Source: Candidatus Latescibacterota bacterium
GTDB lineage: Bacteria > JAAXHH01
Length of the DNA: 64,000 nucleotides
Reading direction: 5' to 3'
NCBI GenBank assembly: GCA_022823465.1
Contig: JAJEHX010000053.1
Span: forward strand, 124,001-188,000
Positions 1 to 64,000 of the stretch are shown in pieces. Position 1 is the stretch's first letter. Every line of letters starts with the position of its first letter. Under the pieces are notes generated by a model. That model saw nothing but the letters and a program-made list of their open reading frames with translations, made no database searches and had not been told where the DNA came from. Both the position numbers and the translations under genes were made by a program.

Positions 1-2
1 AC

Positions 3-905
3 AACGAGGTATTCGCCCTTGTCGGAGCCGTCGGTACGCCCACCTCCCGTGCGGCATCCCCGCTGGCGCACGCGGCCGGGGTGCCCTTTCTGGGCCCGTT
101 TACCGGCGCGGAGTTCCTGCGAGACCCACGCCTGGACAACGTGCTCAACTTCCGCGCCTCGTACTACCAGGAAACCGAGGAGATGGTGGCCCGTCTCACC
201 GCGGACCTGGGCGTAACGCGCGTCGCCGTGCTCTACCAGGACGATTCTTACGGCCAGAACGGACTGGAGGGTACGCGGCTGGCTCTGGAACGCCGGGAAC
301 TGAAACCGGTCGCGTCCTGGCACTACCCGCGCAATACCAGCGCCGTGAAGGGGGCCGCACTCAGGATCATTGCGGCAAATCCGGAGGCCGTCATCATGAT
401 TGGCTCCTATGCCCCGGTCGTCAGGACGATCGAATTGGTACGGCGCGAATTGGACCCGGTACTTATGGCCGTTTCATTCGTGGGCAGCAACGCGCTGGCC
501 GACGCCCTGGGCGAGGACGGCGCCGGCGTCTACGTTACGCAAGTGGTTCCGTTGCCGCGAGACGGCGGCATCCCGGTGGTCGCCCGCTATCACAGCGCGA
601 TATCCGAGTACGAGCCCGGGGCGGAGCCAGGGTTCGTTTCGCTGGAGGGCTACCTGGCAGGCCGTCTGGCCGTCGCCGGTCTCGAAACCTGCGGCCCGGA
701 ACTCAGTCGCGAATGTTTCCTCCGATCTTTGCAGGACGCTGAAACCATAGATATCGACGGCATTCAACTGAAATACGGTCCCGGCGACAACCAGGGTTCC
801 GATACCGTGTTCCTGACCGTAATCGGCGCCGATGGGAAGTACCACCAGGTCGAGAAACTCGGAGACCCTTATCCGGGAAGTCCCAGGACTACTCCAGCAC
901 CTTGA
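3..905 (+). CDS. ABC transporter substrate-binding protein, 5' truncated by window edge
   Basis: The reading frame is open from base 3, so the start lies upstream of the window. The visible 300 residues form a type-1 periplasmic binding fold of the branched-chain amino acid (Peripla_BP_6/LivJ-like) class. They include the TPTSRAASPLAHAAGVPFLG stretch followed by LGVTRVAVLYQDDSYGQNGL and a late LEGYLAGRLAV helix, all typical of this family. The protein would bind a small solute in the periplasm for an ABC importer, or act as a receptor domain; no permease genes are visible. The C-terminus ends soon after the last family-like strand (residues DGKYHQVEKL), so the 3' end looks natural. The last codons are partly duplicated after the stop (see repeat finding). 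The ligand cannot be told from the sequence. Confidence 0.85.
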   Translation, partial: NEVFALVGAVGTPTSRAASPLAHAAGVPFLGPFTGAEFLRDPRLDNVLNFRASYYQETEEMVARLTADLGVTRVAVLYQDDSYGQNGLEGTRLALERRELKPVASWHYPRNTSAVKGAALRIIAANPEAVIMIGSYAPVVRTIELVRRELDPVLMAVSFVGSNALADALGEDGAGVYVTQVVPLPRDGGIPVVARYHSAISEYEPGAEPGFVSLEGYLAGRLAVAGLETCGPELSRECFLRSLQDAETIDIDGIQLKYGPGDNQGSDTVFLTVIGADGKYHQVEKLGDPYPGSPRTTPAP

Positions 906-938
906 TGGACTAGGACTACTACAGCAGTTTCCAGTGCA

Positions 939-1067
939 ATGACGGACCGGACGCTACTCGACGTGGACGATGCGTTTGATCTGACGATGATCGGACCCGT
1001 AGAAGAAACCGCTCAGGGGACGCTGAATCCGGTGTTGGTCGAGGCGCTTTCGGATGTTGGCTACTAG
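939..1067 (+). other. 42-codon open stretch in frame with the preceding binding protein
   Basis: After the TGA at 903-905 the same frame stays open to a TAG at 1065-1067 (54 codons). It includes an ATG at 939 that would give 42 residues starting MTDRTLLDVDDAFDLTMIGP. I do not recognise the peptide. No good ribosome binding site precedes the ATG. It may be a remnant of a longer gene, a readthrough tail, or chance. It is listed because the frame and codon use match the upstream gene. Confidence 0.2.
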
Positions 1068-1132
1068 CGACAAACTACTTGACACTAGAGGACTGGAAAC
1101 CTATATTTTGTTGCTGTTTTGAACGGCAACAT

Positions 1133-1204
1133 TCCTCGGTAGCTCAATGGCAGAGCGGGTGGCTGTTAACCACTAGGTTGTTGGTTCGAATCCAACCCGA
1201 GGAG
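1133..1204 (+). tRNA. tRNA-Asn (GTT)
   Basis: A full cloverleaf can be drawn. Acceptor arms TCCTCGG (1133-1139) and CCGAGGA (1197-1203) pair, with discriminator G1204. The D arm is GCTC/GAGC. The anticodon loop CTGTTAA has GTT at 1165-1167. The T arm is GTTGG-TTCGAAT-CCAAC. CCA is not encoded. The gene stands alone and is followed by an AT-richer stretch with broken genes, so its 3' end is a plausible integration site, although I did not find a second copy of that end in the window. Confidence 0.95.
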
Positions 1205-1304
1205 TCCCCTTGTTTTTATAGTCCTTGTAAACTCCTTTAGACTTACGTAGCCCACCGATTTTCTTGTCCTGCCAATTATCCTACTCTCCTGACCCAAAGG
1301 AAGT

Positions 1305-1460
1305 ATGATGAAAGTCGGCTTTTGGCGGAAACTCAAATTGAAACGATTGGAGTTGACCCGTTTTAGCGGACATGGGATATGGAGTGCCATGAATGTATAT
1401 ACGTATTTTGGTTTCAATAAGTGTTCTAAGATTGAAACTGTCAAGATTCCCATGCCTTAA
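1305..1460 (+). CDS. Possible small basic protein, 51 aa
   Basis: A small ORF with ATG at 1305 is preceded by AAAGGAAG, a reasonable ribosome binding site. The peptide is basic (MMKVGFWRKLKLKRLELTRF at its start) and ends before a TAA at 1458. No family is recognised. It sits in an AT-rich stretch between the tRNA and the TA pair, and the rest of 1205-1630 shows nothing else. It could be chance. Confidence 0.2.
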   Translation: MMKVGFWRKLKLKRLELTRFSGHGIWSAMNVYTYFGFNKCSKIETVKIPMP

Positions 1461-1630
1461 GCGCGTAGCGGACTCAACTGTATGTTCAGTAACTGGTGTT
1501 GTTTAAATCTTCGTTTGCTGTTACCTTATATTTCACTTCATCTGTGGCTGAATAGTAAGGCACATGTGAAAGAGGAACCTGACGGCCTCTTGGAATAGCG
1601 CAATATTGAGAATATGTGGAGTTCCCAAAC

Positions 1631-1968
1631 ATGGGAGTTGATCGCGAAGTAGATCTAGTCGCCCAAATACAAAAAAGATCAGGAATGGTCGCTACGAATA
1701 TTCTCAACATGCGACGGATCAAAGCATCATTCGGAATATCTCCGTTGAGGAGGTTTTCGACGCCATCGCAAGGTGCGAGCTTATCGAAACCTATCCCGAT
1801 GACAAATTCGGTCCGAGTTGCCTGGTGCTCGGGTTCACGGCGGCGAACAGGCCTTTGCATATACATTGTAGCTACCCATCAAGGGCGATCATAAAGCTCA
1901 TCACCCTGTACGAACCCGATCCGGCTAGATGGATCGACTTCAGGGTAAGGAGATCAGGTCATGGCTGA
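1631..1968 (+). pseudogene. DUF4258 toxin-like gene with a frameshift in a poly-A run
   Basis: The main part lies in the frame ending at the TGA at 1966-1968. It reads RYEYSQHATDQSIIRNISVE and continues through ETYPDDKFGPSCLVLGF and ITLYEPDPARWIDFR, the hallmark of DUF4258 proteins (RelE/ParE-like putative toxins). That frame has no start: it is closed upstream by TGA at 1639. The expected N-terminus (MGVDREVDLVAQIQK, ATG 1631 with GGAG 9 bases upstream) is in the next frame. The two meet at CAAAAAAG (1670-1677): one missing A, or a -1 slip on C AAA AAA, joins them as IQKKIRNGRYEYS. The gene overlaps the antitoxin start by 8 bases. It could be a sequencing indel, a dead gene, or programmed frameshifting. 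Confidence 0.75.
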
Positions 1969-2188
1969 CAAAGCAGACTGGAACGAGACTTTGGTAGAAA
2001 AAAAGGTCACCTATCACATCGAGGTCAACGGACGGCTTTTTGTCATTGAGAACGTTCCGGCGCGCGTCAATGTCGAGACCGGGGAGAACCATTTTTCACC
2101 GGAAACTGTTGAGCGTTTGCGTATGATCGTACGCGAACGACGCAGCCCCGTGCGTACAATCCAGACACCCGTTTATGAGTTCGCCTGA
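1961..2188 (+). CDS. YgiT/MqsA-N-like antitoxin lacking zinc cysteines
   Basis: The 75-residue protein contains VTYHIEVNGRLFVIENVPAR and ETGENHFSPETVERLRMIV, the conserved core of YgiT-type antitoxins that pair with DUF4258 toxins. Family members normally carry CxxC pairs that bind zinc at the N-terminus; here there is no cysteine at all, and the N-terminus is a short polar segment (MADKADWNETLVEKK). The start ATG overlaps the end of the DUF4258 frame, giving the usual toxin-first, coupled arrangement. The gene looks intact, so it may persist as an antitoxin without an active partner. The lack of an HTH domain suggests it does not bind DNA in the MqsA manner. Confidence 0.75.
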   Translation: MADKADWNETLVEKKVTYHIEVNGRLFVIENVPARVNVETGENHFSPETVERLRMIVRERRSPVRTIQTPVYEFA

Positions 2189-2553
2189 ACCGACCACGAA
2201 AAGCCGGCGACCCCGCCCGTGGCGAACGGAGACGGCCAGAGTCGCAGCCAGAGTCGCAGCCAGAGTCGCGGCCAGAGTCGCTGGCGGCGAGAGTGATCCG
2301 GAAACTGGCGGATGGTCCCATGTCGAAGGCCAACCTTTCTCGGAATCAGGGGCAGAAGAAGATTACCGGCCAGCTCGACATAGTGATCCGGTTGCTCGTT
2401 GCCGACGGAAGCATCGGGTACATGATTCTAGAAAAACCCCGAAGTCGACTCCAGAGATACCGGCTCAAGGAACAGGGACGGACCCCGGTCGAAGGGATAG
2501 CGACCGGGATGGGGAAACATGAGAGCAAGGCGAACTGTACGGACCGCGATTGA
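2179..2553 (+). pseudogene. Remnant: C-terminal winged helix of a Fic/AlbA-type ATP-binding protein
   Basis: The frame opens at 2179 without a proper start and runs to TGA near 2553. It begins with a PESQ-PESQ-PESR-PESL repeat (10-12 bp direct repeats of CCAGAGTCGC at 2233-2282) and then reads VIRKLADGPMSKANLSRNQG, QKKITGQLDIVIRLLVADGS and ILEKPRSRLQRYRLKEQGR. This is the winged-helix tail found at the C-terminus of Fic-family and AlbA_2/RecG-like ATP-binding regulators. The catalytic N-terminal part is absent, so this is a truncated 3' fragment. A GTG at 2293 could start an 86-residue piece, but that is probably not functional. Confidence 0.55.
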
Positions 2554-2608
2554 GAAGCTAGGGCAGGTGGCAAACGGTTTTTGTTGCTACGTTGATTCGT
2601 GTAACACC

Positions 2609-5308
2609 TCACTCCTTAATCACATGCACCACAGGCACTGTTCTCCTCGCCGACACCCTTACCATCGACGCCAGCCCCGTTGGAGCATCTTCGTCGACGC
2701 CGAACTGATTGACGTCCTCGTCGACGTTCCCGACCGGCGACGCCATTCCCGTCTCCGCGTCCAGGGTATACAGTTTCGCCGTCCACCCGCCGGTCATGTA
2801 CAACACGCCTCTGTGTGAAGTCAGCCCGGTCGGCAGGTCTTCTCCGACGCCGAAGTCGGGCGTGTTGCCAACAGGTGACGCGGTTCCCGTGGCAGGATCC
2901 AATACGTACAGCCGGGCCGAGTTGTAGCCGACCATGAACAGGTCGCCGCCGTGGGACGCGAGACCGAAGGGATGATCTTCACCGGCCCCGAATTCCACGG
3001 CATTACCGACCGGGGTGGCTTCCCCCGTCACGGTATCCAGCGCGTAAAGCCGGGCATTCGTCCCACCGGCCATGTACAGCGTTCCGTCGTGGGACGTCAG
3101 GCCCATGGGCCGGGATTCGCCGGCCCCGAATTCCACGGCGTCACCGACCCGCGTGGCCACTCCGGTCTCCGGATCCAGCGTGTACAGGGCCGCGTTCCAA
3201 CCTCCCGTCATGTACAACACGCCGTGATGCGCGGCCAGGCCGTAGGGCTGGTACTCGTCGACGTCGAATCGCACGGCTTCACCCACAGGCTTGGCTTCCC
3301 CCGTGTTCGGATTCAGCCTGTACAGCCGGTCGGCGCCTTCGCCAACCATGAGCAGTCCTTCGGCGAAGCCGGCCTCGTCGCACCGCGACCCGTTCCATTC
3401 GTCCAGGCCATCGACCCAGGCCAGCAAGGCCGGGGTGCTCGGCAGGCACAGGCCGTCATTGTCGTGAAAGAAAAAGTGGGTGACGTCCGAAAGACCCGAA
3501 AACGAACCGGGGATCATGCCGGTGAGCTGGTTGTCATGCAGGTACATCACTTCCAGGTCGTCGAGTTGCCCCAACTCGGATGGAACGGGTCCGGACAGTT
3601 CGTTGCCAAAGAGGTACAGCGCTTCGAGATCCTGGAGTTGCCCCAGCTCGGATGGAATGGGTCCGGACAGTTCGTTGTTATGGAGGTAAAGGAATTCGAG
3701 ATTGGGGAGTTGACCCAGTTCTACCGGCAACGGCCCCGATAGCTCGTTTCCATAAAGGCTCAGCAGACGCAACCTGGGAAGATCGCCCAGCACCGGCGGG
3801 ATCTCGCCCGAGAGCTTGTTGGAGTTAAGATAGAGTATCTCGAGGTTTGGCAGCTGTCCCAGTTCCGCGGGCACCGGCCCTGTTAACTGGTTCTCATCGA
3901 GGTCTATGCGTTGCAGGTTCGTCAGTTGACTCAACTCGACCGGAATTATGCCTGACAACTGATTTCGCCAGAGCACCAGATCCTCCATGGCGGTCATATT
4001 ACCTAGTTCCGGTGGGATCGGACCGGTCAGCTTGTTCGTGTCCAGGTGCATTAACTCCAGATTCGACAGGTCCCCCAGTTCGGCGGGGATCGATCCGGTA
4101 AGTTCGTTTCGGTCCAGGTTCAGGAACTCGAGATGGGCGAGTTGCCCCAGTTCCGCCGGGATCGTACCGGTCAGATCGTTGCCGCCCAGGTCCAGTCGCT
4201 TAAAACTGGTCACCTGTCCCAGTTCCGCGGGTATTGATTCCGACAGGTTGTTGTTTCCGAGATTCAGTACTTCCAGGTTGGCAAGCACAGCGAGCTCACC
4301 GGGAACGGTTCCCGACATTTCGTTGGTGCCCAGGTCGAGGATCCTGAGTTCGTCGAGCCGGGTAAGTTCGACGGGGATGGCGCCGGCGACCTGGTTGCCC
4401 GCCAGATCCAGTTCCCGCAGCAGGGCAAGATTGACGAGGCTTCCGGGCAAACTGCCCGACAGGTTGTTCGACCGCAGTTCCAGCCGGATCACCCGTCCGT
4501 TGGCGTCGGTCGTTACGCCGTGCCATTCGGTCAGGGGTTCCTCGCTCAGCCAGTTTTCAGCGTCCTCCCAATTCGGGCCATCCAACGCGTGGTAGAAATC
4601 GGTCAGCGTCGTGCGATCGCTGATATCGATGGACACGGTAACGGCCAAGCTGGCCGAAATCTCGCCGGAGGTGACGGTAACGACCGCACTGCCGCTCCGC
4701 ACGGCCGAAACCAGGCCATCGTCGCTTACAGTCGCCACCGACTCGTCGCTGATCGCCCATTTCACCGCCGCGCCATCGACGATCTGGCCGTTTTCGTCCA
4801 GCACTGAAGCCTGCAGCCTGGTGGTCTCGCCAGCCTTTGTCAGCGTTACCGACGACGGCTCGATGGTTATCGTCCGTGCCGACTGGGATACGGTAACCGT
4901 AGACTTTCCCTGTTTCTGTCCCACGGTGGCCGTGATGTCTGCCATGCCGTTGCCGAGCGCGGTAACGAGCCCTCCGCTGCTTACCGAGGCCACGGATGGA
5001 TTCCGGCTCGCCCAGACCACCGCCTGGCCCGACGAGGCGGCGCCGGCCTCGTCCTGCACCTGCGCGTCGAGCTGCACGGACTGGCCGATCGCCGACAGTG
5101 TGACCGCGGCCGGCGTCACGACTACGTTCGCTGGTCCGGTCGATCGGGTGGGACTGTCCTTGCCGCAGGAGGCCAGGGCAAGCAGGGTGACTAGGAATAG
5201 GATGTGGAGTGGATTTCTTCGGGCTCGGGTAGGTTGCAGTGCGGGCTTTATATTAAGGGAAGAAGAAGGCGAAATCGATTCGCGGGTTGAATGGTGTTGG
5301 CAATGCAT
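2609..5308 (-). CDS. Large lipoprotein: two Ig-like (Big_2) domains, 14-15 LRRs and a five-repeat propeller-like tail
   Basis: The N-terminus has a basic stretch, a hydrophobic segment (LHILFLVTLLALASC) and a lipobox cysteine near residue 48, so it is predicted to be an outer-membrane or surface lipoprotein. Two bacterial Ig-like domains follow (about 60-225; VVWASRNPSVASVSSGGLV and VKWAISDESVATVSDDGLV). About 14 plant-type 24-residue LRRs (LxxLxLxxNxLsGxIPxELGxL; about 265-620) come next, closed by a cysteine-containing cap (LCLPSTPALLAWVDGL). Five repeats of about 48 residues (LYxLDPxTGxAxPVGxAVEFGxGE..GLxSH) complete the protein and resemble part of a beta-propeller. It is probably a surface adhesion or binding protein. 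The start at 5308 has AGGG 11 bases upstream. Confidence 0.85.
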   Translation of the reverse strand: MHCQHHSTRESISPSSSLNIKPALQPTRARRNPLHILFLVTLLALASCGKDSPTRSTGPANVVVTPAAVTLSAIGQSVQLDAQVQDEAGAASSGQAVVWASRNPSVASVSSGGLVTALGNGMADITATVGQKQGKSTVTVSQSARTITIEPSSVTLTKAGETTRLQASVLDENGQIVDGAAVKWAISDESVATVSDDGLVSAVRSGSAVVTVTSGEISASLAVTVSIDISDRTTLTDFYHALDGPNWEDAENWLSEEPLTEWHGVTTDANGRVIRLELRSNNLSGSLPGSLVNLALLRELDLAGNQVAGAIPVELTRLDELRILDLGTNEMSGTVPGELAVLANLEVLNLGNNNLSESIPAELGQVTSFKRLDLGGNDLTGTIPAELGQLAHLEFLNLDRNELTGSIPAELGDLSNLELMHLDTNKLTGPIPPELGNMTAMEDLVLWRNQLSGIIPVELSQLTNLQRIDLDENQLTGPVPAELGQLPNLEILYLNSNKLSGEIPPVLGDLPRLRLLSLYGNELSGPLPVELGQLPNLEFLYLHNNELSGPIPSELGQLQDLEALYLFGNELSGPVPSELGQLDDLEVMYLHDNQLTGMIPGSFSGLSDVTHFFFHDNDGLCLPSTPALLAWVDGLDEWNGSRCDEAGFAEGLLMVGEGADRLYRLNPNTGEAKPVGEAVRFDVDEYQPYGLAAHHGVLYMTGGWNAALYTLDPETGVATRVGDAVEFGAGESRPMGLTSHDGTLYMAGGTNARLYALDTVTGEATPVGNAVEFGAGEDHPFGLASHGGDLFMVGYNSARLYVLDPATGTASPVGNTPDFGVGEDLPTGLTSHRGVLYMTGGWTAKLYTLDAETGMASPVGNVDEDVNQFGVDEDAPTGLASMVRVSARRTVPVVHVIKE

Positions 5309-5472
5309 TATATGGATACCCTTTATGGTTGATTACACGGACACATATAGACGCTCGAGATGGACTGGATGCAGTCTTAAATGGACAGAAGTGACGATTG
5401 TTTTTCTGACTTCGATAACGCGCCTGGGATCGGGTGAAACGAACACCACGGGTGCGGGTGCACCGTGAACCA

Positions 5473-5805
5473 TCATCGCGACGTCCGCTCCTCCAGGGCC
5501 GTTCTGATCCAGCTATTCAGGCTCATACCGCTTTCAGCGGCAAGACGCGCAACGCGTTGATGCAGGTCGGGCCCGAGCCGGACGTTGAGTTTACCTGAAA
5601 AAGGCCTTCTGGGTTCCACGCCGTCCTCTTGACAAGAAACGAGGTACTCGTCGATGGATCGGTGGAACTCGCGTCGAAGCCCATCGACGTCGGTAGCCTC
5701 AAAGGTGGCTATCGGGTAGGAGCCGCTGTTGACCACGCGTCCGTGAAGGCGTCCCACTGACTCGTCAAATTCGACCTCGGCGGCGTATCCTTTGTATTCC
5801 ATCAT
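5473..5805 (-). CDS. hicB: HicB-family antitoxin
   Basis: The 110-residue protein has the degenerate RNase-H-like HicB fold at the N-terminus (MMEYKGYAAEVEFDESVGRL, ATFEATDVDGLRREFHRSID) and a C-terminal ribbon-helix-helix (GKLNVRLGPDLHQRVARLAA, SLNSWIRTALEER) for DNA binding. This RHH tail marks the subtype that represses its own promoter. It overlaps the toxin stop by 4 bases (ATGA), so translation is coupled. It should neutralise the adjacent HicA mRNA interferase. The pair looks intact. Confidence 0.9.
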   Translation of the reverse strand: MMEYKGYAAEVEFDESVGRLHGRVVNSGSYPIATFEATDVDGLRREFHRSIDEYLVSCQEDGVEPRRPFSGKLNVRLGPDLHQRVARLAAESGMSLNSWIRTALEERTSR

Positions 5806-6056
5806 GGCTTGACTCCCAAGGTTTCAAGGAACGCGGCAACGTCGCGCACCGTCGCTCTTCCTGTTTCACGCTCGGAGTGGGGGCGGTGGATTACGATACG
5901 TTCGGTTCCCTTCCTCAGCAGCACGCGCGAACCCGCACGTTGCGATACCTCGACTTCCACTGCCTCCAGCATGGACACGATATCCGACCACCGGATACCT
6001 GTCGGCGTCGGTTTTTGAAACACGCTCTCCAGGATACGCTGATGCTTGGTACGCAT
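5802..6056 (-). CDS. hicA: HicA-family toxin (mRNA interferase)
   Basis: The 84-residue protein is of HicA type, a dsRBD-like fold that cleaves mRNA when free. It reads WSDIVSMLEAVEVEVSQRAG, then GSRVLLRKGTERIVIHRPH and TVRDVAAFLETLGVKP. In the classic HicA the catalytic histidine sits in GSH; here that position is GSR and the histidines are in HRPH. This is what I recall for the subfamily with a leading KHQRILESVF helix, so it does not by itself mean inactivity. It is first in the operon, with the antitoxin downstream and overlapping, the usual HicAB order. Confidence 0.87.
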   Translation of the reverse strand: MRTKHQRILESVFQKPTPTGIRWSDIVSMLEAVEVEVSQRAGSRVLLRKGTERIVIHRPHSERETGRATVRDVAAFLETLGVKP

Positions 6057-6170
6057 AACACATACTAAGTACCAATATCAGTACCACACCGCAAGCATTT
6101 ATCCAAAAAGTCCAACCTCAAGTGTGAGTTATATTACACGGCAGGCGAATATCTCAGGGTAACCGCCACC

Positions 6171-7778
6171 TCACGGCACGTTCGAACCCGTCTGTTCGGC
6201 CGCGTGTGCGGCGAATCCCGAACCGGCCTCGGCGTAGAGGTAGTAAACGCTCGATGCGCCGGCCGCTTCGAGGGGCTCGATCTCATCGGGGAATCGGGCC
6301 GTGGCTACTACCAGGCCGCTGAACGAGGCGGTCTTGAGCTGATCGAGGACGGCGAGGTTGGCGGCCAGGTTCGGCAGCGTCAGCATCACCAGTTCAAGGG
6401 TGTGGGCTTCCCGCACGCGATCCCAGAAGTCCGCGTCGCCGGCGTCGCCCAGGAGCACGTGGCGGCCACTGGCCTGCTGGCGTTCCACCTTTACCCCGTC
6501 GGTGTCCACGCCGACGACGGTCCCGCCGTGGAGCCTGTGCATGTTGTCGTACGCCGCCGTGCCGACGCGGCCCATGCCGATCACCGCGATCTTCGACCCA
6601 CCGATATCGAACAGCCGGTCGTCGGCGAGCCGCTCGGGCCGTTGAAGTCGGTTCCACCACGTCCGGTACCGGGCGTGGATCTGTTGGGACCAGACGTTGA
6701 GGCCCGCCGCGACGACGCAGGATAGGGCCAAGGCGATCGCAATGACGATCAGCCAGCGGCCGTCGAGCCAGCCGTTGCCAACGCCGATAGCCGCGACGAT
6801 GAGCCCGAATTCACTGAAGTTGGTCAGATTGAGCGACGCCATAAGCGAGGTTCGGGCCCGCAACTTGAACCCCGTCAGCAGGGCGTAGAAGAACGCCGAC
6901 TTGAGCAGCACCAGCGGGGTAATGGCCGCGCCGACGAGCACCACGTCCAGCGTCAGCGGACCGGACAGGCCGACGGAGAGGAAGAAGGCGAGCAGGAAGA
7001 GGTCCTTGAAGCCGAGCATGGTCTTGGCCATTTCGTCGGCTTTGCTGTTATTGGCGATCAGCACGCCCATGGCGAGGGCGCCCAGGTCGCCCTTCAGGCC
7101 GACCAACTCGAATATCTCCGCGCCGCCCAGCGCAAGCAGAAAGCCGTAGAGGACCAGGAGTTCGCCGTGGCCGACGCGCCGAAGAACAAAAACCAGCAGC
7201 GGCCGCATCGGAATGAGGAGCAGGACCAGCAGCGCCGTGAATGACGGGCTCAGACCCGTCGATAGCGCGATAAAGACAACGGCGGCTAGATCCTGTACGA
7301 TGAGTATGCCCACGGCGATCCGGCCATGCAGCGAAGCCGTCTCCCCCTTCTCTTCCAGTACCTTTACGACGAACACCGTGCTTGAAAAACTCAATGCGAA
7401 GGCGATCAGCAAAGACCGGCCGAGATCAAGACCGGAGAAAAGCGATGTTCCCAGATAAGCGAAGGCAAAGATGGCCGGTCCGAAGACCAGCGCGACCAGG
7501 GCCATATGCAGGCCGGTGACGGCCCAGACCTGCGGCCGCGCGAAGGTACGGAGATTGAGCTTGAGGCCGACGATGAACAACAACAGGGTGATGCCGAGGT
7601 CCGACAGTCTCCGGAGCACTTCTCCGCCGCCGATCCCATACAGATTGAGCACGAATCCCGCGCAGAGGAATCCGACGAGGGGCGGCAGCCCGACGGCCCT
7701 GGACAGCAGGCCCAGCGCGAACGCTATGGCGAGCCAGGCGAGGTCTCCGAAGGCAAATGCGATCTGTTCGAAATCCAT
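6171..7778 (-). CDS. Kef/YbaL-type monovalent cation:proton antiporter with a TrkA-N domain
   Basis: The 535-residue CPA2-family protein has about 12 membrane segments over residues 10-375. It shows typical CPA2 stretches (LGITLLLFIVGLKLNLRTF; FSSTVFVVKVLEEKGE) followed by a Rossmann RCK/TrkA-N domain starting SKIAVIGMGRVGTAAYDNMH (about 398-515; GxGxxG, acidic VGVDTDG end). It would exchange K+ or Na+ for H+ across the inner membrane, gated by nucleotide or redox ligand. It lacks the TrkA-C domain, as YbaL/KefB-like proteins often do. The start ATG lies just downstream of a threefold 15-bp repeat. Confidence 0.9.
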   Translation of the reverse strand: MDFEQIAFAFGDLAWLAIAFALGLLSRAVGLPPLVGFLCAGFVLNLYGIGGGEVLRRLSDLGITLLLFIVGLKLNLRTFARPQVWAVTGLHMALVALVFGPAIFAFAYLGTSLFSGLDLGRSLLIAFALSFSSTVFVVKVLEEKGETASLHGRIAVGILIVQDLAAVVFIALSTGLSPSFTALLVLLLIPMRPLLVFVLRRVGHGELLVLYGFLLALGGAEIFELVGLKGDLGALAMGVLIANNSKADEMAKTMLGFKDLFLLAFFLSVGLSGPLTLDVVLVGAAITPLVLLKSAFFYALLTGFKLRARTSLMASLNLTNFSEFGLIVAAIGVGNGWLDGRWLIVIAIALALSCVVAAGLNVWSQQIHARYRTWWNRLQRPERLADDRLFDIGGSKIAVIGMGRVGTAAYDNMHRLHGGTVVGVDTDGVKVERQQASGRHVLLGDAGDADFWDRVREAHTLELVMLTLPNLAANLAVLDQLKTASFSGLVVATARFPDEIEPLEAAGASSVYYLYAEAGSGFAAHAAEQTGSNVP

Positions 7779-7816
7779 TATGCAACCACTCTTTTCTACA
7801 ACTCGTTATCTTTAGT

Positions 7817-7860
7817 GAACGTATCGTCAGAGAACGTATCGTCAGAGAACGTATCGTCCG
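7817..7860. repeat. Three tandem copies of a 15-bp unit
   Basis: GAACGTATCGTCAGA occurs at 7817-7831 and 7832-7846, with a third imperfect copy at 7847-7860. It lies 39 bases upstream of the antiporter start on the minus strand, in its 5' leader or promoter. It could be replication slippage or a repeated operator. Confidence 0.85.
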
Positions 7861-7945
7861 TCCGTAATCGTACAACAATTATCCGCCGCGCACTACCGGT
7901 GTCAACGCAAAACCACGGCCGGCATGCGCAGAATGGTGTAAACCA

Positions 7946-8470
7946 ATGGCAGACGAATCGTCCGGAAAGTCGACAAAGCCGACGGCGAAGGCCGCTTCGA
8001 AAAAGACCGGCGCGATGACCACCTCGAAAAAGACCGACGCAAGGGCCGCCCCAAAAGGGGCAGGTAAGAAGCCGGTTCTCCTGTCGGGCGGCAACCCTCA
8101 GATCGCGAAGGCCGACGGAGACGCCCCGGTGCAGGCCTACATCGCGGCCATGCCGGGCTGGAAGAGCGATGTGGGACGCCGCCTCGACGAACTCATCGTC
8201 CGCACCGTGCCCGGCGTGCGCAAGGCCGTGAGGTGGAACTCGCCCTTCTATGGCATCGAGGACCAGGGCTGGTTCCTGAGTTACCACGTATTCACGCGCT
8301 ACGTGAAGGTGACGTTCTTCCAGGGCGCGGCGCTCAGGCCCGTCCCTCCCGGATCGGGCAAGGACAAGGACTCGCGCTGGATCGACATCTACGAGGGCGA
8401 ATTCGACGCGGAGCAACTGGCGGGTTGGATCCGGCAGGCGGCCTCAATACCCGGTTGGCGTGGGTTCTGA
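7946..8470 (+). CDS. DUF1801 (YdhG-like) protein
   Basis: The 174-residue protein starts with a Lys/Ala-rich low-complexity tail (about residues 7-52, KKT.. repeats like those of histone-H1-like proteins). A DUF1801 domain follows: VQAYIAAMPGWKSDVGRRLD, VPGVRKAVRWNSPFYGIED, then WFLSYHVFTRYVKVTFFQG. DUF1801 proteins are small cytoplasmic alpha/beta proteins of unknown biochemical role, some related to iron-sulfur or frataxin-like folds. The gene is divergent from the antiporter. The ribosome binding site is weak. The basic tail suggests nucleic-acid contact, which is inference. Confidence 0.8.
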   Translation: MADESSGKSTKPTAKAASKKTGAMTTSKKTDARAAPKGAGKKPVLLSGGNPQIAKADGDAPVQAYIAAMPGWKSDVGRRLDELIVRTVPGVRKAVRWNSPFYGIEDQGWFLSYHVFTRYVKVTFFQGAALRPVPPGSGKDKDSRWIDIYEGEFDAEQLAGWIRQAASIPGWRGF

Positions 8471-8619
8471 CAAGTAGTGAGAGGGAGAACCTTCCGGGCT
8501 GCTGGGACTGCTGGGGCTGCCGGGTCGCCAGGCCTGCTAAATCCCACCCGGGAGTGCGAACAGGCCGGACCGTCGGCTGCGGATTGAATTGTGCCATCCA
8601 ATACAGTTGTTATAGGCGG

Positions 8620-8985
8620 TCAGCGCCCTACGTTCAGATCAACTCCCGGCAACAGCGCCAGCGGGCACGGACAAGACTTCTCGGTCAACATGCCGACCTG
8701 TTCTTCCAGGCTATCGATCAATAAATCCTGTTTCTCGAGCCCACCGGCAAGCGACTCATCAAGCGGCGTGTTATGCTGGTAACCCCGCTGGTGCATTTCC
8801 GCGACCAGCGCTTCATGCCGATTGAACAGTGCCGCTAGACGGCCGATCCAACGCTTCGTCTCCCGATGCTCCCGGTATCCGGTTTTGCCCAGCGTAATTA
8901 CGTTCCACAGGCCGTGCAGCTCCCGGTGTTCACCGAGTAGGTGTTGACGACAAAGGATCGAAGGGGGAACGTCCCAGATACGCAT
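8620..8985 (-). CDS. Pyrimidine dimer DNA glycosylase (DenV/Pyr_excise family)
   Basis: The 121-residue protein begins MRIWDVPPSILCRQHLLGEH and continues RELHGLWNVITLGKTGYREH and RLAALFNRHEALVAEMHQRG. This is the Pyr_excise family related to T4 endonuclease V, which removes UV-induced cyclobutane dimers through an N-terminal amine and a glutamate. E22 in REL matches the catalytic Glu23 of T4 EndoV, and the H15/R21 context is conserved. Residue 2 is Arg where T4 has Thr; this MRIWD start is common in bacterial homologs. It is a single gene with no obvious operon partner. Confidence 0.85.
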   Translation of the reverse strand: MRIWDVPPSILCRQHLLGEHRELHGLWNVITLGKTGYREHRETKRWIGRLAALFNRHEALVAEMHQRGYQHNTPLDESLAGGLEKQDLLIDSLEEQVGMLTEKSCPCPLALLPGVDLNVGR

Positions 8986-9039
8986 GGCGAACGCCCACCG
9001 AAGTGGGTCCGATTGTGCGTTTAGTTTCTGAGGCGGCGT

Positions 9040-9459
9040 TCAGTTACCGAAAGGGCTTCGGATGGTCAAACCCTCAATCTGCTCTCCATGCCGAAGGTCT
9101 TCGCTGTATAGCGTTTCACAGCCTGATTCTATTGCTGCCGCAATGATCAGACTGTCATAGAATCTGTATCTGAAGCGGGCCTGAAGACTAAGGCCACGCT
9201 GGTATAGTTCCTCGCTTGGATTTACCTTCCAAAGCGGCATCAACACATGTTCGAAAATACGCCGGACCTGATGTGGCGCCGCATTCAGCTTAACCGTTAG
9301 GACACTTACTGTTTCCTGGACAACCTGGTAGCTTATGCAGCCATTTCTGTCTTCCAACGCTTGCTGGACCAGGTTTTCCGACCTCGTACGCTTGTGATCA
9401 TCTGTTTCGTCAAACAGGTAAATGAAGATATTCGTGTCCAGGAAGTAGTCAGCGCTCAT
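9040..9459 (-). CDS. PIN-domain ribonuclease toxin (VapC-like)
   Basis: The 139-residue PIN domain carries acidic residues at the expected places: D8 in YFLDTNIFIYLFD, E in QVVQETVSVL, D in FRYRFYDSLIIAAA, and SEDL near the C-terminus. VapC-type PIN toxins cleave tRNA or rRNA. It is co-directional with, and overlaps by 11 bases, the upstream antitoxin. All catalytic acids are present, so it looks functional. Confidence 0.88.
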   Translation of the reverse strand: MSADYFLDTNIFIYLFDETDDHKRTRSENLVQQALEDRNGCISYQVVQETVSVLTVKLNAAPHQVRRIFEHVLMPLWKVNPSEELYQRGLSLQARFRYRFYDSLIIAAAIESGCETLYSEDLRHGEQIEGLTIRSPFGN

Positions 9460-9673
9460 TCATTTCGTCCCGGGTGAACTTGCGACCGCCAGTGGATATG
9501 TTGCTTTGCAACTCGTGGATGACACGCATGGCTTCGGTAGCCCGCTGTTCGCGACGAGCGTAGTCTTCTAACCATAGTCGGAATTGTTGATTTAAAGTCG
9601 TATGTTCCGAAACGGCCTGCCGACGCGCAGCTTCTATCAGGTTCTCGTCCGCACTAAGCGTGATGTTTTTCAT
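9449..9673 (-). CDS. Ribbon-helix-helix antitoxin of the PIN toxin
   Basis: The 74-residue protein begins with an RHH-like strand-helix-helix (MKNITLSADENLIEAARRQA, then TTLNQQFRLWLEDYARRE) followed by a charged tail (FTRDEMNER) that would wrap the PIN toxin. GGAGG lies a few bases upstream of the ATG. It is the first gene of the pair and overlaps the toxin start by 11 bases. It should both neutralise the toxin and repress the operon. Confidence 0.82.
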   Translation of the reverse strand: MKNITLSADENLIEAARRQAVSEHTTLNQQFRLWLEDYARREQRATEAMRVIHELQSNISTGGRKFTRDEMNER

Positions 9674-9865
9674 GATTGCCTCCTTCTGGTCGCTTCTTCA
9701 TTGCTTCCTCTTTGCCGCCTCCTTTAGTCGACTCCATTAAAACAAGATTCACGAGGTTAGTGTACACTATTTTCGTGTAAAAGTCAACAAAGTTGCCGGT
9801 GCGTCCTGGAGAAACCTTCGCCGTCTTGGATTTTGAAATGGAGACACAGACAACACGGGGTCAAC

Positions 9866-11515
9866 CTAGCGGCAGAAGCAGGAGGTTTCGATGAGAACGT
9901 CTGCGCGGGCCTTCGCGAACTCCAGCCGCTGTCGCAGCAGGCGAAGCTCGTTGGCATCTCCCCCGTGTTCGACGCATTCGACCAGCCCCTGGAGCGCCCA
10001 TACGTTGTCGGGATGCTGGCAGCAGCGCGCCAGGTTTTGGTCGAAGCCGAGGTCGGCGCGGAACACGGCTTCGGCTTCGCTGAACAGGCCCTGCTCGGCG
10101 AGGAGGGCGCCGAGGGCGTGGCGCGGGGGATGCATCCAGGCCCAGGGTTCGGTGTAATTTAGCGCGTCGTCGCGCGAGACGGCAAGGCGCAGGCTGTCGA
10201 ATGCGCGGTCGTAGTTCCCCTTCCTGTATTCGAGTTCGCCGTCGAGCATGGCCGCGCCGATGCGGAGCATGTCCCGAACGGTGTTGCTGAGAAAGATCGC
10301 GTCTTCGGGGATTGCTGCCGCCGCTAGTTCGAACGCGTCACGGGCGGCTTCGGCCTCTTCGATCCGACCGAGGGCGGCGTGCGCCACGCCCTGTCCGTAG
10401 GCGTGCATGGCGGTTTCGATAGGGCGCAGCGTGCGCTCTTCGGGTACGGGCGATGCGATCAGGTCGTGCCAGCGGCCGAAGCGAACCGAAACGTGGATGC
10501 TCATGGCGGAGTAGCCGTCGAGGATGGAGGCCATGAATGGCGCGCTCCCGGCGATCAGTTCGGGCGTGGCCATCGCGCGGATCCGGTCGGCGGCCTGGGT
10601 GGCTTTGCCGAACTGGCCGAGAAACATGGCGGTGTACATGTAGAGATGGAGGTCGTGGCACCGCATGGTGGTGTAGAAGTTCTGGTCCCCGGCATAGGCC
10701 AGGTACTTGTCGTCGGCTGAGACCGCCCGTTCGCTCTGGACTACCGACTGCGCCCAGTCGCCGCAGAGGACGTAGATGTGGGCCGACATGTGCTCCAGGT
10801 GGCCGGCGTCGGGCAGCAGCCCGCGCAACATATCGGCCGCCTTGAGCCCGCGCTCCGGCATGGGCGACATTTCCAGCATATGGATGTACAGGTGGCAGAT
10901 GCCCGGATGGATGGGCCCGGTACGCTCGATCCGTTCCATCCAGGATTCCATCACCGGCATCACCTCGCTCGTGTGGCCGAGCGGGTTGGGCTGCCCGGTC
11001 TGAAGATCCCAGAGCTGGCGCGGCGTGCAGTTCATTGCCGCGTCGAAATAGAGGGCGGCGACGTCGGGATCATCCTCAAATGCCTGGCGCGTGTCGCGCA
11101 TCGCGGCTGCATATTCCCAGTGCCAGGTGTCCAGCACCTCGGTGTCGCGTTCGTCGTTATTCCGGTAACGCTTTGCCAGCGCCCGGATGAGGGCCTGCTC
11201 GGCCGGTGTCCCATCGCCGGCGAGCGAGATCGCGGTCGTCACCGCGTCATGGCAGATCGGCAGGACTTCGGCGATTTCGGCTTCCGTGTACCTGAGCCAG
11301 GCCCGGTTGTAGTGGGGGCCGTTCGCGTAGGCGATCCCCCACCAGGCCATCGCGCAGGCGGGGTCCGCTTCGGCCGTGCGCCTGAAGCAGTCAACCGCTT
11401 CTTCATGGTTGAAGCCGTAGGTCCAGTTCAGGCCGCGATCGAACCAGCGTTGTGCGGTGTCCGAGTCCGTCGTGACCTTCCGGGACCAGCTTCCAAGATC
11501 GAAATCATAGCTCAT
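9866..11515 (-). CDS. Tetratricopeptide-repeat protein, 549 aa
   Basis: The protein lacks a signal peptide and starts MSYDFDLGSWSRKVTTDSDT followed by RWFDRGLNWTYGFNHEEAVD, which is a TPR helix pair. Further TPR-like helix pairs are spaced through the chain (for example AAMDTRQ.., YMYTAMFLGQFGKATQAADR, AYGQGVAHAALGRIEEAEAA, LGALLAEQGLFSEAEAVFRA). This long TPR family is widespread in proteobacteria and uncultured phyla and has no assigned reaction. It is probably a cytoplasmic scaffold. The C-terminus ends ETSCFCR with two cysteines, which may be incidental. The gene stands alone on the minus strand. Confidence 0.8.
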   Translation of the reverse strand: MSYDFDLGSWSRKVTTDSDTAQRWFDRGLNWTYGFNHEEAVDCFRRTAEADPACAMAWWGIAYANGPHYNRAWLRYTEAEIAEVLPICHDAVTTAISLAGDGTPAEQALIRALAKRYRNNDERDTEVLDTWHWEYAAAMRDTRQAFEDDPDVAALYFDAAMNCTPRQLWDLQTGQPNPLGHTSEVMPVMESWMERIERTGPIHPGICHLYIHMLEMSPMPERGLKAADMLRGLLPDAGHLEHMSAHIYVLCGDWAQSVVQSERAVSADDKYLAYAGDQNFYTTMRCHDLHLYMYTAMFLGQFGKATQAADRIRAMATPELIAGSAPFMASILDGYSAMSIHVSVRFGRWHDLIASPVPEERTLRPIETAMHAYGQGVAHAALGRIEEAEAARDAFELAAAAIPEDAIFLSNTVRDMLRIGAAMLDGELEYRKGNYDRAFDSLRLAVSRDDALNYTEPWAWMHPPRHALGALLAEQGLFSEAEAVFRADLGFDQNLARCCQHPDNVWALQGLVECVEHGGDANELRLLRQRLEFAKARADVLIETSCFCR

Positions 11516-11697
11516 GTTGGTTGTCTCGTGGTTGATCGGTTGCCGGTAGCTGAGCCTGCGCGGCCGTCGGTTGCCAGACTTAAGCGGCCATCGGTTGCGA
11601 GGTTCACGCGCCCCATCGATCGACAGCTCACGAGTTTGATGGGCGGTCGGCGTACGCGGCCGGCGGATATCTGCGTGCGCGGCCGGCGTTCGACGCC

Positions 11698-12510
11698 TTA
11701 CGCGGGCTCATGGTAACCAGCGGCATCGGCGGCCTGCGCCCATTCCAAAGTACGATTAAATGTCTCGCGCGTCACCTTCTCGAATCCCTCGATGAGGAGC
11801 GATTCCCTGAATGGGGTGAACCAGGTCCGCGAATGGGCTGCCGAGAAGGCCTCGCGCAGACGATCGACCGTGTGCCGGGGCATCGTCGGCACGGCGACGA
11901 ATGCCGGCATCGGTACAGACTCTGTCGCGTCCAATAAGCGGACTTTCTCCGTCAGCCCTGGCTGGTACTTCCTGGAGAGCATGTGCCAGTAGGCGTCCAG
12001 CGGGCCGATGTCGATACTGCCGTCCGCCACGCTTTCCAAGATGCGCCTTGCCGTGACGAGATTGCCGACGGAGCGGCGGTAGAGACGCGGACGATCCTCG
12101 CTGCGGTAGGCCAGAAGATGATGTCTCAATGCGTTGAAGCCTGACTGCGAGTGCGCGACGGTCCAGCCCACGGTGCCGCCGAAGGTGTCGGATAACTCGC
12201 GATAAGGCGCATCGTCGCGCACGATCAGGTCGGTCCGGGACAGCGCCTTTCCCCCGGCCCAGGACGCGGCCGGGATGGGCGATGCCAGGGGCACGACGTC
12301 GGCAAGGTCGAGCGCGATCGGGTATCCGCACATTTGCACGCATCCGATGTCGCCGCGGCGCCAGAGCTCCTCGAGCGGCTGCGGCGCCGGGTACGGGACG
12401 TAGTCGAACGACGTGCCGGCATCCTCGGCGACGTGGGCGATGAGATCCCTCCAGGCCGCCTCGGCTTCGGGGCTCACGGCGTACATTCGGGCGTTGGAGA
12501 CGAATGCCAT
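11698..12510 (-). CDS. PhnD-like phosphate/phosphonate-type binding protein without a signal peptide
   Basis: The 270-residue protein resembles PhnD/SsuA-type periplasmic binding folds. It reads YVPYPAPQPLEELWRRGDIG, CVQMCGYPIALDL, a hinge region GGTVGWTVAHSQSGFNALRH, and DGSIDIGPLDAYWHMLSRK. The start MAFVSNARMY goes straight into the first strand, with no signal peptide and no upstream in-frame extension. This stand-alone cytoplasmic type is seen in some bacteria without transporter genes. The role may be ligand sensing rather than uptake. No ABC permease or ATPase is adjacent. The next gene on this strand is the HigA antitoxin, 13 bp upstream. Confidence 0.75.
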   Translation of the reverse strand: MAFVSNARMYAVSPEAEAAWRDLIAHVAEDAGTSFDYVPYPAPQPLEELWRRGDIGCVQMCGYPIALDLADVVPLASPIPAASWAGGKALSRTDLIVRDDAPYRELSDTFGGTVGWTVAHSQSGFNALRHHLLAYRSEDRPRLYRRSVGNLVTARRILESVADGSIDIGPLDAYWHMLSRKYQPGLTEKVRLLDATESVPMPAFVAVPTMPRHTVDRLREAFSAAHSRTWFTPFRESLLIEGFEKVTRETFNRTLEWAQAADAAGYHEPA

Positions 12511-12522
12511 CGGCAGAGGCCT

Positions 12523-12813
12523 TCAGGTTAGTGGTACGTAGCGCTCAACCTCGATCTGATCCTCTTTCGCCTGAGCCTGCGCGACGTCGTAAGCTGCCTG
12601 CAGACGTATCCAGGTCTCCGTGGTCGAGCCGAAGGCCTTTGCCAGCCGGACCGCCATGTCGCCGGATACGCGCGAACGGCAATTCACCAGATTGGAAAGT
12701 GCCTGACGGCTGACCCCCAGCGCCCTGGCGCCCTCGGTAACACTCAGACCAAGCGGCTCCAGGCAGGACACGCGTACCACCTTGCCAGGGTGTGGCGGGT
12801 TCTTCATCGGCAT
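12523..12813 (-). CDS. higA: HigA-family antitoxin (XRE HTH), toxin partner truncated
   Basis: The 96-residue protein has the HigA signature MKNPPHPGKVVR, then LGLSVTEGARALGVSRQALS with a helix-turn-helix, and AVRLAKAFGSTTETWIRLQA. The start ATG at 12813 is chosen over a longer frame because AGGAGG lies 6 bases upstream and the family starts here. It would bind operator DNA and HigB. HigB upstream is only a stub, so the antitoxin is an orphan and may still act as a repressor or cross-neutraliser. Confidence 0.9.
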   Translation of the reverse strand: MPMKNPPHPGKVVRVSCLEPLGLSVTEGARALGVSRQALSNLVNCRSRVSGDMAVRLAKAFGSTTETWIRLQAAYDVAQAQAKEDQIEVERYVPLT

Positions 12814-12905
12814 CGCGATCCTCCTGTATATTCGGGACGGATAAGGCTGGGGTCGCCGCGATTGTAAAGGCGTCTTAGTCCACGATGTTGGAAGCTTTTT
12901 ATCAT
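12804..12905 (-). pseudogene. higB: HigB toxin stub (first 26 residues)
   Basis: ATG at 12905 reads MIKSFQHRGLRRLYNRGDPS then LIRPEY, the conserved N-terminus of HigB (RelE-like mRNA interferase). It then runs directly into the HigA ribosome binding site and stops (TGA 12806-12804) inside the antitoxin gene. The remaining roughly 65 residues, with the catalytic part, are missing, consistent with a clean internal deletion that kept the HigA start signals. A full HigB is about 92 residues. Confidence 0.8.
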
Positions 12906-12915
12906 TGAGTATGTA

Positions 12916-12933
12916 AAGTGTCAATTGACACTT
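12916..12933. promoter_or_regulatory. Perfect 18-bp palindrome, likely HigA operator
   Basis: AAGTGTCAATTGACACTT is its own reverse complement. It lies 10 bp upstream of the HigB stub ATG, where HigA normally binds to repress its promoter, and TTGACA-like elements overlap it. Its role as operator is inference from position and symmetry. Confidence 0.65.
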
Positions 12934-13130
12934 GTCAAGAATGAACTGGAATCCCCGATCTCCTTCCCTGTTGTCGACCGTTTCGTCTTACAAGTACACA
13001 GAGACAGTGATTTCGCTGTTTCACTCAATGTTCATCAATCTCTTCTCTTACTCAGAGACAACCCTCGACGGTCTCCAACCTTAATATTCAACGCTTCAGC
13101 GACCGAATCGGAGCACTTGACTTTATTATG

Positions 13131-13151
13131 AGTATGATATATCGTCATACT
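13131..13151. promoter_or_regulatory. Inverted repeat upstream of mazE-like gene
   Basis: AGTATGA (13131-13137) and TCATACT (13145-13151) form 7-bp arms around TATATCG. A TTGACT lies just upstream (13117-13122). The position, 15 bp before the antitoxin ATG and overlapping a probable promoter, suits autoregulation by the MazE/RHH antitoxin. Inferred only. Confidence 0.5.
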
Positions 13152-13166
13152 GGGAGGCGACATGTA

Positions 13167-13406
13167 ATGAAATCCAAAATCGCTATCACATTGGACGAGA
13201 AAATCGTCAAGCAACTCGACTGGTTAATTATGCAGCAGTCATACAAGAACAGAAGCCAGGCGATCGAGGAAGCCGTTTCGGAGAAGCTGGATCGACTCAA
13301 ACGGGGTCGATTGGCACGAGAATGTGCGAAACTGGAGCCTGTCGAAGAACAGGAACTGGCTGAAGAAGGTTTCGAAGAGGATTCGGCTAATTGGCCCGAA
13401 TATTGA
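13167..13406 (+). CDS. Ribbon-helix-helix antitoxin (MazE/CopG-like)
   Basis: ATG at 13167 is preferred to an upstream ATG at 13128 because GGGAGG lies about 10 bases before it and MKSKIAITLDEKIVKQLDWL is the natural start of an RHH domain. Helices NRSQAIEEAVSEKLDRLKRG follow, then an acidic tail (EEQELAEEGFEED) that should block the MazF RNA site. It is 79 residues long and the toxin gene overlaps its last 16 bases. Confidence 0.88.
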   Translation: MKSKIAITLDEKIVKQLDWLIMQQSYKNRSQAIEEAVSEKLDRLKRGRLARECAKLEPVEEQELAEEGFEEDSANWPEY

Positions 13407-13729
13407 GAGGTGAAATCCGCTGGGCCGACCTGAGTCCCGCACGTGGCCAGGAGCAGGCCGGACGTCGCCCCGTACTTATCCTGAGCCATGAGGTCTTCAA
13501 TGAGCGATCCGGTACGGTCATCGCCATGGCGATCACGGGACAACCTCAACGAGCGGGATTCCCTCTGACTCTTCCCCTGGATTCAAAAGATCTGCCGAAA
13601 CAATCCTGGGTCAAGATCGGACAGGTTCGAACCCTTTCGGTAGATCGAATCGGTCATGTATTGGGACGTTCAACCCCTGAAGAAATGGAACGGACGATCG
13701 AGGGGCTGTACGAGATTATTGGACCTTGA
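13391..13729 (+). CDS. mazF: MazF/PemK-family endoribonuclease toxin
   Basis: The 112-residue MazF fold reads LRGEIRWADLSPARGQEQAG, RRPVLILSHEVFN, then VIAMAITGQPQRAGFPLTLP and SWVKIGQVRTLSVDRIGHVL. Conserved features are the GEIRWADLSP start, the RPVLILS strand, and the QVRTLS/R-I segment that holds the catalytic Arg/Thr. It cleaves single-stranded mRNA at short motifs. Start is TTG at 13391 inside the antitoxin 3' end; a low-use start fits translational coupling. The gene looks intact. Confidence 0.9.
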   Translation: MARILRGEIRWADLSPARGQEQAGRRPVLILSHEVFNERSGTVIAMAITGQPQRAGFPLTLPLDSKDLPKQSWVKIGQVRTLSVDRIGHVLGRSTPEEMERTIEGLYEIIGP

Positions 13730-13804
13730 CGTGTCCGTTTCCCTCTCCTGCATTTCCGCCGTTACAAGCCCTTGGGCGACAAGCATAGCGCATTGGAGTC
13801 AATG

Positions 13805-14039
13805 ATGCCCAAAGTCAGCGAAGCGCCAACTCACGCTTCCGGCCAATCAGTGCCGCGTGGCCGGTATCGAACCGGGTGACGAATGCCGGAGTTTCGTTGA
13901 CGAAGGTCGTATTACGATAGTCCGCCAGCAGTCCGGCAGCGCCTGGGGATGTCTCGCTCATCTTCGAGCGGACGAGACGGTCTCCGATGGGCAGTCGCGC
14001 CAACACGCCATTGAAACGGAGCGGGAACGCCTATCTTGA
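13805..14039 (+). pseudogene. AbrB-type VapB antitoxin, frameshifted
   Basis: ATG 13805 (GGAG 7 bases upstream) reads MPKVSE and then leaves frame. In the next frame the sequence continues RQLTLPANQCRVAGIEPGDE, then FVDEGRITIVRQQSGSAWGC and LAHLRADETVSDGQ. That is an AbrB/SpoVT swapped-hairpin antitoxin with its C-terminal toxin-binding tail. One extra G at 13823 explains the break. The last codons overlap the VapC start as TTGA. The gene is most likely dead, unless a base error is involved. Confidence 0.72.
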
Positions 14040-14314
14040 TTGCAGTGGACACCAACGTACTGCTCCGCTATCGCGCAACCAGGGATGACATAATCGCCGT
14101 CGTCGAAAAACTATTGCAGGAACCCAACGTGCGCTTTGAGGACGATGAAGTGATCTGGAGCGCCTTGCAGGCGTATCGTGAGACGGAGGCGAACTTCGCC
14201 GATGCCCTGATCGTGCACAAGGCGCTTAAAACGGCAGCAATCGATGATGAGTTGCAGGCTGTTTACACCTTCGACACCACTGATTTGCAGTTGCCCTCTA
14301 CCGCCAAGCCGTAG
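14036..14314 (+). pseudogene. VapC PIN toxin with internal deletion
   Basis: The frame starts with TTG and MIAVDTNVLLRY, the first PIN strand and catalytic Asp. It jumps directly to RATRDDIIAVVEKLLQEPNV, RFEDDEVIWSALQAYRETEA and NFADALIVHKALKTAAID. It ends VYTFDTTDLQLPSTAKP, the normal VapC C-terminus. About 45-50 residues holding the second acidic residue and central helices are missing (92 residues instead of about 135-140). The deletion keeps the frame. With the frameshifted antitoxin just upstream, this VapBC locus is inactive. Confidence 0.78.
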
Positions 14315-14328
14315 CGCCGCCGCGGCTC

Positions 14329-14581
14329 GTATCGACCACCGACCCGAACCAAGACCGCGCCGTCTGCGCCAACCTGGTCCCGGAACTGAACGTTAACAAC
14401 GTCAATCAGCTCTGTATCGGACATCACCTACATTAGTCTGGCTCGTGAATGGGTCTAGCTGACGGTGATCCTCGACGCCTGCGGCAGACGGTGCATCGGC
14501 TAGGCACTGGACCGGACCCTCAATGCCCGCCTCGCCCTTGAGGCCCTGGACTACAATCACCGGCCGAGTTCGAGCAAATAA
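14329..14581 (+). pseudogene. IS3-family transposase (OrfB, rve domain) fragment
   Basis: Frame-by-frame reading gives STTDPNQDRAVCANLVPELN then NQLCI. After a frameshift near 14427 it reads DITYISLAREWV*LTVILDA and RRCIG*ALDRTLNARLALEA. This matches the IS3 OrfB core (DITYIRL..VYLAVILDAFSRR..GWALDRTL), including the first two catalytic Asp. Both in-frame stops are TAG and replace the Tyr and Trp codons of the family. The 5' part, third acidic residue and inverted repeats are not visible. It is a decayed insertion next to the broken VapBC. Confidence 0.75.
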
Positions 14582-14629
14582 GGACACGTGTAAGAATGTA
14601 GCTTAACTGGTTGTCAATTTTGGGGTGCA

Positions 14630-16411
14630 CTACACTGATCCAGCCATGCGATAGCCTACTCCGCGTTCATTGAAGATATACATTGGGTTACTTGCATCGT
14701 CGCCTAGTTTCCGGCGTAGTTTCTTGACGTACGTACGTACCAGCTTCGGATTGGCGTAGCCGTGCGGTCCCCAGACCTGTCGAATCAGGGTGGCGTGGGA
14801 CAACACCCTTCCCGAATTAAGCGAGAGCACGCGCAGCAACTCGTACTCGGTGACCGTGAGTTCGACCCGGTCACCGGCTAAGCTCACCAGTCGTCGGTCA
14901 TAATCGATGGCGAGATTTTCCAGGACGAAAGGATCGGGGTCGCCCCGTCTGCGCAACACCGCACGGATCCTCGCCAAGAGTTCCATTGGCGAAAAGGGCT
15001 TGACGAGATAGTCCTCCGCCCCGGTATCAAGCGCTTTCGCAATGGTCTCGTCCCGTCCATAAGCGGAGATGAAGATAACCGGCAGATCGGCCAGTTCAGG
15101 CACGACTTCCATCTGTTCTATACCGTCCGTATCTGTAAGAAGCAGGTCCAACAGGACCAGAGCGGGCCTCTCCGCCTGGATGATGCTGGACAACTTTTCA
15201 TGATCCCCGGTCACAATCGGATCGTAACCGGCCTCCGCAAGCGTGTCGCGAACGTAACGGAGTGTTTGCGGATCGTCGTCGACCACCAGGACGCTGACAA
15301 GTAATCGCATATGATCGGCCTGCGCGAGAATGATGCGGTAGAATTCATTCATTTCCGCAGGATCCAGATCAGGTGAGGATTCGAGGAGGGTAGACGCCGA
15401 TCCCTTGATCGAAGTCAGCGGGGCGCGCAATTCATGACTCACCATGCCGAAGAATTCCGTCCGCATACGTTCCAGTTCTTGAAACGGTGCCAGATCCTGC
15501 ATAGTGACCACTAATGATACGACCTCGCCTTGCTCCGAATGGATCGGCGTGGCGTTTACCAGTGTGGTGACATTTCGTCCGTCGGGAACCGAAAGCACGA
15601 TCTCCTCTGACCGTACCGTCTCAGAGTGGTACAGCGCCTGTGACAGGGACCGCCGATCCAGCGTAATCTCGCGCCCATCCGCGCGACGGCAGGTAATAAC
15701 CTCGAGCAATGCCTCCACGGTACAGCCCGGCATGCGCAAGCTATCCACGATCCGCTTCGCCTCCCTATTGAGAGACAACATGTGACCGGTCTCGGCTTCA
15801 AAAACCACAACGCCCACCGGTGAGGCATCGACCAGGGCCTCCAGGTTGGTCCGGGCACGCTTTTCGTCACGGTGCGCACGGGCATTCGCGATGGCCGCAG
15901 CCGCCTGGGAGGCAAACAGCACCAGCACTTCCTCGTCCTCGCTGGTGAATTCCCCACCAGCCTCCTTCTCCATAAGATAGAAGTTGCCGACGTGCACTCC
16001 TCTATGACGCATGGGCATACCCAGGAAGTTACCGGTCGGCAACCTTTCCGACGCAAAACCGAGCGAGTGAACGTAGACAGTCACATCCGGTAGTTTCATA
16101 GCTCCCGGCAGGTCGCGGAAATACTCGAAGAGCCTCGGTCCATCCGGCCAATCCACAATCCTCCTGTGCTCTTCATCGGTGAGTCCGGAGGTGATGAAAT
16201 CCTGAGGCCGACCGGTCTCGTCTATAGTAGCGATAGCGCCGTAGCGGGTACCGGTTAGCGAACGAGCATTTTCAACTACCTCGTGCAGAACTGCCTCCAG
16301 GTCGAGGCTTTCACTGATACGCAAGCTGGCACTGCTGATTTCCGAGATTCGCTCGCGCAGCATCGTGACTTCCCGCCTCAGTTCATCCCGAGTACTCATC
16401 AGCACATCCAT
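14630..16411 (-). CDS. GAF-PAS-HisKA-receiver-winged-helix protein lacking the kinase ATPase domain
   Basis: The 593-residue protein has a coiled N-terminus, a GAF domain (about 38-178), a PAS domain (about 190-310), a HisKA dimerisation helix with H-box SHELRAPLTSIKG (H326), a receiver domain (374-488; D422 acceptor, K471) and an OmpR/PhoB winged helix (about 495-590). In related proteins a HATPase_c domain of about 110 residues plus linker lies between HisKA and receiver. Here HMRLL (residue 371) joins directly to VSVLVVDDD, an in-frame deletion near base 15297. It could still bind DNA and be phosphorylated by another kinase or small phosphodonors. Otherwise it is a broken sensor. Confidence 0.88.
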   Translation of the reverse strand: MDVLMSTRDELRREVTMLRERISEISSASLRISESLDLEAVLHEVVENARSLTGTRYGAIATIDETGRPQDFITSGLTDEEHRRIVDWPDGPRLFEYFRDLPGAMKLPDVTVYVHSLGFASERLPTGNFLGMPMRHRGVHVGNFYLMEKEAGGEFTSEDEEVLVLFASQAAAAIANARAHRDEKRARTNLEALVDASPVGVVVFEAETGHMLSLNREAKRIVDSLRMPGCTVEALLEVITCRRADGREITLDRRSLSQALYHSETVRSEEIVLSVPDGRNVTTLVNATPIHSEQGEVVSLVVTMQDLAPFQELERMRTEFFGMVSHELRAPLTSIKGSASTLLESSPDLDPAEMNEFYRIILAQADHMRLLVSVLVVDDDPQTLRYVRDTLAEAGYDPIVTGDHEKLSSIIQAERPALVLLDLLLTDTDGIEQMEVVPELADLPVIFISAYGRDETIAKALDTGAEDYLVKPFSPMELLARIRAVLRRRGDPDPFVLENLAIDYDRRLVSLAGDRVELTVTEYELLRVLSLNSGRVLSHATLIRQVWGPHGYANPKLVRTYVKKLRRKLGDDASNPMYIFNERGVGYRMAGSV

Positions 16412-16749
16412 TCTAAGCAGTGCAGGTATCGTTTTGTGTTTCCGGTATCAGACTAGACAACCTACCTCGACAGTCCATTCGCTGTTACTGGGTATAGACC
16501 AAAATATGTATAGACGAGAAATTCACGCAATATTCATCTTAGCCAACCTATTATACACATTTAAGACATTTAATTTTGTTTATATTCTGTAACATCGTCG
16601 GATAGTAGAACCTCATCCTTGTATTTACTATTCCAATGGATTTACCCCCGACACAAGCCAAACCACGCATGGTGAGGAATTTGTAACTACCACGCCCAGT
16701 TTATGAATCGGTTTAGAGTATTGCTTCATAAAAAAGAAGGGAACCAAAT
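16412..16749. other. AT-rich intergenic region, no gene seen
   Basis: This region separates divergent genes (sensor on minus, lipoprotein on plus). It is clearly AT-richer than the surroundings. It should hold both promoters, but no confident -35/-10 pair or repeat stands out. Confidence 0.5.
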
Positions 16750-17373
16750 ATGAGGATATTCCTCTCGGTGCTGTTGGCGTTGGTCTATGGATGTGCCAGT
16801 GAGCATTCCCCCGTCTCATCCACAACACCCGCAGGTCAGGCGAGCCGTTCGTTAGCAGATTCTGACTCGTTGGATACGCAACCTATACATGAACAGCTTG
16901 ATTTCAGGTGGAACAGGTGGGGTGATTCGAAAGACCAGATCATAGCCAATGATCCTGGTAAAGTATCGTTCAGGGTAGAGGAAGGTGTAGGTCCGTCGCT
17001 GATTGAATCAGGATGGACAACAGATGTGTTTTACCTGTCAGACGGTGATAGATTTACTGTTAGCGTCGAATATGACATGGTGGCGGATGAGTTGGTCGCT
17101 GGCCACTACTGGTTTGACCGGTCTATGACGATGGCGCGGGCTGAGTTGCTGATTGAAGAACTGAATAACAGGTATGGCGAACCCGTTACTACGACCGACA
17201 GAAGGATTACATGGATCAAAAACGGCGATACGGAAGTATACATCAACCTGCCAACCGAAAACGGGGGCGGTTGCTTGCATTACTATAGCGAAGAACATCG
17301 GGCGAAGACCGAAGAGGCAAAGAGTTACAATAGATTGCCTATAAGGCCGATTGTACCTCAGAACGGTAGCTGA
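16750..17373 (+). CDS. Hypothetical lipoprotein, 207 aa
   Basis: The start ATG follows AAGAAGGGAACC. A short signal MRIFLSVLLALVYGC gives a lipobox cysteine at residue 15, so it is predicted to be lipid-anchored on the periplasmic side. The mature part has a Ser/Thr-rich linker (about 16-50), then a soluble domain with FRWNRWGDSKDQIIAND and FYLSDGDRFTVSVEYDMV. This resembles the small beta-rich domains of uncharacterised lipoproteins in which a gene-product of the form WG.S.....V measures a threshold. I do not recognise a family. Codon use is less GC-rich than neighbours, suggesting recent acquisition. Confidence 0.65.
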   Translation: MRIFLSVLLALVYGCASEHSPVSSTTPAGQASRSLADSDSLDTQPIHEQLDFRWNRWGDSKDQIIANDPGKVSFRVEEGVGPSLIESGWTTDVFYLSDGDRFTVSVEYDMVADELVAGHYWFDRSMTMARAELLIEELNNRYGEPVTTTDRRITWIKNGDTEVYINLPTENGGGCLHYYSEEHRAKTEEAKSYNRLPIRPIVPQNGS

Positions 17374-17664
17374 AACTGCTGCCGTGTCCGACATCGAGGA
17401 TCAGGTGGGAAAGGCTGATGGCATGAGTAGAAAGGAGGTGAATCAACTCTTGATCCTTTAATCCACATGAAAGGGTATGAGCCTTGTGCTTCCTGATGGC
17501 GCGAGGATATACGTTGGTAATCCTGGTCGATGACAAGCGGCCACGCAAAAACCAAACCGTATGGAAGGGGAATGGCATATGGATTGACTTACAGGAAAGT
17601 CAAAACGTCCAGGTCGGGGGCTGGTTCGCAACTATCGTAACCGATTTCCAATGCAATCGTCCTT
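17374..17664. other. Intergenic stretch with possible coding debris
   Basis: A strong Shine-Dalgarno-like AAAGGAGGTGA (about 17430) is followed only by very short frames, for example MSLVLPDGARIYVGNPGR before TGA. No family is recognised. It may be the remains of a small gene. Confidence 0.3.
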
Positions 17665-17832
17665 ATGCTCCGGGCAACGGTCAACACGCAAATCGAAGGC
17701 GAGGACGACGATCTGGACTTCCTGCTTTCGGCGATCACTCGGAAAACGGAACACGTTTTGTTCGCTGCTGGTCGACCTTCAATGTCGACCTTAAATTATG
17801 AATTTGCACCGACGGGAGACCGATACCGATGA
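17665..17832 (+). CDS. Possible small protein overlapping the amine oxidase start
   Basis: ATG 17665 opens a 55-residue frame (MLRATVNTQIEGEDDDLDFL, SAITRKTEHVLFAAGRPS) whose TGA overlaps the following ATG by 4 bases (ATGA), the usual sign of coupling. No convincing ribosome binding site precedes it and no family is recognised. It may be a remnant of a longer gene whose upstream part is scrambled. Confidence 0.3.
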   Translation: MLRATVNTQIEGEDDDLDFLLSAITRKTEHVLFAAGRPSMSTLNYEFAPTGDRYR

Positions 17833-19289
17833 CTGCTGAAAAGAAAAAGACTAGTGTCAACCGGCGGAACTTTCTCGCACGGGCTGGCGGAGCCTTGGCC
17901 GCTCTGTTCCTAGGTACCAACTGCTCGGATAAAGTCATGGGGCCGGACGTCAGTCAAGGACCCGAGCCGACGCCGACACCAGTAACACCGCCTGAAGAAA
18001 CACCAGCAACACCGCCTGAAGAAACACCAGCAACACCGCCTGAAGAAACACCAGCAACACCGCCTGAAGAAACACCACCTGAAGAAACACCACCTGAAGA
18101 AACACCCGCATCACCACCTATAGATCAGGTCGACGTGATCGTGGTGGGTGCCGGTCTGTCCGGGCTGGTCGCCGCATACGAGTTGGTTCGCGAGGGGCAC
18201 GATGTCCGGATTCTGGAAGCAAGAAACTCGGTCGGGGGCCGAGTGCAGACGCTTCGCGAACCCTTCGACGACGGGCTCATCGCCGAAACCGGACCGGCCC
18301 GAATCCCGCCAAGCCATGATCTGACGCTCGGCTACATCGATCATTTCGGCATAGAGACATCTCCCTTCTATACGCAGGATGGTGAGTACCTCATCGCTCG
18401 CGTTGGCCAGGACCGCGTACGGGAGACGCCGAGCGATTACCTCGGTGGAACGGCGTCGTGGGTCAAGATTCCGGCTGGCACCGATGCCTTGCCGAATGCC
18501 TTCGCCGAAGCGCTCGGAGACCGTGTGCAGACCGGCGTGCCGGTGACGAAAGTGGTCCGGGACGAGACCGGGGTGGTGGCCACCTACGGATCTGCAGAGG
18601 AGAAACTGAGAGGCAATCATCTCATCTGTACCGTCCCCCTCACCGTCATCGACCACATCGAATTCGACCCCGTCCTCTCGGCAGCGAAGCTAGCGGCCTT
18701 CGATGACCTCGCCTACTCGGACGTCACCCGGGTTTACGTACAATATGCGAAACGAAGCTGGGAGGATGACGGCTTGAACGGTTGGGGGTTCTCGGATCTG
18801 TGGGGGTACTCGGAAATCTGGCATCCCACTTGGAACCAGGAGGGTCCTCGGGGTATTCTGATGTCCTACATGTTCGGAGACGTAGCGCGTGGAGTCGCGG
18901 CGACGGATCCCGATCTCATCGTGCCCGAATTCATAAATCACTTTGATGGCCTGTTCCCCGGCTCGAGCGAGGTTGCGGAACGTGGAACCTACTTCGCGTG
19001 GCAGCACCAGCCCTGGATTGGGGCGGCCTTCGCCGCCTACAATCCCCCGTTCTCGGATCACCCGGAACTGGCATCGCCGGAGGGGCCCATACACTTCGCC
19101 GGCGAGCACGCCTCGGGGAATCGGGGATGGATGCAAGGAGCCTTCGAGTCGGGTCTGCGAGCGGCCTCGGAGATCGATTCGAATGTGACCGGAGAGCGCG
19201 CCTCCCGCGTTACAGTGGCAATCCCGCGGCGGCAGATGTTGCGCCGCATTGCGGGCATCCCGAATGTGCCGGCGTGGTTGGTGCCCTGA
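17829..19289 (+). CDS. Tat-exported flavin amine oxidase with Pro/Glu/Thr repeat linker
   Basis: The N-terminus RRNFLARAGGALAALFLG is a twin-arginine signal. A linker of repeated TPATPPEE units (about residues 50-95) leads to an FAD-binding amine oxidase domain: VDVIVVGAGLSGLVAAYELV (GxGxxG), RILEARNSVGGRVQTLREPF (ExxxxxGGR), and a C-terminal FAD motif IHFAGEHASGNRGWMQGAFE. It would oxidise an amine to an imine or aldehyde with H2O2 in the periplasm. The substrate is unknown, and the monoamine/L-amino-acid oxidase families are equally likely. The protein is about 390 residues beyond the linker, within family range. It may be coupled to the small upstream ORF. Confidence 0.87.
   Translation: MTAEKKKTSVNRRNFLARAGGALAALFLGTNCSDKVMGPDVSQGPEPTPTPVTPPEETPATPPEETPATPPEETPATPPEETPPEETPPEETPASPPIDQVDVIVVGAGLSGLVAAYELVREGHDVRILEARNSVGGRVQTLREPFDDGLIAETGPARIPPSHDLTLGYIDHFGIETSPFYTQDGEYLIARVGQDRVRETPSDYLGGTASWVKIPAGTDALPNAFAEALGDRVQTGVPVTKVVRDETGVVATYGSAEEKLRGNHLICTVPLTVIDHIEFDPVLSAAKLAAFDDLAYSDVTRVYVQYAKRSWEDDGLNGWGFSDLWGYSEIWHPTWNQEGPRGILMSYMFGDVARGVAATDPDLIVPEFINHFDGLFPGSSEVAERGTYFAWQHQPWIGAAFAAYNPPFSDHPELASPEGPIHFAGEHASGNRGWMQGAFESGLRAASEIDSNVTGERASRVTVAIPRRQMLRRIAGIPNVPAWLVP
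17985..18114. repeat. 24-bp tandem repeats encoding the TPATPPEE linker
   Basis: The unit ACACCGCCTGAAGAAACACC plus AGCA repeats three times exactly (17985-18056), then decays into 15-bp PPEET units. The linker is extended and probably keeps the enzyme off the membrane; its length is likely variable between strains. Confidence 0.85.
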
Positions 19290-19399
19290 ACTTTCACAAG
19301 GTGAGTGCGAACCGGATTGAGTAAAAGTACTCAATAGCATAACTGCTGTTGGAATGGCTGTGGGTACACTTGCTGCAAACTTCCAGTCTACGGCTTTCT

Positions 19400-19771
19400 C
19401 TACTTGGATTCCTCGTTCATAGCGTTCAGCAGGTTTCGCAGATCGTGCAGCAGTCCTGGTACGTCGGTCCGGATGACGTCCCAGACAACGTCGTCGTCTA
19501 TCCCCGAGTGACCGTGAACCAAGCGGTTTCGTGTTGCAATGACTCGGCGCCATTGGATCTCGGGATGCGCCTCACGTATATCGTCTGGAATATGGGTTGC
19601 CGCCTCGCCGATCAGTACCAGATTGTGCAAAGTGGCATCGTAGACGAGTGTATCCGCACTGAACGCATCATGGTCCAGTCCATCCGTATACGATTGTACT
19701 TTCTCGTAGAATTCGATCATATCCTGAATAAAGAGCCGCCAACTACGCTCTTCATTGTGGGTTTTAGACAT
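19400..19771 (-). CDS. HepT-family (DUF86) toxin with HxH in place of HxY
   Basis: The 123-residue helical protein is of HEPN/DUF86 type: HNLVLIGEAATHIPDDIREA, then RRVIATRNRLVHGHSGIDDD. HepT is an RNase whose active motif is RX4HXY; its tyrosine is AMPylated by the MNT antitoxin in the characterised Shewanella pair. Here R81 and H86 are present but the third position is H88, so the known AMPylation target is missing. The gene is last in a three-gene operon and overlaps the MNT gene by 8 bases. Confidence 0.85.
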   Translation of the reverse strand: MSKTHNEERSWRLFIQDMIEFYEKVQSYTDGLDHDAFSADTLVYDATLHNLVLIGEAATHIPDDIREAHPEIQWRRVIATRNRLVHGHSGIDDDVVWDVIRTDVPGLLHDLRNLLNAMNEESK

Positions 19772-20267
19772 TGACCAATTCCCGTTCTACATACGGTCGC
19801 ATCTCCGCCCGCAGCGCTTTGTCTGTTACCAGATCGACCGGACAACCCAGCAGGTCTTCCAGGTAGAACTGGACACCAAAATATCGTTCTGATGTCGCTG
19901 GCGAGTCGAAATGAACCACAACATCGATGTCGCTGGTGTCCGTAGCCTGGTCTCGGGCGAAGGAACCGAAAAGGGCGAGTTCGGTAACGCCGTATAGCTC
20001 CGCGAGGGTTGCCTTGTGCGTTCGGAGCACGTTCATGACTGAATCTCTGTTCATTAGGACAGTCTTCCTGTTTCTTGCATCGAGATCGAGCCTTGCTGCT
20101 TTCAATTCACCGGGCTCGGGGACAGCTGGCTCCGATGTCGCAGCGTTCCTGGCAACCTCTTCGGCCCGAAGACGAGCCCGTTTGGCCGCCCGGCGCATAG
20201 CGGCCTCGGCGCCAACAAAAACTGGATCGCGTGACGCTTCAGGCTGTTGTCGATTCCCCGAACTCAT
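19764..20267 (-). CDS. MNT nucleotidyltransferase antitoxin with a zeta-associated N-terminal extension
   Basis: Residues 72-167 form a minimal nucleotidyltransferase: MNRDSVMNVLRTHKATLAEL, LALFGSFARDQATDTSDIDV (GS..R..SDID), then VDLVTDKALRAEMRPYVERE. This is the MntA antitoxin for HepT. Residues 1-71 are an Ala/Arg-rich segment (FVGAEAAMRRAAKRARLRAE) resembling the small protein usually encoded just after zeta-type toxins. The fusion therefore joins parts of two TA families. An internal ATG at 20054 could also make the MNT alone. It overlaps zeta (4 bases) and HepT (8 bases). Confidence 0.82.
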   Translation of the reverse strand: MSSGNRQQPEASRDPVFVGAEAAMRRAAKRARLRAEEVARNAATSEPAVPEPGELKAARLDLDARNRKTVLMNRDSVMNVLRTHKATLAELYGVTELALFGSFARDQATDTSDIDVVVHFDSPATSERYFGVQFYLEDLLGCPVDLVTDKALRAEMRPYVERELVNV

Positions 20268-20794
20268 CCCTGGTTAATCTCCTTCAGTAGTTTTGGTTCA
20301 TCGCCTGAGTTGTCATACAGAGCCCATTCGTCTACAAGGTTCTGATACAATTTCACAAAGTTGCTCCAGCCGGCATCGAACCGTCGACGGATCACGGCCT
20401 CGGGCACGTCGTGACCTCCTTCCGACACGCGCTGGGCAACGCGTGCGATCGCTGCTTCCGGGTTCGGAAGACGCAGGAAGAACAGCCTGATCCGGTATCC
20501 TTGATTCCGCCAGCGAGGAATCCAACGGGCGTAGTTGCGTCCACTCAGCGTAGTCTCGAAGGCGAAACTGTCGCCTCGTCGAACGTGTTCATGTATATGC
20601 CTCAGCATTAACCGGCCAGCCTGAAAGGTAGTTTGATCAGGACGAAAGGAGTTCAGGCCCAGTGCGATGAAATCGGCATTGACGAAGACGGGGCACTCAG
20701 CCTCGTTGGGGAGGAATTCGGTGGCAAACGTCGTCTTTCCCGCTCCATTCGGTCCGGCAATCACGAATATCCTCTTTTCGATCACTTTTTGCAA
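20264..20794 (-). CDS. Zeta-toxin-family P-loop kinase
   Basis: The 176-residue protein begins with a Walker A strand (FVIAGPNGAGKTTFATEFLP), then VFVNADFIALGLN and FAFETTLSGRNYARWIP, and ends with helices around AQRVSEGGHDVPEAVIRRRF. These are hallmarks of the small zeta-like ATPases that phosphorylate UDP-N-acetylglucosamine or related sugars. The start may be TTG at 20794 or GTG three codons on. The usual epsilon antitoxin is absent; the next gene carries the small zeta-associated segment fused to an MNT antitoxin. Confidence 0.83.
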   Translation of the reverse strand: MQKVIEKRIFVIAGPNGAGKTTFATEFLPNEAECPVFVNADFIALGLNSFRPDQTTFQAGRLMLRHIHEHVRRGDSFAFETTLSGRNYARWIPRWRNQGYRIRLFFLRLPNPEAAIARVAQRVSEGGHDVPEAVIRRRFDAGWSNFVKLYQNLVDEWALYDNSGDEPKLLKEINQG

Positions 20795-21195
20795 TAGCAG
20801 GCCGCATCCTGTCTTGTCTCTTCTTTCAACTTTCCTCGTTACCTGTTCTCTAAGCTTTATAATTCGTTCCCGTACACATCATCCTGCCACCCTGCCGTGA
20901 TTACAGATCGAATACGAAACACTAGATTAAGGTATGTATTTTACGTGGTTTGTCAATTCCGCGCGACTTCACCGCTCTGCAGTTCCATGTACAACGATCC
21001 CCGGTGATTGCCGGCTATTTCTGCCTTTTTCACAAGCAATGTCGTATGTACAGGGAGAACGATATTGTGCTTTAGTCGCCCGTTTTCGCCACGTTCCCAA
21101 CACCATATCCACTTGACGCAACCCACTGCAATACCTACTTTCTGCATCAAACCAGACCAGCCGAAAAGAAAAGCTAAACCCACCCGGAGGACAGC
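20795..21195. other. Intergenic region between zeta toxin and phytanoyl-CoA dioxygenase
   Basis: About 400 bp separate divergent genes at the end of the accessory region. No ORF is convincing on either strand. The right part holds a candidate promoter for the dioxygenase gene. Confidence 0.5.
21113..21141 (+). promoter_or_regulatory. Candidate sigma-70 promoter for the dioxygenase gene
   Basis: TTGACG (21113-21118) and TACTTT (21136-21141) are spaced by 17 bases, about 55 bp upstream of the ATG. Match is moderate. Confidence 0.4.
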
Positions 21196-22041
21196 ATGTT
21201 CACCCCGGCCCAAATCGATCATTACAACCGTGAAGGTTACGTCGTCTACCCGGATTTCATTTCCAGGGACGACCTGTCGAGGCTGAAGGCGGAAATAGAT
21301 CGGGTATCGGAAGGCAATACGAAGGCGAACCACGACGCCGCGCGCATGGAGATGGAACCGAACCAGGCACCGGACGGTACGCTGGTACGGCGCATCTACG
21401 AACCCTGCACCCACTACGATGCCTTCAGGGATTTCTCGGAATCCACCGCCCTGCTGGACTGCGTCGAGCAGCTGTTCGGTCCGGACCTGCTCTTCCACTA
21501 CAGCAAGATCAACATGAAGCCCCAGAACATCGGGTCCATCGTGGAGTGGCATCAGGACCTGTCCTACTATCCCCTGACCAACCGGGACTCGGTGTCCATC
21601 CTTTTCTACCTCGACGACACTTCCGAGGAGAACGGCTGTCTGAAGGTCATTCCGCGGCGTCACACGAAAGCGCTGATGAGCCACAGCACCGAGGGGTTCT
21701 TCCGGGGCAAGGTCACCGAAGAGGTGGACGACTCGGAGGCCGTACTGCTGGAGGGCACCGGGGGCACGGCGATTTTCATGAGCGCCATGACGCCCCACGC
21801 CTCGGCCATCAACTCGTCGGACCGTCCGCGTAAGACGCTCATCCTCAGCTATCGCGCGGCCGACGCCTTCCCCATCCACTGCGGGGTCATGTCGGACAAG
21901 GTCGAGGCCCACAGCCGGCTCGTCCGCGGCGAACGGGCGTCCCAGGCACGCTTCACCATGGCGGATTTTCCCATTCCGCGTTATGAAGACGAGGTCGCGT
22001 CGCTGTACGATCTGCAGGAGAGGTCGAGAAAGTCGGCGTGA
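21196..22041 (+). CDS. Phytanoyl-CoA dioxygenase (PhyH) family oxygenase
   Basis: The 281-residue Fe(II)/2-oxoglutarate oxygenase shows VEWHQDLSYYPLTNRDSVSI with the HxD metal motif (H in WHQD), and the distal histidine in FMSAMTPHASAINSSDRPRK followed by an Arg that can bind 2-oxoglutarate. The start has GGAGG 7 bases upstream. PhyH-family members hydroxylate diverse substrates, and expanded sets occur in uncultured marine phyla. The substrate here is unknown. The last 13 bases, with the stop, are repeated twice downstream. Confidence 0.9.
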   Translation: MFTPAQIDHYNREGYVVYPDFISRDDLSRLKAEIDRVSEGNTKANHDAARMEMEPNQAPDGTLVRRIYEPCTHYDAFRDFSESTALLDCVEQLFGPDLLFHYSKINMKPQNIGSIVEWHQDLSYYPLTNRDSVSILFYLDDTSEENGCLKVIPRRHTKALMSHSTEGFFRGKVTEEVDDSEAVLLEGTGGTAIFMSAMTPHASAINSSDRPRKTLILSYRAADAFPIHCGVMSDKVEAHSRLVRGERASQARFTMADFPIPRYEDEVASLYDLQERSRKSA

Positions 22042-22086
22042 TCAGTCGCGCAGTCGGCGTGATCAGACGAGCAAGTCGGCGTGATC
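22031..22086. repeat. Three copies of AGTCGGCGTGATC at the 3' end of the dioxygenase gene
   Basis: Copies lie at 22031-22043 (containing the stop TGA), 22052-22064 and 22074-22086, with periods of 21 and 22 bases. The second copy repeats the stop in frame. It looks like local tandem duplication of the gene end. Confidence 0.85.
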
Positions 22087-22144
22087 GAGGGCTTGTGCCT
22101 GACCGAGGATTCCTGGCTGGAGCGACCATCACCCGCTCGCAGCC

Positions 22145-23641
22145 TCACGGCAGGTCCGTGCTCCCCATGAGGTAGCGGTCCACTTCCCGCGCGGCGCCGC
22201 GGCCTTCGTGGATGGCCCAGACCACCAGGCTCTGGCCGCGACGGGCGTCGCCGGCCGCGAAGACGTTTTCCACGTTGGTGGCGTACTTCCCATACTCGGC
22301 CTGGGCGTTTGAGCGGCCGTCCCTTTCCACCTCAAGCTGTTCGATCACCGGATCCTCGGGACCGGAGAATCCCATCGCAAGCAGAACGAGGTCGGCGGGC
22401 CATTCCTGCTCCGTGCCCTTTTTGGGGCTGAAGGGCGCCCCGTTGCTGGGGACCGACCAGTCGAGGTCAATGGTGCGCAGGGCCTTGATCCGGCCCTGGC
22501 CGTCGTCGATGAACTCGACTGTGCTGGTGTCGTAGCGCCTGGGATCGTCGCCGAAGAGGGCCTTGCCTTCTTCCTGGCCGTAGTCAAGCTTGTAGACCAC
22601 CGGCCACTGGGGCCAGGGGTTGTTCGGAGCGCGTTCGGGAGGCGGTTTCGGGATCACGTCGAACTGGCTGATCGTCTTGCAGCCGTGCCGGATGGCCGTG
22701 CCCACGCAGTCGGTCCCCGTATCGCCGCCGCCCAGGACGATCGTGTGCTTGCCCTTCGCGGAGATGTAGTTCCCGTCCGCGTGTCCGGAATCCAGCAGGC
22801 TTTTCGTATTAGCGTGGAGGAACTCCATGGCGAAGTGAACCCCGTCGAGGTCACGGCCCGGCGCGTTGCGCACGAAGTCGTTGGGCTTGGTGGCGCCGGT
22901 GCAGATGACCACCGCGTCATGCCCGTTGCCCAGGTCCGCGGCGGACATGTCCTTCCCGATCTCCACGCCGGTCACGAACTCGACGCCCTCGGCCGTCATC
23001 TGGTCGAGGCGGCGCTGGACGATCTTCTCCTTGTCGAGCTTCATGTTCGGGATGCCGTACATCAGCAGTCCGCCGGGCCGGTCGGCCCGCTCGTAGACCG
23101 TCACGCTGTGGCCGGCGCGGTTGAGCTGGGCGGCGCAGGCCAGGCCCGCGGGTCCGGATCCGATGACGGCGATCTTCTTGCCGGTTCGTTCCGGCGGCGG
23201 CTCGGGCTGGATCCAGCCTTCTTCGAAACCGCGGTCGACGATGGCGCACTCGATTGTCTTGATGGTCACCGGGTTGGCGTTGATGCCCAGAACGCAGGAT
23301 CCCTCGCACGGGGCGGGACAGACGCGTCCGGTGAATTCGGGGAAGTTGTTGGTCTTGTGGAGTTGCTGGAGGGCTTCCTTCCAGTGGTTCCGGTAGACCA
23401 GGTCGTTCCAGTCGGGGATCAGATTGTGCAGTGGGCAGCCCGAGGCGCCGGGGCCTTTGCCCATCGGCACGCCGGTGTGGCAGAAGGGGATGCCGCAGTC
23501 CATGCAGCGCGCGCCCTGCTCCCGCAACGAATCATCCGCCATGGGCAGGACGAATTCTTCCCAGTCGCCGACACGTTCGACGGGGTCCCGGTATCCGGCC
23601 GTCCCCCGCTCGTATTCCATGAAACCGGTGGTTTTTCCCAT
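22145..23641 (-). CDS. gltD: Glutamate synthase small subunit (NADPH)
   Basis: The 498-residue protein has the N-terminal Cys-rich region that binds two 4Fe-4S clusters ([30 protein letters not shown]), an FAD site [20 protein letters not shown], and an NADPH site [20 protein letters not shown]. It passes electrons from NADPH to the large subunit for glutamate synthesis from glutamine and 2-oxoglutarate. It lies 83 bp downstream of gltB on the same strand, giving the operon order gltB-gltD. Confidence 0.97.
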
Positions 23642-23732
23642 GAATCCGTTTTCTGTTCCGAGTTCGAAAGCCGCGCCGGAATGTTGCGCCTTGACGCGCG
23701 GCGTAAATACGTGGGCCGAGCTACTTCACGCC

Positions 23733-28325
<4,593 letters not shown>

Positions 28326-28695
28326 ATAAAAATCGCCCGTAAATCGCACCCTTTCGGTTGCGAAAATCGAGTACGGGAACGCGTTTTCCAGGTGCTCGCT
28401 TCAAACCGGAGTACTGGAATCCCGTTGATTTGCAATAACAGACACGGTTACTTGAAGGAGGAAAAGAGAGGATAGTCCGTTATGCGCACATTATACCAAA
28501 TTCCGGTTGAAACCCTGTATATAACCCGCGCGATCAACATTGTAAAGTAGAAAATGCCGCCCGATGCGCGGAATTCTCAATATTTGCTGCACGGTTCGGC
28601 GGAATGCGAAGTATGATCTCCTGACGAGCGGTTTCTCGACCAGACGAGCCGAGCGTAACTGGATCGTATTCAAATCCAGCATCACTTCATGCGCA
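28326..28695. other. Intergenic region upstream of gltB
   Basis: About 370 bp between the gltB start and the end of the aldo/keto-reductase-fold gene, both on minus. A 79-codon frame here (28491-28730) has no family likeness. No riboswitch or clear promoter was recognised. Confidence 0.5.
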
Positions 28696-29649
28696 TCACC
28701 AGGCGTAGGCTTCCGGCGCAGGACCTCCAACGCCTACTCCCGGGAAAACGGCATCCAATTTGTCAAGTAACTCCTGGGAAAGGGACAACTCGGCAGCTTT
28801 TGTAAGTTGCTGTAACTGTTCAACGGTGCGTGGACCGACAATAGGCGCGGTCACGACCGGATTCCGTAACAGCCAGGCCAGCGAAACCTCGGCCTGTGAG
28901 TATCCACGTTCCCGGCATAGATGGCTGTAGGCTTCCAGTTTCTCGCGATATTTCCCGTGCCATTCATGATAAACCGGATCTGAACGCCGGGCCTTTGAAT
29001 CCGCTGGCGCATTGCCCGCCAGCAATCCGCTGCAAAGAGGGCTCCAGGGCAGGATGCCCATCCCATAGGAAGCGCACGCGGGTATTACTTCCAGTTCAAT
29101 CGTACGTTGCAGCAGGTTGTATACACTTTGTTCGGACACGAACCCCTTGAAGCCACGGCGTCTGGCCGCTTCGTTGCCCTGGACGATTCGCCATCCGGCG
29201 AAATTCGCGGTCCCCACATGCATGACCTTGCCGGTCTGCGCAAGTTGCTCCGAAGCCTGCCAGATCTCATCCCACGGCGTATTGCACCAATGATCAAATT
29301 GAACGAGATCGATATGGTCGGTTCCGAGGCGTCTCAGACTGTTATCGCAGGACTGGCGAATCTGATCGCTGGAATATGGACTTGATTCCGGTTCCGATGT
29401 CTCGTTTCGCGCAAACGTGGCCAGCACCACCTGCTCCCGTCGCCGTTTGTCCTGTGACAACCAATTCCCAATCAGTTCCTGCAGACTCGCTCCGCCAATG
29501 TTGAAGAAATTGATGCCCAGATTGAGCGCCTCATCCAGCATAGAAATCGCATCGTCCTCACTTATTATCCTATGCACATAGAGGTTCTCAAGTCCTAAAC
29601 AGAAGCGACTCACTTGAAGTCTGCCATCGCCTAATCGGGTATACTGCAT
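28696..29649 (-). CDS. Aldo/keto reductase fold protein without the catalytic tetrad
   Basis: The 317-residue TIM-barrel protein follows the YghZ/Kv-beta-like AKR pattern from MQYTRLGDGRLQVSRFCLGL onward. It includes SLRRLGTDHIDLVQFDHW, HVGTANFAGWRIVQGNEAAR and the NADP-site segment around GPRTVEQLQQLTKAAE. The active-site tetrad (Asp, Tyr, Lys, His) is not kept: D is N50, the TAxxYG loop with Tyr is shortened to IGGASLQE, Lys is F79 and His is D119. Cofactor-contacting segments remain. It may be a regulatory pseudoenzyme or have a different chemistry. It stands alone. Confidence 0.88.
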   Translation of the reverse strand: MQYTRLGDGRLQVSRFCLGLENLYVHRIISEDDAISMLDEALNLGINFFNIGGASLQELIGNWLSQDKRRREQVVLATFARNETSEPESSPYSSDQIRQSCDNSLRRLGTDHIDLVQFDHWCNTPWDEIWQASEQLAQTGKVMHVGTANFAGWRIVQGNEAARRRGFKGFVSEQSVYNLLQRTIELEVIPACASYGMGILPWSPLCSGLLAGNAPADSKARRSDPVYHEWHGKYREKLEAYSHLCRERGYSQAEVSLAWLLRNPVVTAPIVGPRTVEQLQQLTKAAELSLSQELLDKLDAVFPGVGVGGPAPEAYAW

Positions 29650-29753
29650 GAGTCTTCCCGTGAGTGCCTGGCTTACAGTGTTGCTTGTTCATTCGAAATC
29701 GACATGTAACTTGAATCTATGCTCAATCTATGCCCAATTGGAGAAGGTTACAA

Positions 29754-30941
29754 GTGACCATCCGCTCCATCACCGACCTTGAACTGCTCGGACGGCGCGT
29801 GCTCGTCCGGGTGGACTACAACGTGCCGCTCGACGCAGAGGGCCGCATCACCGATGATACGCGCATCCGTGCGTCCGTGCCCACGCTGCGGCATATCCTG
29901 AACCACGGCGGCAAGGCCATTCTGATGAGCCACCTCGGCCGGCCGAAGGGCGTGACGGATGAACTGCGGCTTAAACCGGTGGCGGACCGGCTGGCTATCC
30001 TCCTGGGACGCCCGGTAGGTTACGTGCGGGAGACGGTCGGACCCGTCGCGGAGCGCGCGGCGGACGCGCTGAAGGACGGAGAATGCCTCCTTCTGGAGAA
30101 CGTCCGGTTTAACGACGGGGAGACTCGGAACGACGCAGACTTTGTGCGAGGACTGGCCGCCCTGGGGGACGTCTATGTAAATGACGCCTTCGGCACGGCC
30201 CATCGGGCCCACGCGTCCACCGAGGGGGTGGCCCGTCTGCTGCCCGAACGTGCGGCCGGGTTGCTCATGCAAAAGGAACTGGACTACCTCTCCGGTGCGA
30301 TCGAATACCCCCAGGGGAAGCTGGTCGTCGTGCTCGGTGGCGCGAAGGTGTCCGACAAGATCGGGGCGACGCGCCGGTTCATCGAGATCGCCGACGGGCT
30401 GATCATCGGGGGCGGCATGGCGTATACCTTTCTTGCGAGCCGTGGCGAGGCCATCGGAAAGAGCCTGCTGGAGGAAGACCGGCTGGATTTCGCGGCGGAG
30501 ATCCTCGAAAGGGCTTCGGTGCTGGGCAAACCCCTGCTACTGCCGACGGATCACGTCGTTGCGGAATCGTTCGACCCGGATGAGGAAACGCGGCAGGTCG
30601 ACCGGATCCCCGATGGATCGATGGGACTCGACATCGGGCCTGAGTCCAGAAGGCAGTTCACGGAGGCGGTTCGCGGAGCGGGAACTATACTGTGGAACGG
30701 TCCCCTGGGGGTCTTTGAAATAGAGCCATTCGCGGTAGGTACGCGGGAAGTCGCTCAGGCCATCGCGGAGGCCACCGGCAGAGGAGCCCTGTCCATCATC
30801 GGCGGCGGCGATACGGCGGCAGCCGTCAACGCCCTGGGACTCGCAGACCGCATGAGCCACGTATCCACCGGGGGCGGCGCTTCGCTGGAATTGCTGGAGG
30901 GGAAGGTGCTGCCAGGCGTCGGTGTATTGGAAGCGGGTTGA
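29754..30941 (+). CDS. pgk: Phosphoglycerate kinase
   Basis: GTG at 29754 is chosen because GGAGAAGG lies 6 bases before it and the protein starts TIRSITDLELLGRRVLVRVD, as is typical; an ATG at 29730 would only add eight residues. The protein has VRVDYNVPLDAEGRITDDTR, KAILMSHLGRPKG, the hinge and nucleotide region VVLGGAKVSDKIGA, and the C-terminal GGGDTAAAVNALGLADRMSH. At 395 residues it is full length. It makes ATP and 3-phosphoglycerate in glycolysis. It stands alone, without gap or tpiA next to it. Confidence 0.97.
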   Translation: MTIRSITDLELLGRRVLVRVDYNVPLDAEGRITDDTRIRASVPTLRHILNHGGKAILMSHLGRPKGVTDELRLKPVADRLAILLGRPVGYVRETVGPVAERAADALKDGECLLLENVRFNDGETRNDADFVRGLAALGDVYVNDAFGTAHRAHASTEGVARLLPERAAGLLMQKELDYLSGAIEYPQGKLVVVLGGAKVSDKIGATRRFIEIADGLIIGGGMAYTFLASRGEAIGKSLLEEDRLDFAAEILERASVLGKPLLLPTDHVVAESFDPDEETRQVDRIPDGSMGLDIGPESRRQFTEAVRGAGTILWNGPLGVFEIEPFAVGTREVAQAIAEATGRGALSIIGGGDTAAAVNALGLADRMSHVSTGGGASLELLEGKVLPGVGVLEAG

Positions 30942-31052
30942 TGCTTCTGTCACCACCTCCAGGGTGCGCGTTTCCTGTAGGGTGCTGGTAGCATTCTGCG
31001 GACCGGATGCCGAAAAGCCGGAATCCGACGGTCCGAAGGCTGACAGCGGGAA

Positions 31053-31631
31053 TCAATTCCCAATAAAAGTGATCCGGACCAGGTTGTCGGGAAACCGGCC
31101 GAAATGCTGGGTCATTATATCGTAAGAACGCCAGGCGCGTTCCACGGCGTAACGAGGCGTGCCAATCCTTCTCGCAACCGGCCCCGCGATGGGTTCGATC
31201 ATCGTGGTATTGCCGCGAAAATCAGTGACGCGGACCTTGATTTCGCCTCTTTCCCTCGGCTTATCGGTGGTCAGAACCAACTGCAGGCGACGGAACTGAT
31301 TGAATCGCTGGCCGTAGATGGAGCCTTTCAGGTTAACCTTGATCCCTTCGGGCGTCTCTTTCTGGATGATCTCGATTTCCTCGGGCAGCGCGAGCACCTT
31401 GCATCCCTCGAGGTGCGGCGAGATGAATTCCACGCTCGTCAGGTACTCGGCGTTCTTGGTCTCGACCGTGTAACGCCAGTTTTTAGGTCCGGCCGGCATA
31501 ACCGATACCGCGACCAGGTCTTTGGATTCCACGAGTGCCGGCCTGCGGGCTGCGCAGCCGACTGCGGTAAGCAGAGCGAAGGACGCCATGACGGCGACAG
31601 CCGCGATGCGATGGGTGCCGGGAAGAGACAT
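31053..31631 (-). CDS. Hypothetical lipoprotein, 192 aa
   Basis: ATG at 31631 follows GGAGGTGCAAC, better than the longer frame at 31676. The signal ASFALLTAVGC gives a lipobox cysteine at about residue 26. The soluble part has beta-rich stretches (NAEYLTSVEFISPHLEGCKV, GEIKVRVTDFRGNTTMIEPI) suggestive of an immunoglobulin-like or fibronectin-like fold. I do not recognise a family. It ends convergently with pgk about 110 bp away. Confidence 0.65.
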   Translation of the reverse strand: MSLPGTHRIAAVAVMASFALLTAVGCAARRPALVESKDLVAVSVMPAGPKNWRYTVETKNAEYLTSVEFISPHLEGCKVLALPEEIEIIQKETPEGIKVNLKGSIYGQRFNQFRRLQLVLTTDKPRERGEIKVRVTDFRGNTTMIEPIAGPVARRIGTPRYAVERAWRSYDIMTQHFGRFPDNLVRITFIGN

Positions 31632-31816
31632 GTTGCACCTCCGGGATGTGACGCCTTGTAAACCCCTATCAAACACGCTGGTTTTGATAGTACTCTTACT
31701 TAATTTATACTCTTACCTGGTAAATAACACCCTTACCTGGCGGATCGGACGATTTGGGGCGAATCACCCTTCCGTCGGCGCCCGGTTCCACCTGCTCCGT
31801 CGGTGCCCGGTTTCAT

Positions 31817-32086
31817 CTACTCGCCCGCCCCGCCTCTTTCTTCTTCTATCAAACGGTCCCCGGTCTGTTGACGTACGATTATCTCGGCCGCCGTGCGCTG
31901 ATCCGCGTTCCGCAGTGCGTCGGTAGTCCCGACGAAGAATATCGTCGCGCTGCCACCGCCACGGCGTGGGGAACGTGCTAAGCGATAGAGCCCATAACAG
32001 ATGATCAGTATCCCGCAAATGGCAAACAGAGGCGCCAGATGTGGCTGAATCAGCAACAACAAATCATCAGCAATCAATTGTATCAA
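31817..32086 (-). CDS. Small membrane protein, 89 aa
   Basis: A frame with a probable TTG start encodes one hydrophobic segment (about residues 15-37, LAPLFAICGILIICYGLYRL) followed by a positively charged stop-transfer region (ARSPRRGGG) and a soluble tail. The family is not recognised and the start is weak, so it is uncertain whether the gene is real. Confidence 0.4.
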   Translation of the reverse strand: MIQLIADDLLLLIQPHLAPLFAICGILIICYGLYRLARSPRRGGGSATIFFVGTTDALRNADQRTAAEIIVRQQTGDRLIEEERGGAGE

Positions 32087-32233
32087 AGTAGCGCGATTCT
32101 CCCTCGATGCATCCGCTTGCCGTGCTCATTCAGTCGAGAATATGGCAGATTTCGTATGGCCGACTTCGTGTTTGTCAGCAGTCACTACAATTAGACGCCG
32201 GATTGCCCGGGGAGGTTCCCATTTCGACACGAA

Positions 32234-33172
32234 TCAGGCCGCGGGCTTGTCTCTCCTCACACCGACCCTGCGCCCCGGCCTGAAGTACGCCTGCAGGGCG
32301 TCCAGGAAACTCCGGGCCGCCCTGGAAAGATACCTCCCTTTCAAATAGATCGCGCCCATTTTCTGGCGGGGGCGGTTCCGGAAGTCGCCGATCGTGACCT
32401 GTGCGAGCGTGCCGTTTTCCACTTCTTCCTGGATGGCGACAGAGGGGACGATGGACAGGCCGGCGTCGATACGCACGAAGTGCTTGATCACCTCGATCGA
32501 ACTCAACTCCATGGCGACGTCGAGCCGCACCCGCGACTTCTCGCACAAATCGTCGATGAGCCGCCGCGAAGCGCAGTGCCGGTCGAGCAGGATGAGCGGA
32601 TACTGTTCCATGTCCTTGAGGTGCACCGTCCTCCGTCCCGCGAGGGGATGGTCCGGCGGCGTGATCAGCACGTCGTGGCGGGAGAAGAGCGGGATGGTCT
32701 CGATCTCCCGGGGCAGATAGGCCAGCGTGACCACGCCGAGATCGACTTCGCCGTCGACCACTGCCTGGATGGTCCGCAGCGACGTGGCGTTCTTGACGAC
32801 GATGTCGATGCCGGGGTAGCGGTCCTGGAAGGATTTTAGTATGGCCGGCAACCGGTAGCAACCGGTGGTATCGGACGTGCAGAGCACGAGGCGGCCGGCT
32901 TCGAGGCGGTCCAGGTCTTCCAGTTCCTGGACGGCTTCCTTCATCAGCCCTTCCATCTCGCCCACGTACTTGAGCAGCACTTTGCCCGCCTCGGTGAGCG
33001 CGAGATGGCGGGTCGTTCGGTGGAACAGCGGCTGGCCGATTTCGGCCTCGAGCTTGGCCACCTGGATGCTCACCGCCGACTGGGACCGGAAGAGGGTTTT
33101 AGCGGCCAGGGAAAAGCTCCCGTGACGGGCTACGGCGTGAAAGACGACGGCCTGGTCGTAGGACAGGTTCAT
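32234..33172 (-). CDS. LysR-family transcriptional regulator
   Basis: The 312-residue protein has an N-terminal winged HTH (SYDQAVVFHAVARHGSFSLA, KTLFRSQSAVSIQVAKLEAE, PLFHRTTRHLALTEAGKVLL) and a periplasmic-binding-like effector domain from about residue 90 (RLVLCTSDTTGCYRLPAILK; DLGVVTLAYLPREIETIPLF; LSIVPSVAIQEEV). The effector is unknown. It is divergent from IMP dehydrogenase with a 330-bp gap, and LysR regulators often control the divergent neighbour and themselves. That link is inference here. Confidence 0.93.
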   Translation of the reverse strand: MNLSYDQAVVFHAVARHGSFSLAAKTLFRSQSAVSIQVAKLEAEIGQPLFHRTTRHLALTEAGKVLLKYVGEMEGLMKEAVQELEDLDRLEAGRLVLCTSDTTGCYRLPAILKSFQDRYPGIDIVVKNATSLRTIQAVVDGEVDLGVVTLAYLPREIETIPLFSRHDVLITPPDHPLAGRRTVHLKDMEQYPLILLDRHCASRRLIDDLCEKSRVRLDVAMELSSIEVIKHFVRIDAGLSIVPSVAIQEEVENGTLAQVTIGDFRNRPRQKMGAIYLKGRYLSRAARSFLDALQAYFRPGRRVGVRRDKPAA

Positions 33173-33211
33173 TTATTGATCTTCTTAATGGTTCATATTG
33201 AAATTATTAAT

Positions 33212-33239
33212 TTGACTAATATATCAAACCCGGTATTAT
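33212..33239 (+). promoter_or_regulatory. Strong candidate promoter for guaB
   Basis: TTGACT (33212-33217), 16 bases, then TATTAT (33234-33239), in an AT-rich patch containing T-N11-A type sequence that a LysR protein could bind. The leader to the guaB ATG would be about 260 bases, unusually long. Confidence 0.5.
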
Positions 33240-33348
33240 GTCAAGGCAAATTCGGCGGAATGATGTATATTGATTGACTCTGATGCTGAACGTATTTTGG
33301 ACGGGGCCTGAACAAGATCAATGAACGCATATCGACTCGCCGACTTAC

Positions 33349-33439
33349 GCGAACCTGGAGCAGCACGGCGCAGCACGACAACGGGCAGCACAACCCTGGT
33401 TAAACGATGATCGCGAACCTGGAGCAGCACAACCCTGGA
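33349..33439. repeat. Direct repeats in the guaB leader
   Basis: GCGAACCTGGAGCAGCAC occurs at 33349-33366 and 33413-33430, and GCAGCACAACCCTGG occurs twice nearby. The copies lie in the long leader of the IMP dehydrogenase gene. Possible slippage product or regulatory structure. Confidence 0.75.
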
Positions 33440-33503
33440 TAACCGTACCGGGTATCCGAACGGGGAAATGGATCCTGAAGCCGGTTTCCCACGGAGGACG
33501 TAC

Positions 33504-34991
33504 ATGGCGCGCATAGCCTCGACCGTATCGCACAGTCTCAAGGAATACCGCCTCTTGCCCCGGCTGACGCAGGCCGATGCAAACGCCCAGCTCGTGTCGC
33601 TGGAGACCCGTCTCTGCCGGCAGGGCGGCGGCTACCTGACGCTGCGCACGCCCTTTCTCAGCGCGGCCATGCAGGCGGTCACGAGCGTGGAATTGGCCAT
33701 CGCCATGGCCCAGCTGGGCGGCATGGGCGTGTTCGCCGTTAGCCAGACCGTCGAGGAGCAGTGCGCCAAGATCGACGCGGTGAAGCGGTTCAAGGCCGGG
33801 TTCCAGACGGACATCGTGACCCTGTCGCCGGAACAGTCCATCGGCGAGGTGATCGGCATCATGAACGATACCGGTTACCACACCTTTCCCGTGACGGATA
33901 CCGGCGTTTTCCATGGCAAGCTGGTAGGCGTGATCACGGACAAGGACTTCGACGAGCGGTACGACCATGCGCAACGGGTCGCCGACCGCATGAAGACGGA
34001 CGTGCAGACCGGCGCCGAGGAGGACGACCTGAAGACGGCCAATACCCGGATGATCGAGTACGGCCGGGGGTTTCTGCCCATGGTTTCTTCCGAGGGTACG
34101 CTGGTGTCGGTGGTGTTCAAGCGCGACCTCGACAAGCACATCCGCCATCCCCATTCCACGGAAGACGCGCAGAAGCGCCTGGTGGTCGGCGCCGCCGTAT
34201 CGACCCATCCCGAGGACCGGGAACGGGTGGAGGCGCTGATCGAACACCAGGCCGACGTGATCGTCATCGACGCCTCGGACGGCCACACGGAATACCAGGG
34301 CGAGACCCTGAAATGGATCAAGGCCCACTACGACATCCCGGTGGTCGCGGGCAACGTGGTGACGCCGGAGGGGTTCGACTACCTGGCCGGCTGCGGCGCG
34401 GACGCCGTGAAGATCGGCATGGGCATCGCGTCGGGCTGCACGACGCAGATGGTGAAGGCCACCGGCCGCGGGCAGGCCACCGCCATCCAGGAAGTCGCCG
34501 CGGCCCGGGACGAGTGGGCGCGGACCACGGGCGACTACCTTCCCCTCGTGGGCGACGGTAGCATACAGGGACCGGCGGACATGCTCATCGCCCTGTCGCT
34601 CGGGGCCGACACGCTCATGATGGGCAACCTCCTGGCGCGCTTCACCGAAAGCCACGGCGAACTGGTCCGCAACGCCAGCGGCGACCTGGTCAAGGAATAC
34701 TGGATGGAAGGCAGCCGGAAGGCCTTCAACAACCGGCGCTACGCGCAACTGGCCAGCACCTTCTTCGAGGAAGGGATCGTCGGCCAGGTGCCCCACTCGG
34801 GCTCGGTCTACGACAAGCTGCCCATCGTCATCCAGATGCTCAAATCGGGCATGGCCACGGCGGGCTGCGGAAACATCGGGGCGCTGCACCGGGACGCCAT
34901 CCTGGAGCTGCAGTCCGACGTATCCCTGGAAGACAGCGGCGTGCACGACATGTCCGCCATCCAGTCCATACAGGAATTCGGGATCACGTAA
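33504..34991 (+). CDS. guaB: IMP dehydrogenase
   Basis: ATG 33504 follows GGAGG and gives 495 residues. The TIM barrel is interrupted by two CBS domains (about 101-213, DIVTLSPEQSIGEVIGIMND; RGFLPMVSSEGTLVSVVFKR). The active-site loop is GIASGCTTQMVKATGRGQAT (nucleophile C312), and VVAGNVVTPEGFDYLAGCGA holds the NAD-side residues. It oxidises IMP to XMP for guanine synthesis. The loop and flap (TTGDYLPLVGDGSIQGP, RFTESHGELVRNA) depart from the E. coli form and match a divergent bacterial class; GMP reductase is the main alternative but has no CBS pair. The last 15 bases are tandemly duplicated after the stop. Confidence 0.9.
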   Translation: MARIASTVSHSLKEYRLLPRLTQADANAQLVSLETRLCRQGGGYLTLRTPFLSAAMQAVTSVELAIAMAQLGGMGVFAVSQTVEEQCAKIDAVKRFKAGFQTDIVTLSPEQSIGEVIGIMNDTGYHTFPVTDTGVFHGKLVGVITDKDFDERYDHAQRVADRMKTDVQTGAEEDDLKTANTRMIEYGRGFLPMVSSEGTLVSVVFKRDLDKHIRHPHSTEDAQKRLVVGAAVSTHPEDRERVEALIEHQADVIVIDASDGHTEYQGETLKWIKAHYDIPVVAGNVVTPEGFDYLAGCGADAVKIGMGIASGCTTQMVKATGRGQATAIQEVAAARDEWARTTGDYLPLVGDGSIQGPADMLIALSLGADTLMMGNLLARFTESHGELVRNASGDLVKEYWMEGSRKAFNNRRYAQLASTFFEEGIVGQVPHSGSVYDKLPIVIQMLKSGMATAGCGNIGALHRDAILELQSDVSLEDSGVHDMSAIQSIQEFGIT

Positions 34992-35004
34992 TTCGGGATC
35001 ATGT
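34975..35004. repeat. Contiguous 15-bp tandem duplication across the guaB stop
   Basis: AATTCGGGATCACGT (34975-34989) is followed directly by AATTCGGGATCATGT (34990-35004), 14 of 15 identical, with the start of a third copy. The unit is a multiple of three, so the second copy has its own in-frame TAA. Confidence 0.9.
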
Positions 35005-35033
35005 AATCCGGCACAACCTTAGTTCGGAGGGTC

Positions 35034-35705
35034 ATGAAGACCGTCTTCTTCGATTTATTCGAAACGCTGATTACTGAAAAAACTAGAAGCGCTTATCGGT
35101 CAAAAACTCCGGTTTACGTGAAACTGCGTACGACGAAGGACCGGATGTCAGGTTGGTGGACAGACTTCGGCGAACGCGTCATGACCGGTGGGTTTCCAGA
35201 TAGCTTGACCAGGTTCCTGCACATGCGGGATGAGGTCGGCTCACCGGTCCCGGACCGTGAAGTTGCGGGGATAGTCCGTGAGTACGAACTTTGGAAGGAA
35301 CGCGTGCTGGCGGAAGTCGATCCCGGGGTATTCGAGATGCTGGGCAGGGTCAGGTCCCTTGGGCTAAACGTCGGGATTATCAGCAACGCCATGCCCAATG
35401 AAGTGCTGGCGTGGGAATCCTGCCCGCTTAAGGACCACGTGGACGACGTGGTGTTTTCGTGCAGTGTCGGGCTGATGAAACCGGACCGGAGGATATATGA
35501 TCTTGCCTGCAACCGGATGGGAATCCGGCCGACGGACGCCTATTTCGTCGGGGACGGCAATTTCGACGAACTGCGTGGCGCGGAGTCGGCCGGCATGAAG
35601 GCCGTCCAGGCGGCCTGGTACCATGACCAGGAGGTGGCGTGGCCCTGGGACCATCCCCTGCCTCGGGCGGAGTCGATGGAAAACCTGCCGTCCCTGTTGA
35701 ACTAG
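35034..35705 (+). CDS. HAD-superfamily hydrolase
   Basis: The 223-residue protein starts MKTVFFDLFETLITE (motif I, D7), has the helical cap, then LNVGIISNAMPNEVLAWESC (motif II with S/N), a Lys in LMKPDRRIYDLAC (motif III) and FVGDGNFDELRGAESAGMKA (motif IV). GGAGGG precedes the ATG. It is a phosphatase or dehalogenase-like hydrolase of unknown substrate. It lies 43 bases after the guaB stop and could be cotranscribed. Confidence 0.9.
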   Translation: MKTVFFDLFETLITEKTRSAYRSKTPVYVKLRTTKDRMSGWWTDFGERVMTGGFPDSLTRFLHMRDEVGSPVPDREVAGIVREYELWKERVLAEVDPGVFEMLGRVRSLGLNVGIISNAMPNEVLAWESCPLKDHVDDVVFSCSVGLMKPDRRIYDLACNRMGIRPTDAYFVGDGNFDELRGAESAGMKAVQAAWYHDQEVAWPWDHPLPRAESMENLPSLLN

Positions 35706-35752
35706 AACGGGATGCTTGTCCGGCGCATGGGGGTCGTCGGAGACAGGACTGT

Positions 35753-36247
35753 CTAGCCGTCCTGAAACGACCCCGGTGCCGCGCACTCGAACAGTTCGGG
35801 TATATGTTCGGGTGTGACAAACGTAGTGAGTTCGTCGGAAAGCGAGACGGTTTCGTCTGCCCGCAACCACTGGTAAGTGAAGCGGTAATCGGTGTCGCCG
35901 TCCTCTCCCGTGACCACGTGAGTCCACCGGTCAGGCGTATGGACCGGGGCGAGGAGCAGGAAGTCATGCCTTTCGACATGGGACTGGATGAATTCCTTGT
36001 AGTAACGGTGAACTCCCAGTTTGCGAAGCAGTTTCAAACGTCCCAGGCCAGACTCTTCGAAGAGTTCCCGGTACATGGCTTCTTCGGGCGTGTCCCCGGG
36101 ATCCAGGTTGCCGCCGGGGAAACGCAACGGCGTCGGGTTTTCAGTACAGGGGGCATATCCCGATAGAGCAAGGAGTCTGTACCCCGGACCGTCCGGACGG
36201 TCCGGACGGTCCGGACGAAGCACGAGCGCAAAGGCCTTGTATTTCAT
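35753..36247 (-). CDS. Nudix hydrolase
   Basis: The 164-residue protein contains the full Nudix box GGNLDPGDTPEEAMYRELFE followed by ESG, matching GX5EX7REUXEEXGU. It starts MKYKAFALVLRPDRPDRPDG; the RPDRPDRPDG run is encoded by a perfect 9-10 bp GTCCGGACG repeat (about 36187-36217). It hydrolyses a nucleoside diphosphate derivative of unknown identity. It is convergent with the HAD gene. Confidence 0.92.
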   Translation of the reverse strand: MKYKAFALVLRPDRPDRPDGPGYRLLALSGYAPCTENPTPLRFPGGNLDPGDTPEEAMYRELFEESGLGRLKLLRKLGVHRYYKEFIQSHVERHDFLLLAPVHTPDRWTHVVTGEDGDTDYRFTYQWLRADETVSLSDELTTFVTPEHIPELFECAAPGSFQDG

Positions 36248-36449
36248 AGGGAGCCGGATATGGGGTATCGAGTTCGCATGAAGTCGGGTTCCGATCCCGC
36301 GGAAGTAACGCGTGTCCGGAGCGCAAAGTAGTTTCTATAGTCGGATTTGTCGACCAGAAACAGCCCTACACGGCTTGCGCTCCTACAGCTCTTGTGCCTG
36401 CCATCCCACGTAACTCGACGGCCGGATCACGGCTTGCGGACGGATGGAC

Positions 36450-36491
36450 GCCCACCAGACGCTGGTCTGGGACATGTTCTTCTCCACCCGG
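36450..36491 (+). repeat. 42-bp duplicate of part of the J-domain gene
   Basis: Bases 36450-36491 match 38962-39003 (inside the J-domain protein gene) with one mismatch; both copies are on the plus strand and encode AHQTLVWDxFFSTR. The flanks do not align. The duplicate lies just outside the end of the copper-monooxygenase gene, which sits between the two copies. Confidence 0.85.
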
Positions 36492-36527
36492 TTACGCTGA
36501 CGGTTCCCGTCGCCGTTGCGCGCTCAT

Positions 36528-38477
36528 CTACGGGAGGGGTTGGGAATCGGCGTAGCTCCACGTCGACCATGTCGCCTCGATCAGTTCCTTGCGCCGTGTC
36601 GGATCGTCGAGGACCACGCCGAGCCAGACTTCGGCCATCTCGTCTTCTGACTTCCATCCCCAGGTGAGGTGCCGGGGCGGATCGAAGGGATTGTCGATAT
36701 TATCGGCGGAATTGTCCCACAAGAACCAGGCGTCGAGTTTCGAGCCGGCCGGGATGTGCAGCGGGGTCCGAAGCAGGTAGATATTCTGCCAGCGCAGATC
36801 CCAGTCCTCGACGCCGACTATCGACTGCTGGCGCCCGTCTGGAAAGGTCACGACCACACGGGCCTTCGAACCGACGTAGTGCATGTGAGGCATCACGTCT
36901 AGCAGGCGGAAGCCGACCGGCACGTGCATCGAGACGTGGCGTGTGTAGGACTTCTCCCCCGCCGGGATGCTAAGGTCCTGTGTGCCGATAAGCAGGCCAT
37001 CGACGTATTCGGGGGGCGGCCGATCGGTGAAGTAGAAGCCGATCTGGCTCTGGTCCGTCGTCGATCTGCCGTTCAGCTTGTAATGGATTTCGATCACGAT
37101 ATCGCCGCCTTTGGGCAGCCACAGGCCGATCCCTTCCGGGAGCGTGTACGGCTCCGCGCCCGGCGCCCAGCCGCCGATTCCGAACGAATCCTCGTCGGTG
37201 CCGTCATAGGACATGAAGGACCCGGTGCCGAAAACGGAGAAGCCCGGCGGTTCGTCCTTGGCATCCTCAGCCCGCGCCTTGCCGCTGTAGTCGGCGAAGA
37301 AGTTGGCGTGATGGACCACTGAGGCGTCTCCGGGACGGAAGTCGATGGCGGTGACGGTCCGGTCCCTCGTCAGCCCCGACGGGATGACGAAATAACGGTA
37401 CACGTCGTCCCCGCGGGCTGGCACGTCGAAGGGTTCGGTCATCTGCAACACCAGATCGGGCTGGCCGTGGCGCCAGCCGGGATCCGGCAGCCTGACTTCG
37501 GGCGTGCGGTCTTCGGGCGCGCCTTCAGCGTCTTCGTTTTCTATCCAGGCCTTCAGCAGGTCGATCTGGGTCTTCGACAGATAGCGTTCGTCCCGAAATC
37601 GGCCGTACCGGGGCGCAGGGCGCCAGGGCGGCATCTGGCCTTCGGCGGTCACGAGAGACAGCATGGCGGACCAGAACGAGGCCTGCTCATAGGTCTGCAG
37701 TTCCATTGGCGCGACTCCGCCGACCTGATGACATTCGACGCAGTTGGCGGCGAGGATCGGCGCCACGTCGCGTATATAGGTAACCTTGCGCCGATCGACC
37801 AAGTCCCAGGGTTTGAAGTAGCAGCCGACGGGCAGGGTCACGCGGCCTTCAACCTGCGGATCGTGGGCGACCGCGAACGCTTCCAGGAGGTCGTGGCTTC
37901 GGATCACACGGCGTAATTGTCCGATCCCCTCAAACCGGTCGTCGATCCGACCGCGATAGATCATGCGGTCATGCTCATTGACGACGAAGACCTCGGCCAG
38001 CGTCACCGGGGCGAGGCGCGCCGCAAGATCGCCCGATGGATCCAGGAGGACCGGCGCGCTCAGCCCGAAGTCGTCCCGCAGCTTGCGGGCGTCCGCCCAG
38101 GTGCGTTCGGGGCTGGACACGACCGCGTAGAAATCGATGCCCGCCGCCTCGGCCGCGGCGGCGAAGTCGTTCATCTCGCCCAGATAGCGGGCCGCCACCG
38201 GACATCTGTCGTCGACGAAAACCAGCGCCGCGGGTCCGGGGCCGTTCTCGTCGCCCAGCCGGCGGATGTTGCCGTCGACGTCCAGGAAGCGGGCGCCGAT
38301 GATCCGCGCGAAGCCGTCCGTCAGCGCGCCGGCCTCGCCGATGACCACACCATTTCCCTCCTTTATGCCGTCGTCCTGATTCGCATCGGCCGGTCCGGTT
38401 GCCGGCTGAATGGTCGCGACGAATACCGTTGCCGCGACGACCAGCCCGGCAAATCCCATCAGGAAGTAACGTCGCAT
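36528..38477 (-). CDS. Exported redoxin / cytochrome c / copper type II monooxygenase-like fusion
   Basis: The start ATG 38477 follows AGGAGGGCGACATC; the longer frame to 38621 has no such site. The 649-residue protein has a signal peptide (FLMGFAGLVVAATVFVA), a thioredoxin-fold redoxin domain (about 45-200; RCPVAARYLGEMNDF with C92) and a class I c-type heme motif CVECH (246-250). A PHM/DBH-like Cu domain follows (about 350-640), with VVHHANFF, IVIEIHYKLNG and MPHMHYVGS as copper-ligand candidates. Such multi-domain proteins are recurrent in marine bacteria; the substrate is unknown. The single redoxin Cys suggests electron transfer or peroxidase-like function rather than disulfide exchange. 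Confidence 0.87.
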   Translation of the reverse strand: MRRYFLMGFAGLVVAATVFVATIQPATGPADANQDDGIKEGNGVVIGEAGALTDGFARIIGARFLDVDGNIRRLGDENGPGPAALVFVDDRCPVAARYLGEMNDFAAAAEAAGIDFYAVVSSPERTWADARKLRDDFGLSAPVLLDPSGDLAARLAPVTLAEVFVVNEHDRMIYRGRIDDRFEGIGQLRRVIRSHDLLEAFAVAHDPQVEGRVTLPVGCYFKPWDLVDRRKVTYIRDVAPILAANCVECHQVGGVAPMELQTYEQASFWSAMLSLVTAEGQMPPWRPAPRYGRFRDERYLSKTQIDLLKAWIENEDAEGAPEDRTPEVRLPDPGWRHGQPDLVLQMTEPFDVPARGDDVYRYFVIPSGLTRDRTVTAIDFRPGDASVVHHANFFADYSGKARAEDAKDEPPGFSVFGTGSFMSYDGTDEDSFGIGGWAPGAEPYTLPEGIGLWLPKGGDIVIEIHYKLNGRSTTDQSQIGFYFTDRPPPEYVDGLLIGTQDLSIPAGEKSYTRHVSMHVPVGFRLLDVMPHMHYVGSKARVVVTFPDGRQQSIVGVEDWDLRWQNIYLLRTPLHIPAGSKLDAWFLWDNSADNIDNPFDPPRHLTWGWKSEDEMAEVWLGVVLDDPTRRKELIEATWSTWSYADSQPLP

Positions 38478-38855
38478 GATGTCGCCCTCCTTTCTACGGG
38501 CTTTTTGCCCGCCGAAACGCCAGGTCCGTATCAACCGGAGAGGCCTTATCTTCCGGAGGAGTCGGCAGTTTCCGGAGAGGCCCGCAACCTCGCATTGGCT
38601 CCATATGGTAAAATGCATCACTCATGGATGCCAAGTCAACGAACATGGCAATGCCCGTTCAGGCGGGCCGGCTACTCGCGTAAAGCAGTTGACTTGCCGG
38701 ATCCGACTGGTGAGTATCAGTTGGTTGCTGGATCAGCGGCTTTAGGCTTGACTGGGTTACCTGACGTATGTGATCTTTACACCCGCCAAGCGTGAAACCG
38801 GTTATTTGCTCTCTGACCAGTACTACCCGGTTTAGACAATAGAAGGGAGCAAATC
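38478..38855. other. Intergenic region with CCGGAGAGGCC repeats
   Basis: About 380 bp between divergent genes. Near the monooxygenase end, CCGGAGAGGCC-like units recur with about 18-bp spacing (38535-38585). No ORF of its own is convincing. Confidence 0.55.
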
Positions 38856-39323
38856 ATGAGGCAACCAAAGGGCGCCATGACCATTCCCCAGCTGAAGCGC
38901 AAACTGCGTCAACTCAAGCAGACCGAGTGCCGCATCCGGTTCAGGACCCGTCCGCAGGAAGCCCACCAGACGCTGGTCTGGGACACGTTCTTCTCCACCC
39001 GGTCCACGGACGACGCCGGGGTAGCGTATTCCTTGAACAAACTCGCGAAGATGGATCACGACGAGATCAAGAAGGTCTACGAGGCCTTCTTCTACCGCGT
39101 CTACTTCCAGTATTTCAAGGAACACGGCCTGTCCATGGCCGACGCGTATGACCCGGGACTGCTCTCCCTCCTGGGTCTGCCGCCCTATGCCACGCTCCAG
39201 GACATCAAAAGCCGGTACCGGGAACTGGCCCAGGTCCATCATCCGGACCACGGGGGCGACCACGACGCCTTCATCGAGGTCGTGGACGCCTATGAGCGGC
39301 TGACGGACAAGGGCCGCCCTTGA
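38856..39323 (+). CDS. J-domain protein (C-terminal DnaJ domain)
   Basis: The 155-residue protein starts MRQPKGAMTIPQLKRKLRQL (GGGAG 7 bases upstream). It ends with a J-domain, SLLGLPPYATLQDIKSRYRE and LAQVHHPDHGGDHDAFIEVV, with the HPD motif intact. The middle (residues about 20-105) is a helical domain I do not recognise. It would recruit and stimulate a DnaK partner for a client bound by the N-terminal part. The J-domain at the C-terminus marks the type III class. Confidence 0.87.
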   Translation: MRQPKGAMTIPQLKRKLRQLKQTECRIRFRTRPQEAHQTLVWDTFFSTRSTDDAGVAYSLNKLAKMDHDEIKKVYEAFFYRVYFQYFKEHGLSMADAYDPGLLSLLGLPPYATLQDIKSRYRELAQVHHPDHGGDHDAFIEVVDAYERLTDKGRP

Positions 39324-39491
39324 TCTTCCCGCGAAAACCCGCCATATTCATAGCATCCGGTTCGAACCGCACGTGCGGTTTCCCGATCCGACCGCGTGCG
39401 TTGTTTCCTAAATGAACGTATGCGCGGTTTTCCGGTCAAACGCGGCAAATCCCCGTTTAACCTGACTTCGTGTATCCCGCAGGAGCCTCCC

Positions 39492-41375
39492 ATGAAACCC
39501 GTGCCATGCCCCGTCTTCTTCGTCGGTCTGATCCTCTTCGTCCTCCTGCCCGGATCGGTTTTCGGCCAGGGCAACGCCGACGCGCGGTACATCGTCGAAA
39601 ACTATGAGAAGATGGAGCGCTACGTCCCCATGCGCGACGGGGCCAGGTTGTTCACCTCCATCTACGTGCCGAAGGACGATGCGCGGACCTATCCCATCCT
39701 GCTGCAGCGTACGCCCTACAGCGTGGCGCCCTACGGGGCGGCGTACAAGTCGCGGATAGGACCGTCCATGCTCTTCGCCCGCGAGGGATACATCATCGTG
39801 TACCAGGACGTGCGCGGCCGCATGATGTCGGAAGGGGAATTCGAGGCCGTGCGTCCCCACGATCCGGACAAGGCGTCGGACGCCGACATCGACGAGAGCA
39901 CCGATACCTACGATACGGTCTCCTGGCTGCTCGAAAACGTGCCCAATCACAACGGCCGCGTGGGCGTATGGGGCATTTCGGCGCCGGGCTTCTACGCCAC
40001 CCACGCCCTGATCGACGCCCATCCCGCCGTGAAGATCGTTTCCCCCCAGGCGCCGGTGACCGACTGGTGGATCGGCGACGACCGCCACCACAACGGCGCG
40101 TTCCAGCTGCAGGCGAGCTTCAGTTTCCTGTCCTTCTACGGCGCACCGCGTCCCGCGCCCACGACCCGGCGGGCCACGGGCTTCCGGGACTACGGCACGC
40201 CGGACGGATACCGCTGGTACCTGGATCTCGGGCCTCTGTCGAACGTCAACGAGAAATACCTGCACGGGGAGAACAAGATCTGGAACGCCATGATGGAGCA
40301 TCCGGACTACGACGAGTTCTGGCAGGCCCGCACGCCGCTGCCCCACCTGAAAGGCGTGAAGCCGGCGGTGCTCGTGGTGGGCGGGTTCTTCGACGCCCAG
40401 GACCTGTACGGCCCGCTGAAGACATACGCCGCCGTGGAAAACAACAACCCGGGCATCGTGAACCACCTCGTCATGGGACCGTGGTGGCACGGCGGGTGGG
40501 CGCGGGGCAGCGGCCTGCGGTACCAGGACATCTATTTCGGACAGCCCACGGCGGCGCATTACCGGGAAGCCATCGAACTGCCCTTTTTCAACCACTACCT
40601 TAAGGACGGCCCCGATCCGCAGCTGCCTGAAGCCAGCATCTTCATCACGGGTTCGAACCAGTGGCACGCCTTCGAACACTGGCCGCCCGGGGAGGCGCGC
40701 GAGGCGAACCTCTACCTGGCGCCCGACGGCGGCCTGTCCTTCGACCGGCCAACGGGCGTGGACGACTACGCCGAGTACGTCAGCGATCCCGCGAAACCCG
40801 TGCCCCACACCTCCCAGATCGTCATAAACCGGGACGACCGGTACCTCATCCAGGACCAGCGGTTCGCGGCATCCCGCACGGACGTGCTGGTCTTCGAGTC
40901 GGATGTGCTTGAGAAGGACGTCACCGTGGCGGGCGATCTCTTCGCTAACCTCTACGTTTCCACGACGGGAGAGGACGCGGATTTCATCGTCAAGCTGATC
41001 GACGTGTACCCCGATACGGCGAGCTACGCGGGCGAGAATCCCATGAACGTGGAAATGGGCGGGTTTCAGCTCATGGTGCGGGGCGAGGTCATGCGGGCGC
41101 GGTACCGCAACAGTTTCACCTATCCCGAGCCCATGAGGCCGGACAATATCACGCATATCGAATTCGACATGCAGGACGTGGCTCATACTTTCAAGGCGGG
41201 GCACCGCATGATGGTACAGGTGCAGAGTTCGTGGTTCCCCATGGTCGACCGCAATCCCCAAACCTGGGTCCCAAGTATCTACGAGGCAAAGGAAGCGGAC
41301 TACCAGGCGGCCACGCACCGGGTTTACTTCTCCCGAAACGCGCCTTCCCACCTGAGGATGAAGGTGCTGGAGTGA
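39492..41375 (+). CDS. Secreted CocE/NonD-family serine hydrolase
   Basis: ATG 39492 follows AGGAG and gives 627 residues with a signal peptide MKPVPCPVFFVGLILFVLLP. The alpha/beta hydrolase of X-Pro dipeptidyl-peptidase S15 type has VGVWGISAPGFYATHALIDA (nucleophile Ser), VGGFFDAQDLYGP (Asp) and MGPWWHGGW (His). The C-terminal jellyroll (about 430-627) includes GDLFANLYVSTTGEDADFIV, as in CocE. It hydrolyses an acyl ester or amide in the periplasm; the substrate is unknown. Confidence 0.92.
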   Translation: MKPVPCPVFFVGLILFVLLPGSVFGQGNADARYIVENYEKMERYVPMRDGARLFTSIYVPKDDARTYPILLQRTPYSVAPYGAAYKSRIGPSMLFAREGYIIVYQDVRGRMMSEGEFEAVRPHDPDKASDADIDESTDTYDTVSWLLENVPNHNGRVGVWGISAPGFYATHALIDAHPAVKIVSPQAPVTDWWIGDDRHHNGAFQLQASFSFLSFYGAPRPAPTTRRATGFRDYGTPDGYRWYLDLGPLSNVNEKYLHGENKIWNAMMEHPDYDEFWQARTPLPHLKGVKPAVLVVGGFFDAQDLYGPLKTYAAVENNNPGIVNHLVMGPWWHGGWARGSGLRYQDIYFGQPTAAHYREAIELPFFNHYLKDGPDPQLPEASIFITGSNQWHAFEHWPPGEAREANLYLAPDGGLSFDRPTGVDDYAEYVSDPAKPVPHTSQIVINRDDRYLIQDQRFAASRTDVLVFESDVLEKDVTVAGDLFANLYVSTTGEDADFIVKLIDVYPDTASYAGENPMNVEMGGFQLMVRGEVMRARYRNSFTYPEPMRPDNITHIEFDMQDVAHTFKAGHRMMVQVQSSWFPMVDRNPQTWVPSIYEAKEADYQAATHRVYFSRNAPSHLRMKVLE

Positions 41376-41378
41376 GGA

Positions 41379-42509
41379 TCAGACGAAATTGAATCCGTAC
41401 CACGGAAGTTGCAGGGGTAAGACGCGCTCAAGCGCGGCCCGAAGCGGACCGGGTGGGATCGTCTGGAGCGGATCCTCGTCGGGTTCGACAACGCCGAAGA
41501 CCAGCGCGCCCAGATCGCTCGCCGAAACCGCGTGTTCCTGCCCGCCGATCCGGAACACCACCGACTCTCTTGAAATTTCCCATGTCAAGGTACCCGGTCC
41601 CAGTACGTCCCCAATATAACCATCGAACACTTGCAGCAGCATTTCCGGTTGCAGGACGAGGACCGTACCCGTGAATCCCTGGGGTGCCGCGGTCACGTCG
41701 TGAGGACGAAGGAGTGAAGCCAGTTCGCGGTCGGTAGCCCCGGTCACGATCTCGATGGCGTCCACGCCATAGCGGTCGTAGAGATCCGGCAGGGCCCGCA
41801 ATAGCGCCGATCGGGATCCCGCGATCTCCGCCAGCCTCGCCCTCCTTGCTTCGTCTTCCCGGTCGGGCCGGCGCTTCTGGACGCCCGCGTAGGCGACCAG
41901 GCGGCCTCCCTCGCGAACCACTACGGTTTCTCCGTCCCGGTCACAGATCCATCCGGCGTCTACCGCGGTCCCGAGATCGGCCGCCGACCGCACGTACCGG
42001 CTGGGTTCTTCCGCGTAGAGACGCGTCATCTCGGACAGGTCCGTCACTTCCGCCCGGCGGATATCCGTTTCACTCGCGGTCAGCACGTCCCTGGGCACCG
42101 TGTACAGGGCGTATCGTCCGATGCGCTTCGCACCCAGGCGGGTGTAAAGCCCTCTGCCGCCCGATATGGGCATGAGCACGGCGTCCCGTTCGACGGCTTT
42201 GCGGATCGCCGCCTCCATCAGCCGGGTCGCCAGTCCCTGCCCCCGGTGAGACGCGTAGGTCGCCACCGCGCCGATGCTCATGGTGGACATCCGGCAGCCG
42301 AGCACGGAGATGTCCCGCGTCAACGCGCCCACGTGGGAGACCACGACCCCTTCGTCGACCATGACGAAGAGGTCATCGTAATTCCCGGGTGCGAACAGGA
42401 GGGGATACTGTTCCTCCATCCTCCCGGCGCCGTCGCTTCGGAAAACGGTGTTGACCAGGGCGCAAAGCGATTCGAACTCCCGCGCCTTCAATCCCCTGGG
42501 ACCTTCCAC
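41379..42509 (-). CDS. GNAT-family N-acetyltransferase, 376 aa
   Basis: GTG at 42509 has GGAG 9 bases upstream. The first half is a GNAT domain with the acetyl-CoA signature AVATYASHRGQGLATRLMEA and STMSIGAV just before. The second half is longer than a simple GNAT, with a domain resembling the C-terminal sterol-carrier-like fold of the Eis type (FDGYIGDVLGPGTLTWEISR, EHAVSASDLGALVFG). The substrate is unknown; the size (about 380-400) fits Eis-like enzymes. It is convergent with the CocE-like gene, with only 3 bases between their ends. Confidence 0.85.
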   Translation of the reverse strand: MEGPRGLKAREFESLCALVNTVFRSDGAGRMEEQYPLLFAPGNYDDLFVMVDEGVVVSHVGALTRDISVLGCRMSTMSIGAVATYASHRGQGLATRLMEAAIRKAVERDAVLMPISGGRGLYTRLGAKRIGRYALYTVPRDVLTASETDIRRAEVTDLSEMTRLYAEEPSRYVRSAADLGTAVDAGWICDRDGETVVVREGGRLVAYAGVQKRRPDREDEARRARLAEIAGSRSALLRALPDLYDRYGVDAIEIVTGATDRELASLLRPHDVTAAPQGFTGTVLVLQPEMLLQVFDGYIGDVLGPGTLTWEISRESVVFRIGGQEHAVSASDLGALVFGVVEPDEDPLQTIPPGPLRAALERVLPLQLPWYGFNFV

Positions 42510-42612
42510 TTTCTATACTCCTCCGTTTGGTCTTCCTGCTATAGCATACTCCGTTCGAAATCCCTGCTTTCGCACACGACACGTATCAACGATATGACCG
42601 GTCGTGTTGGAT

Positions 42613-43716
42613 TCATTGGTCCGCGATCCACGCCGAACCGTAGTCGTTATCGGGCTCACGATACACGCTGTGGGCGTGATCCACAGTGTCTTCGCCGTTT
42701 TGAATCGCGTATTCGAGCACCAGGGACGGTCCGGTCACGCGGAAATACGCCGCGCCCAGGACATCCTGCCGTCCCCACCATCCAAAGTATGTGTCCTCGA
42801 TTTCGGCCACCACGGACTTCATTTTTTCGGCATAGTCGTCATTGTTCATGAAACCAAGACGGGCCTCGATTACATTCAGGAGCAGCGTTCTCTGCCTGGC
42901 GGTAAGTTCGCTGCCCTTAATGCCTTCCGGCGCAACGGTCGCACCATCCTTTCCTGGACCCAGCACGAGGTCGATAGGGTGCTCTGCGCGAACGGCTTTT
43001 TCTCTCTGTTCGTCTGTAAGCCCATCCATGAACGCCTGCGCTGCTGCAGTTTCCTTTTGCGGTATGAAAATGTCGTCGCCGTCAAGGCGCAAATGCAGCG
43101 GCTGGCCGCCGGTCAGCATCGGCGAAAAGGAAACGTCCGGTCCGAATACTGTGGCGTTTATGGCGAGATGGTGCCCGCCGAACTGAAACATCCAGGGCGC
43201 TGTAGTGGACGGTTCACCGAGAAATGCGGTATAGAAGTACGCACTGCCGTATTTCATAACGCCAGCCACGTCTCCCGAGACCAGCATATCTTCCGCGGCT
43301 AATTGATAATTGACGTTTTTGACTCCTTCTTCACTCAGGAGCTTTCCAAGGAACCCGTCGAGACTCACCCGCTGTAATTCAGTAAGCGTGCCGAGCTTTA
43401 CACCTCCACGCGGAACCATGCCTTCAGGAAAGTTGGACCAATTCGAGCGCTGTGCGTTGTCGGTAAACCGATAGGTCGCCGCCTGTCTCTGATTGTCGTC
43501 CAGGGTGTTCAGAAAGCGCCTGGCAGCCGCCACGATGGCCACAGTCTTCTTGTCTGCCGCAGGCACGTCGTGAGCGGGCCTGATATTCATCTCTACAGAT
43601 GAGGGAACCGCTCCAAAAAACACCCGGGTTGCTATATCGGGGCGAAACAACAGGAAGACGAAGATTGCGGCAACGACAACCACGGTACCCAATAGGTAGA
43701 TCAATACGCGTTTCAT
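42613..43716 (-). CDS. DUF3500 protein with N-terminal membrane anchor
   Basis: ATG 43716 follows AGGA; the frame to 43752 has none. The start MKRVLIYLLGTVVVVAAIFV gives one transmembrane segment or uncleaved signal. The rest fits DUF3500, with NWSNFPEGMVPRGGVKLGTL, MFQFGGHHLAINATVFGPDV, FSPMLTGGQPLHL and YLGWWG-like segments. DUF3500 is common in Planctomycetes and other marine bacteria, and its function is not established. It stands between two promoters and is convergent with no gene. The HH pair in GGHHLAIN may be functional. Confidence 0.85.
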   Translation of the reverse strand: MKRVLIYLLGTVVVVAAIFVFLLFRPDIATRVFFGAVPSSVEMNIRPAHDVPAADKKTVAIVAAARRFLNTLDDNQRQAATYRFTDNAQRSNWSNFPEGMVPRGGVKLGTLTELQRVSLDGFLGKLLSEEGVKNVNYQLAAEDMLVSGDVAGVMKYGSAYFYTAFLGEPSTTAPWMFQFGGHHLAINATVFGPDVSFSPMLTGGQPLHLRLDGDDIFIPQKETAAAQAFMDGLTDEQREKAVRAEHPIDLVLGPGKDGATVAPEGIKGSELTARQRTLLLNVIEARLGFMNNDDYAEKMKSVVAEIEDTYFGWWGRQDVLGAAYFRVTGPSLVLEYAIQNGEDTVDHAHSVYREPDNDYGSAWIADQ

Positions 43717-43996
43717 AGATCCCGTCCTGCGGCATTCATCCGCTGCCATCACCCGCTACGCTCCGGATCAGTTTATCGCCCGCCGCGGGCCGTGCCGGTT
43801 CATCGCCCACCGCAGTCCGGACCGGTGCATCGACCGTCAGCCTCCTTTGACAAACGGTCTTCGAACTATATATTTCCGATGGAATGGGGTGTCAAGAACG
43901 ACGGCGGCCCCGCACGCGACCGTACGGTCCGATCGGCAGGATTTGCCAGGCAACGAAAACACGGCGCCTCCAAACAACCCCGGCCTCTTCCAGCCC

Positions 43997-44683
43997 ATGT
44001 ACATCTCCGAGATCTTCCATTCCATACAGGGCGAGGGCCTGCTGACCGGCGTCCCGTCGGTTTTCATCCGCACCTCCGGATGCAACCTGCGCTGCCGGTG
44101 GTGCGATACGCCGTACACGTCCTGGTCGCCCGAGGGCGATGAGCGGTCCGTAGACGAGATCATGACGGGTATCGCCGGCTTTCCGTCGCGTCACGCCGTA
44201 ATTACGGGCGGTGAACCCCTCCTCATGAAAGATCTGCCCGAACTGACCAAAGCCCTGGGTGCCGCGGGATACCACGTTACCATCGAAACCGCCGGTACCG
44301 TCTATACCGAGCTGCGTTGCGACCTGGCCTCCATCAGCCCCAAACTGTCCAACTCCACGCCCTGGACCGAAGAAGACGGGAAGTACGCCCGGAACCACGA
44401 ACGGCTCAGGATCAACCTGCCGGTCCTCGGCAGGTTCATGGCGGCATACCCTTACCAGCTGAAGTTCGTGGTCGACCGGCAGGAGGATCTGGACGAAGTC
44501 GAATCGCTTATCGCGGACCTGGGCGAAGTCGATCGCACGCGGGTGCTCCTCATGCCCCAGGGTCGCACCGCCGGGGAGTTGAGCAGCCGGGGTGCGTGGG
44601 TCGCCGAGGCCTGCAAATCCCGCGGCTTCCGGTACTGTCCCCGGGTCCACATCGATCTCTACGGGGACACCCGCGGGACCTGA
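43997..44683 (+). CDS. queE: 7-carboxy-7-deazaguanine synthase (radical SAM)
   Basis: The 228-residue protein starts MYISEIFHSIQGEGLLTGVP and has the radical SAM triad CNLRCRWCDTPY (CxxxCxxC), then HAVITGGEPLLMKDLPELTK and THVTIETAGT-like SAM-binding strands. It makes the CDG intermediate of preQ0/queuosine. The upstream frame to 43847 adds 50 residues without family likeness and lacks a better ribosome binding site. QueC/D/F are not in the window, so the pathway is split. Confidence 0.93.
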   Translation: MYISEIFHSIQGEGLLTGVPSVFIRTSGCNLRCRWCDTPYTSWSPEGDERSVDEIMTGIAGFPSRHAVITGGEPLLMKDLPELTKALGAAGYHVTIETAGTVYTELRCDLASISPKLSNSTPWTEEDGKYARNHERLRINLPVLGRFMAAYPYQLKFVVDRQEDLDEVESLIADLGEVDRTRVLLMPQGRTAGELSSRGAWVAEACKSRGFRYCPRVHIDLYGDTRGT

Positions 44684-44878
44684 CGCAAGGCCATTTCTTG
44701 CTTGTTTTTCAGCCCCTTACGACATATCTTTTGCGCTTGTGTCCCAAGCCGGTGTGCGGACGGTTTCGTCCGGAATCGAGACGATAGACCGGCCTTTGGA
44801 CTTTAATGATCTACTTCGGATTGTAACGGGTCAAATGAAGCGGCGGCCATGAACCGCCCTAATCATCCTGGAGTATAC

Positions 44879-45847
44879 ATGAACGACCCTGGCAGGGACT
44901 GGGACCGGGGACTCGTCAGCTATCCCGATCCCAACGTGGAGATCATCGACCCCAGGTTCAGTCCCTACGTGCTTCACACGGCGGGGATCGAGCGGCTGTT
45001 CACCGGGACGCGGTGGTCGGAAGGCCCCGTCTGGATCGGCGACGCCCGGTGCCTGGTGTGGAGCGACATTCCCAACAACCGCATGCTGCGCTGGGACGAA
45101 GAGACCGGCGCGGTGAGCGTGTATCGCAAGCCGTCCAACAACACCAACGGCAACACGCGGGACCGGGAGGGCCGGCTGGTCTCCTGTGAGCACGACGCCC
45201 GGCGGGTGACGCGCACGGAGCATGACGGGACGATAACCGTGCTGATCGACCGGTTCGACGGCAAGCGGCTCAACGCGCCGAACGACGTGGTGGTGCATTC
45301 CGACGGCTCGGTGTGGTTCACAGATCCCGGTTACGGCATCCTGATGAACTACGAAGGACACAGGGCCGAATCCGAGCAGCCCACCCGGGTGTACCGGCTG
45401 GATCCGGTTACGGGCGGTGCGACCGTCATTGCCGACGACTTCCTGAGACCCAACGGGATCTGCTTCTCGCCCGACGAGTCACGTCTATACGTTGTAGATA
45501 CAGGCGCTTCCCACGACCCCGACGGTCCGGCCCATATCCGCGTGCTGGATATTGAAGGCGGCCGTGCGGTGCGGTCGCGGGTCTTCGCCGACATGAAACC
45601 GGCCTCTTCCGATGGCGTCCGGACGGACGTGGACGGCAACCTGTGGGCCGCTTCGGGCTGGGGCGGATCCGAAACGAACGGTGTGGTCTGCTTCTCGCCG
45701 GAAGGCGAACGGCTGGGCATGATCCACCTGCCCGAGCCCTGCGCCAACCTGTGCTTCGGCGGCGTGAAGAAGAACCGCCTGTTCATGACCGCCAGCCAGT
45801 CCCTGTACGCCCTTTACGTCGAAGCCCAGGGGGTGCAGCGACCGTGA
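44879..45847 (+). CDS. SMP-30/gluconolactonase/LRE-family lactonase
   Basis: ATG 44879 (GGAG 6 bases upstream) is preferred to ATG 44849. The six-bladed beta-propeller of the SMP-30 family has the conserved metal ligands: E in TRWSEGPVWIGD, N and D around RLNAPNDVVVHSDGSVWFTD, and D in ADMKPASSDGVRTDVDG. It hydrolyses sugar lactones such as gluconolactone. It is the first of four genes with 4- or 19-base overlaps, so it is likely cotranscribed with the HAD, kinase and lipoprotein genes. Confidence 0.93.
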   Translation: MNDPGRDWDRGLVSYPDPNVEIIDPRFSPYVLHTAGIERLFTGTRWSEGPVWIGDARCLVWSDIPNNRMLRWDEETGAVSVYRKPSNNTNGNTRDREGRLVSCEHDARRVTRTEHDGTITVLIDRFDGKRLNAPNDVVVHSDGSVWFTDPGYGILMNYEGHRAESEQPTRVYRLDPVTGGATVIADDFLRPNGICFSPDESRLYVVDTGASHDPDGPAHIRVLDIEGGRAVRSRVFADMKPASSDGVRTDVDGNLWAASGWGGSETNGVVCFSPEGERLGMIHLPEPCANLCFGGVKKNRLFMTASQSLYALYVEAQGVQRP

Positions 45848-46653
45848 CCGGTCTACATTCCTCCGATTACGGATCCATGCTCATATTCGACTTCGACGGG
45901 GTCCTGCTGAACTCCGTGGTGGAGATGTCCATCACGGCCTACAATACGGTCACAGGCGGCCTGGCGACTTCGCCGGCCGATTTGCCCGGGAACGCGGCGG
46001 ACCTCTTCGTCACCAACCGGTACCACGTCCAGCCGGCCGGTGACGCGATCAACCTGATGGCCTGGTGCGTGGATAACGCCGGTCTGCCCGGCGACTATCG
46101 GCTGGAACCGGCGGCCTACCTGGCGATAAGAGACAGTTCGGACGTCCCGCTCAAGGAACGCACGGGCGATTTCTTCGCGGCCCGGAAGCGTTTCGTCGCC
46201 CGCGATCCCGTCGAGTGGGCGTCGCTCAACACCGTGTACCAGCCGGTCTGGGACGAACTGAAAAGGCAGGATGCTGAAGGGATCGTGATCCTGACCAACA
46301 AGAACCGCGAGGCCACCGTGACGCTATGCCATCACTTCGGCCTGCCCGTCCTGGAAGAAAACGTGTATTCGGGCGATCACGGAACGACCAAGATCGAGAA
46401 CCTGCTGGCGATCCAGGCGCGGTTCGGCCGGGAGCAATACGGATTCGTGGACGATTCCATCGGCAACCTGGAGGAACTCGACGTCCATTTCAATGCCGAA
46501 GCACGGTGCCTTGACCTCATGCTGGCCGCGTGGGGATATATCGGACCGAAAGACCACCTGACGGCGCAGCGCGCCGGCTACGCCATCCTCGAACAGGCGG
46601 ACCTCATCGCCCGCATCCAGTCGCTGAAGAGCGTCGAACTGGGTAGCTCATGA
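45844..46653 (+). CDS. HAD-superfamily phosphatase-like protein
   Basis: GTG 45844 overlaps the previous stop by 4 bases (GTGA). The 269-residue protein has MLIFDFDGVLLNSVVEM (motif I), an extended cap (about 30-140), IVILTNKNREATVTLCHHFG (motif II), and FVDDSIGNLEELDVHFNAEA (motif IV). It may be a sugar phosphatase. The next gene resembles the heptose kinase HldE, so a role like GmhB in that pathway is possible, but GmhB sequence features (zinc loop) are not seen. Confidence 0.85.
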   Translation: MTGLHSSDYGSMLIFDFDGVLLNSVVEMSITAYNTVTGGLATSPADLPGNAADLFVTNRYHVQPAGDAINLMAWCVDNAGLPGDYRLEPAAYLAIRDSSDVPLKERTGDFFAARKRFVARDPVEWASLNTVYQPVWDELKRQDAEGIVILTNKNREATVTLCHHFGLPVLEENVYSGDHGTTKIENLLAIQARFGREQYGFVDDSIGNLEELDVHFNAEARCLDLMLAAWGYIGPKDHLTAQRAGYAILEQADLIARIQSLKSVELGSS

Positions 46654-47672
46654 ATCGGAAACCGACGAACACCCACAGATTGGAACGCGAAGTCATCGGC
46701 CGTTTCCCGGAATTGCGCGCCCTGGTCGTCGGGGACGTCATGCTCGACGTCTACGAGTTCTGCCGGACCGGGGACAGCAAGCCCATCGATTCGGAGCAGG
46801 CGGGCAAGCGGGCCTACAAGGCGCAGGAAACGATTAAGGCGCTCGGCGGCGCGGGCAACGTGGCCGCCAACCTGGCGTCCCTGGACGTGCACACGACCCT
46901 CGTGGGCGTGACGGGCGACGACGAACATTACTTCAAGGTCCGGGAACTCGCCGACGGATTATCCATACGTCTCGGCCTGATCCGGGACGCGGACCGGCCC
47001 ACTACGACCAAGGCCCGGCTTTACCTGGACGACAATTACCTGTTGCGCCGCGATACCGAAAGCACCGACCTTGTGGACGACAGGATCTCCGCGGCACTGG
47101 TGAAGGAAGTCCTTCGCGCATTGCCCGAAACCGACGTGGTTATTCTGAGCGATTATGACAAAGGGGTCTTTGCCGCAGAAAGCGCCGGACAGATCATCCG
47201 CGAATGCCGCCTCCACGAAATCCCCGTCGTGGTGGATTTCAAGCCGGGCAACCGGGAGGCTTTCGCCGGCGCGGACATCATCGCGCCCAATGCCGCCGAA
47301 GCCGCCGAACTCATCGGCGGGTTCTCGCTGGACCGTCTAGAGTCCGACTGCCGGCGCCTGCACGACGCGCTGGGCTGCCGGAACACGGTCGTCACGCTCG
47401 GGGAACACGGGCTCTGCGGTTGCGGTACGGGCGGTTTCTTCCACGTGCCGGGCCATCGCGTCGAACCAGTGGACAGGGTCGGCTGCGGTGACACGGTGCG
47501 GGCGGGACTCGGCATCGGCGCGGCGCTGGGACTGTCCCTGCGGGAGGCGGGAGAACTGGCCAACGACGCGGCGACGGTCATCGTGCAGAAACCGGCCACG
47601 TCCGTCCTGTCGCGGCAGGAGCTTCACGATTTCGTGTCCAGCAAGGAGGAGCTATGGTCCGCCTCAGTCTGA
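46650..47672 (+). CDS. PfkB-family sugar kinase, HldE kinase-domain-like
   Basis: The 340-residue ribokinase-fold protein starts VVGDVMLDVYEFCRTGDSKP. It has KALGGAGNVAANLASLDVHT, the GGAGN motif typical of RfaE/HldE domain I, RRDTESTDLVDDRISAALVK, and the catalytic end VDRVGCGDTVRAGLGIGAAL with the DxxGxGD Asp. HldE kinase phosphorylates D-glycero-beta-D-manno-heptose 7-phosphate. The nucleotidylyltransferase domain is absent. The ATG overlaps the HAD stop by 4 bases. Confidence 0.88.
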   Translation: MNRKPTNTHRLEREVIGRFPELRALVVGDVMLDVYEFCRTGDSKPIDSEQAGKRAYKAQETIKALGGAGNVAANLASLDVHTTLVGVTGDDEHYFKVRELADGLSIRLGLIRDADRPTTTKARLYLDDNYLLRRDTESTDLVDDRISAALVKEVLRALPETDVVILSDYDKGVFAAESAGQIIRECRLHEIPVVVDFKPGNREAFAGADIIAPNAAEAAELIGGFSLDRLESDCRRLHDALGCRNTVVTLGEHGLCGCGTGGFFHVPGHRVEPVDRVGCGDTVRAGLGIGAALGLSLREAGELANDAATVIVQKPATSVLSRQELHDFVSSKEELWSASV

Positions 47673-48487
47673 TCATCGCAATTGCCACACTGGTTTCGAC
47701 CGCCTGCAAGTCCGGCCCAACCGTGGACGGCACGGACACTGAAACCTACGACGCATCCATCGCCGCGATCAAGGTGACGCTTACCGAGGAAGATCAGGAG
47801 AGATTCGACGAAGTGCTGAAGGCCTTCGAATACCTCTACAGCGACAACGTCATCAGTTCGCTGAATGCGTCCGAGGCCATCCAGAACCGTATCCGAAGCC
47901 GGCTGGACGGCATGGAGGCGCGGGACGTCTTCACGGACTGGACCGACAGGGTGGACAAGGCGATCACGGCCCTCGAGGAGAAGCAGGAGAACACGGACGC
48001 CGCCATGAAGAACCTGAGGAGCGTGCGGGTCAGGGGGGTCGAATACTACGTGCAGCGGGGCCGGTCGGTTGTGAAGCTGAACATCCACAACCGGACGGAA
48101 CACACCATCTCCAAGGTGTATTTCCGCGGCACCCTCTGGAGGAAGGAGCCTCGCAAGTGGCTTCTGGAGGATGATTTCAACTACAATATCAGGTATACGG
48201 AAGGCAGGGACCTGGGGCCGGGCGACCGGGCCGAGTGGAATTTCGCCCTGCTGTCGCCGGTCTGGAAGCGGGCCCCGGAAGACGTCGACAACCTGTCCCT
48301 GAGCGTGATCGTGACTAGGATCGACGGCGCGCCCGAGCAACCCATCTACGACGCGTACACGGATCGATTCACGACCAAGGACCGGAGACGGCTGCAGCGG
48401 CTGGTTTCCCTCAAGGAATCCATCGGGACATTCGAGCCCGAGCCTGAGCCTGAAACCGCACCTGAGGAGACGTCCAGCCGGAACTGA
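47654..48487 (+). CDS. DUF6694-like lipoprotein
   Basis: ATG follows GGAGGAGCT and overlaps the kinase end by 19 bases. The signal SLIIAIATLVSTAC gives a lipobox Cys at residue 18. The beginning of the mature part (DGTDTETYDASIAAIKVTLT, EEDQERFDEVLKAFEYLY) resembles small DUF6694 lipoproteins. A longer beta-rich domain follows (VKLNIHNRTEHTISKVYFRG), then a Pro/Glu tail. I have not verified the family call. It probably acts in the periplasm. Confidence 0.7.
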   Translation: MVRLSLIIAIATLVSTACKSGPTVDGTDTETYDASIAAIKVTLTEEDQERFDEVLKAFEYLYSDNVISSLNASEAIQNRIRSRLDGMEARDVFTDWTDRVDKAITALEEKQENTDAAMKNLRSVRVRGVEYYVQRGRSVVKLNIHNRTEHTISKVYFRGTLWRKEPRKWLLEDDFNYNIRYTEGRDLGPGDRAEWNFALLSPVWKRAPEDVDNLSLSVIVTRIDGAPEQPIYDAYTDRFTTKDRRRLQRLVSLKESIGTFEPEPEPETAPEETSSRN

Positions 48488-48558
48488 CGCACCGGTCCGT
48501 CACCGGCAGGCTCTACCCCGTACTGTCGGCTTCCTTCCCGTCTGGCTGAACTCCGCTG

Positions 48559-49425
48559 TCATCCCTTCCCGCTACTCCCCGCGTCCGGTTCGATATACTT
48601 GTCCACCGTATCGGCGAAGATCAGGAACTGCGGATTGTTTCTGTGGGTCTGCCGAAGGGCCTGCACCGTCGTGCCTTCCCTACCCCCTTCATGAATCCCC
48701 CGGAAGTACGCCTCCATCAGGGCCGGTTCCAGGGGCTGTCGCGCGTCGTGGAAGCTGTCGGCGAAAAAGCCGAAGATCATGCCCACGATTCCGATGCCCA
48801 CCATCATCATCAGGACGCTGGCCCCCTGTCCAAGGGGGGTGACCGGGTACTTGTCGCCGTAACCAACGGTCGTGGAGGTCACCACGGCCCACCAGATGCT
48901 GTCGCCGTATACGTTGAACACGTCCGGCTGGGCGCGGCGTTCCACCTCGTAGATCACCGTCGAACTGATCATCAGGTACATGATGGTGATGAGGAAGATG
49001 GGTATAATACGGATTCGATTGGTGTACATGGACCGGGCGAACTCCGCCAGCTTGGGGCTGTACCGGAACATCTTGAGCAGCCGAAGCGTCCGGGCGCCCC
49101 GGACCAGGCCGAGCTGTTCCTGGGAAAGACCGGGGTAGAACCCGATCCAGAAGGGCAGGATGCTGATCAGGTCGATCAGGCCCAGGGAACTGACCAGGTA
49201 CTTGCCCTTCCGCGGCGCCAGGCGGATGCGCAGCGCGTACTCCAGGGTAAAGAACCCGGCGATGACGCGCTCGATCCAGATGAACCCCGTCCACGCGCCG
49301 GCGTCCAGGCTGCTGCGCGTCTGGGTGTACTGCAGCTCGATGAAGTAGAGGATCATGTTGACGGCCAGTACGTAGGGACCGAAGCGGTGTATGGCCGCAA
49401 GGAGGGAGGAAAGGATTCCCGGCAT
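48559..49425 (-). CDS. Voltage-gated-type K+ channel subunit
   Basis: ATG 49425 follows AGGAGG and gives 288 residues, better than 49470. Six membrane segments are predicted. S4 has regularly spaced basic residues (RGARTLRLLKMFRYSPKL; R109, R112, R115, K118, R121). The pore carries the K+ selectivity filter TTVGYGD (T185-D191) followed by S6 GASVLMMMVGIGIVGMIFGF. It is a Kv-type channel without a cytoplasmic RCK domain. It lies downstream of a PspA gene on the same strand, beyond a probable terminator, and such channels co-occur with PspA/DUF2491 operons. Confidence 0.92.
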   Translation of the reverse strand: MPGILSSLLAAIHRFGPYVLAVNMILYFIELQYTQTRSSLDAGAWTGFIWIERVIAGFFTLEYALRIRLAPRKGKYLVSSLGLIDLISILPFWIGFYPGLSQEQLGLVRGARTLRLLKMFRYSPKLAEFARSMYTNRIRIIPIFLITIMYLMISSTVIYEVERRAQPDVFNVYGDSIWWAVVTSTTVGYGDKYPVTPLGQGASVLMMMVGIGIVGMIFGFFADSFHDARQPLEPALMEAYFRGIHEGGREGTTVQALRQTHRNNPQFLIFADTVDKYIEPDAGSSGKG

Positions 49426-49469
49426 GGTGTGCCTCCTTGGTGAATGCGTTGGGCTTATCCTATATGACA

Positions 49470-49505
49470 AAGGCCCACCGTCCGCCTGCGCGTCGGGTGG
49501 GCCTT
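49470..49505 (-). terminator. Rho-independent terminator after pspA-like gene
   Basis: AAGGCCCACC (49470-49479) and GGTGGGCCTT (49496-49505) form a 10-bp stem around a GC-rich loop, followed by TTTGTC in the minus direction. It lies after the pspA-like stop and would separate it from the channel gene, or attenuate readthrough into it. Confidence 0.75.
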
Positions 49506-49529
49506 GAATGACAAAGACCGGCGAGTGAT

Positions 49530-50300
49530 TCAGGATTTGCGGGCGCGAAGAGCCGCCAGCCGGTCACGGGAAGAGGACGCGGGTAGCGCGGGCTTCTCGG
49601 CCGCTTCCAGGGCGGCGGCGATGTTGGGATCGTCGGTGATTTCGGTCTGCCCGAAGGCGCCGATCTTGAGTTCCGCCGCGCGGGAGGTCGTCTCCGCCTT
49701 CTCCGTCTCCTTTTCCATGGCGTTGAGGGCCGTGTCCAGCCCGCCCAGGGAACTGCTCAGACCCGCGGCCTGCCTTACGCCTTCGGCTCGTTCGAGGGCC
49801 CGTTCCTTCTTCATCCGGGCCTGCTCCATCTTGCGCTGGGCCTGCTTGAGCTGGGTCTGGGCCTGCTTCAGCTTTTCAGCGGCCGTGTCATAGGCCTGGC
49901 GTAGCTCGGCGGCGAAGGCTTCCGCCTCCTGGTCCTCCTGGCGCTCCCGTTCGATCTCGGGGTTCAGCCGCTCCAGTTCCGAGACGAGTTTTTCGAGGCT
50001 TTCCTCAAGCGCGGGACGCTGGCCTTCTTCCGCCCCGTCGAGCTGGCCTTCGAGCCGCTCGGCGGCGGCCAGGTACCGGTCGTACTGCGACAAAAGCGCC
50101 TGGGTCTCCTCATGGTCCTTCTTCACGTCCATCTCGGCCTTGCCCACGCGTTTCCCCAGCTTGTCGAGCTCCTCCTCCATGATGGAAATCTGCGCCTCGG
50201 ACGCGGTCTCCGGATCGAAGGCCACCACCGCCTGGGTGAAGGATTCCAGGGCGTTGCCGGCCTGTTTCTTGCCGACGCGGGAAAGAAATTTCCAGATCAT
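49530..50300 (-). CDS. PspA/IM30-family envelope stress protein
   Basis: The 256-residue protein is nearly all helical with a long coiled coil (about 40-190; many A/E/Q/K heptads) and starts MIWKFLSRVGKKQAGNALES, with an amphipathic first helix as in PspA/YjfJ. It would bind damaged inner membrane and may repress or sense envelope stress. It lies 18 bases after the DUF2491 gene in the same operon. A Ser/Arg tail (PASSSRDRLAALRARKS) is present. Confidence 0.9.
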   Translation of the reverse strand: MIWKFLSRVGKKQAGNALESFTQAVVAFDPETASEAQISIMEEELDKLGKRVGKAEMDVKKDHEETQALLSQYDRYLAAAERLEGQLDGAEEGQRPALEESLEKLVSELERLNPEIERERQEDQEAEAFAAELRQAYDTAAEKLKQAQTQLKQAQRKMEQARMKKERALERAEGVRQAAGLSSSLGGLDTALNAMEKETEKAETTSRAAELKIGAFGQTEITDDPNIAAALEAAEKPALPASSSRDRLAALRARKS

Positions 50301-50318
50301 GTCACTGTCCTTTCTCGT

Positions 50319-51020
50319 TTATATAACCGTTACTTCCTCGAGCATCAGGTCCACGCCCAGGTACAGTTCTATAACGCCCTCGCCCGCGCTGATCAACAGG
50401 AATTCGTCCACCCGTTCGGGATCCTCCGGGTTGTAGGGGTCGCCGCTCGCCACCCGGAAATAGGACATGGCTTGCTGGGTTTCCTCGAAGATCTGTTCGC
50501 CGTGCGGGTCCCGGATGATCCGCTCGCTGACCTGCACCGGCGGGGTCTGCCCGTCGCCGTCCATCCATTCGCGCTGGTAGGAGCGCTCTTCCTCGTCTCC
50601 GTGGAGCACTTGCGCGGAGCCTATGATACCGTCCTCGTCGTTCAGCCAGAGCTCCCAGATCTCCTCCGAATGGGGATACACGTCCCGGTCGAGCACGTAC
50701 AGGCGGCATTCCACGGGCTCCCCGTGCTCCGCCACCACCTGGAGGAAAGCCGAGGTGCCCTGGAGATAGCACCGGTAGGCCATGGCCCCTTCGCCGAGGT
50801 CGATCTTCCCGATTGCCTCGATGGCCAGGGGAAAGGATGGAAAATTGAAATGGACCAGGCCGATAAAGGTGGACAGCGCGGCGCCGTCGAGGTCGATCAG
50901 CCGATCGATGGCGACGCCCAGGGGAAGATCCTGGTCCACCCGCACAGGTTTCTTCCGGAAGAACCCCGCCGCCTCTTTCGCCTGCTTCTTTGCTACGGAA
51001 CGAATGATGTGAAAGCTCAT
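50319..51020 (-). CDS. DUF2491 (YjfK-like) protein
   Basis: ATG 51020 (GCAGGA upstream) gives 233 residues; the longer frame is inside the neighbour's 3' end. DUF2491 likeness includes LPLGVAIDRLIDLDGAALST, FIGLVHFNFPSFPLAIEAIG, and the C-terminal GEGVIELYLGVDLMLEEVTV. The function is unknown, but the family is known in operons with PspA (yjfJ) and membrane proteins. It lies between the TAXI-like gene (11 bases upstream) and pspA, so it is cotranscribed. Confidence 0.85.
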   Translation of the reverse strand: MSFHIIRSVAKKQAKEAAGFFRKKPVRVDQDLPLGVAIDRLIDLDGAALSTFIGLVHFNFPSFPLAIEAIGKIDLGEGAMAYRCYLQGTSAFLQVVAEHGEPVECRLYVLDRDVYPHSEEIWELWLNDEDGIIGSAQVLHGDEEERSYQREWMDGDGQTPPVQVSERIIRDPHGEQIFEETQQAMSYFRVASGDPYNPEDPERVDEFLLISAGEGVIELYLGVDLMLEEVTVI

Positions 51021-51031
51021 CGGGTCCTGCG

Positions 51032-52852
51032 CTACTCCTCGCCCACGATGGGCTTGATATCGTCCATGGACCGCCACAGGGCGTCTTCGAAGAGGGTCAT
51101 CGGCTTGCTGCCGTAGGTATCCACCCATCGTTTGGACAGGATCAGGACGGCGTCCACCGTCAGCGTCTCCACGCTGCTGTCGAGATAGCCGAAGAGCCAG
51201 CCTTCCTGCAGCTCGGGATAGGTCTCGTGGGGGATGGTCGCCACCTCGTAGATCGTGTTGCCGAACTGGTCCACGGCCGTGCTGAAATAGTGCTCGTCCA
51301 CGGCGACCATGCTCAACTGGCTTCCGTATTGGCTGTCGGCTTCCTTGAGCAGTTCCGAGTTGAGACCGGCGACGAACAGCATGACCGATCCGGCGTTGCC
51401 CGCCACCTGGCGCAGGGCCTCGTCGTAGCTGGCGAACCGCGTGTTGAATTCCCCGTACCTGGGATCCTGGAGGACGAAACCCTCCCAGGCCCTGTGCGTG
51501 CCGGAGCCGCGGGGTCCGACGTACACGATATGGGTGTTCGGCTCCAGGTCGGAGATGCTCGCGATGCCGCCGTCTTCGTTGACGATCAGCTGCACGTACT
51601 CCGTGTACAGGGTGGATTGCAGGCCGACCAGTTGATCCTCCGCGCCGGGGTTCTTGCGCAGGTAGGAATTCAGGATGTCGCTTTGCACGAGGATCGCGTC
51701 GACCTGGTTCTGGACCAGGTTGTTGAGGTTCTCCTCCGAACCGGCCGTCGTCTCGAGCATCACGTCGAAATCCGGCAGGTGGGACTGGAGGATCTGGCCG
51801 AAGCGGTGGTAGTTGCCGTTTTCCACGCCCGTGTTGACCGTGATACGGGGTTGATTCGGATCGGCGGTGGCCACGACTTCGGCGGCCAGGGCGATCGCAG
51901 GGGTCACGCCCGGCGGCAGATAATTGGGATCCCGCGGCGTGCCTTCCAGCGTGGCGACCTGCTTGTCAAGTTCATCCAGCTTTGCGCGCAGCTCCGCGTT
52001 GTCCTCGGCCAGGCGCTCGGCCTCGCCTCGCCACTCCTTGTAACCCGGATCATTGGCGTGGTGATGGGCCACGGCGTAATGACGGCGGCTGCTCATCATG
52101 TCCAGCATGGACCACATGAACAGGGCGTCCCACATGCCGAAACTGGGATAGGACATGAAGGCGTATCCGGGGGCGCCCCAGCCCATGCCCCCGTAGTACC
52201 GGTCCCGCCCGGCGTAGTAATTGTCGTAGGATGTACGGTTCTGCGAGCCCCGGTTATAGAGGGCGTTGTCACGGTAGCTGCTCGTGTTGGCCGCCGAATT
52301 GGACGACCGGGCGAAACCGGCCTGGCGCGACTGGTGCGTGGCCAGAGAGCTGCGGGCCGTTTCGCTCTGGACCCGCCTGCCCATGGTAGACGACCGGGCC
52401 GTGGCCCGGCCGGTGGAGGCGCCTGAGACCGCGCCGCCTGCCCGGGTCGATCGGGCCGCGGTGGCCGAAGGCTGCCGGGTCGACGTGCTGCGCGCCGCCG
52501 TGGCGGATTGCCCGGTTGAACGTGCGGGGGTCTGCCGTGTAGCGGTGGTTGAACTTCTCCGGGAGAACGGGCTGCGACGGCCGAAGGAACTGCGGCGGTT
52601 CCAAAGGGACCGCGAACTCCGGAATCCACCAAAACCGCGGCGGGCGTAGGCCTCCTCCGGACCGAACAGGTCGGTGACCTGCCGGATCGCCCGGTCCGCG
52701 TTATCTGCGCTTTCTGTGAGTGGCAGGGCATGGTCTGCCGAGCGCAGGCGGTCGGTCGTATCGGAACGCTTGCCGCCCGGGCTTATCTGTAAAAACCCGC
52801 CCGTCAGCACGAGCAGGCCGGTCATCATGACCAGTTTTACGTGTCGAGACAT
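51032..52852 (-). CDS. TAXI-family TRAP binding protein with Arg/Ser-rich N-terminal half
   Basis: The 606-residue protein starts with a hydrophobic signal (LVMMTGLLVLTGGFLQISPG). It has a low-complexity Arg/Ser/Thr/Ala-rich part (about 70-220; FGGFRSSRSLWNRRSSFGRR) and a Tyr/Met-rich stretch (YYAGRDRYYGGMGWGAPGYA). It ends with a TAXI-type solute-binding domain (about 310-600; ITVNTGVENGNYHRFGQILQ, YVQLIVNEDGGIASISDLEP, GPRGSGTHRAWEG). TAXI proteins bind glutamate-like or unknown ligands for TRAP transporters; no TRAP permease is here. It is probably a surface or periplasmic sensor in the PspA operon. Confidence 0.85.
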   Translation of the reverse strand: MSRHVKLVMMTGLLVLTGGFLQISPGGKRSDTTDRLRSADHALPLTESADNADRAIRQVTDLFGPEEAYARRGFGGFRSSRSLWNRRSSFGRRSPFSRRSSTTATRQTPARSTGQSATAARSTSTRQPSATAARSTRAGGAVSGASTGRATARSSTMGRRVQSETARSSLATHQSRQAGFARSSNSAANTSSYRDNALYNRGSQNRTSYDNYYAGRDRYYGGMGWGAPGYAFMSYPSFGMWDALFMWSMLDMMSSRRHYAVAHHHANDPGYKEWRGEAERLAEDNAELRAKLDELDKQVATLEGTPRDPNYLPPGVTPAIALAAEVVATADPNQPRITVNTGVENGNYHRFGQILQSHLPDFDVMLETTAGSEENLNNLVQNQVDAILVQSDILNSYLRKNPGAEDQLVGLQSTLYTEYVQLIVNEDGGIASISDLEPNTHIVYVGPRGSGTHRAWEGFVLQDPRYGEFNTRFASYDEALRQVAGNAGSVMLFVAGLNSELLKEADSQYGSQLSMVAVDEHYFSTAVDQFGNTIYEVATIPHETYPELQEGWLFGYLDSSVETLTVDAVLILSKRWVDTYGSKPMTLFEDALWRSMDDIKPIVGEE

Positions 52853-53233
52853 GAGGTACTTCCCCTTCGTAGGCGATATGAGTATTCGGATTCTGGCTTC
52901 TTAAAGATATAGACTTTGCACCTCGCAGGCAAGTTGCAAACCTGTACGGAACCGGCGATCCGGGCGATTCACGAAGCCGTACGGCCCATTTGCAACCTGA
53001 GTGCGATCCGCTGCGGTCGCGTTGCAGCCCGTCGCGGTCGAGGCACATCCTGTTGTGTTCGCGTTGCAGCCCGGTCCTCGGGAAGGAAGATCCCATTGAC
53101 CCCGCGACACATCGATCATACCATATCGGATCGTATTTCTAGCCAGACGGGGTATCCAAGCCAGACGGGGTATCCGAGATAAGGAATCTTTCATCGATAC
53201 TTTAATAGCAATCGATAAAATGGAAGCGAGCCT
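52853..53233. other. Intergenic region with a 17-bp tandem repeat
   Basis: About 380 bp between divergent genes. AGCCAGACGGGGTATCC occurs at 53141-53157 and 53159-53175. Other repeated GTTGCAGCCCG-type units are seen at 53020-53080. No gene is convincing. It should hold promoters of the TAXI operon (minus) and the dehydratase gene (plus). Confidence 0.6.
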
Positions 53234-54436
53234 ATGCGCATCACCGAAGTCCGCGTACGGCAGGTTGCCGTCCCGCGCATCTACGACACCTACTGCGCGG
53301 ACCCCAAGCACCTGAAGGCCACCATCAACCACGGCCGGTCCACCTACCAGATCATCGAATTGAAGACCCATGACGGGCTGACCGGTATCGGCGAGGTATC
53401 TGATATCGCGCCACGGATGGACGCATCCTCGCCTGCAGCTCTGCAGGAAATATTATGCGGCGTGCTGATCGACGGCGACCTGCGCGCGTGGCGAACCCTC
53501 TATGACGGAGTCGATGAGGCGCTTCCCAAAGGCTGGTATCCCGAGCTCAGGCAATTGATACTCTTTGGAGTCGAAAGCGCGTTGCTCGATCTGATCGCCA
53601 GGGCGCACGGACTTCCGCTCTATGAACTCCTGGGCGGTCGTTGCCGGCAGGCCGCATCCGTTTCCTGGGTGGCCTATCTGCGCGGCGACGCTACCCTAGA
53701 GGACGAACTCCAGGCCCTTGAGTGGGAGGTAGCCTACCAGGTGGGATCGGGCATGAAGGCCTTCAAGCTTAAGGTGGGCGAGGACCACGAACGCGACCTT
53801 GCAAGGGTGAGACTCGCGCGAAGGATCGCGGGGCCCGGAACCTACATCAAGGTGGATGCCAGCGGTTACTGGGAGGAGGACGAGGCCCTGTCCAGGCTGC
53901 GCGACATGGCGCGGATCGGCGCCGACGCATGCGAGACGCCGATCCGCGCCTTGTCGCGGCCCATGTCGCGGGACGATCCCGCCCGGATCGAAGGAGACGC
54001 CGACGGGATCGCCGAGGCCCTGGCAAAGGTGCGGGACCGGTCCCCCATTCCGATCATCGAGCATGTCGCCGATCTGGGGGACGTCTTCCTGACGGCGCTG
54101 ATTCGCCACCGCGCCGTGGACATCGTCAACGTCGTGCCCTGCCAGGCCGGCGGACTTCGCCGCGCCAAACGCCTGATCCACGCCGCGGAGACCGCGGGCA
54201 TACCGGCCCTACTGGGCAGCACGATCGAACTGGGGCCTGGGACAGCGGCGTCGGTGCATCTCGCCGTGGCTTCGGCGAGCGTCAGCGTGCCCTCGGACCT
54301 GGTGGGTCCCGGGCTGCTCGAAGGTGACGTGTGTACCACACCCTTCTCCCTCGAAGGAGGTGAACTCTCCCCCTTCGAAGGTCCCGGGCTGGGTATCGAA
54401 CTGGATGAAGAGAAAATGTCCCGCTGGGTGGGTTAG
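53234..54436 (+). CDS. Mandelate racemase/muconate-lactonizing-type enolase superfamily protein
   Basis: The 400-residue protein has an N-terminal capping domain (MRITEVRVRQVAVPRIYDTY) and a TIM barrel. The KxK motif is in GMKAFKLKVGEDHERDLARV, metal ligands D in IKVDASGYWEED, E in DACETPIR, and the third in PIIEHVADLG. The late barrel HLAVASASVSVPSDLVGPG completes the fold. It is likely a sugar-acid dehydratase or racemase of the MR subgroup. The substrate is unknown. It stands alone, next to a long repeat-bearing intergenic region. Confidence 0.87.
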   Translation: MRITEVRVRQVAVPRIYDTYCADPKHLKATINHGRSTYQIIELKTHDGLTGIGEVSDIAPRMDASSPAALQEILCGVLIDGDLRAWRTLYDGVDEALPKGWYPELRQLILFGVESALLDLIARAHGLPLYELLGGRCRQAASVSWVAYLRGDATLEDELQALEWEVAYQVGSGMKAFKLKVGEDHERDLARVRLARRIAGPGTYIKVDASGYWEEDEALSRLRDMARIGADACETPIRALSRPMSRDDPARIEGDADGIAEALAKVRDRSPIPIIEHVADLGDVFLTALIRHRAVDIVNVVPCQAGGLRRAKRLIHAAETAGIPALLGSTIELGPGTAASVHLAVASASVSVPSDLVGPGLLEGDVCTTPFSLEGGELSPFEGPGLGIELDEEKMSRWVG

Positions 54437-54548
54437 GAGATCTGAGCAGATTCGCCGGGACCCACGAACCCTGCGACGTACGCAAAGATCACTAAAGATC
54501 GTTAAAGACCGTTTTATGTCGCCGGTTACTCAGAGTGGCACGCCTGTG

Positions 54549-55004
54549 TCAGCGCCTGAGTCTGCCGGATCTGCCTCGCCCCATTTCCGATGATTCCGCT
54601 ACCAGTTTCTCATAGGTCTTCATCGCATCGGATGAAAGCATGCCCTTCAGGCTTTCATTGAATCTCTTCTCGCTCTCCTCCAGTTGTTCACTCAGCCAGC
54701 TCCAGTCCCCGGACTTTGTTGCCTGTTCCACCAGCGCTTCCTTCTGGGTAGAGGCTTCCTTTACCACGGCACGTAGTTGCAATACCTGTTCGTCGGTCGT
54801 ATCCATCCGTACGCTCAGCACGTGCCAGATCCGGGCTACGGGAAAGGTGCTCATCGCCCGCATTTGTTCCATCATGGCGCTGTTCTGGCCAAGTTGGCCC
54901 CGGCCGCCCATTCGGCCGGATCCTCGCCGCTGGGCATCCGCGTCGACGGCGATAAAGGCGGTCATGATCAAGCCGAGTAGGATCAGGTTAAGACGGTATT
55001 TCAT
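54549..55004 (-). CDS. Spy/CpxP-like periplasmic protein, 151 aa
   Basis: ATG 55004 follows AAAGGAG. A signal peptide (LILLGLIMTAFIAVDADA) precedes a Gly/Arg-rich linker (about 26-45) and a helical domain with SVRMDTTDEQVLQLRAVVKE and LKGMLSSDAMKTYEKLVAES. This resembles the LTXXQ helical dimers of Spy/CpxP/CnrX-type periplasmic chaperones or metal sensors. It is part of a run of such genes downstream of the ECF sigma operon. Confidence 0.7.
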   Translation of the reverse strand: MKYRLNLILLGLIMTAFIAVDADAQRRGSGRMGGRGQLGQNSAMMEQMRAMSTFPVARIWHVLSVRMDTTDEQVLQLRAVVKEASTQKEALVEQATKSGDWSWLSEQLEESEKRFNESLKGMLSSDAMKTYEKLVAESSEMGRGRSGRLRR

Positions 55005-55155
55005 TATAAGACTCCTTTTCTGGTTTCGGTCCTGATGACCGAGGGGTAACAAAACACTTCAAAAATATGCCGCGGTCGGATTCAGGTTCCTTCCGCGGCA
55101 TGTTCTCGTCTCTTAAAACAAGCGGTGAACTTTCAATTTCACGGTCGAAAGCAAC

Positions 55156-55878
55156 TCAACGCCGGTTGCGAAATTCACGGCCGCCCCGCCCGCGCCGCAT
55201 CCCGGAGTCCCGTCGCCCGTCGCGCCGGTCGCGGAACGATTCACGCAGGGTTTCCCGCTGTTCCGGGGTCAGCACATTCTTGAACTCGGCGCGGAAAACG
55301 GCGCCTCGCTCGAACACGCTACCCTGGGCCACCGATACGGCCGCGGCCAGCTCTTTCACCTTGTCGATGTCCGGGCTGATCTCATCCATAAGTTCGCGAA
55401 GCTCGACCCGCGCGAGCTTGGAGTCGGCGCGAAGCTGTATTATTTCCCGCGTGTAGGTGGAACGCAGTGTCCTGATCTTTTCCTGCTGCTCGTCCGTGAG
55501 TTCGAGTCCGGCTATCGCTCTCCGGGGCAGACGCGACCGCACATCATCCGCATCATCATCGGCGAGATCAACGGCCAGAATGTCAACGAACTCGCCGGAC
55601 GATCCAGCCGCCGCGAGTTCAGCTACTCCGTCGAGCCAGGCAGCCTCCTCGTGTCCGACGCTCTCCGCATGCCCTGCAGCTTCCGCGTGTCCAGCAGCTT
55701 CCGCGTGTCCGGGGCCTTCCGCATGGCCGGCGGCGGTGAGTGTAGCATCGTGGTGGCCACCGCCCTCATGACCGACCATGGCCATCGCGTCGAAACCCCA
55801 GGCCAGTACCGCCACACCCCAGGCCAGTACCACCACACTCAGCGCTCCGGCAAAGATTCCTGAAATGATCTTTTTCAT
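55156..55878 (-). CDS. Spy-like periplasmic protein with a His-rich repeat
   Basis: ATG 55878 follows GGGAGC. After a membrane or signal segment (SGIFAGALSVVVLAWGVAVL) come GHEGGGHHDATLTAAGHAEG and five to six GHAE-type units (HAEAAGHAEAAGHAESVGHE), likely metal-binding (zinc, copper or nickel). A helical Spy/CpxP-like domain (about 120-215; LELTDEQQEKIRTLRSTYTR, VLTPEQRETLRESFRDRRDG) and an Arg-rich tail follow. The His array and the helical LTxxQ-like motifs suggest a metal-responsive periplasmic protein of the CnrX/ZraP type. The role is inferred. Confidence 0.75.
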   Translation of the reverse strand: MKKIISGIFAGALSVVVLAWGVAVLAWGFDAMAMVGHEGGGHHDATLTAAGHAEGPGHAEAAGHAEAAGHAESVGHEEAAWLDGVAELAAAGSSGEFVDILAVDLADDDADDVRSRLPRRAIAGLELTDEQQEKIRTLRSTYTREIIQLRADSKLARVELRELMDEISPDIDKVKELAAAVSVAQGSVFERGAVFRAEFKNVLTPEQRETLRESFRDRRDGRRDSGMRRGRGGREFRNRR

Positions 55879-56206
55879 CTTGTTGCTCCCTTCTTTGTCC
55901 ACCCCTGGGTTGAAATGACCGCGATCTCCGGAGATCGTCTTCGTGGTGCTCTACAGGATTAGACAGTGGGAGACAGGATTCTATTCCAAACTTTCTTCAT
56001 GATCACATCGCGCTTCATAGTCGCCTCTCGCTTCAAGTTCGAGCCGCGCTTCAAGATCACATCACGCTCATGATCGCACCACACCCAGCCGCCCACCATC
56101 GAATCCGGTGGATAGGTGCGGTGATGGGAAGGCCCGGTGATGGAAGGCACGCTGGTGGAATGGCGCACTGGTGGACAGGTGCGTAGGTGGGAAGGTACAG
56201 CTACAG
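55879..56206. other. Intergenic region with direct repeats
   Basis: About 330 bp. On the left are GATCACATCGCGCTTCA-like units and CGCTTCAAG (about 56000-56070). On the right are GGTGATGGAAGG/GGTGGAATGG/GGTGGGAAGG units (56120-56200). No gene is convincing. It separates the Spy-like genes of the sigma operon. Confidence 0.55.
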
Positions 56207-56758
56207 CTAGTGGTCGCCCCTGCGCCCGCGCTCATCCGAACTTCCGTTATCCTGTCGGTCGGCGCGGTTGCGCTCGCCCGGCCCATTGCCCTCATCAGAC
56301 CTGTTGCGCCCGCCCGGCTCATTGCCCTCACCAGGTCTCTTGCGCCCGCCCGGCCTGTTGCGATCCCGGCGGGGCTCGTGACCTTTCTCCCGGCGGAAAT
56401 CACGCATGCTTTCGCGGCGCTCGCGTATCCGCTTGATCCGTTCGCGCTGCTCTTCGGTGAGTATGGGATCCAGGTCCCTGTGCAGTGAATCGACCAGGGC
56501 CTGCATTTCCAGGCGGTGGCGCATGTAGTTCTCCCGGAACCCGGGTTCGTGCTCGCCCACCACTTCCCTGATCCTGCGTATCTGCTCCTGGTCCGGCCCG
56601 ACCATCCTGATCCACCTCTCCACGAAACGCTCCCGGGTCATCTGGGGCGGCGGCTGCAGGCGGTCCCTGGCGAAAGCACCCAGGATCAGCGCCCCGCAGA
56701 CCATGCCGATGATCAACGTGGCCAGCAGGATGGTCGCGGTCTTCAAGTGGATGTTCAT
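56207..56758 (-). CDS. Membrane-anchored Spy/CpxP-like protein, 183 aa
   Basis: It starts MNIHLKTATILLATLIIGMV, a single N-terminal membrane helix, followed by a periplasmic helical domain with RFVERWIRMVGPDQEQIRRI, REVVGEHEPGFRENYMRHRL and ILTEEQRERIKRIRERRESM. A charged, repeated tail (about 130-183; RPGG/PGEG/PGER units) completes it. It overlaps the anti-sigma gene by 4 bases (ATGA), so it is cotranslated with it. Its helices resemble CpxP/CnrX-type metal or stress sensors that feed into a sigma/anti-sigma system. Confidence 0.75.
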   Translation of the reverse strand: MNIHLKTATILLATLIIGMVCGALILGAFARDRLQPPPQMTRERFVERWIRMVGPDQEQIRRIREVVGEHEPGFRENYMRHRLEMQALVDSLHRDLDPILTEEQRERIKRIRERRESMRDFRREKGHEPRRDRNRPGGRKRPGEGNEPGGRNRSDEGNGPGERNRADRQDNGSSDERGRRGDH

Positions 56759-57213
56759 AGTGCGCCCTCCGTTTCCAGTGCCATCCGCGCGTCGTAGAGG
56801 TCTTCAGGATACAGTTCCCCGTTCAGGCCGAAGGACGCCGTGAGGGAGACGCTTCCCGTCGTGGTCAGATTGTAGGTCAACAGCAGGACCGCGGCGATGG
56901 ACGCGGCCACCGCCATCCTGCGGAACATGATAGACAGAGCGTTCTCGAAGTCCGGCGTTGCATCGTCGGCGGAAACCGGTGCCGCCTCAGACGCGGATTC
57001 CCGATCGAGTCGATCCATGACCCTGCTGGTGAACCCCGGCTTGAAGGAAAGTGGTTCCTGACTCTCCATCTGGCTGCGAAGCCGGACCAGCCGTTCGCGT
57101 TCTTCCCGCAGGGCGGGATCTTGCCGGAGCGCCGCGTCCAGGCGGCTCCGCTCTTCGGCCGTCAAGGTCGTATCCAGCGACCGGTAAAGCAAATCCAGGT
57201 CAGATCGTTTCAT
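56755..57213 (-). CDS. Anti-sigma factor, membrane anchored
   Basis: ATG 57213 follows GGGAG. The cytoplasmic N-terminus (about 1-95) is helical (SDLDLLYRSLDTTLTAEERS, LDAALRQDPALREERERLVR), of the zinc-less anti-sigma type, without an HxxxCxxC motif. One membrane segment (FRRMAVAASIAAVLLLTYNL) precedes a short periplasmic tail. It should hold the upstream sigma factor until a signal arrives from the periplasm. It overlaps sigma by 14 bases and the next gene by 4. Confidence 0.8.
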   Translation of the reverse strand: MKRSDLDLLYRSLDTTLTAEERSRLDAALRQDPALREERERLVRLRSQMESQEPLSFKPGFTSRVMDRLDRESASEAAPVSADDATPDFENALSIMFRRMAVAASIAAVLLLTYNLTTTGSVSLTASFGLNGELYPEDLYDARMALETEGAL

Positions 57214-57787
57214 GGACAAGCTCCCTATGGGATATGAGTATACGCTTCAGTTTCTCTTGGGATCTCCTCAGGCGGGACAGGACCGTCCCGACGGGCAGGC
57301 CCAGGATCTCGGCCGTTTCTTTTGTGGAGTAACCTTCCATCAACCTGAGTACGATGACGGAACGGAATTCAGGTTTCAGTTTGTTCAGCGCTCCTTGTAT
57401 CCGGTCGACCGTGTCGTCGTAGTCGGCGCTGGCCCGCGGATCCTCGAATTCCGGTTCAGGCGCGTCGTTTTCTTTACCAACCGGGGTAAACGGAACGAAG
57501 ATCGAACGGCGCCGGCGTTTCTTGATCTCATTCAGCGACAGGTTGATGGCGATGCGGGTGAGGTAGGTGCCGACCGCGGCCTGCCCGCGGAACCGCCGAA
57601 GGCCGCGGTAGAACCGGATGAAGGTCTCCTGCCCCACGTCTTCCGCTTCCGGGGTGTTCCCGAGCATGCGGATGACGACAGACGCCACCCGGCCTTCGTA
57701 CCGTACCACCAGTTCCCGGAAGGCCTCCTCGCCACCTTCGCGGGCGGCGTCAACCAGCGCTTCGTCCGTCAAGGTATCTTGCCTCAT
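57200..57787 (-). CDS. ECF-type RNA polymerase sigma factor
   Basis: ATG 57787 (GAGGGAAG upstream) gives 195 residues; the longer frame adds nothing family-like. Region 2 is LVVRYEGRVASVVIRMLGNT, PEAEDVGQETFIRFYRGLRR. Region 4 is LKPEFRSVIVLRLMEGYSTK, ETAEILGLPVGTVLSRLRRS. It is a RpoE-like sigma factor that would drive the envelope-stress or metal-response genes, probably including its own operon. No other sigma-specific domain is present. Confidence 0.93.
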   Translation of the reverse strand: MRQDTLTDEALVDAAREGGEEAFRELVVRYEGRVASVVIRMLGNTPEAEDVGQETFIRFYRGLRRFRGQAAVGTYLTRIAINLSLNEIKKRRRRSIFVPFTPVGKENDAPEPEFEDPRASADYDDTVDRIQGALNKLKPEFRSVIVLRLMEGYSTKETAEILGLPVGTVLSRLRRSQEKLKRILISHRELVHETI

Positions 57788-57842
57788 CCCGCTTCCCTCG
57801 CATAGCCGGTGATCGCTCCGGGCAGATGCCGCTGCCTGTAGT

Positions 57843-57872
57843 TTAGACCACGCCCGGGCCGTTTTTATTCCC
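57843..57872 (-). promoter_or_regulatory. Candidate ECF (RpoE-like) promoter for its own operon
   Basis: On the minus strand GGGAAT (57872-57867) and TCTAA (57847-57843) are spaced by 19 bases, close to the GGAAC-N18-TCTAA pattern of RpoE-type promoters, 56 bases upstream of the sigma ATG. Inferred only. Confidence 0.4.
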
Positions 57873-58019
57873 ATAAAATCACATTGCCCTTATTTCGACA
57901 GAAGACAATAGATCGCGGAGAAACCCGACGCTGGAAATGTATTGACTTTAACGGACTGTTGTATCACAGTTTGGGAACAGTTGCCCGTTCGCGGAATACA
58001 CCCTGGCAAAAGTGGCATA

Positions 58020-58493
58020 ATGGCTTTCGATCACATGGAACAACGGCGGATCATGGGACATTTCGCGACCGGCGTGACCGTCGTTACGACCTGGTACGAG
58101 GACAAACCCCACGGCATGACCGCCAACGCGGTGGCTTCGCTCTCCCTGGATCCTCCGCTCGTCCTCGTTTCGGTGGACGTCAAGGCCCAGATGAATACCT
58201 CCCTCAAGGCCAGCGCGTGCTTTGCCGTCAATATACTGACAGTTGAACAGGAAGAACTGTCCGTGCGTTTCGCGAAGCATGGTCCGAAGGATTTTTCAGA
58301 CATCGCATACCGGGCCGGCACCACGGGTTCGCCCGTTTTCGAGCAGGCGTTGGCCTATGTAGACTGCAGGGTCACGAATATCCTGCCGGGCGGGGACCAC
58401 GACATCTTCATCGGGGAGATCGTGGCGGGTGGTACCGGGGAAGGGCGGCCGCTGGTCTTCTACGAAGGGCAGTACGGCAGCCTCTCCGGCTGA
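58020..58493 (+). CDS. Flavin reductase-like FMN-binding protein
   Basis: The 157-residue protein starts MAFDHMEQRRIMGHFATGVT; the longer frame to 57942 has no ribosome binding site. The split-barrel flavin reductase domain shows VVTTWYEDKPHGMTANAVAS, SLSLDPPLVLVSVDVKAQMN, ASACFAVNILTVEQEELSVR, and YVDCRVTNILPGGDHDIFIG. It reduces or binds FMN and may pass electrons to a partner. It lies 39 bases before the FeS-NrfD gene and is likely in the same operon, giving a possible electron source for the molybdoenzyme complex. Confidence 0.9.
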   Translation: MAFDHMEQRRIMGHFATGVTVVTTWYEDKPHGMTANAVASLSLDPPLVLVSVDVKAQMNTSLKASACFAVNILTVEQEELSVRFAKHGPKDFSDIAYRAGTTGSPVFEQALAYVDCRVTNILPGGDHDIFIGEIVAGGTGEGRPLVFYEGQYGSLSG

Positions 58494-58532
58494 AACGCCG
58501 CCGTTTTCGATTCGTTTCGTCGTTAAACCGGA

Positions 58533-60194
58533 GTGCCCATGCAATACGGCTTCATCATCGACAACAGGAAGTGTATCGGGTGCCACGCCTGCACCGTGGC
58601 GTGCAAGGCCGAGCACGAGGTGCCCCTGGGCGTCAACCGGACCTGGGTGAAATACATCGAGAAGGGGACCTATCCGAACACGGCGAGGCATTTCTCCGTC
58701 ATGCGGTGCAATCACTGCGCGGACGCCCCCTGCGTGGAAATCTGTCCGGTGACGGCGCTGTACACCCGGAAGGACGGCATCGTCGACTTCGATCCCCGGC
58801 GTTGCATCGGATGCAAGGGCTGCATGCAGGCCTGCCCCTACGACGCCCTGTACATTGATCCGGACACCCATACGGCGGCCAAGTGCAACTACTGCGCCCA
58901 CCGGGTGGATATCGGCCTGGAGCCCGCCTGCGTGAACGTCTGCCCGGAACACGCCATCATATCCGGCGACATGGACGACGGTTCGACGGAGATCGCCCAG
59001 CTGCTCGCGAAGGAGCAGGTGACGGTCCGGAAGGTGGAAAAAGACACGAAACCCCGCCTGTACTATATCGACGGCGACGAGGCCTCTTTGACGCCCGGGG
59101 AGACCGCGACGTCCGACAACTACATGTGGAGTTCGCAGTCCGACGGCGTCGGCCACTTCGCCCGTTACGTGGAGGAACGCACCGCCCGTTCGGACCCGGA
59201 GGACATGGTCCGACAGCTCGCGGGAGAAGGGGAAGGTGGACAGGATAAGGCGGGTGGTGGAACCGCGCCGAACGGCCGGGCGGATCAGGGCGGCCGGGAT
59301 TCCGCGTCAGGCAATGGGGCCGGCAAGGAAGCCGCGCCGCGCCGGGTCTACGACGCGCCGGACAAGGGCGTCCTGTGGGGTAATGACGTGGCCGCCTACG
59401 TGTGGACCAAGGCCGTCTCGGCGGGGGCTTTCCTGTTACCTTTCGCGGCCACCGTCCTGGGAATGAATGTCGATCCTGTGCTCGCCTGGGCCGGCTGTAC
59501 CGTGGCCCTGACGTTTCTCCTGGCCACGACGATCCTGCTGGTCAGCGACCTGACCCAGCCCAAACGCTTTCTCTACGTGCTGCTCCGTCCCCAGTGGAAA
59601 TCCTGGCTCGTGCTCGGCGGATACGCGTTGACCCTCTACGGGCTGGCCCTCACGCTGTGGGCCGCGGCCATGTGGACGGGCCGGACCGGCGCGGCCGAAA
59701 TCATCGGCTGGATCACGGCGATCCTGGCGGTCCTCACGGCGGTGTATACAGCCTTTCTGTTCGCCCAGGCCAAGGGACGTGATTTCTGGCAGAGCCCCAC
59801 GCTTGTCCTGCACATGCTGCTGCACGCGGTGCTGGCCGGCGCGGCGGTATTCGCCCTGGTCTTCCTGTTCAGCACGCCCGGCGAGGACTGGTTCGCCTTC
59901 GTCAGAAACACGCTGATGGTCGCGGTTATCCTGAACCTGCTGGTCATCGCGGCCGAGATGCTGACACCCCACCCGACGGCCGACGCGCGGAAAGCCGTGG
60001 AGGCCATCGTCCGGGGCCGGTACCGGGGCTATTTCTGGTTACTCGGCATTTGCATTGGCAATGTGGCACCAGTCATCCTGGCCTGGATCGGCGGCGAGGC
60101 GATGCTCGCAGCGGCGGGCGCGGGCGTGTTGATCGGCCTCTACGCGACGGAATACGTCTGGGTCAGGGCGCCGCAGGACATCCCGCTGAGTTGA
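58533..60194 (+). CDS. Fused tetra-[4Fe-4S] ferredoxin and NrfD-type membrane subunit
   Basis: The ATG follows GGAG. Residues about 10-150 hold four cubane motifs (CIGCHACTVAC; CNHCADAPCVEICP; CIGCKGCMQACP; CNYCAHRVDIGLEPACVNVC). A low-complexity linker (about 225-275) leads to an eight-helix NrfD/PsrC-type membrane domain (about 285-540; AYVWTKAVSAGAFLLPFAAT, FLLATTILLVSDLTQPKRFL). Usually these are two genes. No Tat or Sec signal precedes the first cluster. It would link quinol to the molybdoenzyme downstream, in a Psr/Nrf-like complex. The last 22 bases are tandemly duplicated over the stop. Confidence 0.9.
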   Translation: MPMQYGFIIDNRKCIGCHACTVACKAEHEVPLGVNRTWVKYIEKGTYPNTARHFSVMRCNHCADAPCVEICPVTALYTRKDGIVDFDPRRCIGCKGCMQACPYDALYIDPDTHTAAKCNYCAHRVDIGLEPACVNVCPEHAIISGDMDDGSTEIAQLLAKEQVTVRKVEKDTKPRLYYIDGDEASLTPGETATSDNYMWSSQSDGVGHFARYVEERTARSDPEDMVRQLAGEGEGGQDKAGGGTAPNGRADQGGRDSASGNGAGKEAAPRRVYDAPDKGVLWGNDVAAYVWTKAVSAGAFLLPFAATVLGMNVDPVLAWAGCTVALTFLLATTILLVSDLTQPKRFLYVLLRPQWKSWLVLGGYALTLYGLALTLWAAAMWTGRTGAAEIIGWITAILAVLTAVYTAFLFAQAKGRDFWQSPTLVLHMLLHAVLAGAAVFALVFLFSTPGEDWFAFVRNTLMVAVILNLLVIAAEMLTPHPTADARKAVEAIVRGRYRGYFWLLGICIGNVAPVILAWIGGEAMLAAAGAGVLIGLYATEYVWVRAPQDIPLS

Positions 60195-60216
60195 GCAGGA
60201 CATCCCACTGAGTTGA
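60173..60216. repeat. 22-bp tandem duplication over the stop of the NrfD gene
   Basis: GCAGGACATCCCGCTGAGTT then GA (60173-60194) is followed directly by the same 22 bases with one change (60195-60216). The stop TGA closes the first copy; the second copy is out of frame. Confidence 0.9.
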
Positions 60217-60345
60217 AAGGTACGGCCAACAGCTGTATTTTGGCGCATCAGACAGCTGTAACCAGGCGCATCCGCCGGAACTGAAACAGCGAAGCCGCCG
60301 GCGCATCCGGCGCAACGCCGACGATCGAGGATGGAATAGACAATT

Positions 60346-63207
60346 ATGTCAACACGCCATAAACCGGGTCTGATCGAATCGCTGGCCGAGAAGATCGGCC
60401 TGATCCCCAACCTGCACGAAGAAGACGGACCGGATCTTCCTAGTCTCACGGAAGGCGGCGCGCTGACCGACTACCCGCCCCCTGACCAGTGGGACGACTG
60501 GGTGGAGTACGAGGCGCAGGACTGGCCGCGGCAGCGGGAGAAACGCTACATGGTGGTGCCGACGGCCTGTTTCAACTGCGAAGCGGGATGCGGGCTCCTC
60601 AGCTACGTCGACAAGGAGACGATGGAGGTCAGGAAGTTCGAAGGCAATCCCTACCACCCGGCCAGCCGGGGACGCAACTGCGCCAAGGGGCCGGCGACCA
60701 TCAACCAGATCCGCGACACGGACCGCATCCTCTATCCCATGCGCCGGTCCGGCGCCCGGGGTAGCGGCGAGTGGGAACGCGTGTCCTGGGACGACGTGCT
60801 GGACGACATCGCCGTGCGGATCAGGGAGCGGCTGCAGCAGGGCGCCAACAACGAGATCGCCTACCACGTGGGCCGGCCCGGGGCCGAAGGCTACATCGAC
60901 CGCGTGCTCAAGGCCTGGGGCGTCGACGGCCACAACAGCCACACCAACATCTGTTCATCCGGCGCCCGGTTCGGCTACGCCCTCTGGCATTTCTTCGACC
61001 GGCCGTCGCCGGACCACGCCAACGCGCAGTTTATCTTGCTGATCAGCGCCCATCTCGAATCGGGACACTACTTCAACCCCCATGCCCAACGCATCATCGA
61101 GGGCATGATGAAGGGCGCCAAGCTCGCCGTCATGGACCCGCGCCTCTCCAACACGGCCAGCATGGCCGACCACTGGCTGCCCACCTATCCGGGCAGCGAG
61201 GCCGCGGTGCTGCTGGCCATGGCCAACGTCATCCTGCAGGACGGCCTCTACGACGCGGAGTTCATGAAGACGTGGGTGAACTGGCAGACCTACCTGGAGA
61301 AGGAACACCCGGACGCTCCGCGCACTTTCGAGCGGTTCATCGAGGCGCTCAAGGCGGTCTACAGCGAATACACGCCCGATTTCGCCGAAAAGGAAAGCGG
61401 CGTGCCGGCGGCGCAGATCGTGGAGATCGCCCGCCAGATCGGCCGGGCGGGATCGCGGTTCGCCACCCACAACTGGCGCAGCGCTGGAAGCGGCAACGCC
61501 GGCGGCTGGGCCGTGGCCCGATGCCTCCACTTCCTGAACGTGCTGACCGGCAGCGTCGGCACGGAGGGCGGGACCTCGCCGAGCGGGTGGAACAAGTTCA
61601 AGCCCAACGTCTTCGACCATCCCCCAGACCAGAAGTTCTGGAACGAACTGCATTTCCCGAAGGAATACCCCCTGTCTCATTACGAGATGAGCTTCCTCCT
61701 GCCCCATTTCCTCAAGGAGGGGCGGGGCAAGCTGGCCGTGTACTTCACCCGGGTTTTCAATCCCGTATGGACCTACCCGGACGGATTCACCTGGGTCGAG
61801 GCCCTCCGCGACGAGGAGAAGGTGGGGCTGCACGCGGCCCTGACGCCCACGTGGAACGAGACCGCCTATTTCGCCGACTACGTGCTGCCCATGGGCCACG
61901 CCAGCGAACGCCACGACATCATCAGCTACGAGACCCACTCGGGCACCTGGATCGGGTTCCGCCAGCCCGTCCTGCGCGAGGCGCGGCGGCGCATGGGGGA
62001 CCCGGTGACCTTCACCTACGAGGCCAACCCGGGCGAGGTCTGGGAAGAGGACGAGTTCTGGATCGAGCTGTCCTGGCGCATCGATCCCGACGGCACCCTG
62101 GGCGTGCGGGATCACTTCATTTCGCCCTACCGGCCGGGCGAGAAGATCACTGTCGACGAGTACTACCAGTACATCTTCGACCACGTGGACGGGCTGCCCG
62201 AGGCCGCCGGTAAGGAAGGACTTTCCACCCTGGATTACATGCGCAAGTACGGGGCCTTCGAGGTGGAGAAGACGGCCTACGCGAAACACCTCAAGACGCT
62301 GGACGACGAGGCCGTCGCAGGCGCCGAGGTCGATCCGGAGACGAATACGCTGGTCGCCGGTGGCAAGACCGTCGGGGTCATGGTGGACGGGTCGCCGCGG
62401 GCGGGCTTCCCCACCCCTTCGCTGAAACAGGAGTTCTATTCCCAGACCATGGTGGACTGGGGCTGGCCCGAGTACGCCATCCCCACCTACATCAAGAGCC
62501 ACGTACACCCCGACGAACTCGACCGCGAGCAGGGGGAGTTCCCGCTGTTGCCCACCTTCCGGCTGCCCACGCTGATCCACTCCCGGTCCGGCAACGCCAA
62601 GTGGCTCAACGAGATCTCCAACCGCAATCCCGTATGGATGCACCGGCAGGATGCCGATAAGATGGGCATCGGCACGGGGGATCTGGTCCGGGTGACCACC
62701 GAAATCGGCCATTTCGTGGACCGCGTCTGGGTCACCGAGGCCATGAAGCCCGGTGTGGTCGCCTGCTCCCACCACCTGGGGCGCTGGCGGCGGAAGCAGG
62801 ACGCGGACGGCAACCGCTGGTCGGTGAACTTGGTGGATATCCAGGAAGAGGACGCCGGGAAGTGGCGCATGAAGGTTATGGACGGCATCCGGCCCTACGA
62901 GAGTGCCGACCGCGACTCATCCCGCATCTTCTGGCGGGACGGCGGCGTGCACCAGAACATCACCTTCCCCGTGCACCCCGATCCCGTGAGCGGCATGCAC
63001 TGCTGGCACCAGAAAGTCCGCGTCGAAAAGGCCCGGGAAGAAGACGCCTACGGGGACGTGATGGTGGACACGGAGAAGTCCTTCGAGGTGTATCGTGCCT
63101 GGCTGGACCAGACGCGCCCCGCGCCCGGTCCGGGCGGCCTGCGGCGGCCACTCTGGCTCAACCGTCCCCTGCGCCCGGCCGAAGAGACGTACTACCTGGA
63201 AGAATAA
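60346..63207 (+). CDS. Molybdopterin oxidoreductase, Psr/Phs/Arr-like catalytic subunit
   Basis: The 953-residue protein has an N-terminal [4Fe-4S] motif C75xxC78xxxC82...C112 (FNCEAGCGLLSY; RGRNCAKGPATI) and the MoCo core SHTNICSSGARFGYALWHFF, where C203 is a candidate Mo ligand. It continues with PRLSNTASMADHWLPTYPGS, FATHNWRSAGSGNAGGWAVA, and the C-terminal molydop-binding domain (LVRVTTEIGHFVDRVWVTEA). No twin-arginine signal is visible (start MSTRHKPGLIESLAEKIGLI). It is the catalytic subunit of the complex with the upstream FeS-NrfD. The substrate (thiosulfate, polysulfide, tetrathionate, arsenate or other) is unknown. Confidence 0.92.
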   Translation: MSTRHKPGLIESLAEKIGLIPNLHEEDGPDLPSLTEGGALTDYPPPDQWDDWVEYEAQDWPRQREKRYMVVPTACFNCEAGCGLLSYVDKETMEVRKFEGNPYHPASRGRNCAKGPATINQIRDTDRILYPMRRSGARGSGEWERVSWDDVLDDIAVRIRERLQQGANNEIAYHVGRPGAEGYIDRVLKAWGVDGHNSHTNICSSGARFGYALWHFFDRPSPDHANAQFILLISAHLESGHYFNPHAQRIIEGMMKGAKLAVMDPRLSNTASMADHWLPTYPGSEAAVLLAMANVILQDGLYDAEFMKTWVNWQTYLEKEHPDAPRTFERFIEALKAVYSEYTPDFAEKESGVPAAQIVEIARQIGRAGSRFATHNWRSAGSGNAGGWAVARCLHFLNVLTGSVGTEGGTSPSGWNKFKPNVFDHPPDQKFWNELHFPKEYPLSHYEMSFLLPHFLKEGRGKLAVYFTRVFNPVWTYPDGFTWVEALRDEEKVGLHAALTPTWNETAYFADYVLPMGHASERHDIISYETHSGTWIGFRQPVLREARRRMGDPVTFTYEANPGEVWEEDEFWIELSWRIDPDGTLGVRDHFISPYRPGEKITVDEYYQYIFDHVDGLPEAAGKEGLSTLDYMRKYGAFEVEKTAYAKHLKTLDDEAVAGAEVDPETNTLVAGGKTVGVMVDGSPRAGFPTPSLKQEFYSQTMVDWGWPEYAIPTYIKSHVHPDELDREQGEFPLLPTFRLPTLIHSRSGNAKWLNEISNRNPVWMHRQDADKMGIGTGDLVRVTTEIGHFVDRVWVTEAMKPGVVACSHHLGRWRRKQDADGNRWSVNLVDIQEEDAGKWRMKVMDGIRPYESADRDSSRIFWRDGGVHQNITFPVHPDPVSGMHCWHQKVRVEKAREEDAYGDVMVDTEKSFEVYRAWLDQTRPAPGPGGLRRPLWLNRPLRPAEETYYLEE

Positions 63208-63252
63208 CCCTACGCATTCCTATCCTTGCCTGACGCTTACCTGACGCATTCC

Positions 63253-64000
63253 TCACACTCCCCGCAGGATATTCCGGACGGCGGTGCACACCGCCTCGTC
63301 GGCCTCCGGCATGGCGCCGGTCTGCGACGCCACCCACGCGCCGAGCCGGTTGGCGGCTTCGCTGACGCGCTCGAGCGCCGCGCCGCGCAGGTATCCGCTG
63401 GCCAGGGCCGCGGTGAAGGCGTCTCCGGAACCGATGGTGTCTACGACGTCGACGGGCACACCCGGGTGGTCCACCGTCTCCGAAGACGTAACCAGCAGGC
63501 TGCCTTCCGCGCCGCGGGTGACGCAGACAAGTTCCAGGTCCTCATATGCCATGAGCAGCCGCCGGGCCATGGATTCCAGATCGGCACCCCCGAGATCCAG
63601 CAGGGGACCGACGGTGCGCAGTTCATCGTCGTTCAGTTTGACGATATGGACACGCTGCAAGGAATCGTGCAGCAGGATGGGGGAGTACCGGTCCTGGCGC
63701 AAGTTCACGTCGAAGATTCGGAGGGCGGAGGGCCGCAGGGTGTCGAGGAAGGCCGTCACGGCGCCGATCGAACCCGACTCGTGGCGGGACACGGTCCCGA
63801 AGCACACGGCGTCCGCCCGGGCGGCCAGCGTCGACCACTCGGGCGTCCACGCCATATGTTCCCAGGCGACGCCGTCGTTAATGATGAAGTCGGGCTGCCC
63901 GTCCGGTCCGATGGTAACGTCGACTGTCCCGGTGGGATGGACTGCGTCGCGCTGGATTGCTCCAGTTGACAGGCCCTTGTGGGCGATGCGGTCCACGGCT
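63253..64000 (-). CDS. PfkB-family fructokinase-like sugar kinase, 5' cut by window edge
   Basis: The frame is open at the window edge (reads ..AVDRIAHKGLSTGAIQRDAV), so the start is outside. The visible 249 residues have HPTGTVDVTIGPDGQPDFII, FDVNLRQDRYSP, LELVCVTRGAEGSLLVTSSE, and the catalytic end VVDTIGSGDAFTAALASGYL (DxxGxGD Asp). They match the fructokinase-type PfkB branch. It should phosphorylate a hexose. It is convergent with the molybdoenzyme gene. Confidence 0.9.
   Translation of the reverse strand, partial: AVDRIAHKGLSTGAIQRDAVHPTGTVDVTIGPDGQPDFIINDGVAWEHMAWTPEWSTLAARADAVCFGTVSRHESGSIGAVTAFLDTLRPSALRIFDVNLRQDRYSPILLHDSLQRVHIVKLNDDELRTVGPLLDLGGADLESMARRLLMAYEDLELVCVTRGAEGSLLVTSSETVDHPGVPVDVVDTIGSGDAFTAALASGYLRGAALERVSEAANRLGAWVASQTGAMPEADEAVCTAVRNILRGV

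Follow-up and report, generated by a model that had tools for sequence, protein, structure and literature searches.

The window, a 64,000-nucleotide stretch of Candidatus Latescibacterota DNA, carries a four-gene set that resembles a bacterial membrane-protection system in a version not described before. The main new result is NDOM, a conserved domain, exported by prediction, that has no Pfam or NCBIfam model. It is fused here to a TAXI-type solute-binding domain, and a protein of the nutrient-binding type seems to have been turned into a sensor that lies outside the inner membrane. Many bacteria protect their membranes with PspA-type systems, and the route from outside conditions to PspA, beyond the PspBC proteins of E. 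coli, is largely open. In several phyla, a domain that lacks a Pfam or NCBIfam model appears to connect DUF2491 and a PspA-like protein to the outer side of the inner membrane, with a solute-binding head added in some lineages. NDOM, DUF2491 and the PspA-like proteins annotated as hypothetical, each an uncharacterised family, gain a common context and a predicted topology that is testable in culturable Azospirillum.

All four genes lie on the minus strand in the order NDOM-TAXI protein, DUF2491, PspA-like coiled-coil protein, hairpin and Kv-type K+ channel (Table 1), separated by gaps of 11, 18 and 104 bp. The preliminary description had placed the four genes here and read them almost correctly, and TAXI, DUF2491 and the channel all have profile matches. 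Two starts in the mechanical ORF list merit revision: DUF2491 more likely begins at 51020 than at 51128, and the channel more likely at ATG 49425, which has AAGGAGG upstream, than at TTG 49470. A simple scan of the region returned no convincing sigma-70 promoter or standard terminator. DUF2491 is present in 14 of the 16 Latescibacterota genomes searched, and the gene order is identical in the window and in 13 regions from the other 13 DUF2491-bearing genomes, a count that includes three regions (L023, L025 and L027) truncated by contig ends within the channel or TAXI. In L025 and L028, which belong to other genera, extra genes separate the channel from a lipoprotein gene, and the four genes remain adjacent. 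Neither the PspA-like protein nor NDOM was found in the two phylum genomes that lack DUF2491 (G013 and G015), the latter being only 83% complete, which weakens the evidence from its lack of the module.

Table 1. Genes and features of the module, in window coordinates
Feature	Coordinates	Strand	Remarks
NDOM-TAXI gene	51032..52852	-	606 aa; hydrophobic N-terminus, Arg/Ser-rich stretch, NDOM, TAXI
N-terminal hydrophobic segment	52784..52840	-	residues 5-23; probably an anchor or signal peptide
Arg/Ser-rich stretch	52373..52642	-	about residues 71-160
NDOM core	51881..52201	-	residues 218-324
TAXI-type solute-binding domain	51035..51877	-	residues 326-606; own subfamily
DUF2491 gene	50319..51020	-	233 aa; signal sequence not evident; beta-rich model of high confidence
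PspA-like coiled-coil gene	49530..50300	-	256 aa; predicted long helical hairpin
Terminator-like hairpin	49470..49505	-	AAGGCCCACC...GGTGGGCCTT; inside the 104-bp PspA-like/channel gap
Kv-type K+ channel gene	48559..49425	-	288 aa

Half of the TAXI protein had been described as Arg/Ser-rich. The stretch itself is real, and its counterpart in relatives is rich in Ser and Gly, but this half is not mere filler and carries NDOM. The core of the domain contains a WDALFMWxMLD segment, an HHH...DPGY..WR.EAERLA pattern, a heptad-like stretch and a PRDPxYLPP motif, and it is 49-58% identical between the window and Azospirillum copies.

A genome scan with NDOM as the sole query yielded 79 distinct loci in several phyla, many of which are near relatives and hence not independent. 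DUF2491 occurs in 78 of them, the exception being a locus truncated by the end of its contig, and 72 have a related PspA-like gene. Domains are exchanged around this constant association: 50 loci have an NDOM-DUF2491 fusion, 15 have NDOM as a stand-alone protein and 14 have an NDOM-TAXI fusion, the last group coming from Latescibacterota, Rhodospirillales and Thiosymbion. The TAXI forms occupy two separate parts of an NDOM+DUF2491 tree (49 rows kept after near copies and cut loci were excluded), which corresponds to at least two changes. DUF350 is found in all 50 NDOM-DUF2491 fused loci, where a Kv channel and a TAXI fusion were not found. Five Rhodospirillales genomes have no PspA-like gene at the NDOM locus, and each has a more distant copy elsewhere; these unlinked copies score 213-220 bits versus 317-340 for linked ones, and one has an internal stop. 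At one further locus (L084) a pseudouridine synthase gene follows DUF2491 and the PspA-like gene is absent, which counts against the PspA link.

The topology signals are consistent across these architectures. In 47 of the 50 DUF2491-fused forms and 14 of the 15 stand-alone forms NDOM has a membrane helix after it, and none of the 14 TAXI forms has one there. Net charge is higher after this helix in all 47 fused proteins and in 12 of the 14 stand-alone ones. Because of this helix position and charge pattern, NDOM is predicted to lie outside the inner membrane and DUF2491 inside.

The TAXI domain matches PF16868 (NMT1_3) with 46.3 bits against a cut-off of 27. Its match to TIGR02122 (TRAP_TAXI) has E = 1.9e-18, yet the score of 66.4 bits is under the cut-off of 84.35. 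Among PHROGs, it matches one family of unknown function. The source genome contains a single PF16868 match and no TAXI-type fused TRAP permease (TIGR02123, DctQM) over cut-off, in agreement with the earlier observation that TAXI here lacks a TRAP permease. Since one TAXI occurs with no such permease, an orphan, non-transport role is reasonable. A TAXI gene without DUF2491 as its neighbour in other genomes was the refuting result set in advance, and it did not occur: DUF2491 directly follows NDOM-TAXI in 13 of 14 loci from three lineages, and the fourteenth (L041) is truncated by its contig end. The TAXI domains of the module cluster together, apart from the remaining TAXIs in those genomes (support 100/99), in a tree of 26 rows from which duplicates and near copies were dropped and for which the profile missed 10 of the 31 loci offered. 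One unfused plasmid TAXI (L036) falls inside the module group.

These observations bear on whether the protein instead acts in uptake, as the receptor for a permease that is unlinked or divergent, with its DUF2491 and PspA-like neighbourhood being incidental. An excerpt of a review describes TAXI proteins as TRAP subunits with fused DctQM permeases (PMC5812351), and the source genome has two weak, partial, sub-threshold TRAP_fused matches, one of them at a contig edge, where a missing piece is possible. The recurrence of both NDOM fusion and DUF2491 adjacency in three lineages, the lack of a permease over cut-off and the split from the profile-found TAXIs of the same genomes make this role very improbable. 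Another reading, in which the TAXI domain is a rigid spacer or cell-wall contact within a structural scaffold that holds a PspA-like coat against the membrane's inner face and senses no ligand, suits the low-complexity stretches, heptad-like stretch and conserved hydrophobic segment of NDOM proteins, and 65 of the 79 loci manage without TAXI. However, GxxxGxY, GS, QxD, YxE and SG residues are invariant in eight aligned TAXI domains, and the domain keeps 41-43% identity between the window and Rhodospirillales. Sequence drift would be expected of a mere spacer, so this conservation disfavours the scaffold, which we consider somewhat unlikely.

The DUF2491 protein matches PF10679 with 67.8 bits (cut-off 25). 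It has no PDB sequence match, a Foldseek search of its model gives nothing that reaches E 0.001, and the best VIA Z score of its model is 3.8 (PagP); no solved-fold match hints at function. The missing match does not show that the predicted fold is new. An excerpt of one study (PMC12492005) reports strong yjfIJKL upregulation in heat-evolved E. coli and suggests that YjfK (DUF2491) is an outer-membrane porin, and the predicted topology of the module argues against the latter assignment. A shared amphipathic membrane anchor for stand-alone DUF2491 and PspA-like proteins was considered and rejected. In a sample of 18 DUF2491 and 16 PspA-like N-termini with 5 controls, the N-terminal helices of Latescibacterota, Nitrospirota and Sumerlaeota DUF2491 are more amphipathic than most shuffles, and the signal is weak or absent in other DUF2491 and in most PspA-like proteins.

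The third gene had been labelled PspA. A coiled-coil gene does stand beside DUF2491, but the identity does not hold and the protein is at best a distant, fold-level relative. None of 16 family members, the window protein included, matches PspA_IM30 (PF04012), while a known PspA from Pseudomonas amygdali, scanned in a similar way, reaches 142.1 bits. Profile-profile comparison of 79 members gives 42% against five PspA and three YjfJ-type sequences jointly, 5.6% against the five PspA alone and 0.7% against the three YjfJ alone, with reversed controls at 0.2-0.6%; 16 members compared with the three YjfJ-type sequences give 2%. The PspA_IM30 failure and weak profile scores rule out PspA membership by sequence, and a likeness at the fold level is retained. 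PHROGs gives weak tape-measure-like coiled-coil matches for this protein.

In an unrestricted Foldseek search with the predicted model, Vipp1 ranks 1-3 and takes seven of the nine top rows, at E 0.039 or worse, with no match of any kind reaching 0.001; TM-scores over the query are 0.27-0.44, and the rmsd across the whole alignment is 11-16 A. The model superposes with 1.5 A over 130 residues on VIPP1 (7o3x) and with 2.6 A over 131 residues on E. coli PspA (4whe). VIA-align Z scores for PspA/Vipp1 are 8.9-10.2, which unrelated coiled coils equal (CorA, Z 10.8). A helix-1 pattern common to E. coli PspA, chosen after the sequences had been seen, occurs in 70 of 81 PspA-like ORFs and in none of 1,822 others. 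Judged by predicted fold and this pattern, the protein leans towards PspA/Vipp1. Canonical PspA (PF04012) has no match in the source genome, and none in 7 of the 10 module-bearing genomes checked or in both genomes without the module. Because most genomes checked have no such match, the place of PspA may be vacant.

If the coiled-coil protein were instead an unrelated regulator, the module would serve envelope signalling of another kind. The PspA_IM30 failure, weak profile score and generic coiled-coil matches are compatible with such a regulator, as are kinase neighbours, with a PAS-histidine kinase downstream in four of five Rhodospirillales TAXI loci. Against it stand the top ranking of Vipp1, the helix-1 pattern and the possibly vacant PspA place, and we regard it as unlikely.

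The channel has Ion_trans (99.8 bits) and Ion_trans_2 (54.6 bits) matches, no further Pfam domain at E 0.1, a TTVGYGD sequence (filter TVGYGD) and an S4-like RGARTLRLLKMFR stretch. Its Ion_trans domain and TVGYG filter identify it as a voltage-gated-type K+ channel. The preceding hairpin (-25.7 kcal/mol, z -3.85) is matched in stability by 0 of 200 shuffles; its T run is short, and the simple terminator scan missed it. It is present in the best whole-spacer fold of 11 of 14 sequences, and an alternative pairing of its 3' arm wins in the others (L016, L020 and L022). The stem letters differ in L025 and only partly in L028. The channel is probably a separate transcription unit from the first three genes, and among the NDOM loci scanned it adjoins NDOM only in the Latescibacterota version. 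The channel and hairpin of the preliminary description are present, but the proposed tie of the channel to the module is not supported, the channel being behind the hairpin and found with NDOM only in Latescibacterota, and the ion release suggested there is speculative.

Our preferred, still tentative reading is an envelope-maintenance module that forms a ligand-sensing branch of a PspA-like envelope system. The exported NDOM protein would sit outside the inner membrane, and DUF2491, which is either joined to NDOM by a membrane helix or encoded by a neighbouring gene, would be cytoplasmic. The PspA/Vipp1-like coiled-coil protein, likewise cytoplasmic, would probably assemble on the inner membrane. 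In the lineage of the window the TAXI domain takes the place of the membrane helix on NDOM. We infer that TAXI binds a ligand, probably a carboxylate, and sets the state of NDOM, which would be reported to DUF2491 directly in fused relatives and via a putative membrane contact in the TAXI form. DUF2491 would then tune assembly of a PspA-like polymer that may seal or reshape the inner membrane, and the K+ channel would perhaps fill the membrane-partner place held by DUF350 in Alphaproteobacteria. The lack of a membrane helix after NDOM in the TAXI form counts against a signal path to cytoplasmic DUF2491. A stronger version, which we doubt, is that NDOM is the missing extracytoplasmic receptor of PspA/ESCRT-III-like membrane repair and DUF2491 an adaptor with a fold unseen in solved structures. 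If so, NDOM would be a modular outside arm that lineages fitted with a TAXI head, a membrane helix or DUF2491, and an outside small molecule or envelope state would directly control a membrane-remodelling polymer inside the cell.

The closest described system comes from Ravi et al. 2024 (PMC11237479), whose third CesT/Tir-PspA operon class has E. coli yjfIJKLMC as its type. According to an excerpt of that paper, one operon class unites DUF2491, PspA, DUF350 and a K+ channel. The window shares with this class a PspA-type gene beside DUF2491 and a K+ channel, although the E. coli record has the order yjfI-J-K-L-M-C and no channel. It differs in having no YjfI, DUF1190 or YjfC relatives and a PspA-like protein that fails PspA_IM30. 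E. coli YjfI (DUF2170) and DUF1190 queries had no match among the ORFs of either the window or the 80 loci scanned and matched only E. coli, Pseudomonas and Halomonas records. Two other genes of the class, the ATP-grasp ligase (GSP_synth) and DUF350, have no match in the source genome, and DUF350 appears in one of 15 phylum genomes as a short frame with an internal stop. The excerpted account of the third class does not name NDOM or TAXI, and TAXI, PspA, TRAP and DUF2491 were not found together among the literature matches listed from one open library.

TAXI-family TRAP proteins (PDB 8u79 and 1us4) share the domain fold by profile (E about 1e-20), whereas the window's TAXI is under the TIGR02122 cut-off, fused to NDOM, in a separate clade and without a permease over cut-off. 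PspA/Vipp1 (PspA_IM30, ESCRT-III-like) shares the predicted helical hairpin and the helix-1 pattern with the window protein, which in contrast has no PF04012 match and a weak profile-profile score. Three-gene clusters in Nitrospirota, Desulfovibrionaceae, Desulfobacteraceae and Wolfebacteria encode the same three families as the window (NDOM, DUF2491 and PspA-like), but their stand-alone NDOMs (14 of 15) end in their own membrane helix and a basic tail, without TAXI. The Alphaproteobacterial cluster of Azospirillum, Bosea, Roseomonas and Belnapia (NDOM-helix-DUF2491, DUF350 and PspA-like), whose products plasmid records label DUF2491 family, DUF350 and hypothetical protein, differs in that NDOM is fused to DUF2491, mostly via a helix, and in having DUF350 and no TAXI fusion or Kv channel. 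Like the window, it brings the NDOM core, DUF2491 and the PspA-like gene together.

All four members of the TAXI/DUF2491/coiled-coil/K+ channel group that the preliminary description had proposed are present in the window (table). The first three genes are separated by gaps of 11 and 18 bp, and a 104-bp spacer with a strong hairpin inside lies between the PspA-like coiled-coil gene and the channel gene. Of 14 spacers compared, one from the window and 13 from relatives, 11 form this hairpin in their best fold; an alternative pairing is better in L016, L020 and L022. Its stem letters differ in L025 and partly in L028, two regions from other genera. A terminator or attenuator is likely here, and the channel is therefore probably its own transcription unit.

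Coordinates of the module, its neighbors and two genes at related loci
Feature	Sequence	Position	Strand	Description
Lipoprotein-like gene	window	47654-48487	plus	DUF6694, 24.6 bits (cut-off 24.3); convergent with the channel gene throughout the genus
Module	window	48559-52852	minus	four genes, end to end
NDOM-TAXI protein	window	first gene	minus	606 aa, exported, C-terminal TAXI domain
TAXI domain	window	51035-51862		E = 1.6e-32 to phrog_6856, a phage-library family with no known function
DUF2491	window	second gene, 50319-51020	minus	
Coiled-coil (PspA-like) protein	window	third gene	minus	256 aa
Kv-type K+ channel	window	fourth gene	minus	
ECF sigma factor, likely anti-sigma gene, LTXXQ/Metal_resist protein	window	54549-57874	minus	adjoin the module across the genus
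DUF2491 gene, Bosea ANAM02	L032	6906-8492		upstream open frame encodes NDOM, preceded by a signal-like segment and a Ser-rich stretch
YjfC-like gene, Halomonas plasmid	L035	9922-10918		broken across several frames; pseudogene or sequencing error

DUF2491 was found in 14 of 16 searched genomes of the phylum, and the same four-gene order is found in the window and in 13 regions from the other 13 of these genomes, three of the compared regions being cut by contig ends. Extra genes lie between the channel and lipoprotein genes in L025 and L028, where the four module genes remain side by side. G014 shows no NDOM, the conserved exported domain that precedes TAXI, because its contig ends inside TAXI. 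Neither a PspA-like protein nor NDOM was found in G013 and G015, the two genomes without DUF2491, G015 being only 83% complete. The close relatives are mostly MAGs labelled Candidatus Latescibacterota or Gemmatimonadetes. The neighboring sigma factor/LTXXQ cluster, whose likely anti-sigma gene is assigned by position and has no Pfam match, could be an envelope or metal stress regulon able to control nearby genes.

NDOM has no Pfam or NCBIfam match above cut-offs. A tblastn search with the region preceding TAXI matched 12 plasmids of Azospirillum and 2 of Bosea, with a best E of 2e-30; where annotated, the matches sit within DUF2491-family proteins. In Bosea ANAM02 the annotation of the DUF2491 gene is probably too short. 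NDOM was then the sole query in a scan of one genome per species. The best 80 of 87 confirmed loci were taken, of which 79 are distinct (L088 and L089 share one contig), with gene content assigned by local profile searches; many are near relatives, above all Azospirillum, and hence not independent. Within this best-80-of-87 set, NDOM is fused to DUF2491 at 50 of 79 loci, all 50 with DUF350 and a PspA-like gene, and stands alone beside DUF2491 at 15, 14 of them with a PspA-like gene. The other 14 of these best-ranked loci encode NDOM-TAXI: seven have DUF2491, a PspA-like gene and Kv; the Thiosymbion locus has DUF2491 and a PspA-like gene; the five Rhodospirillales loci have DUF2491 alone; and the last is truncated at a contig end. 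DUF2491 thus accompanies NDOM at 78 of the 79, which is informative because it was absent from the query. The Thiosymbion DUF2491 has no Pfam match at E 0.01, but a local profile from which it was left out recovers it at 5.9e-23. The five Rhodospirillales genomes encode a more distant PspA-like gene elsewhere. A PAS-histidine kinase gene follows DUF2491 at four of their five loci, and a CobW-type GTPase gene lies directly upstream of NDOM-TAXI in L061, L064, L071 and L078 (cobW, 147.1 bits in L078), only 210 bp being available upstream in L058.

Profile searches match the TAXI domain to solved TAXI structures, and it has the invariant residues common to all eight aligned TAXI domains. It is the only PF16868 match in the genome, which has no TAXI-type TRAP permease above cut-off, in line with the initial proposal of a TAXI without TRAP permease. 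GSP_synth, DUF350 and PspA_IM30 also have no matches in this genome. In a 26-row tree, the NDOM-TAXIs of Latescibacterota are sister to those of Rhodospirillales (92/90). Together with Thiosymbion and one unfused plasmid TAXI, they are separated from other TAXIs (100/99), with long branches making the placement of the Thiosymbion and plasmid rows unsure. The TAXI label requires at least two changes on a 49-row NDOM and DUF2491 tree. Taken together, these trees indicate that TAXI and NDOM were joined more than once, that the fusion spread between lineages, or that it is old and was repeatedly lost.

The predicted DUF2491 model is confident (pLDDT 90.2, pTM 0.84) and beta-rich and has no convincing relative among solved structures (best VIA Z 3.8). 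P116, G134, Y148, R150, Y187, E206 and G222 (window numbering) are kept in 30 of 30 aligned sequences.

The "PspA" label fails by sequence standards, as none of 16 members matches PspA_IM30 (a known PspA scores 142.1 bits), and survives in a weaker form: the coiled-coil protein is likely, though not proven, to be a distant PspA relative. Its predicted model (mean pLDDT 71.7, pTM 0.51) contains a long helical hairpin. In a PDB fold search, Vipp1 fills the first three ranks and 7 of the 9 top rows in all (E 0.039 to 0.28), with TM-scores of only 0.27-0.44 and rmsd of 11-16 Å across the whole alignment. VIA-align superimposes the model on VIPP1 at 1.5 Å over 130 residues and on E. coli PspA at 2.6 Å over 131, but equally good scores are reached by CorA and by a designed protein. 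Profile comparison gives 42% against PspA and YjfJ jointly (reversed control 0.2%), and only 5.6% and 0.7% against each set apart. The pattern DP-x7-[ILVM]-x2-M[ED]-x2-[LM] is carried by 70 of the 81 PspA-like ORFs with at least 200 aa versus 0 of 1,822 other such ORFs at the same loci, and its [DE]P variant fits four of five canonical PspAs. This apparent common pattern is only a lead, because it was picked after viewing both sets and the 81 ORFs are related.

Stand-alone NDOM proteins open with a hydrophobic segment (15 of 15), followed by a Ser/Gly-rich stretch (where sequences were inspected), by NDOM itself and by a membrane helix, and they end in a short basic tail. In fused proteins, DUF2491 comes after the helix. 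The N-terminal hydrophobic segment is above threshold in 34 of 48 fused forms and in 11 of 14 TAXI forms. The helix C-terminal of NDOM occurs in 47 of 50 fused, 14 of 15 stand-alone and none of 14 TAXI forms, and net charge increases past it in 47 of 47 fused and 12 of 14 stand-alone proteins. Membrane helices can be oriented by the positive-inside rule, which in this sequence-based prediction places NDOM on the outer side and DUF2491 on the cytoplasmic side of the inner membrane.

In the most likely scheme, NDOM would sense the envelope, or a small ligand via TAXI, and DUF2491 would relay its signal to a PspA-like coat. The NDOM-DUF2491 link would be physical by fusion in 50 relatives and would have to be non-covalent in the window's lineage. 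More speculatively, DUF350 in the fused lineages and Kv in Latescibacterota may stand in for each other as membrane partner.

We did not find NDOM, its change of partner among TAXI, membrane helix and DUF2491, or the divergent PspA-like family in the open literature searched. The neighborhood of DUF2491, PspA and K+ channel is already known: Ravi et al. (PMC11237479) put DUF2491, DUF350, a K+ channel and PspA in one operon class. The predicted topology conflicts with a suggestion in PMC12492005 that YjfK is an outer-membrane porin, an idea left unconfirmed by the membrane predictors used in that paper. The same paper reports strong upregulation in heat-evolved strains of yjfIJKL, the E. coli genes related to the module, and this response and the operon class fit an envelope role.
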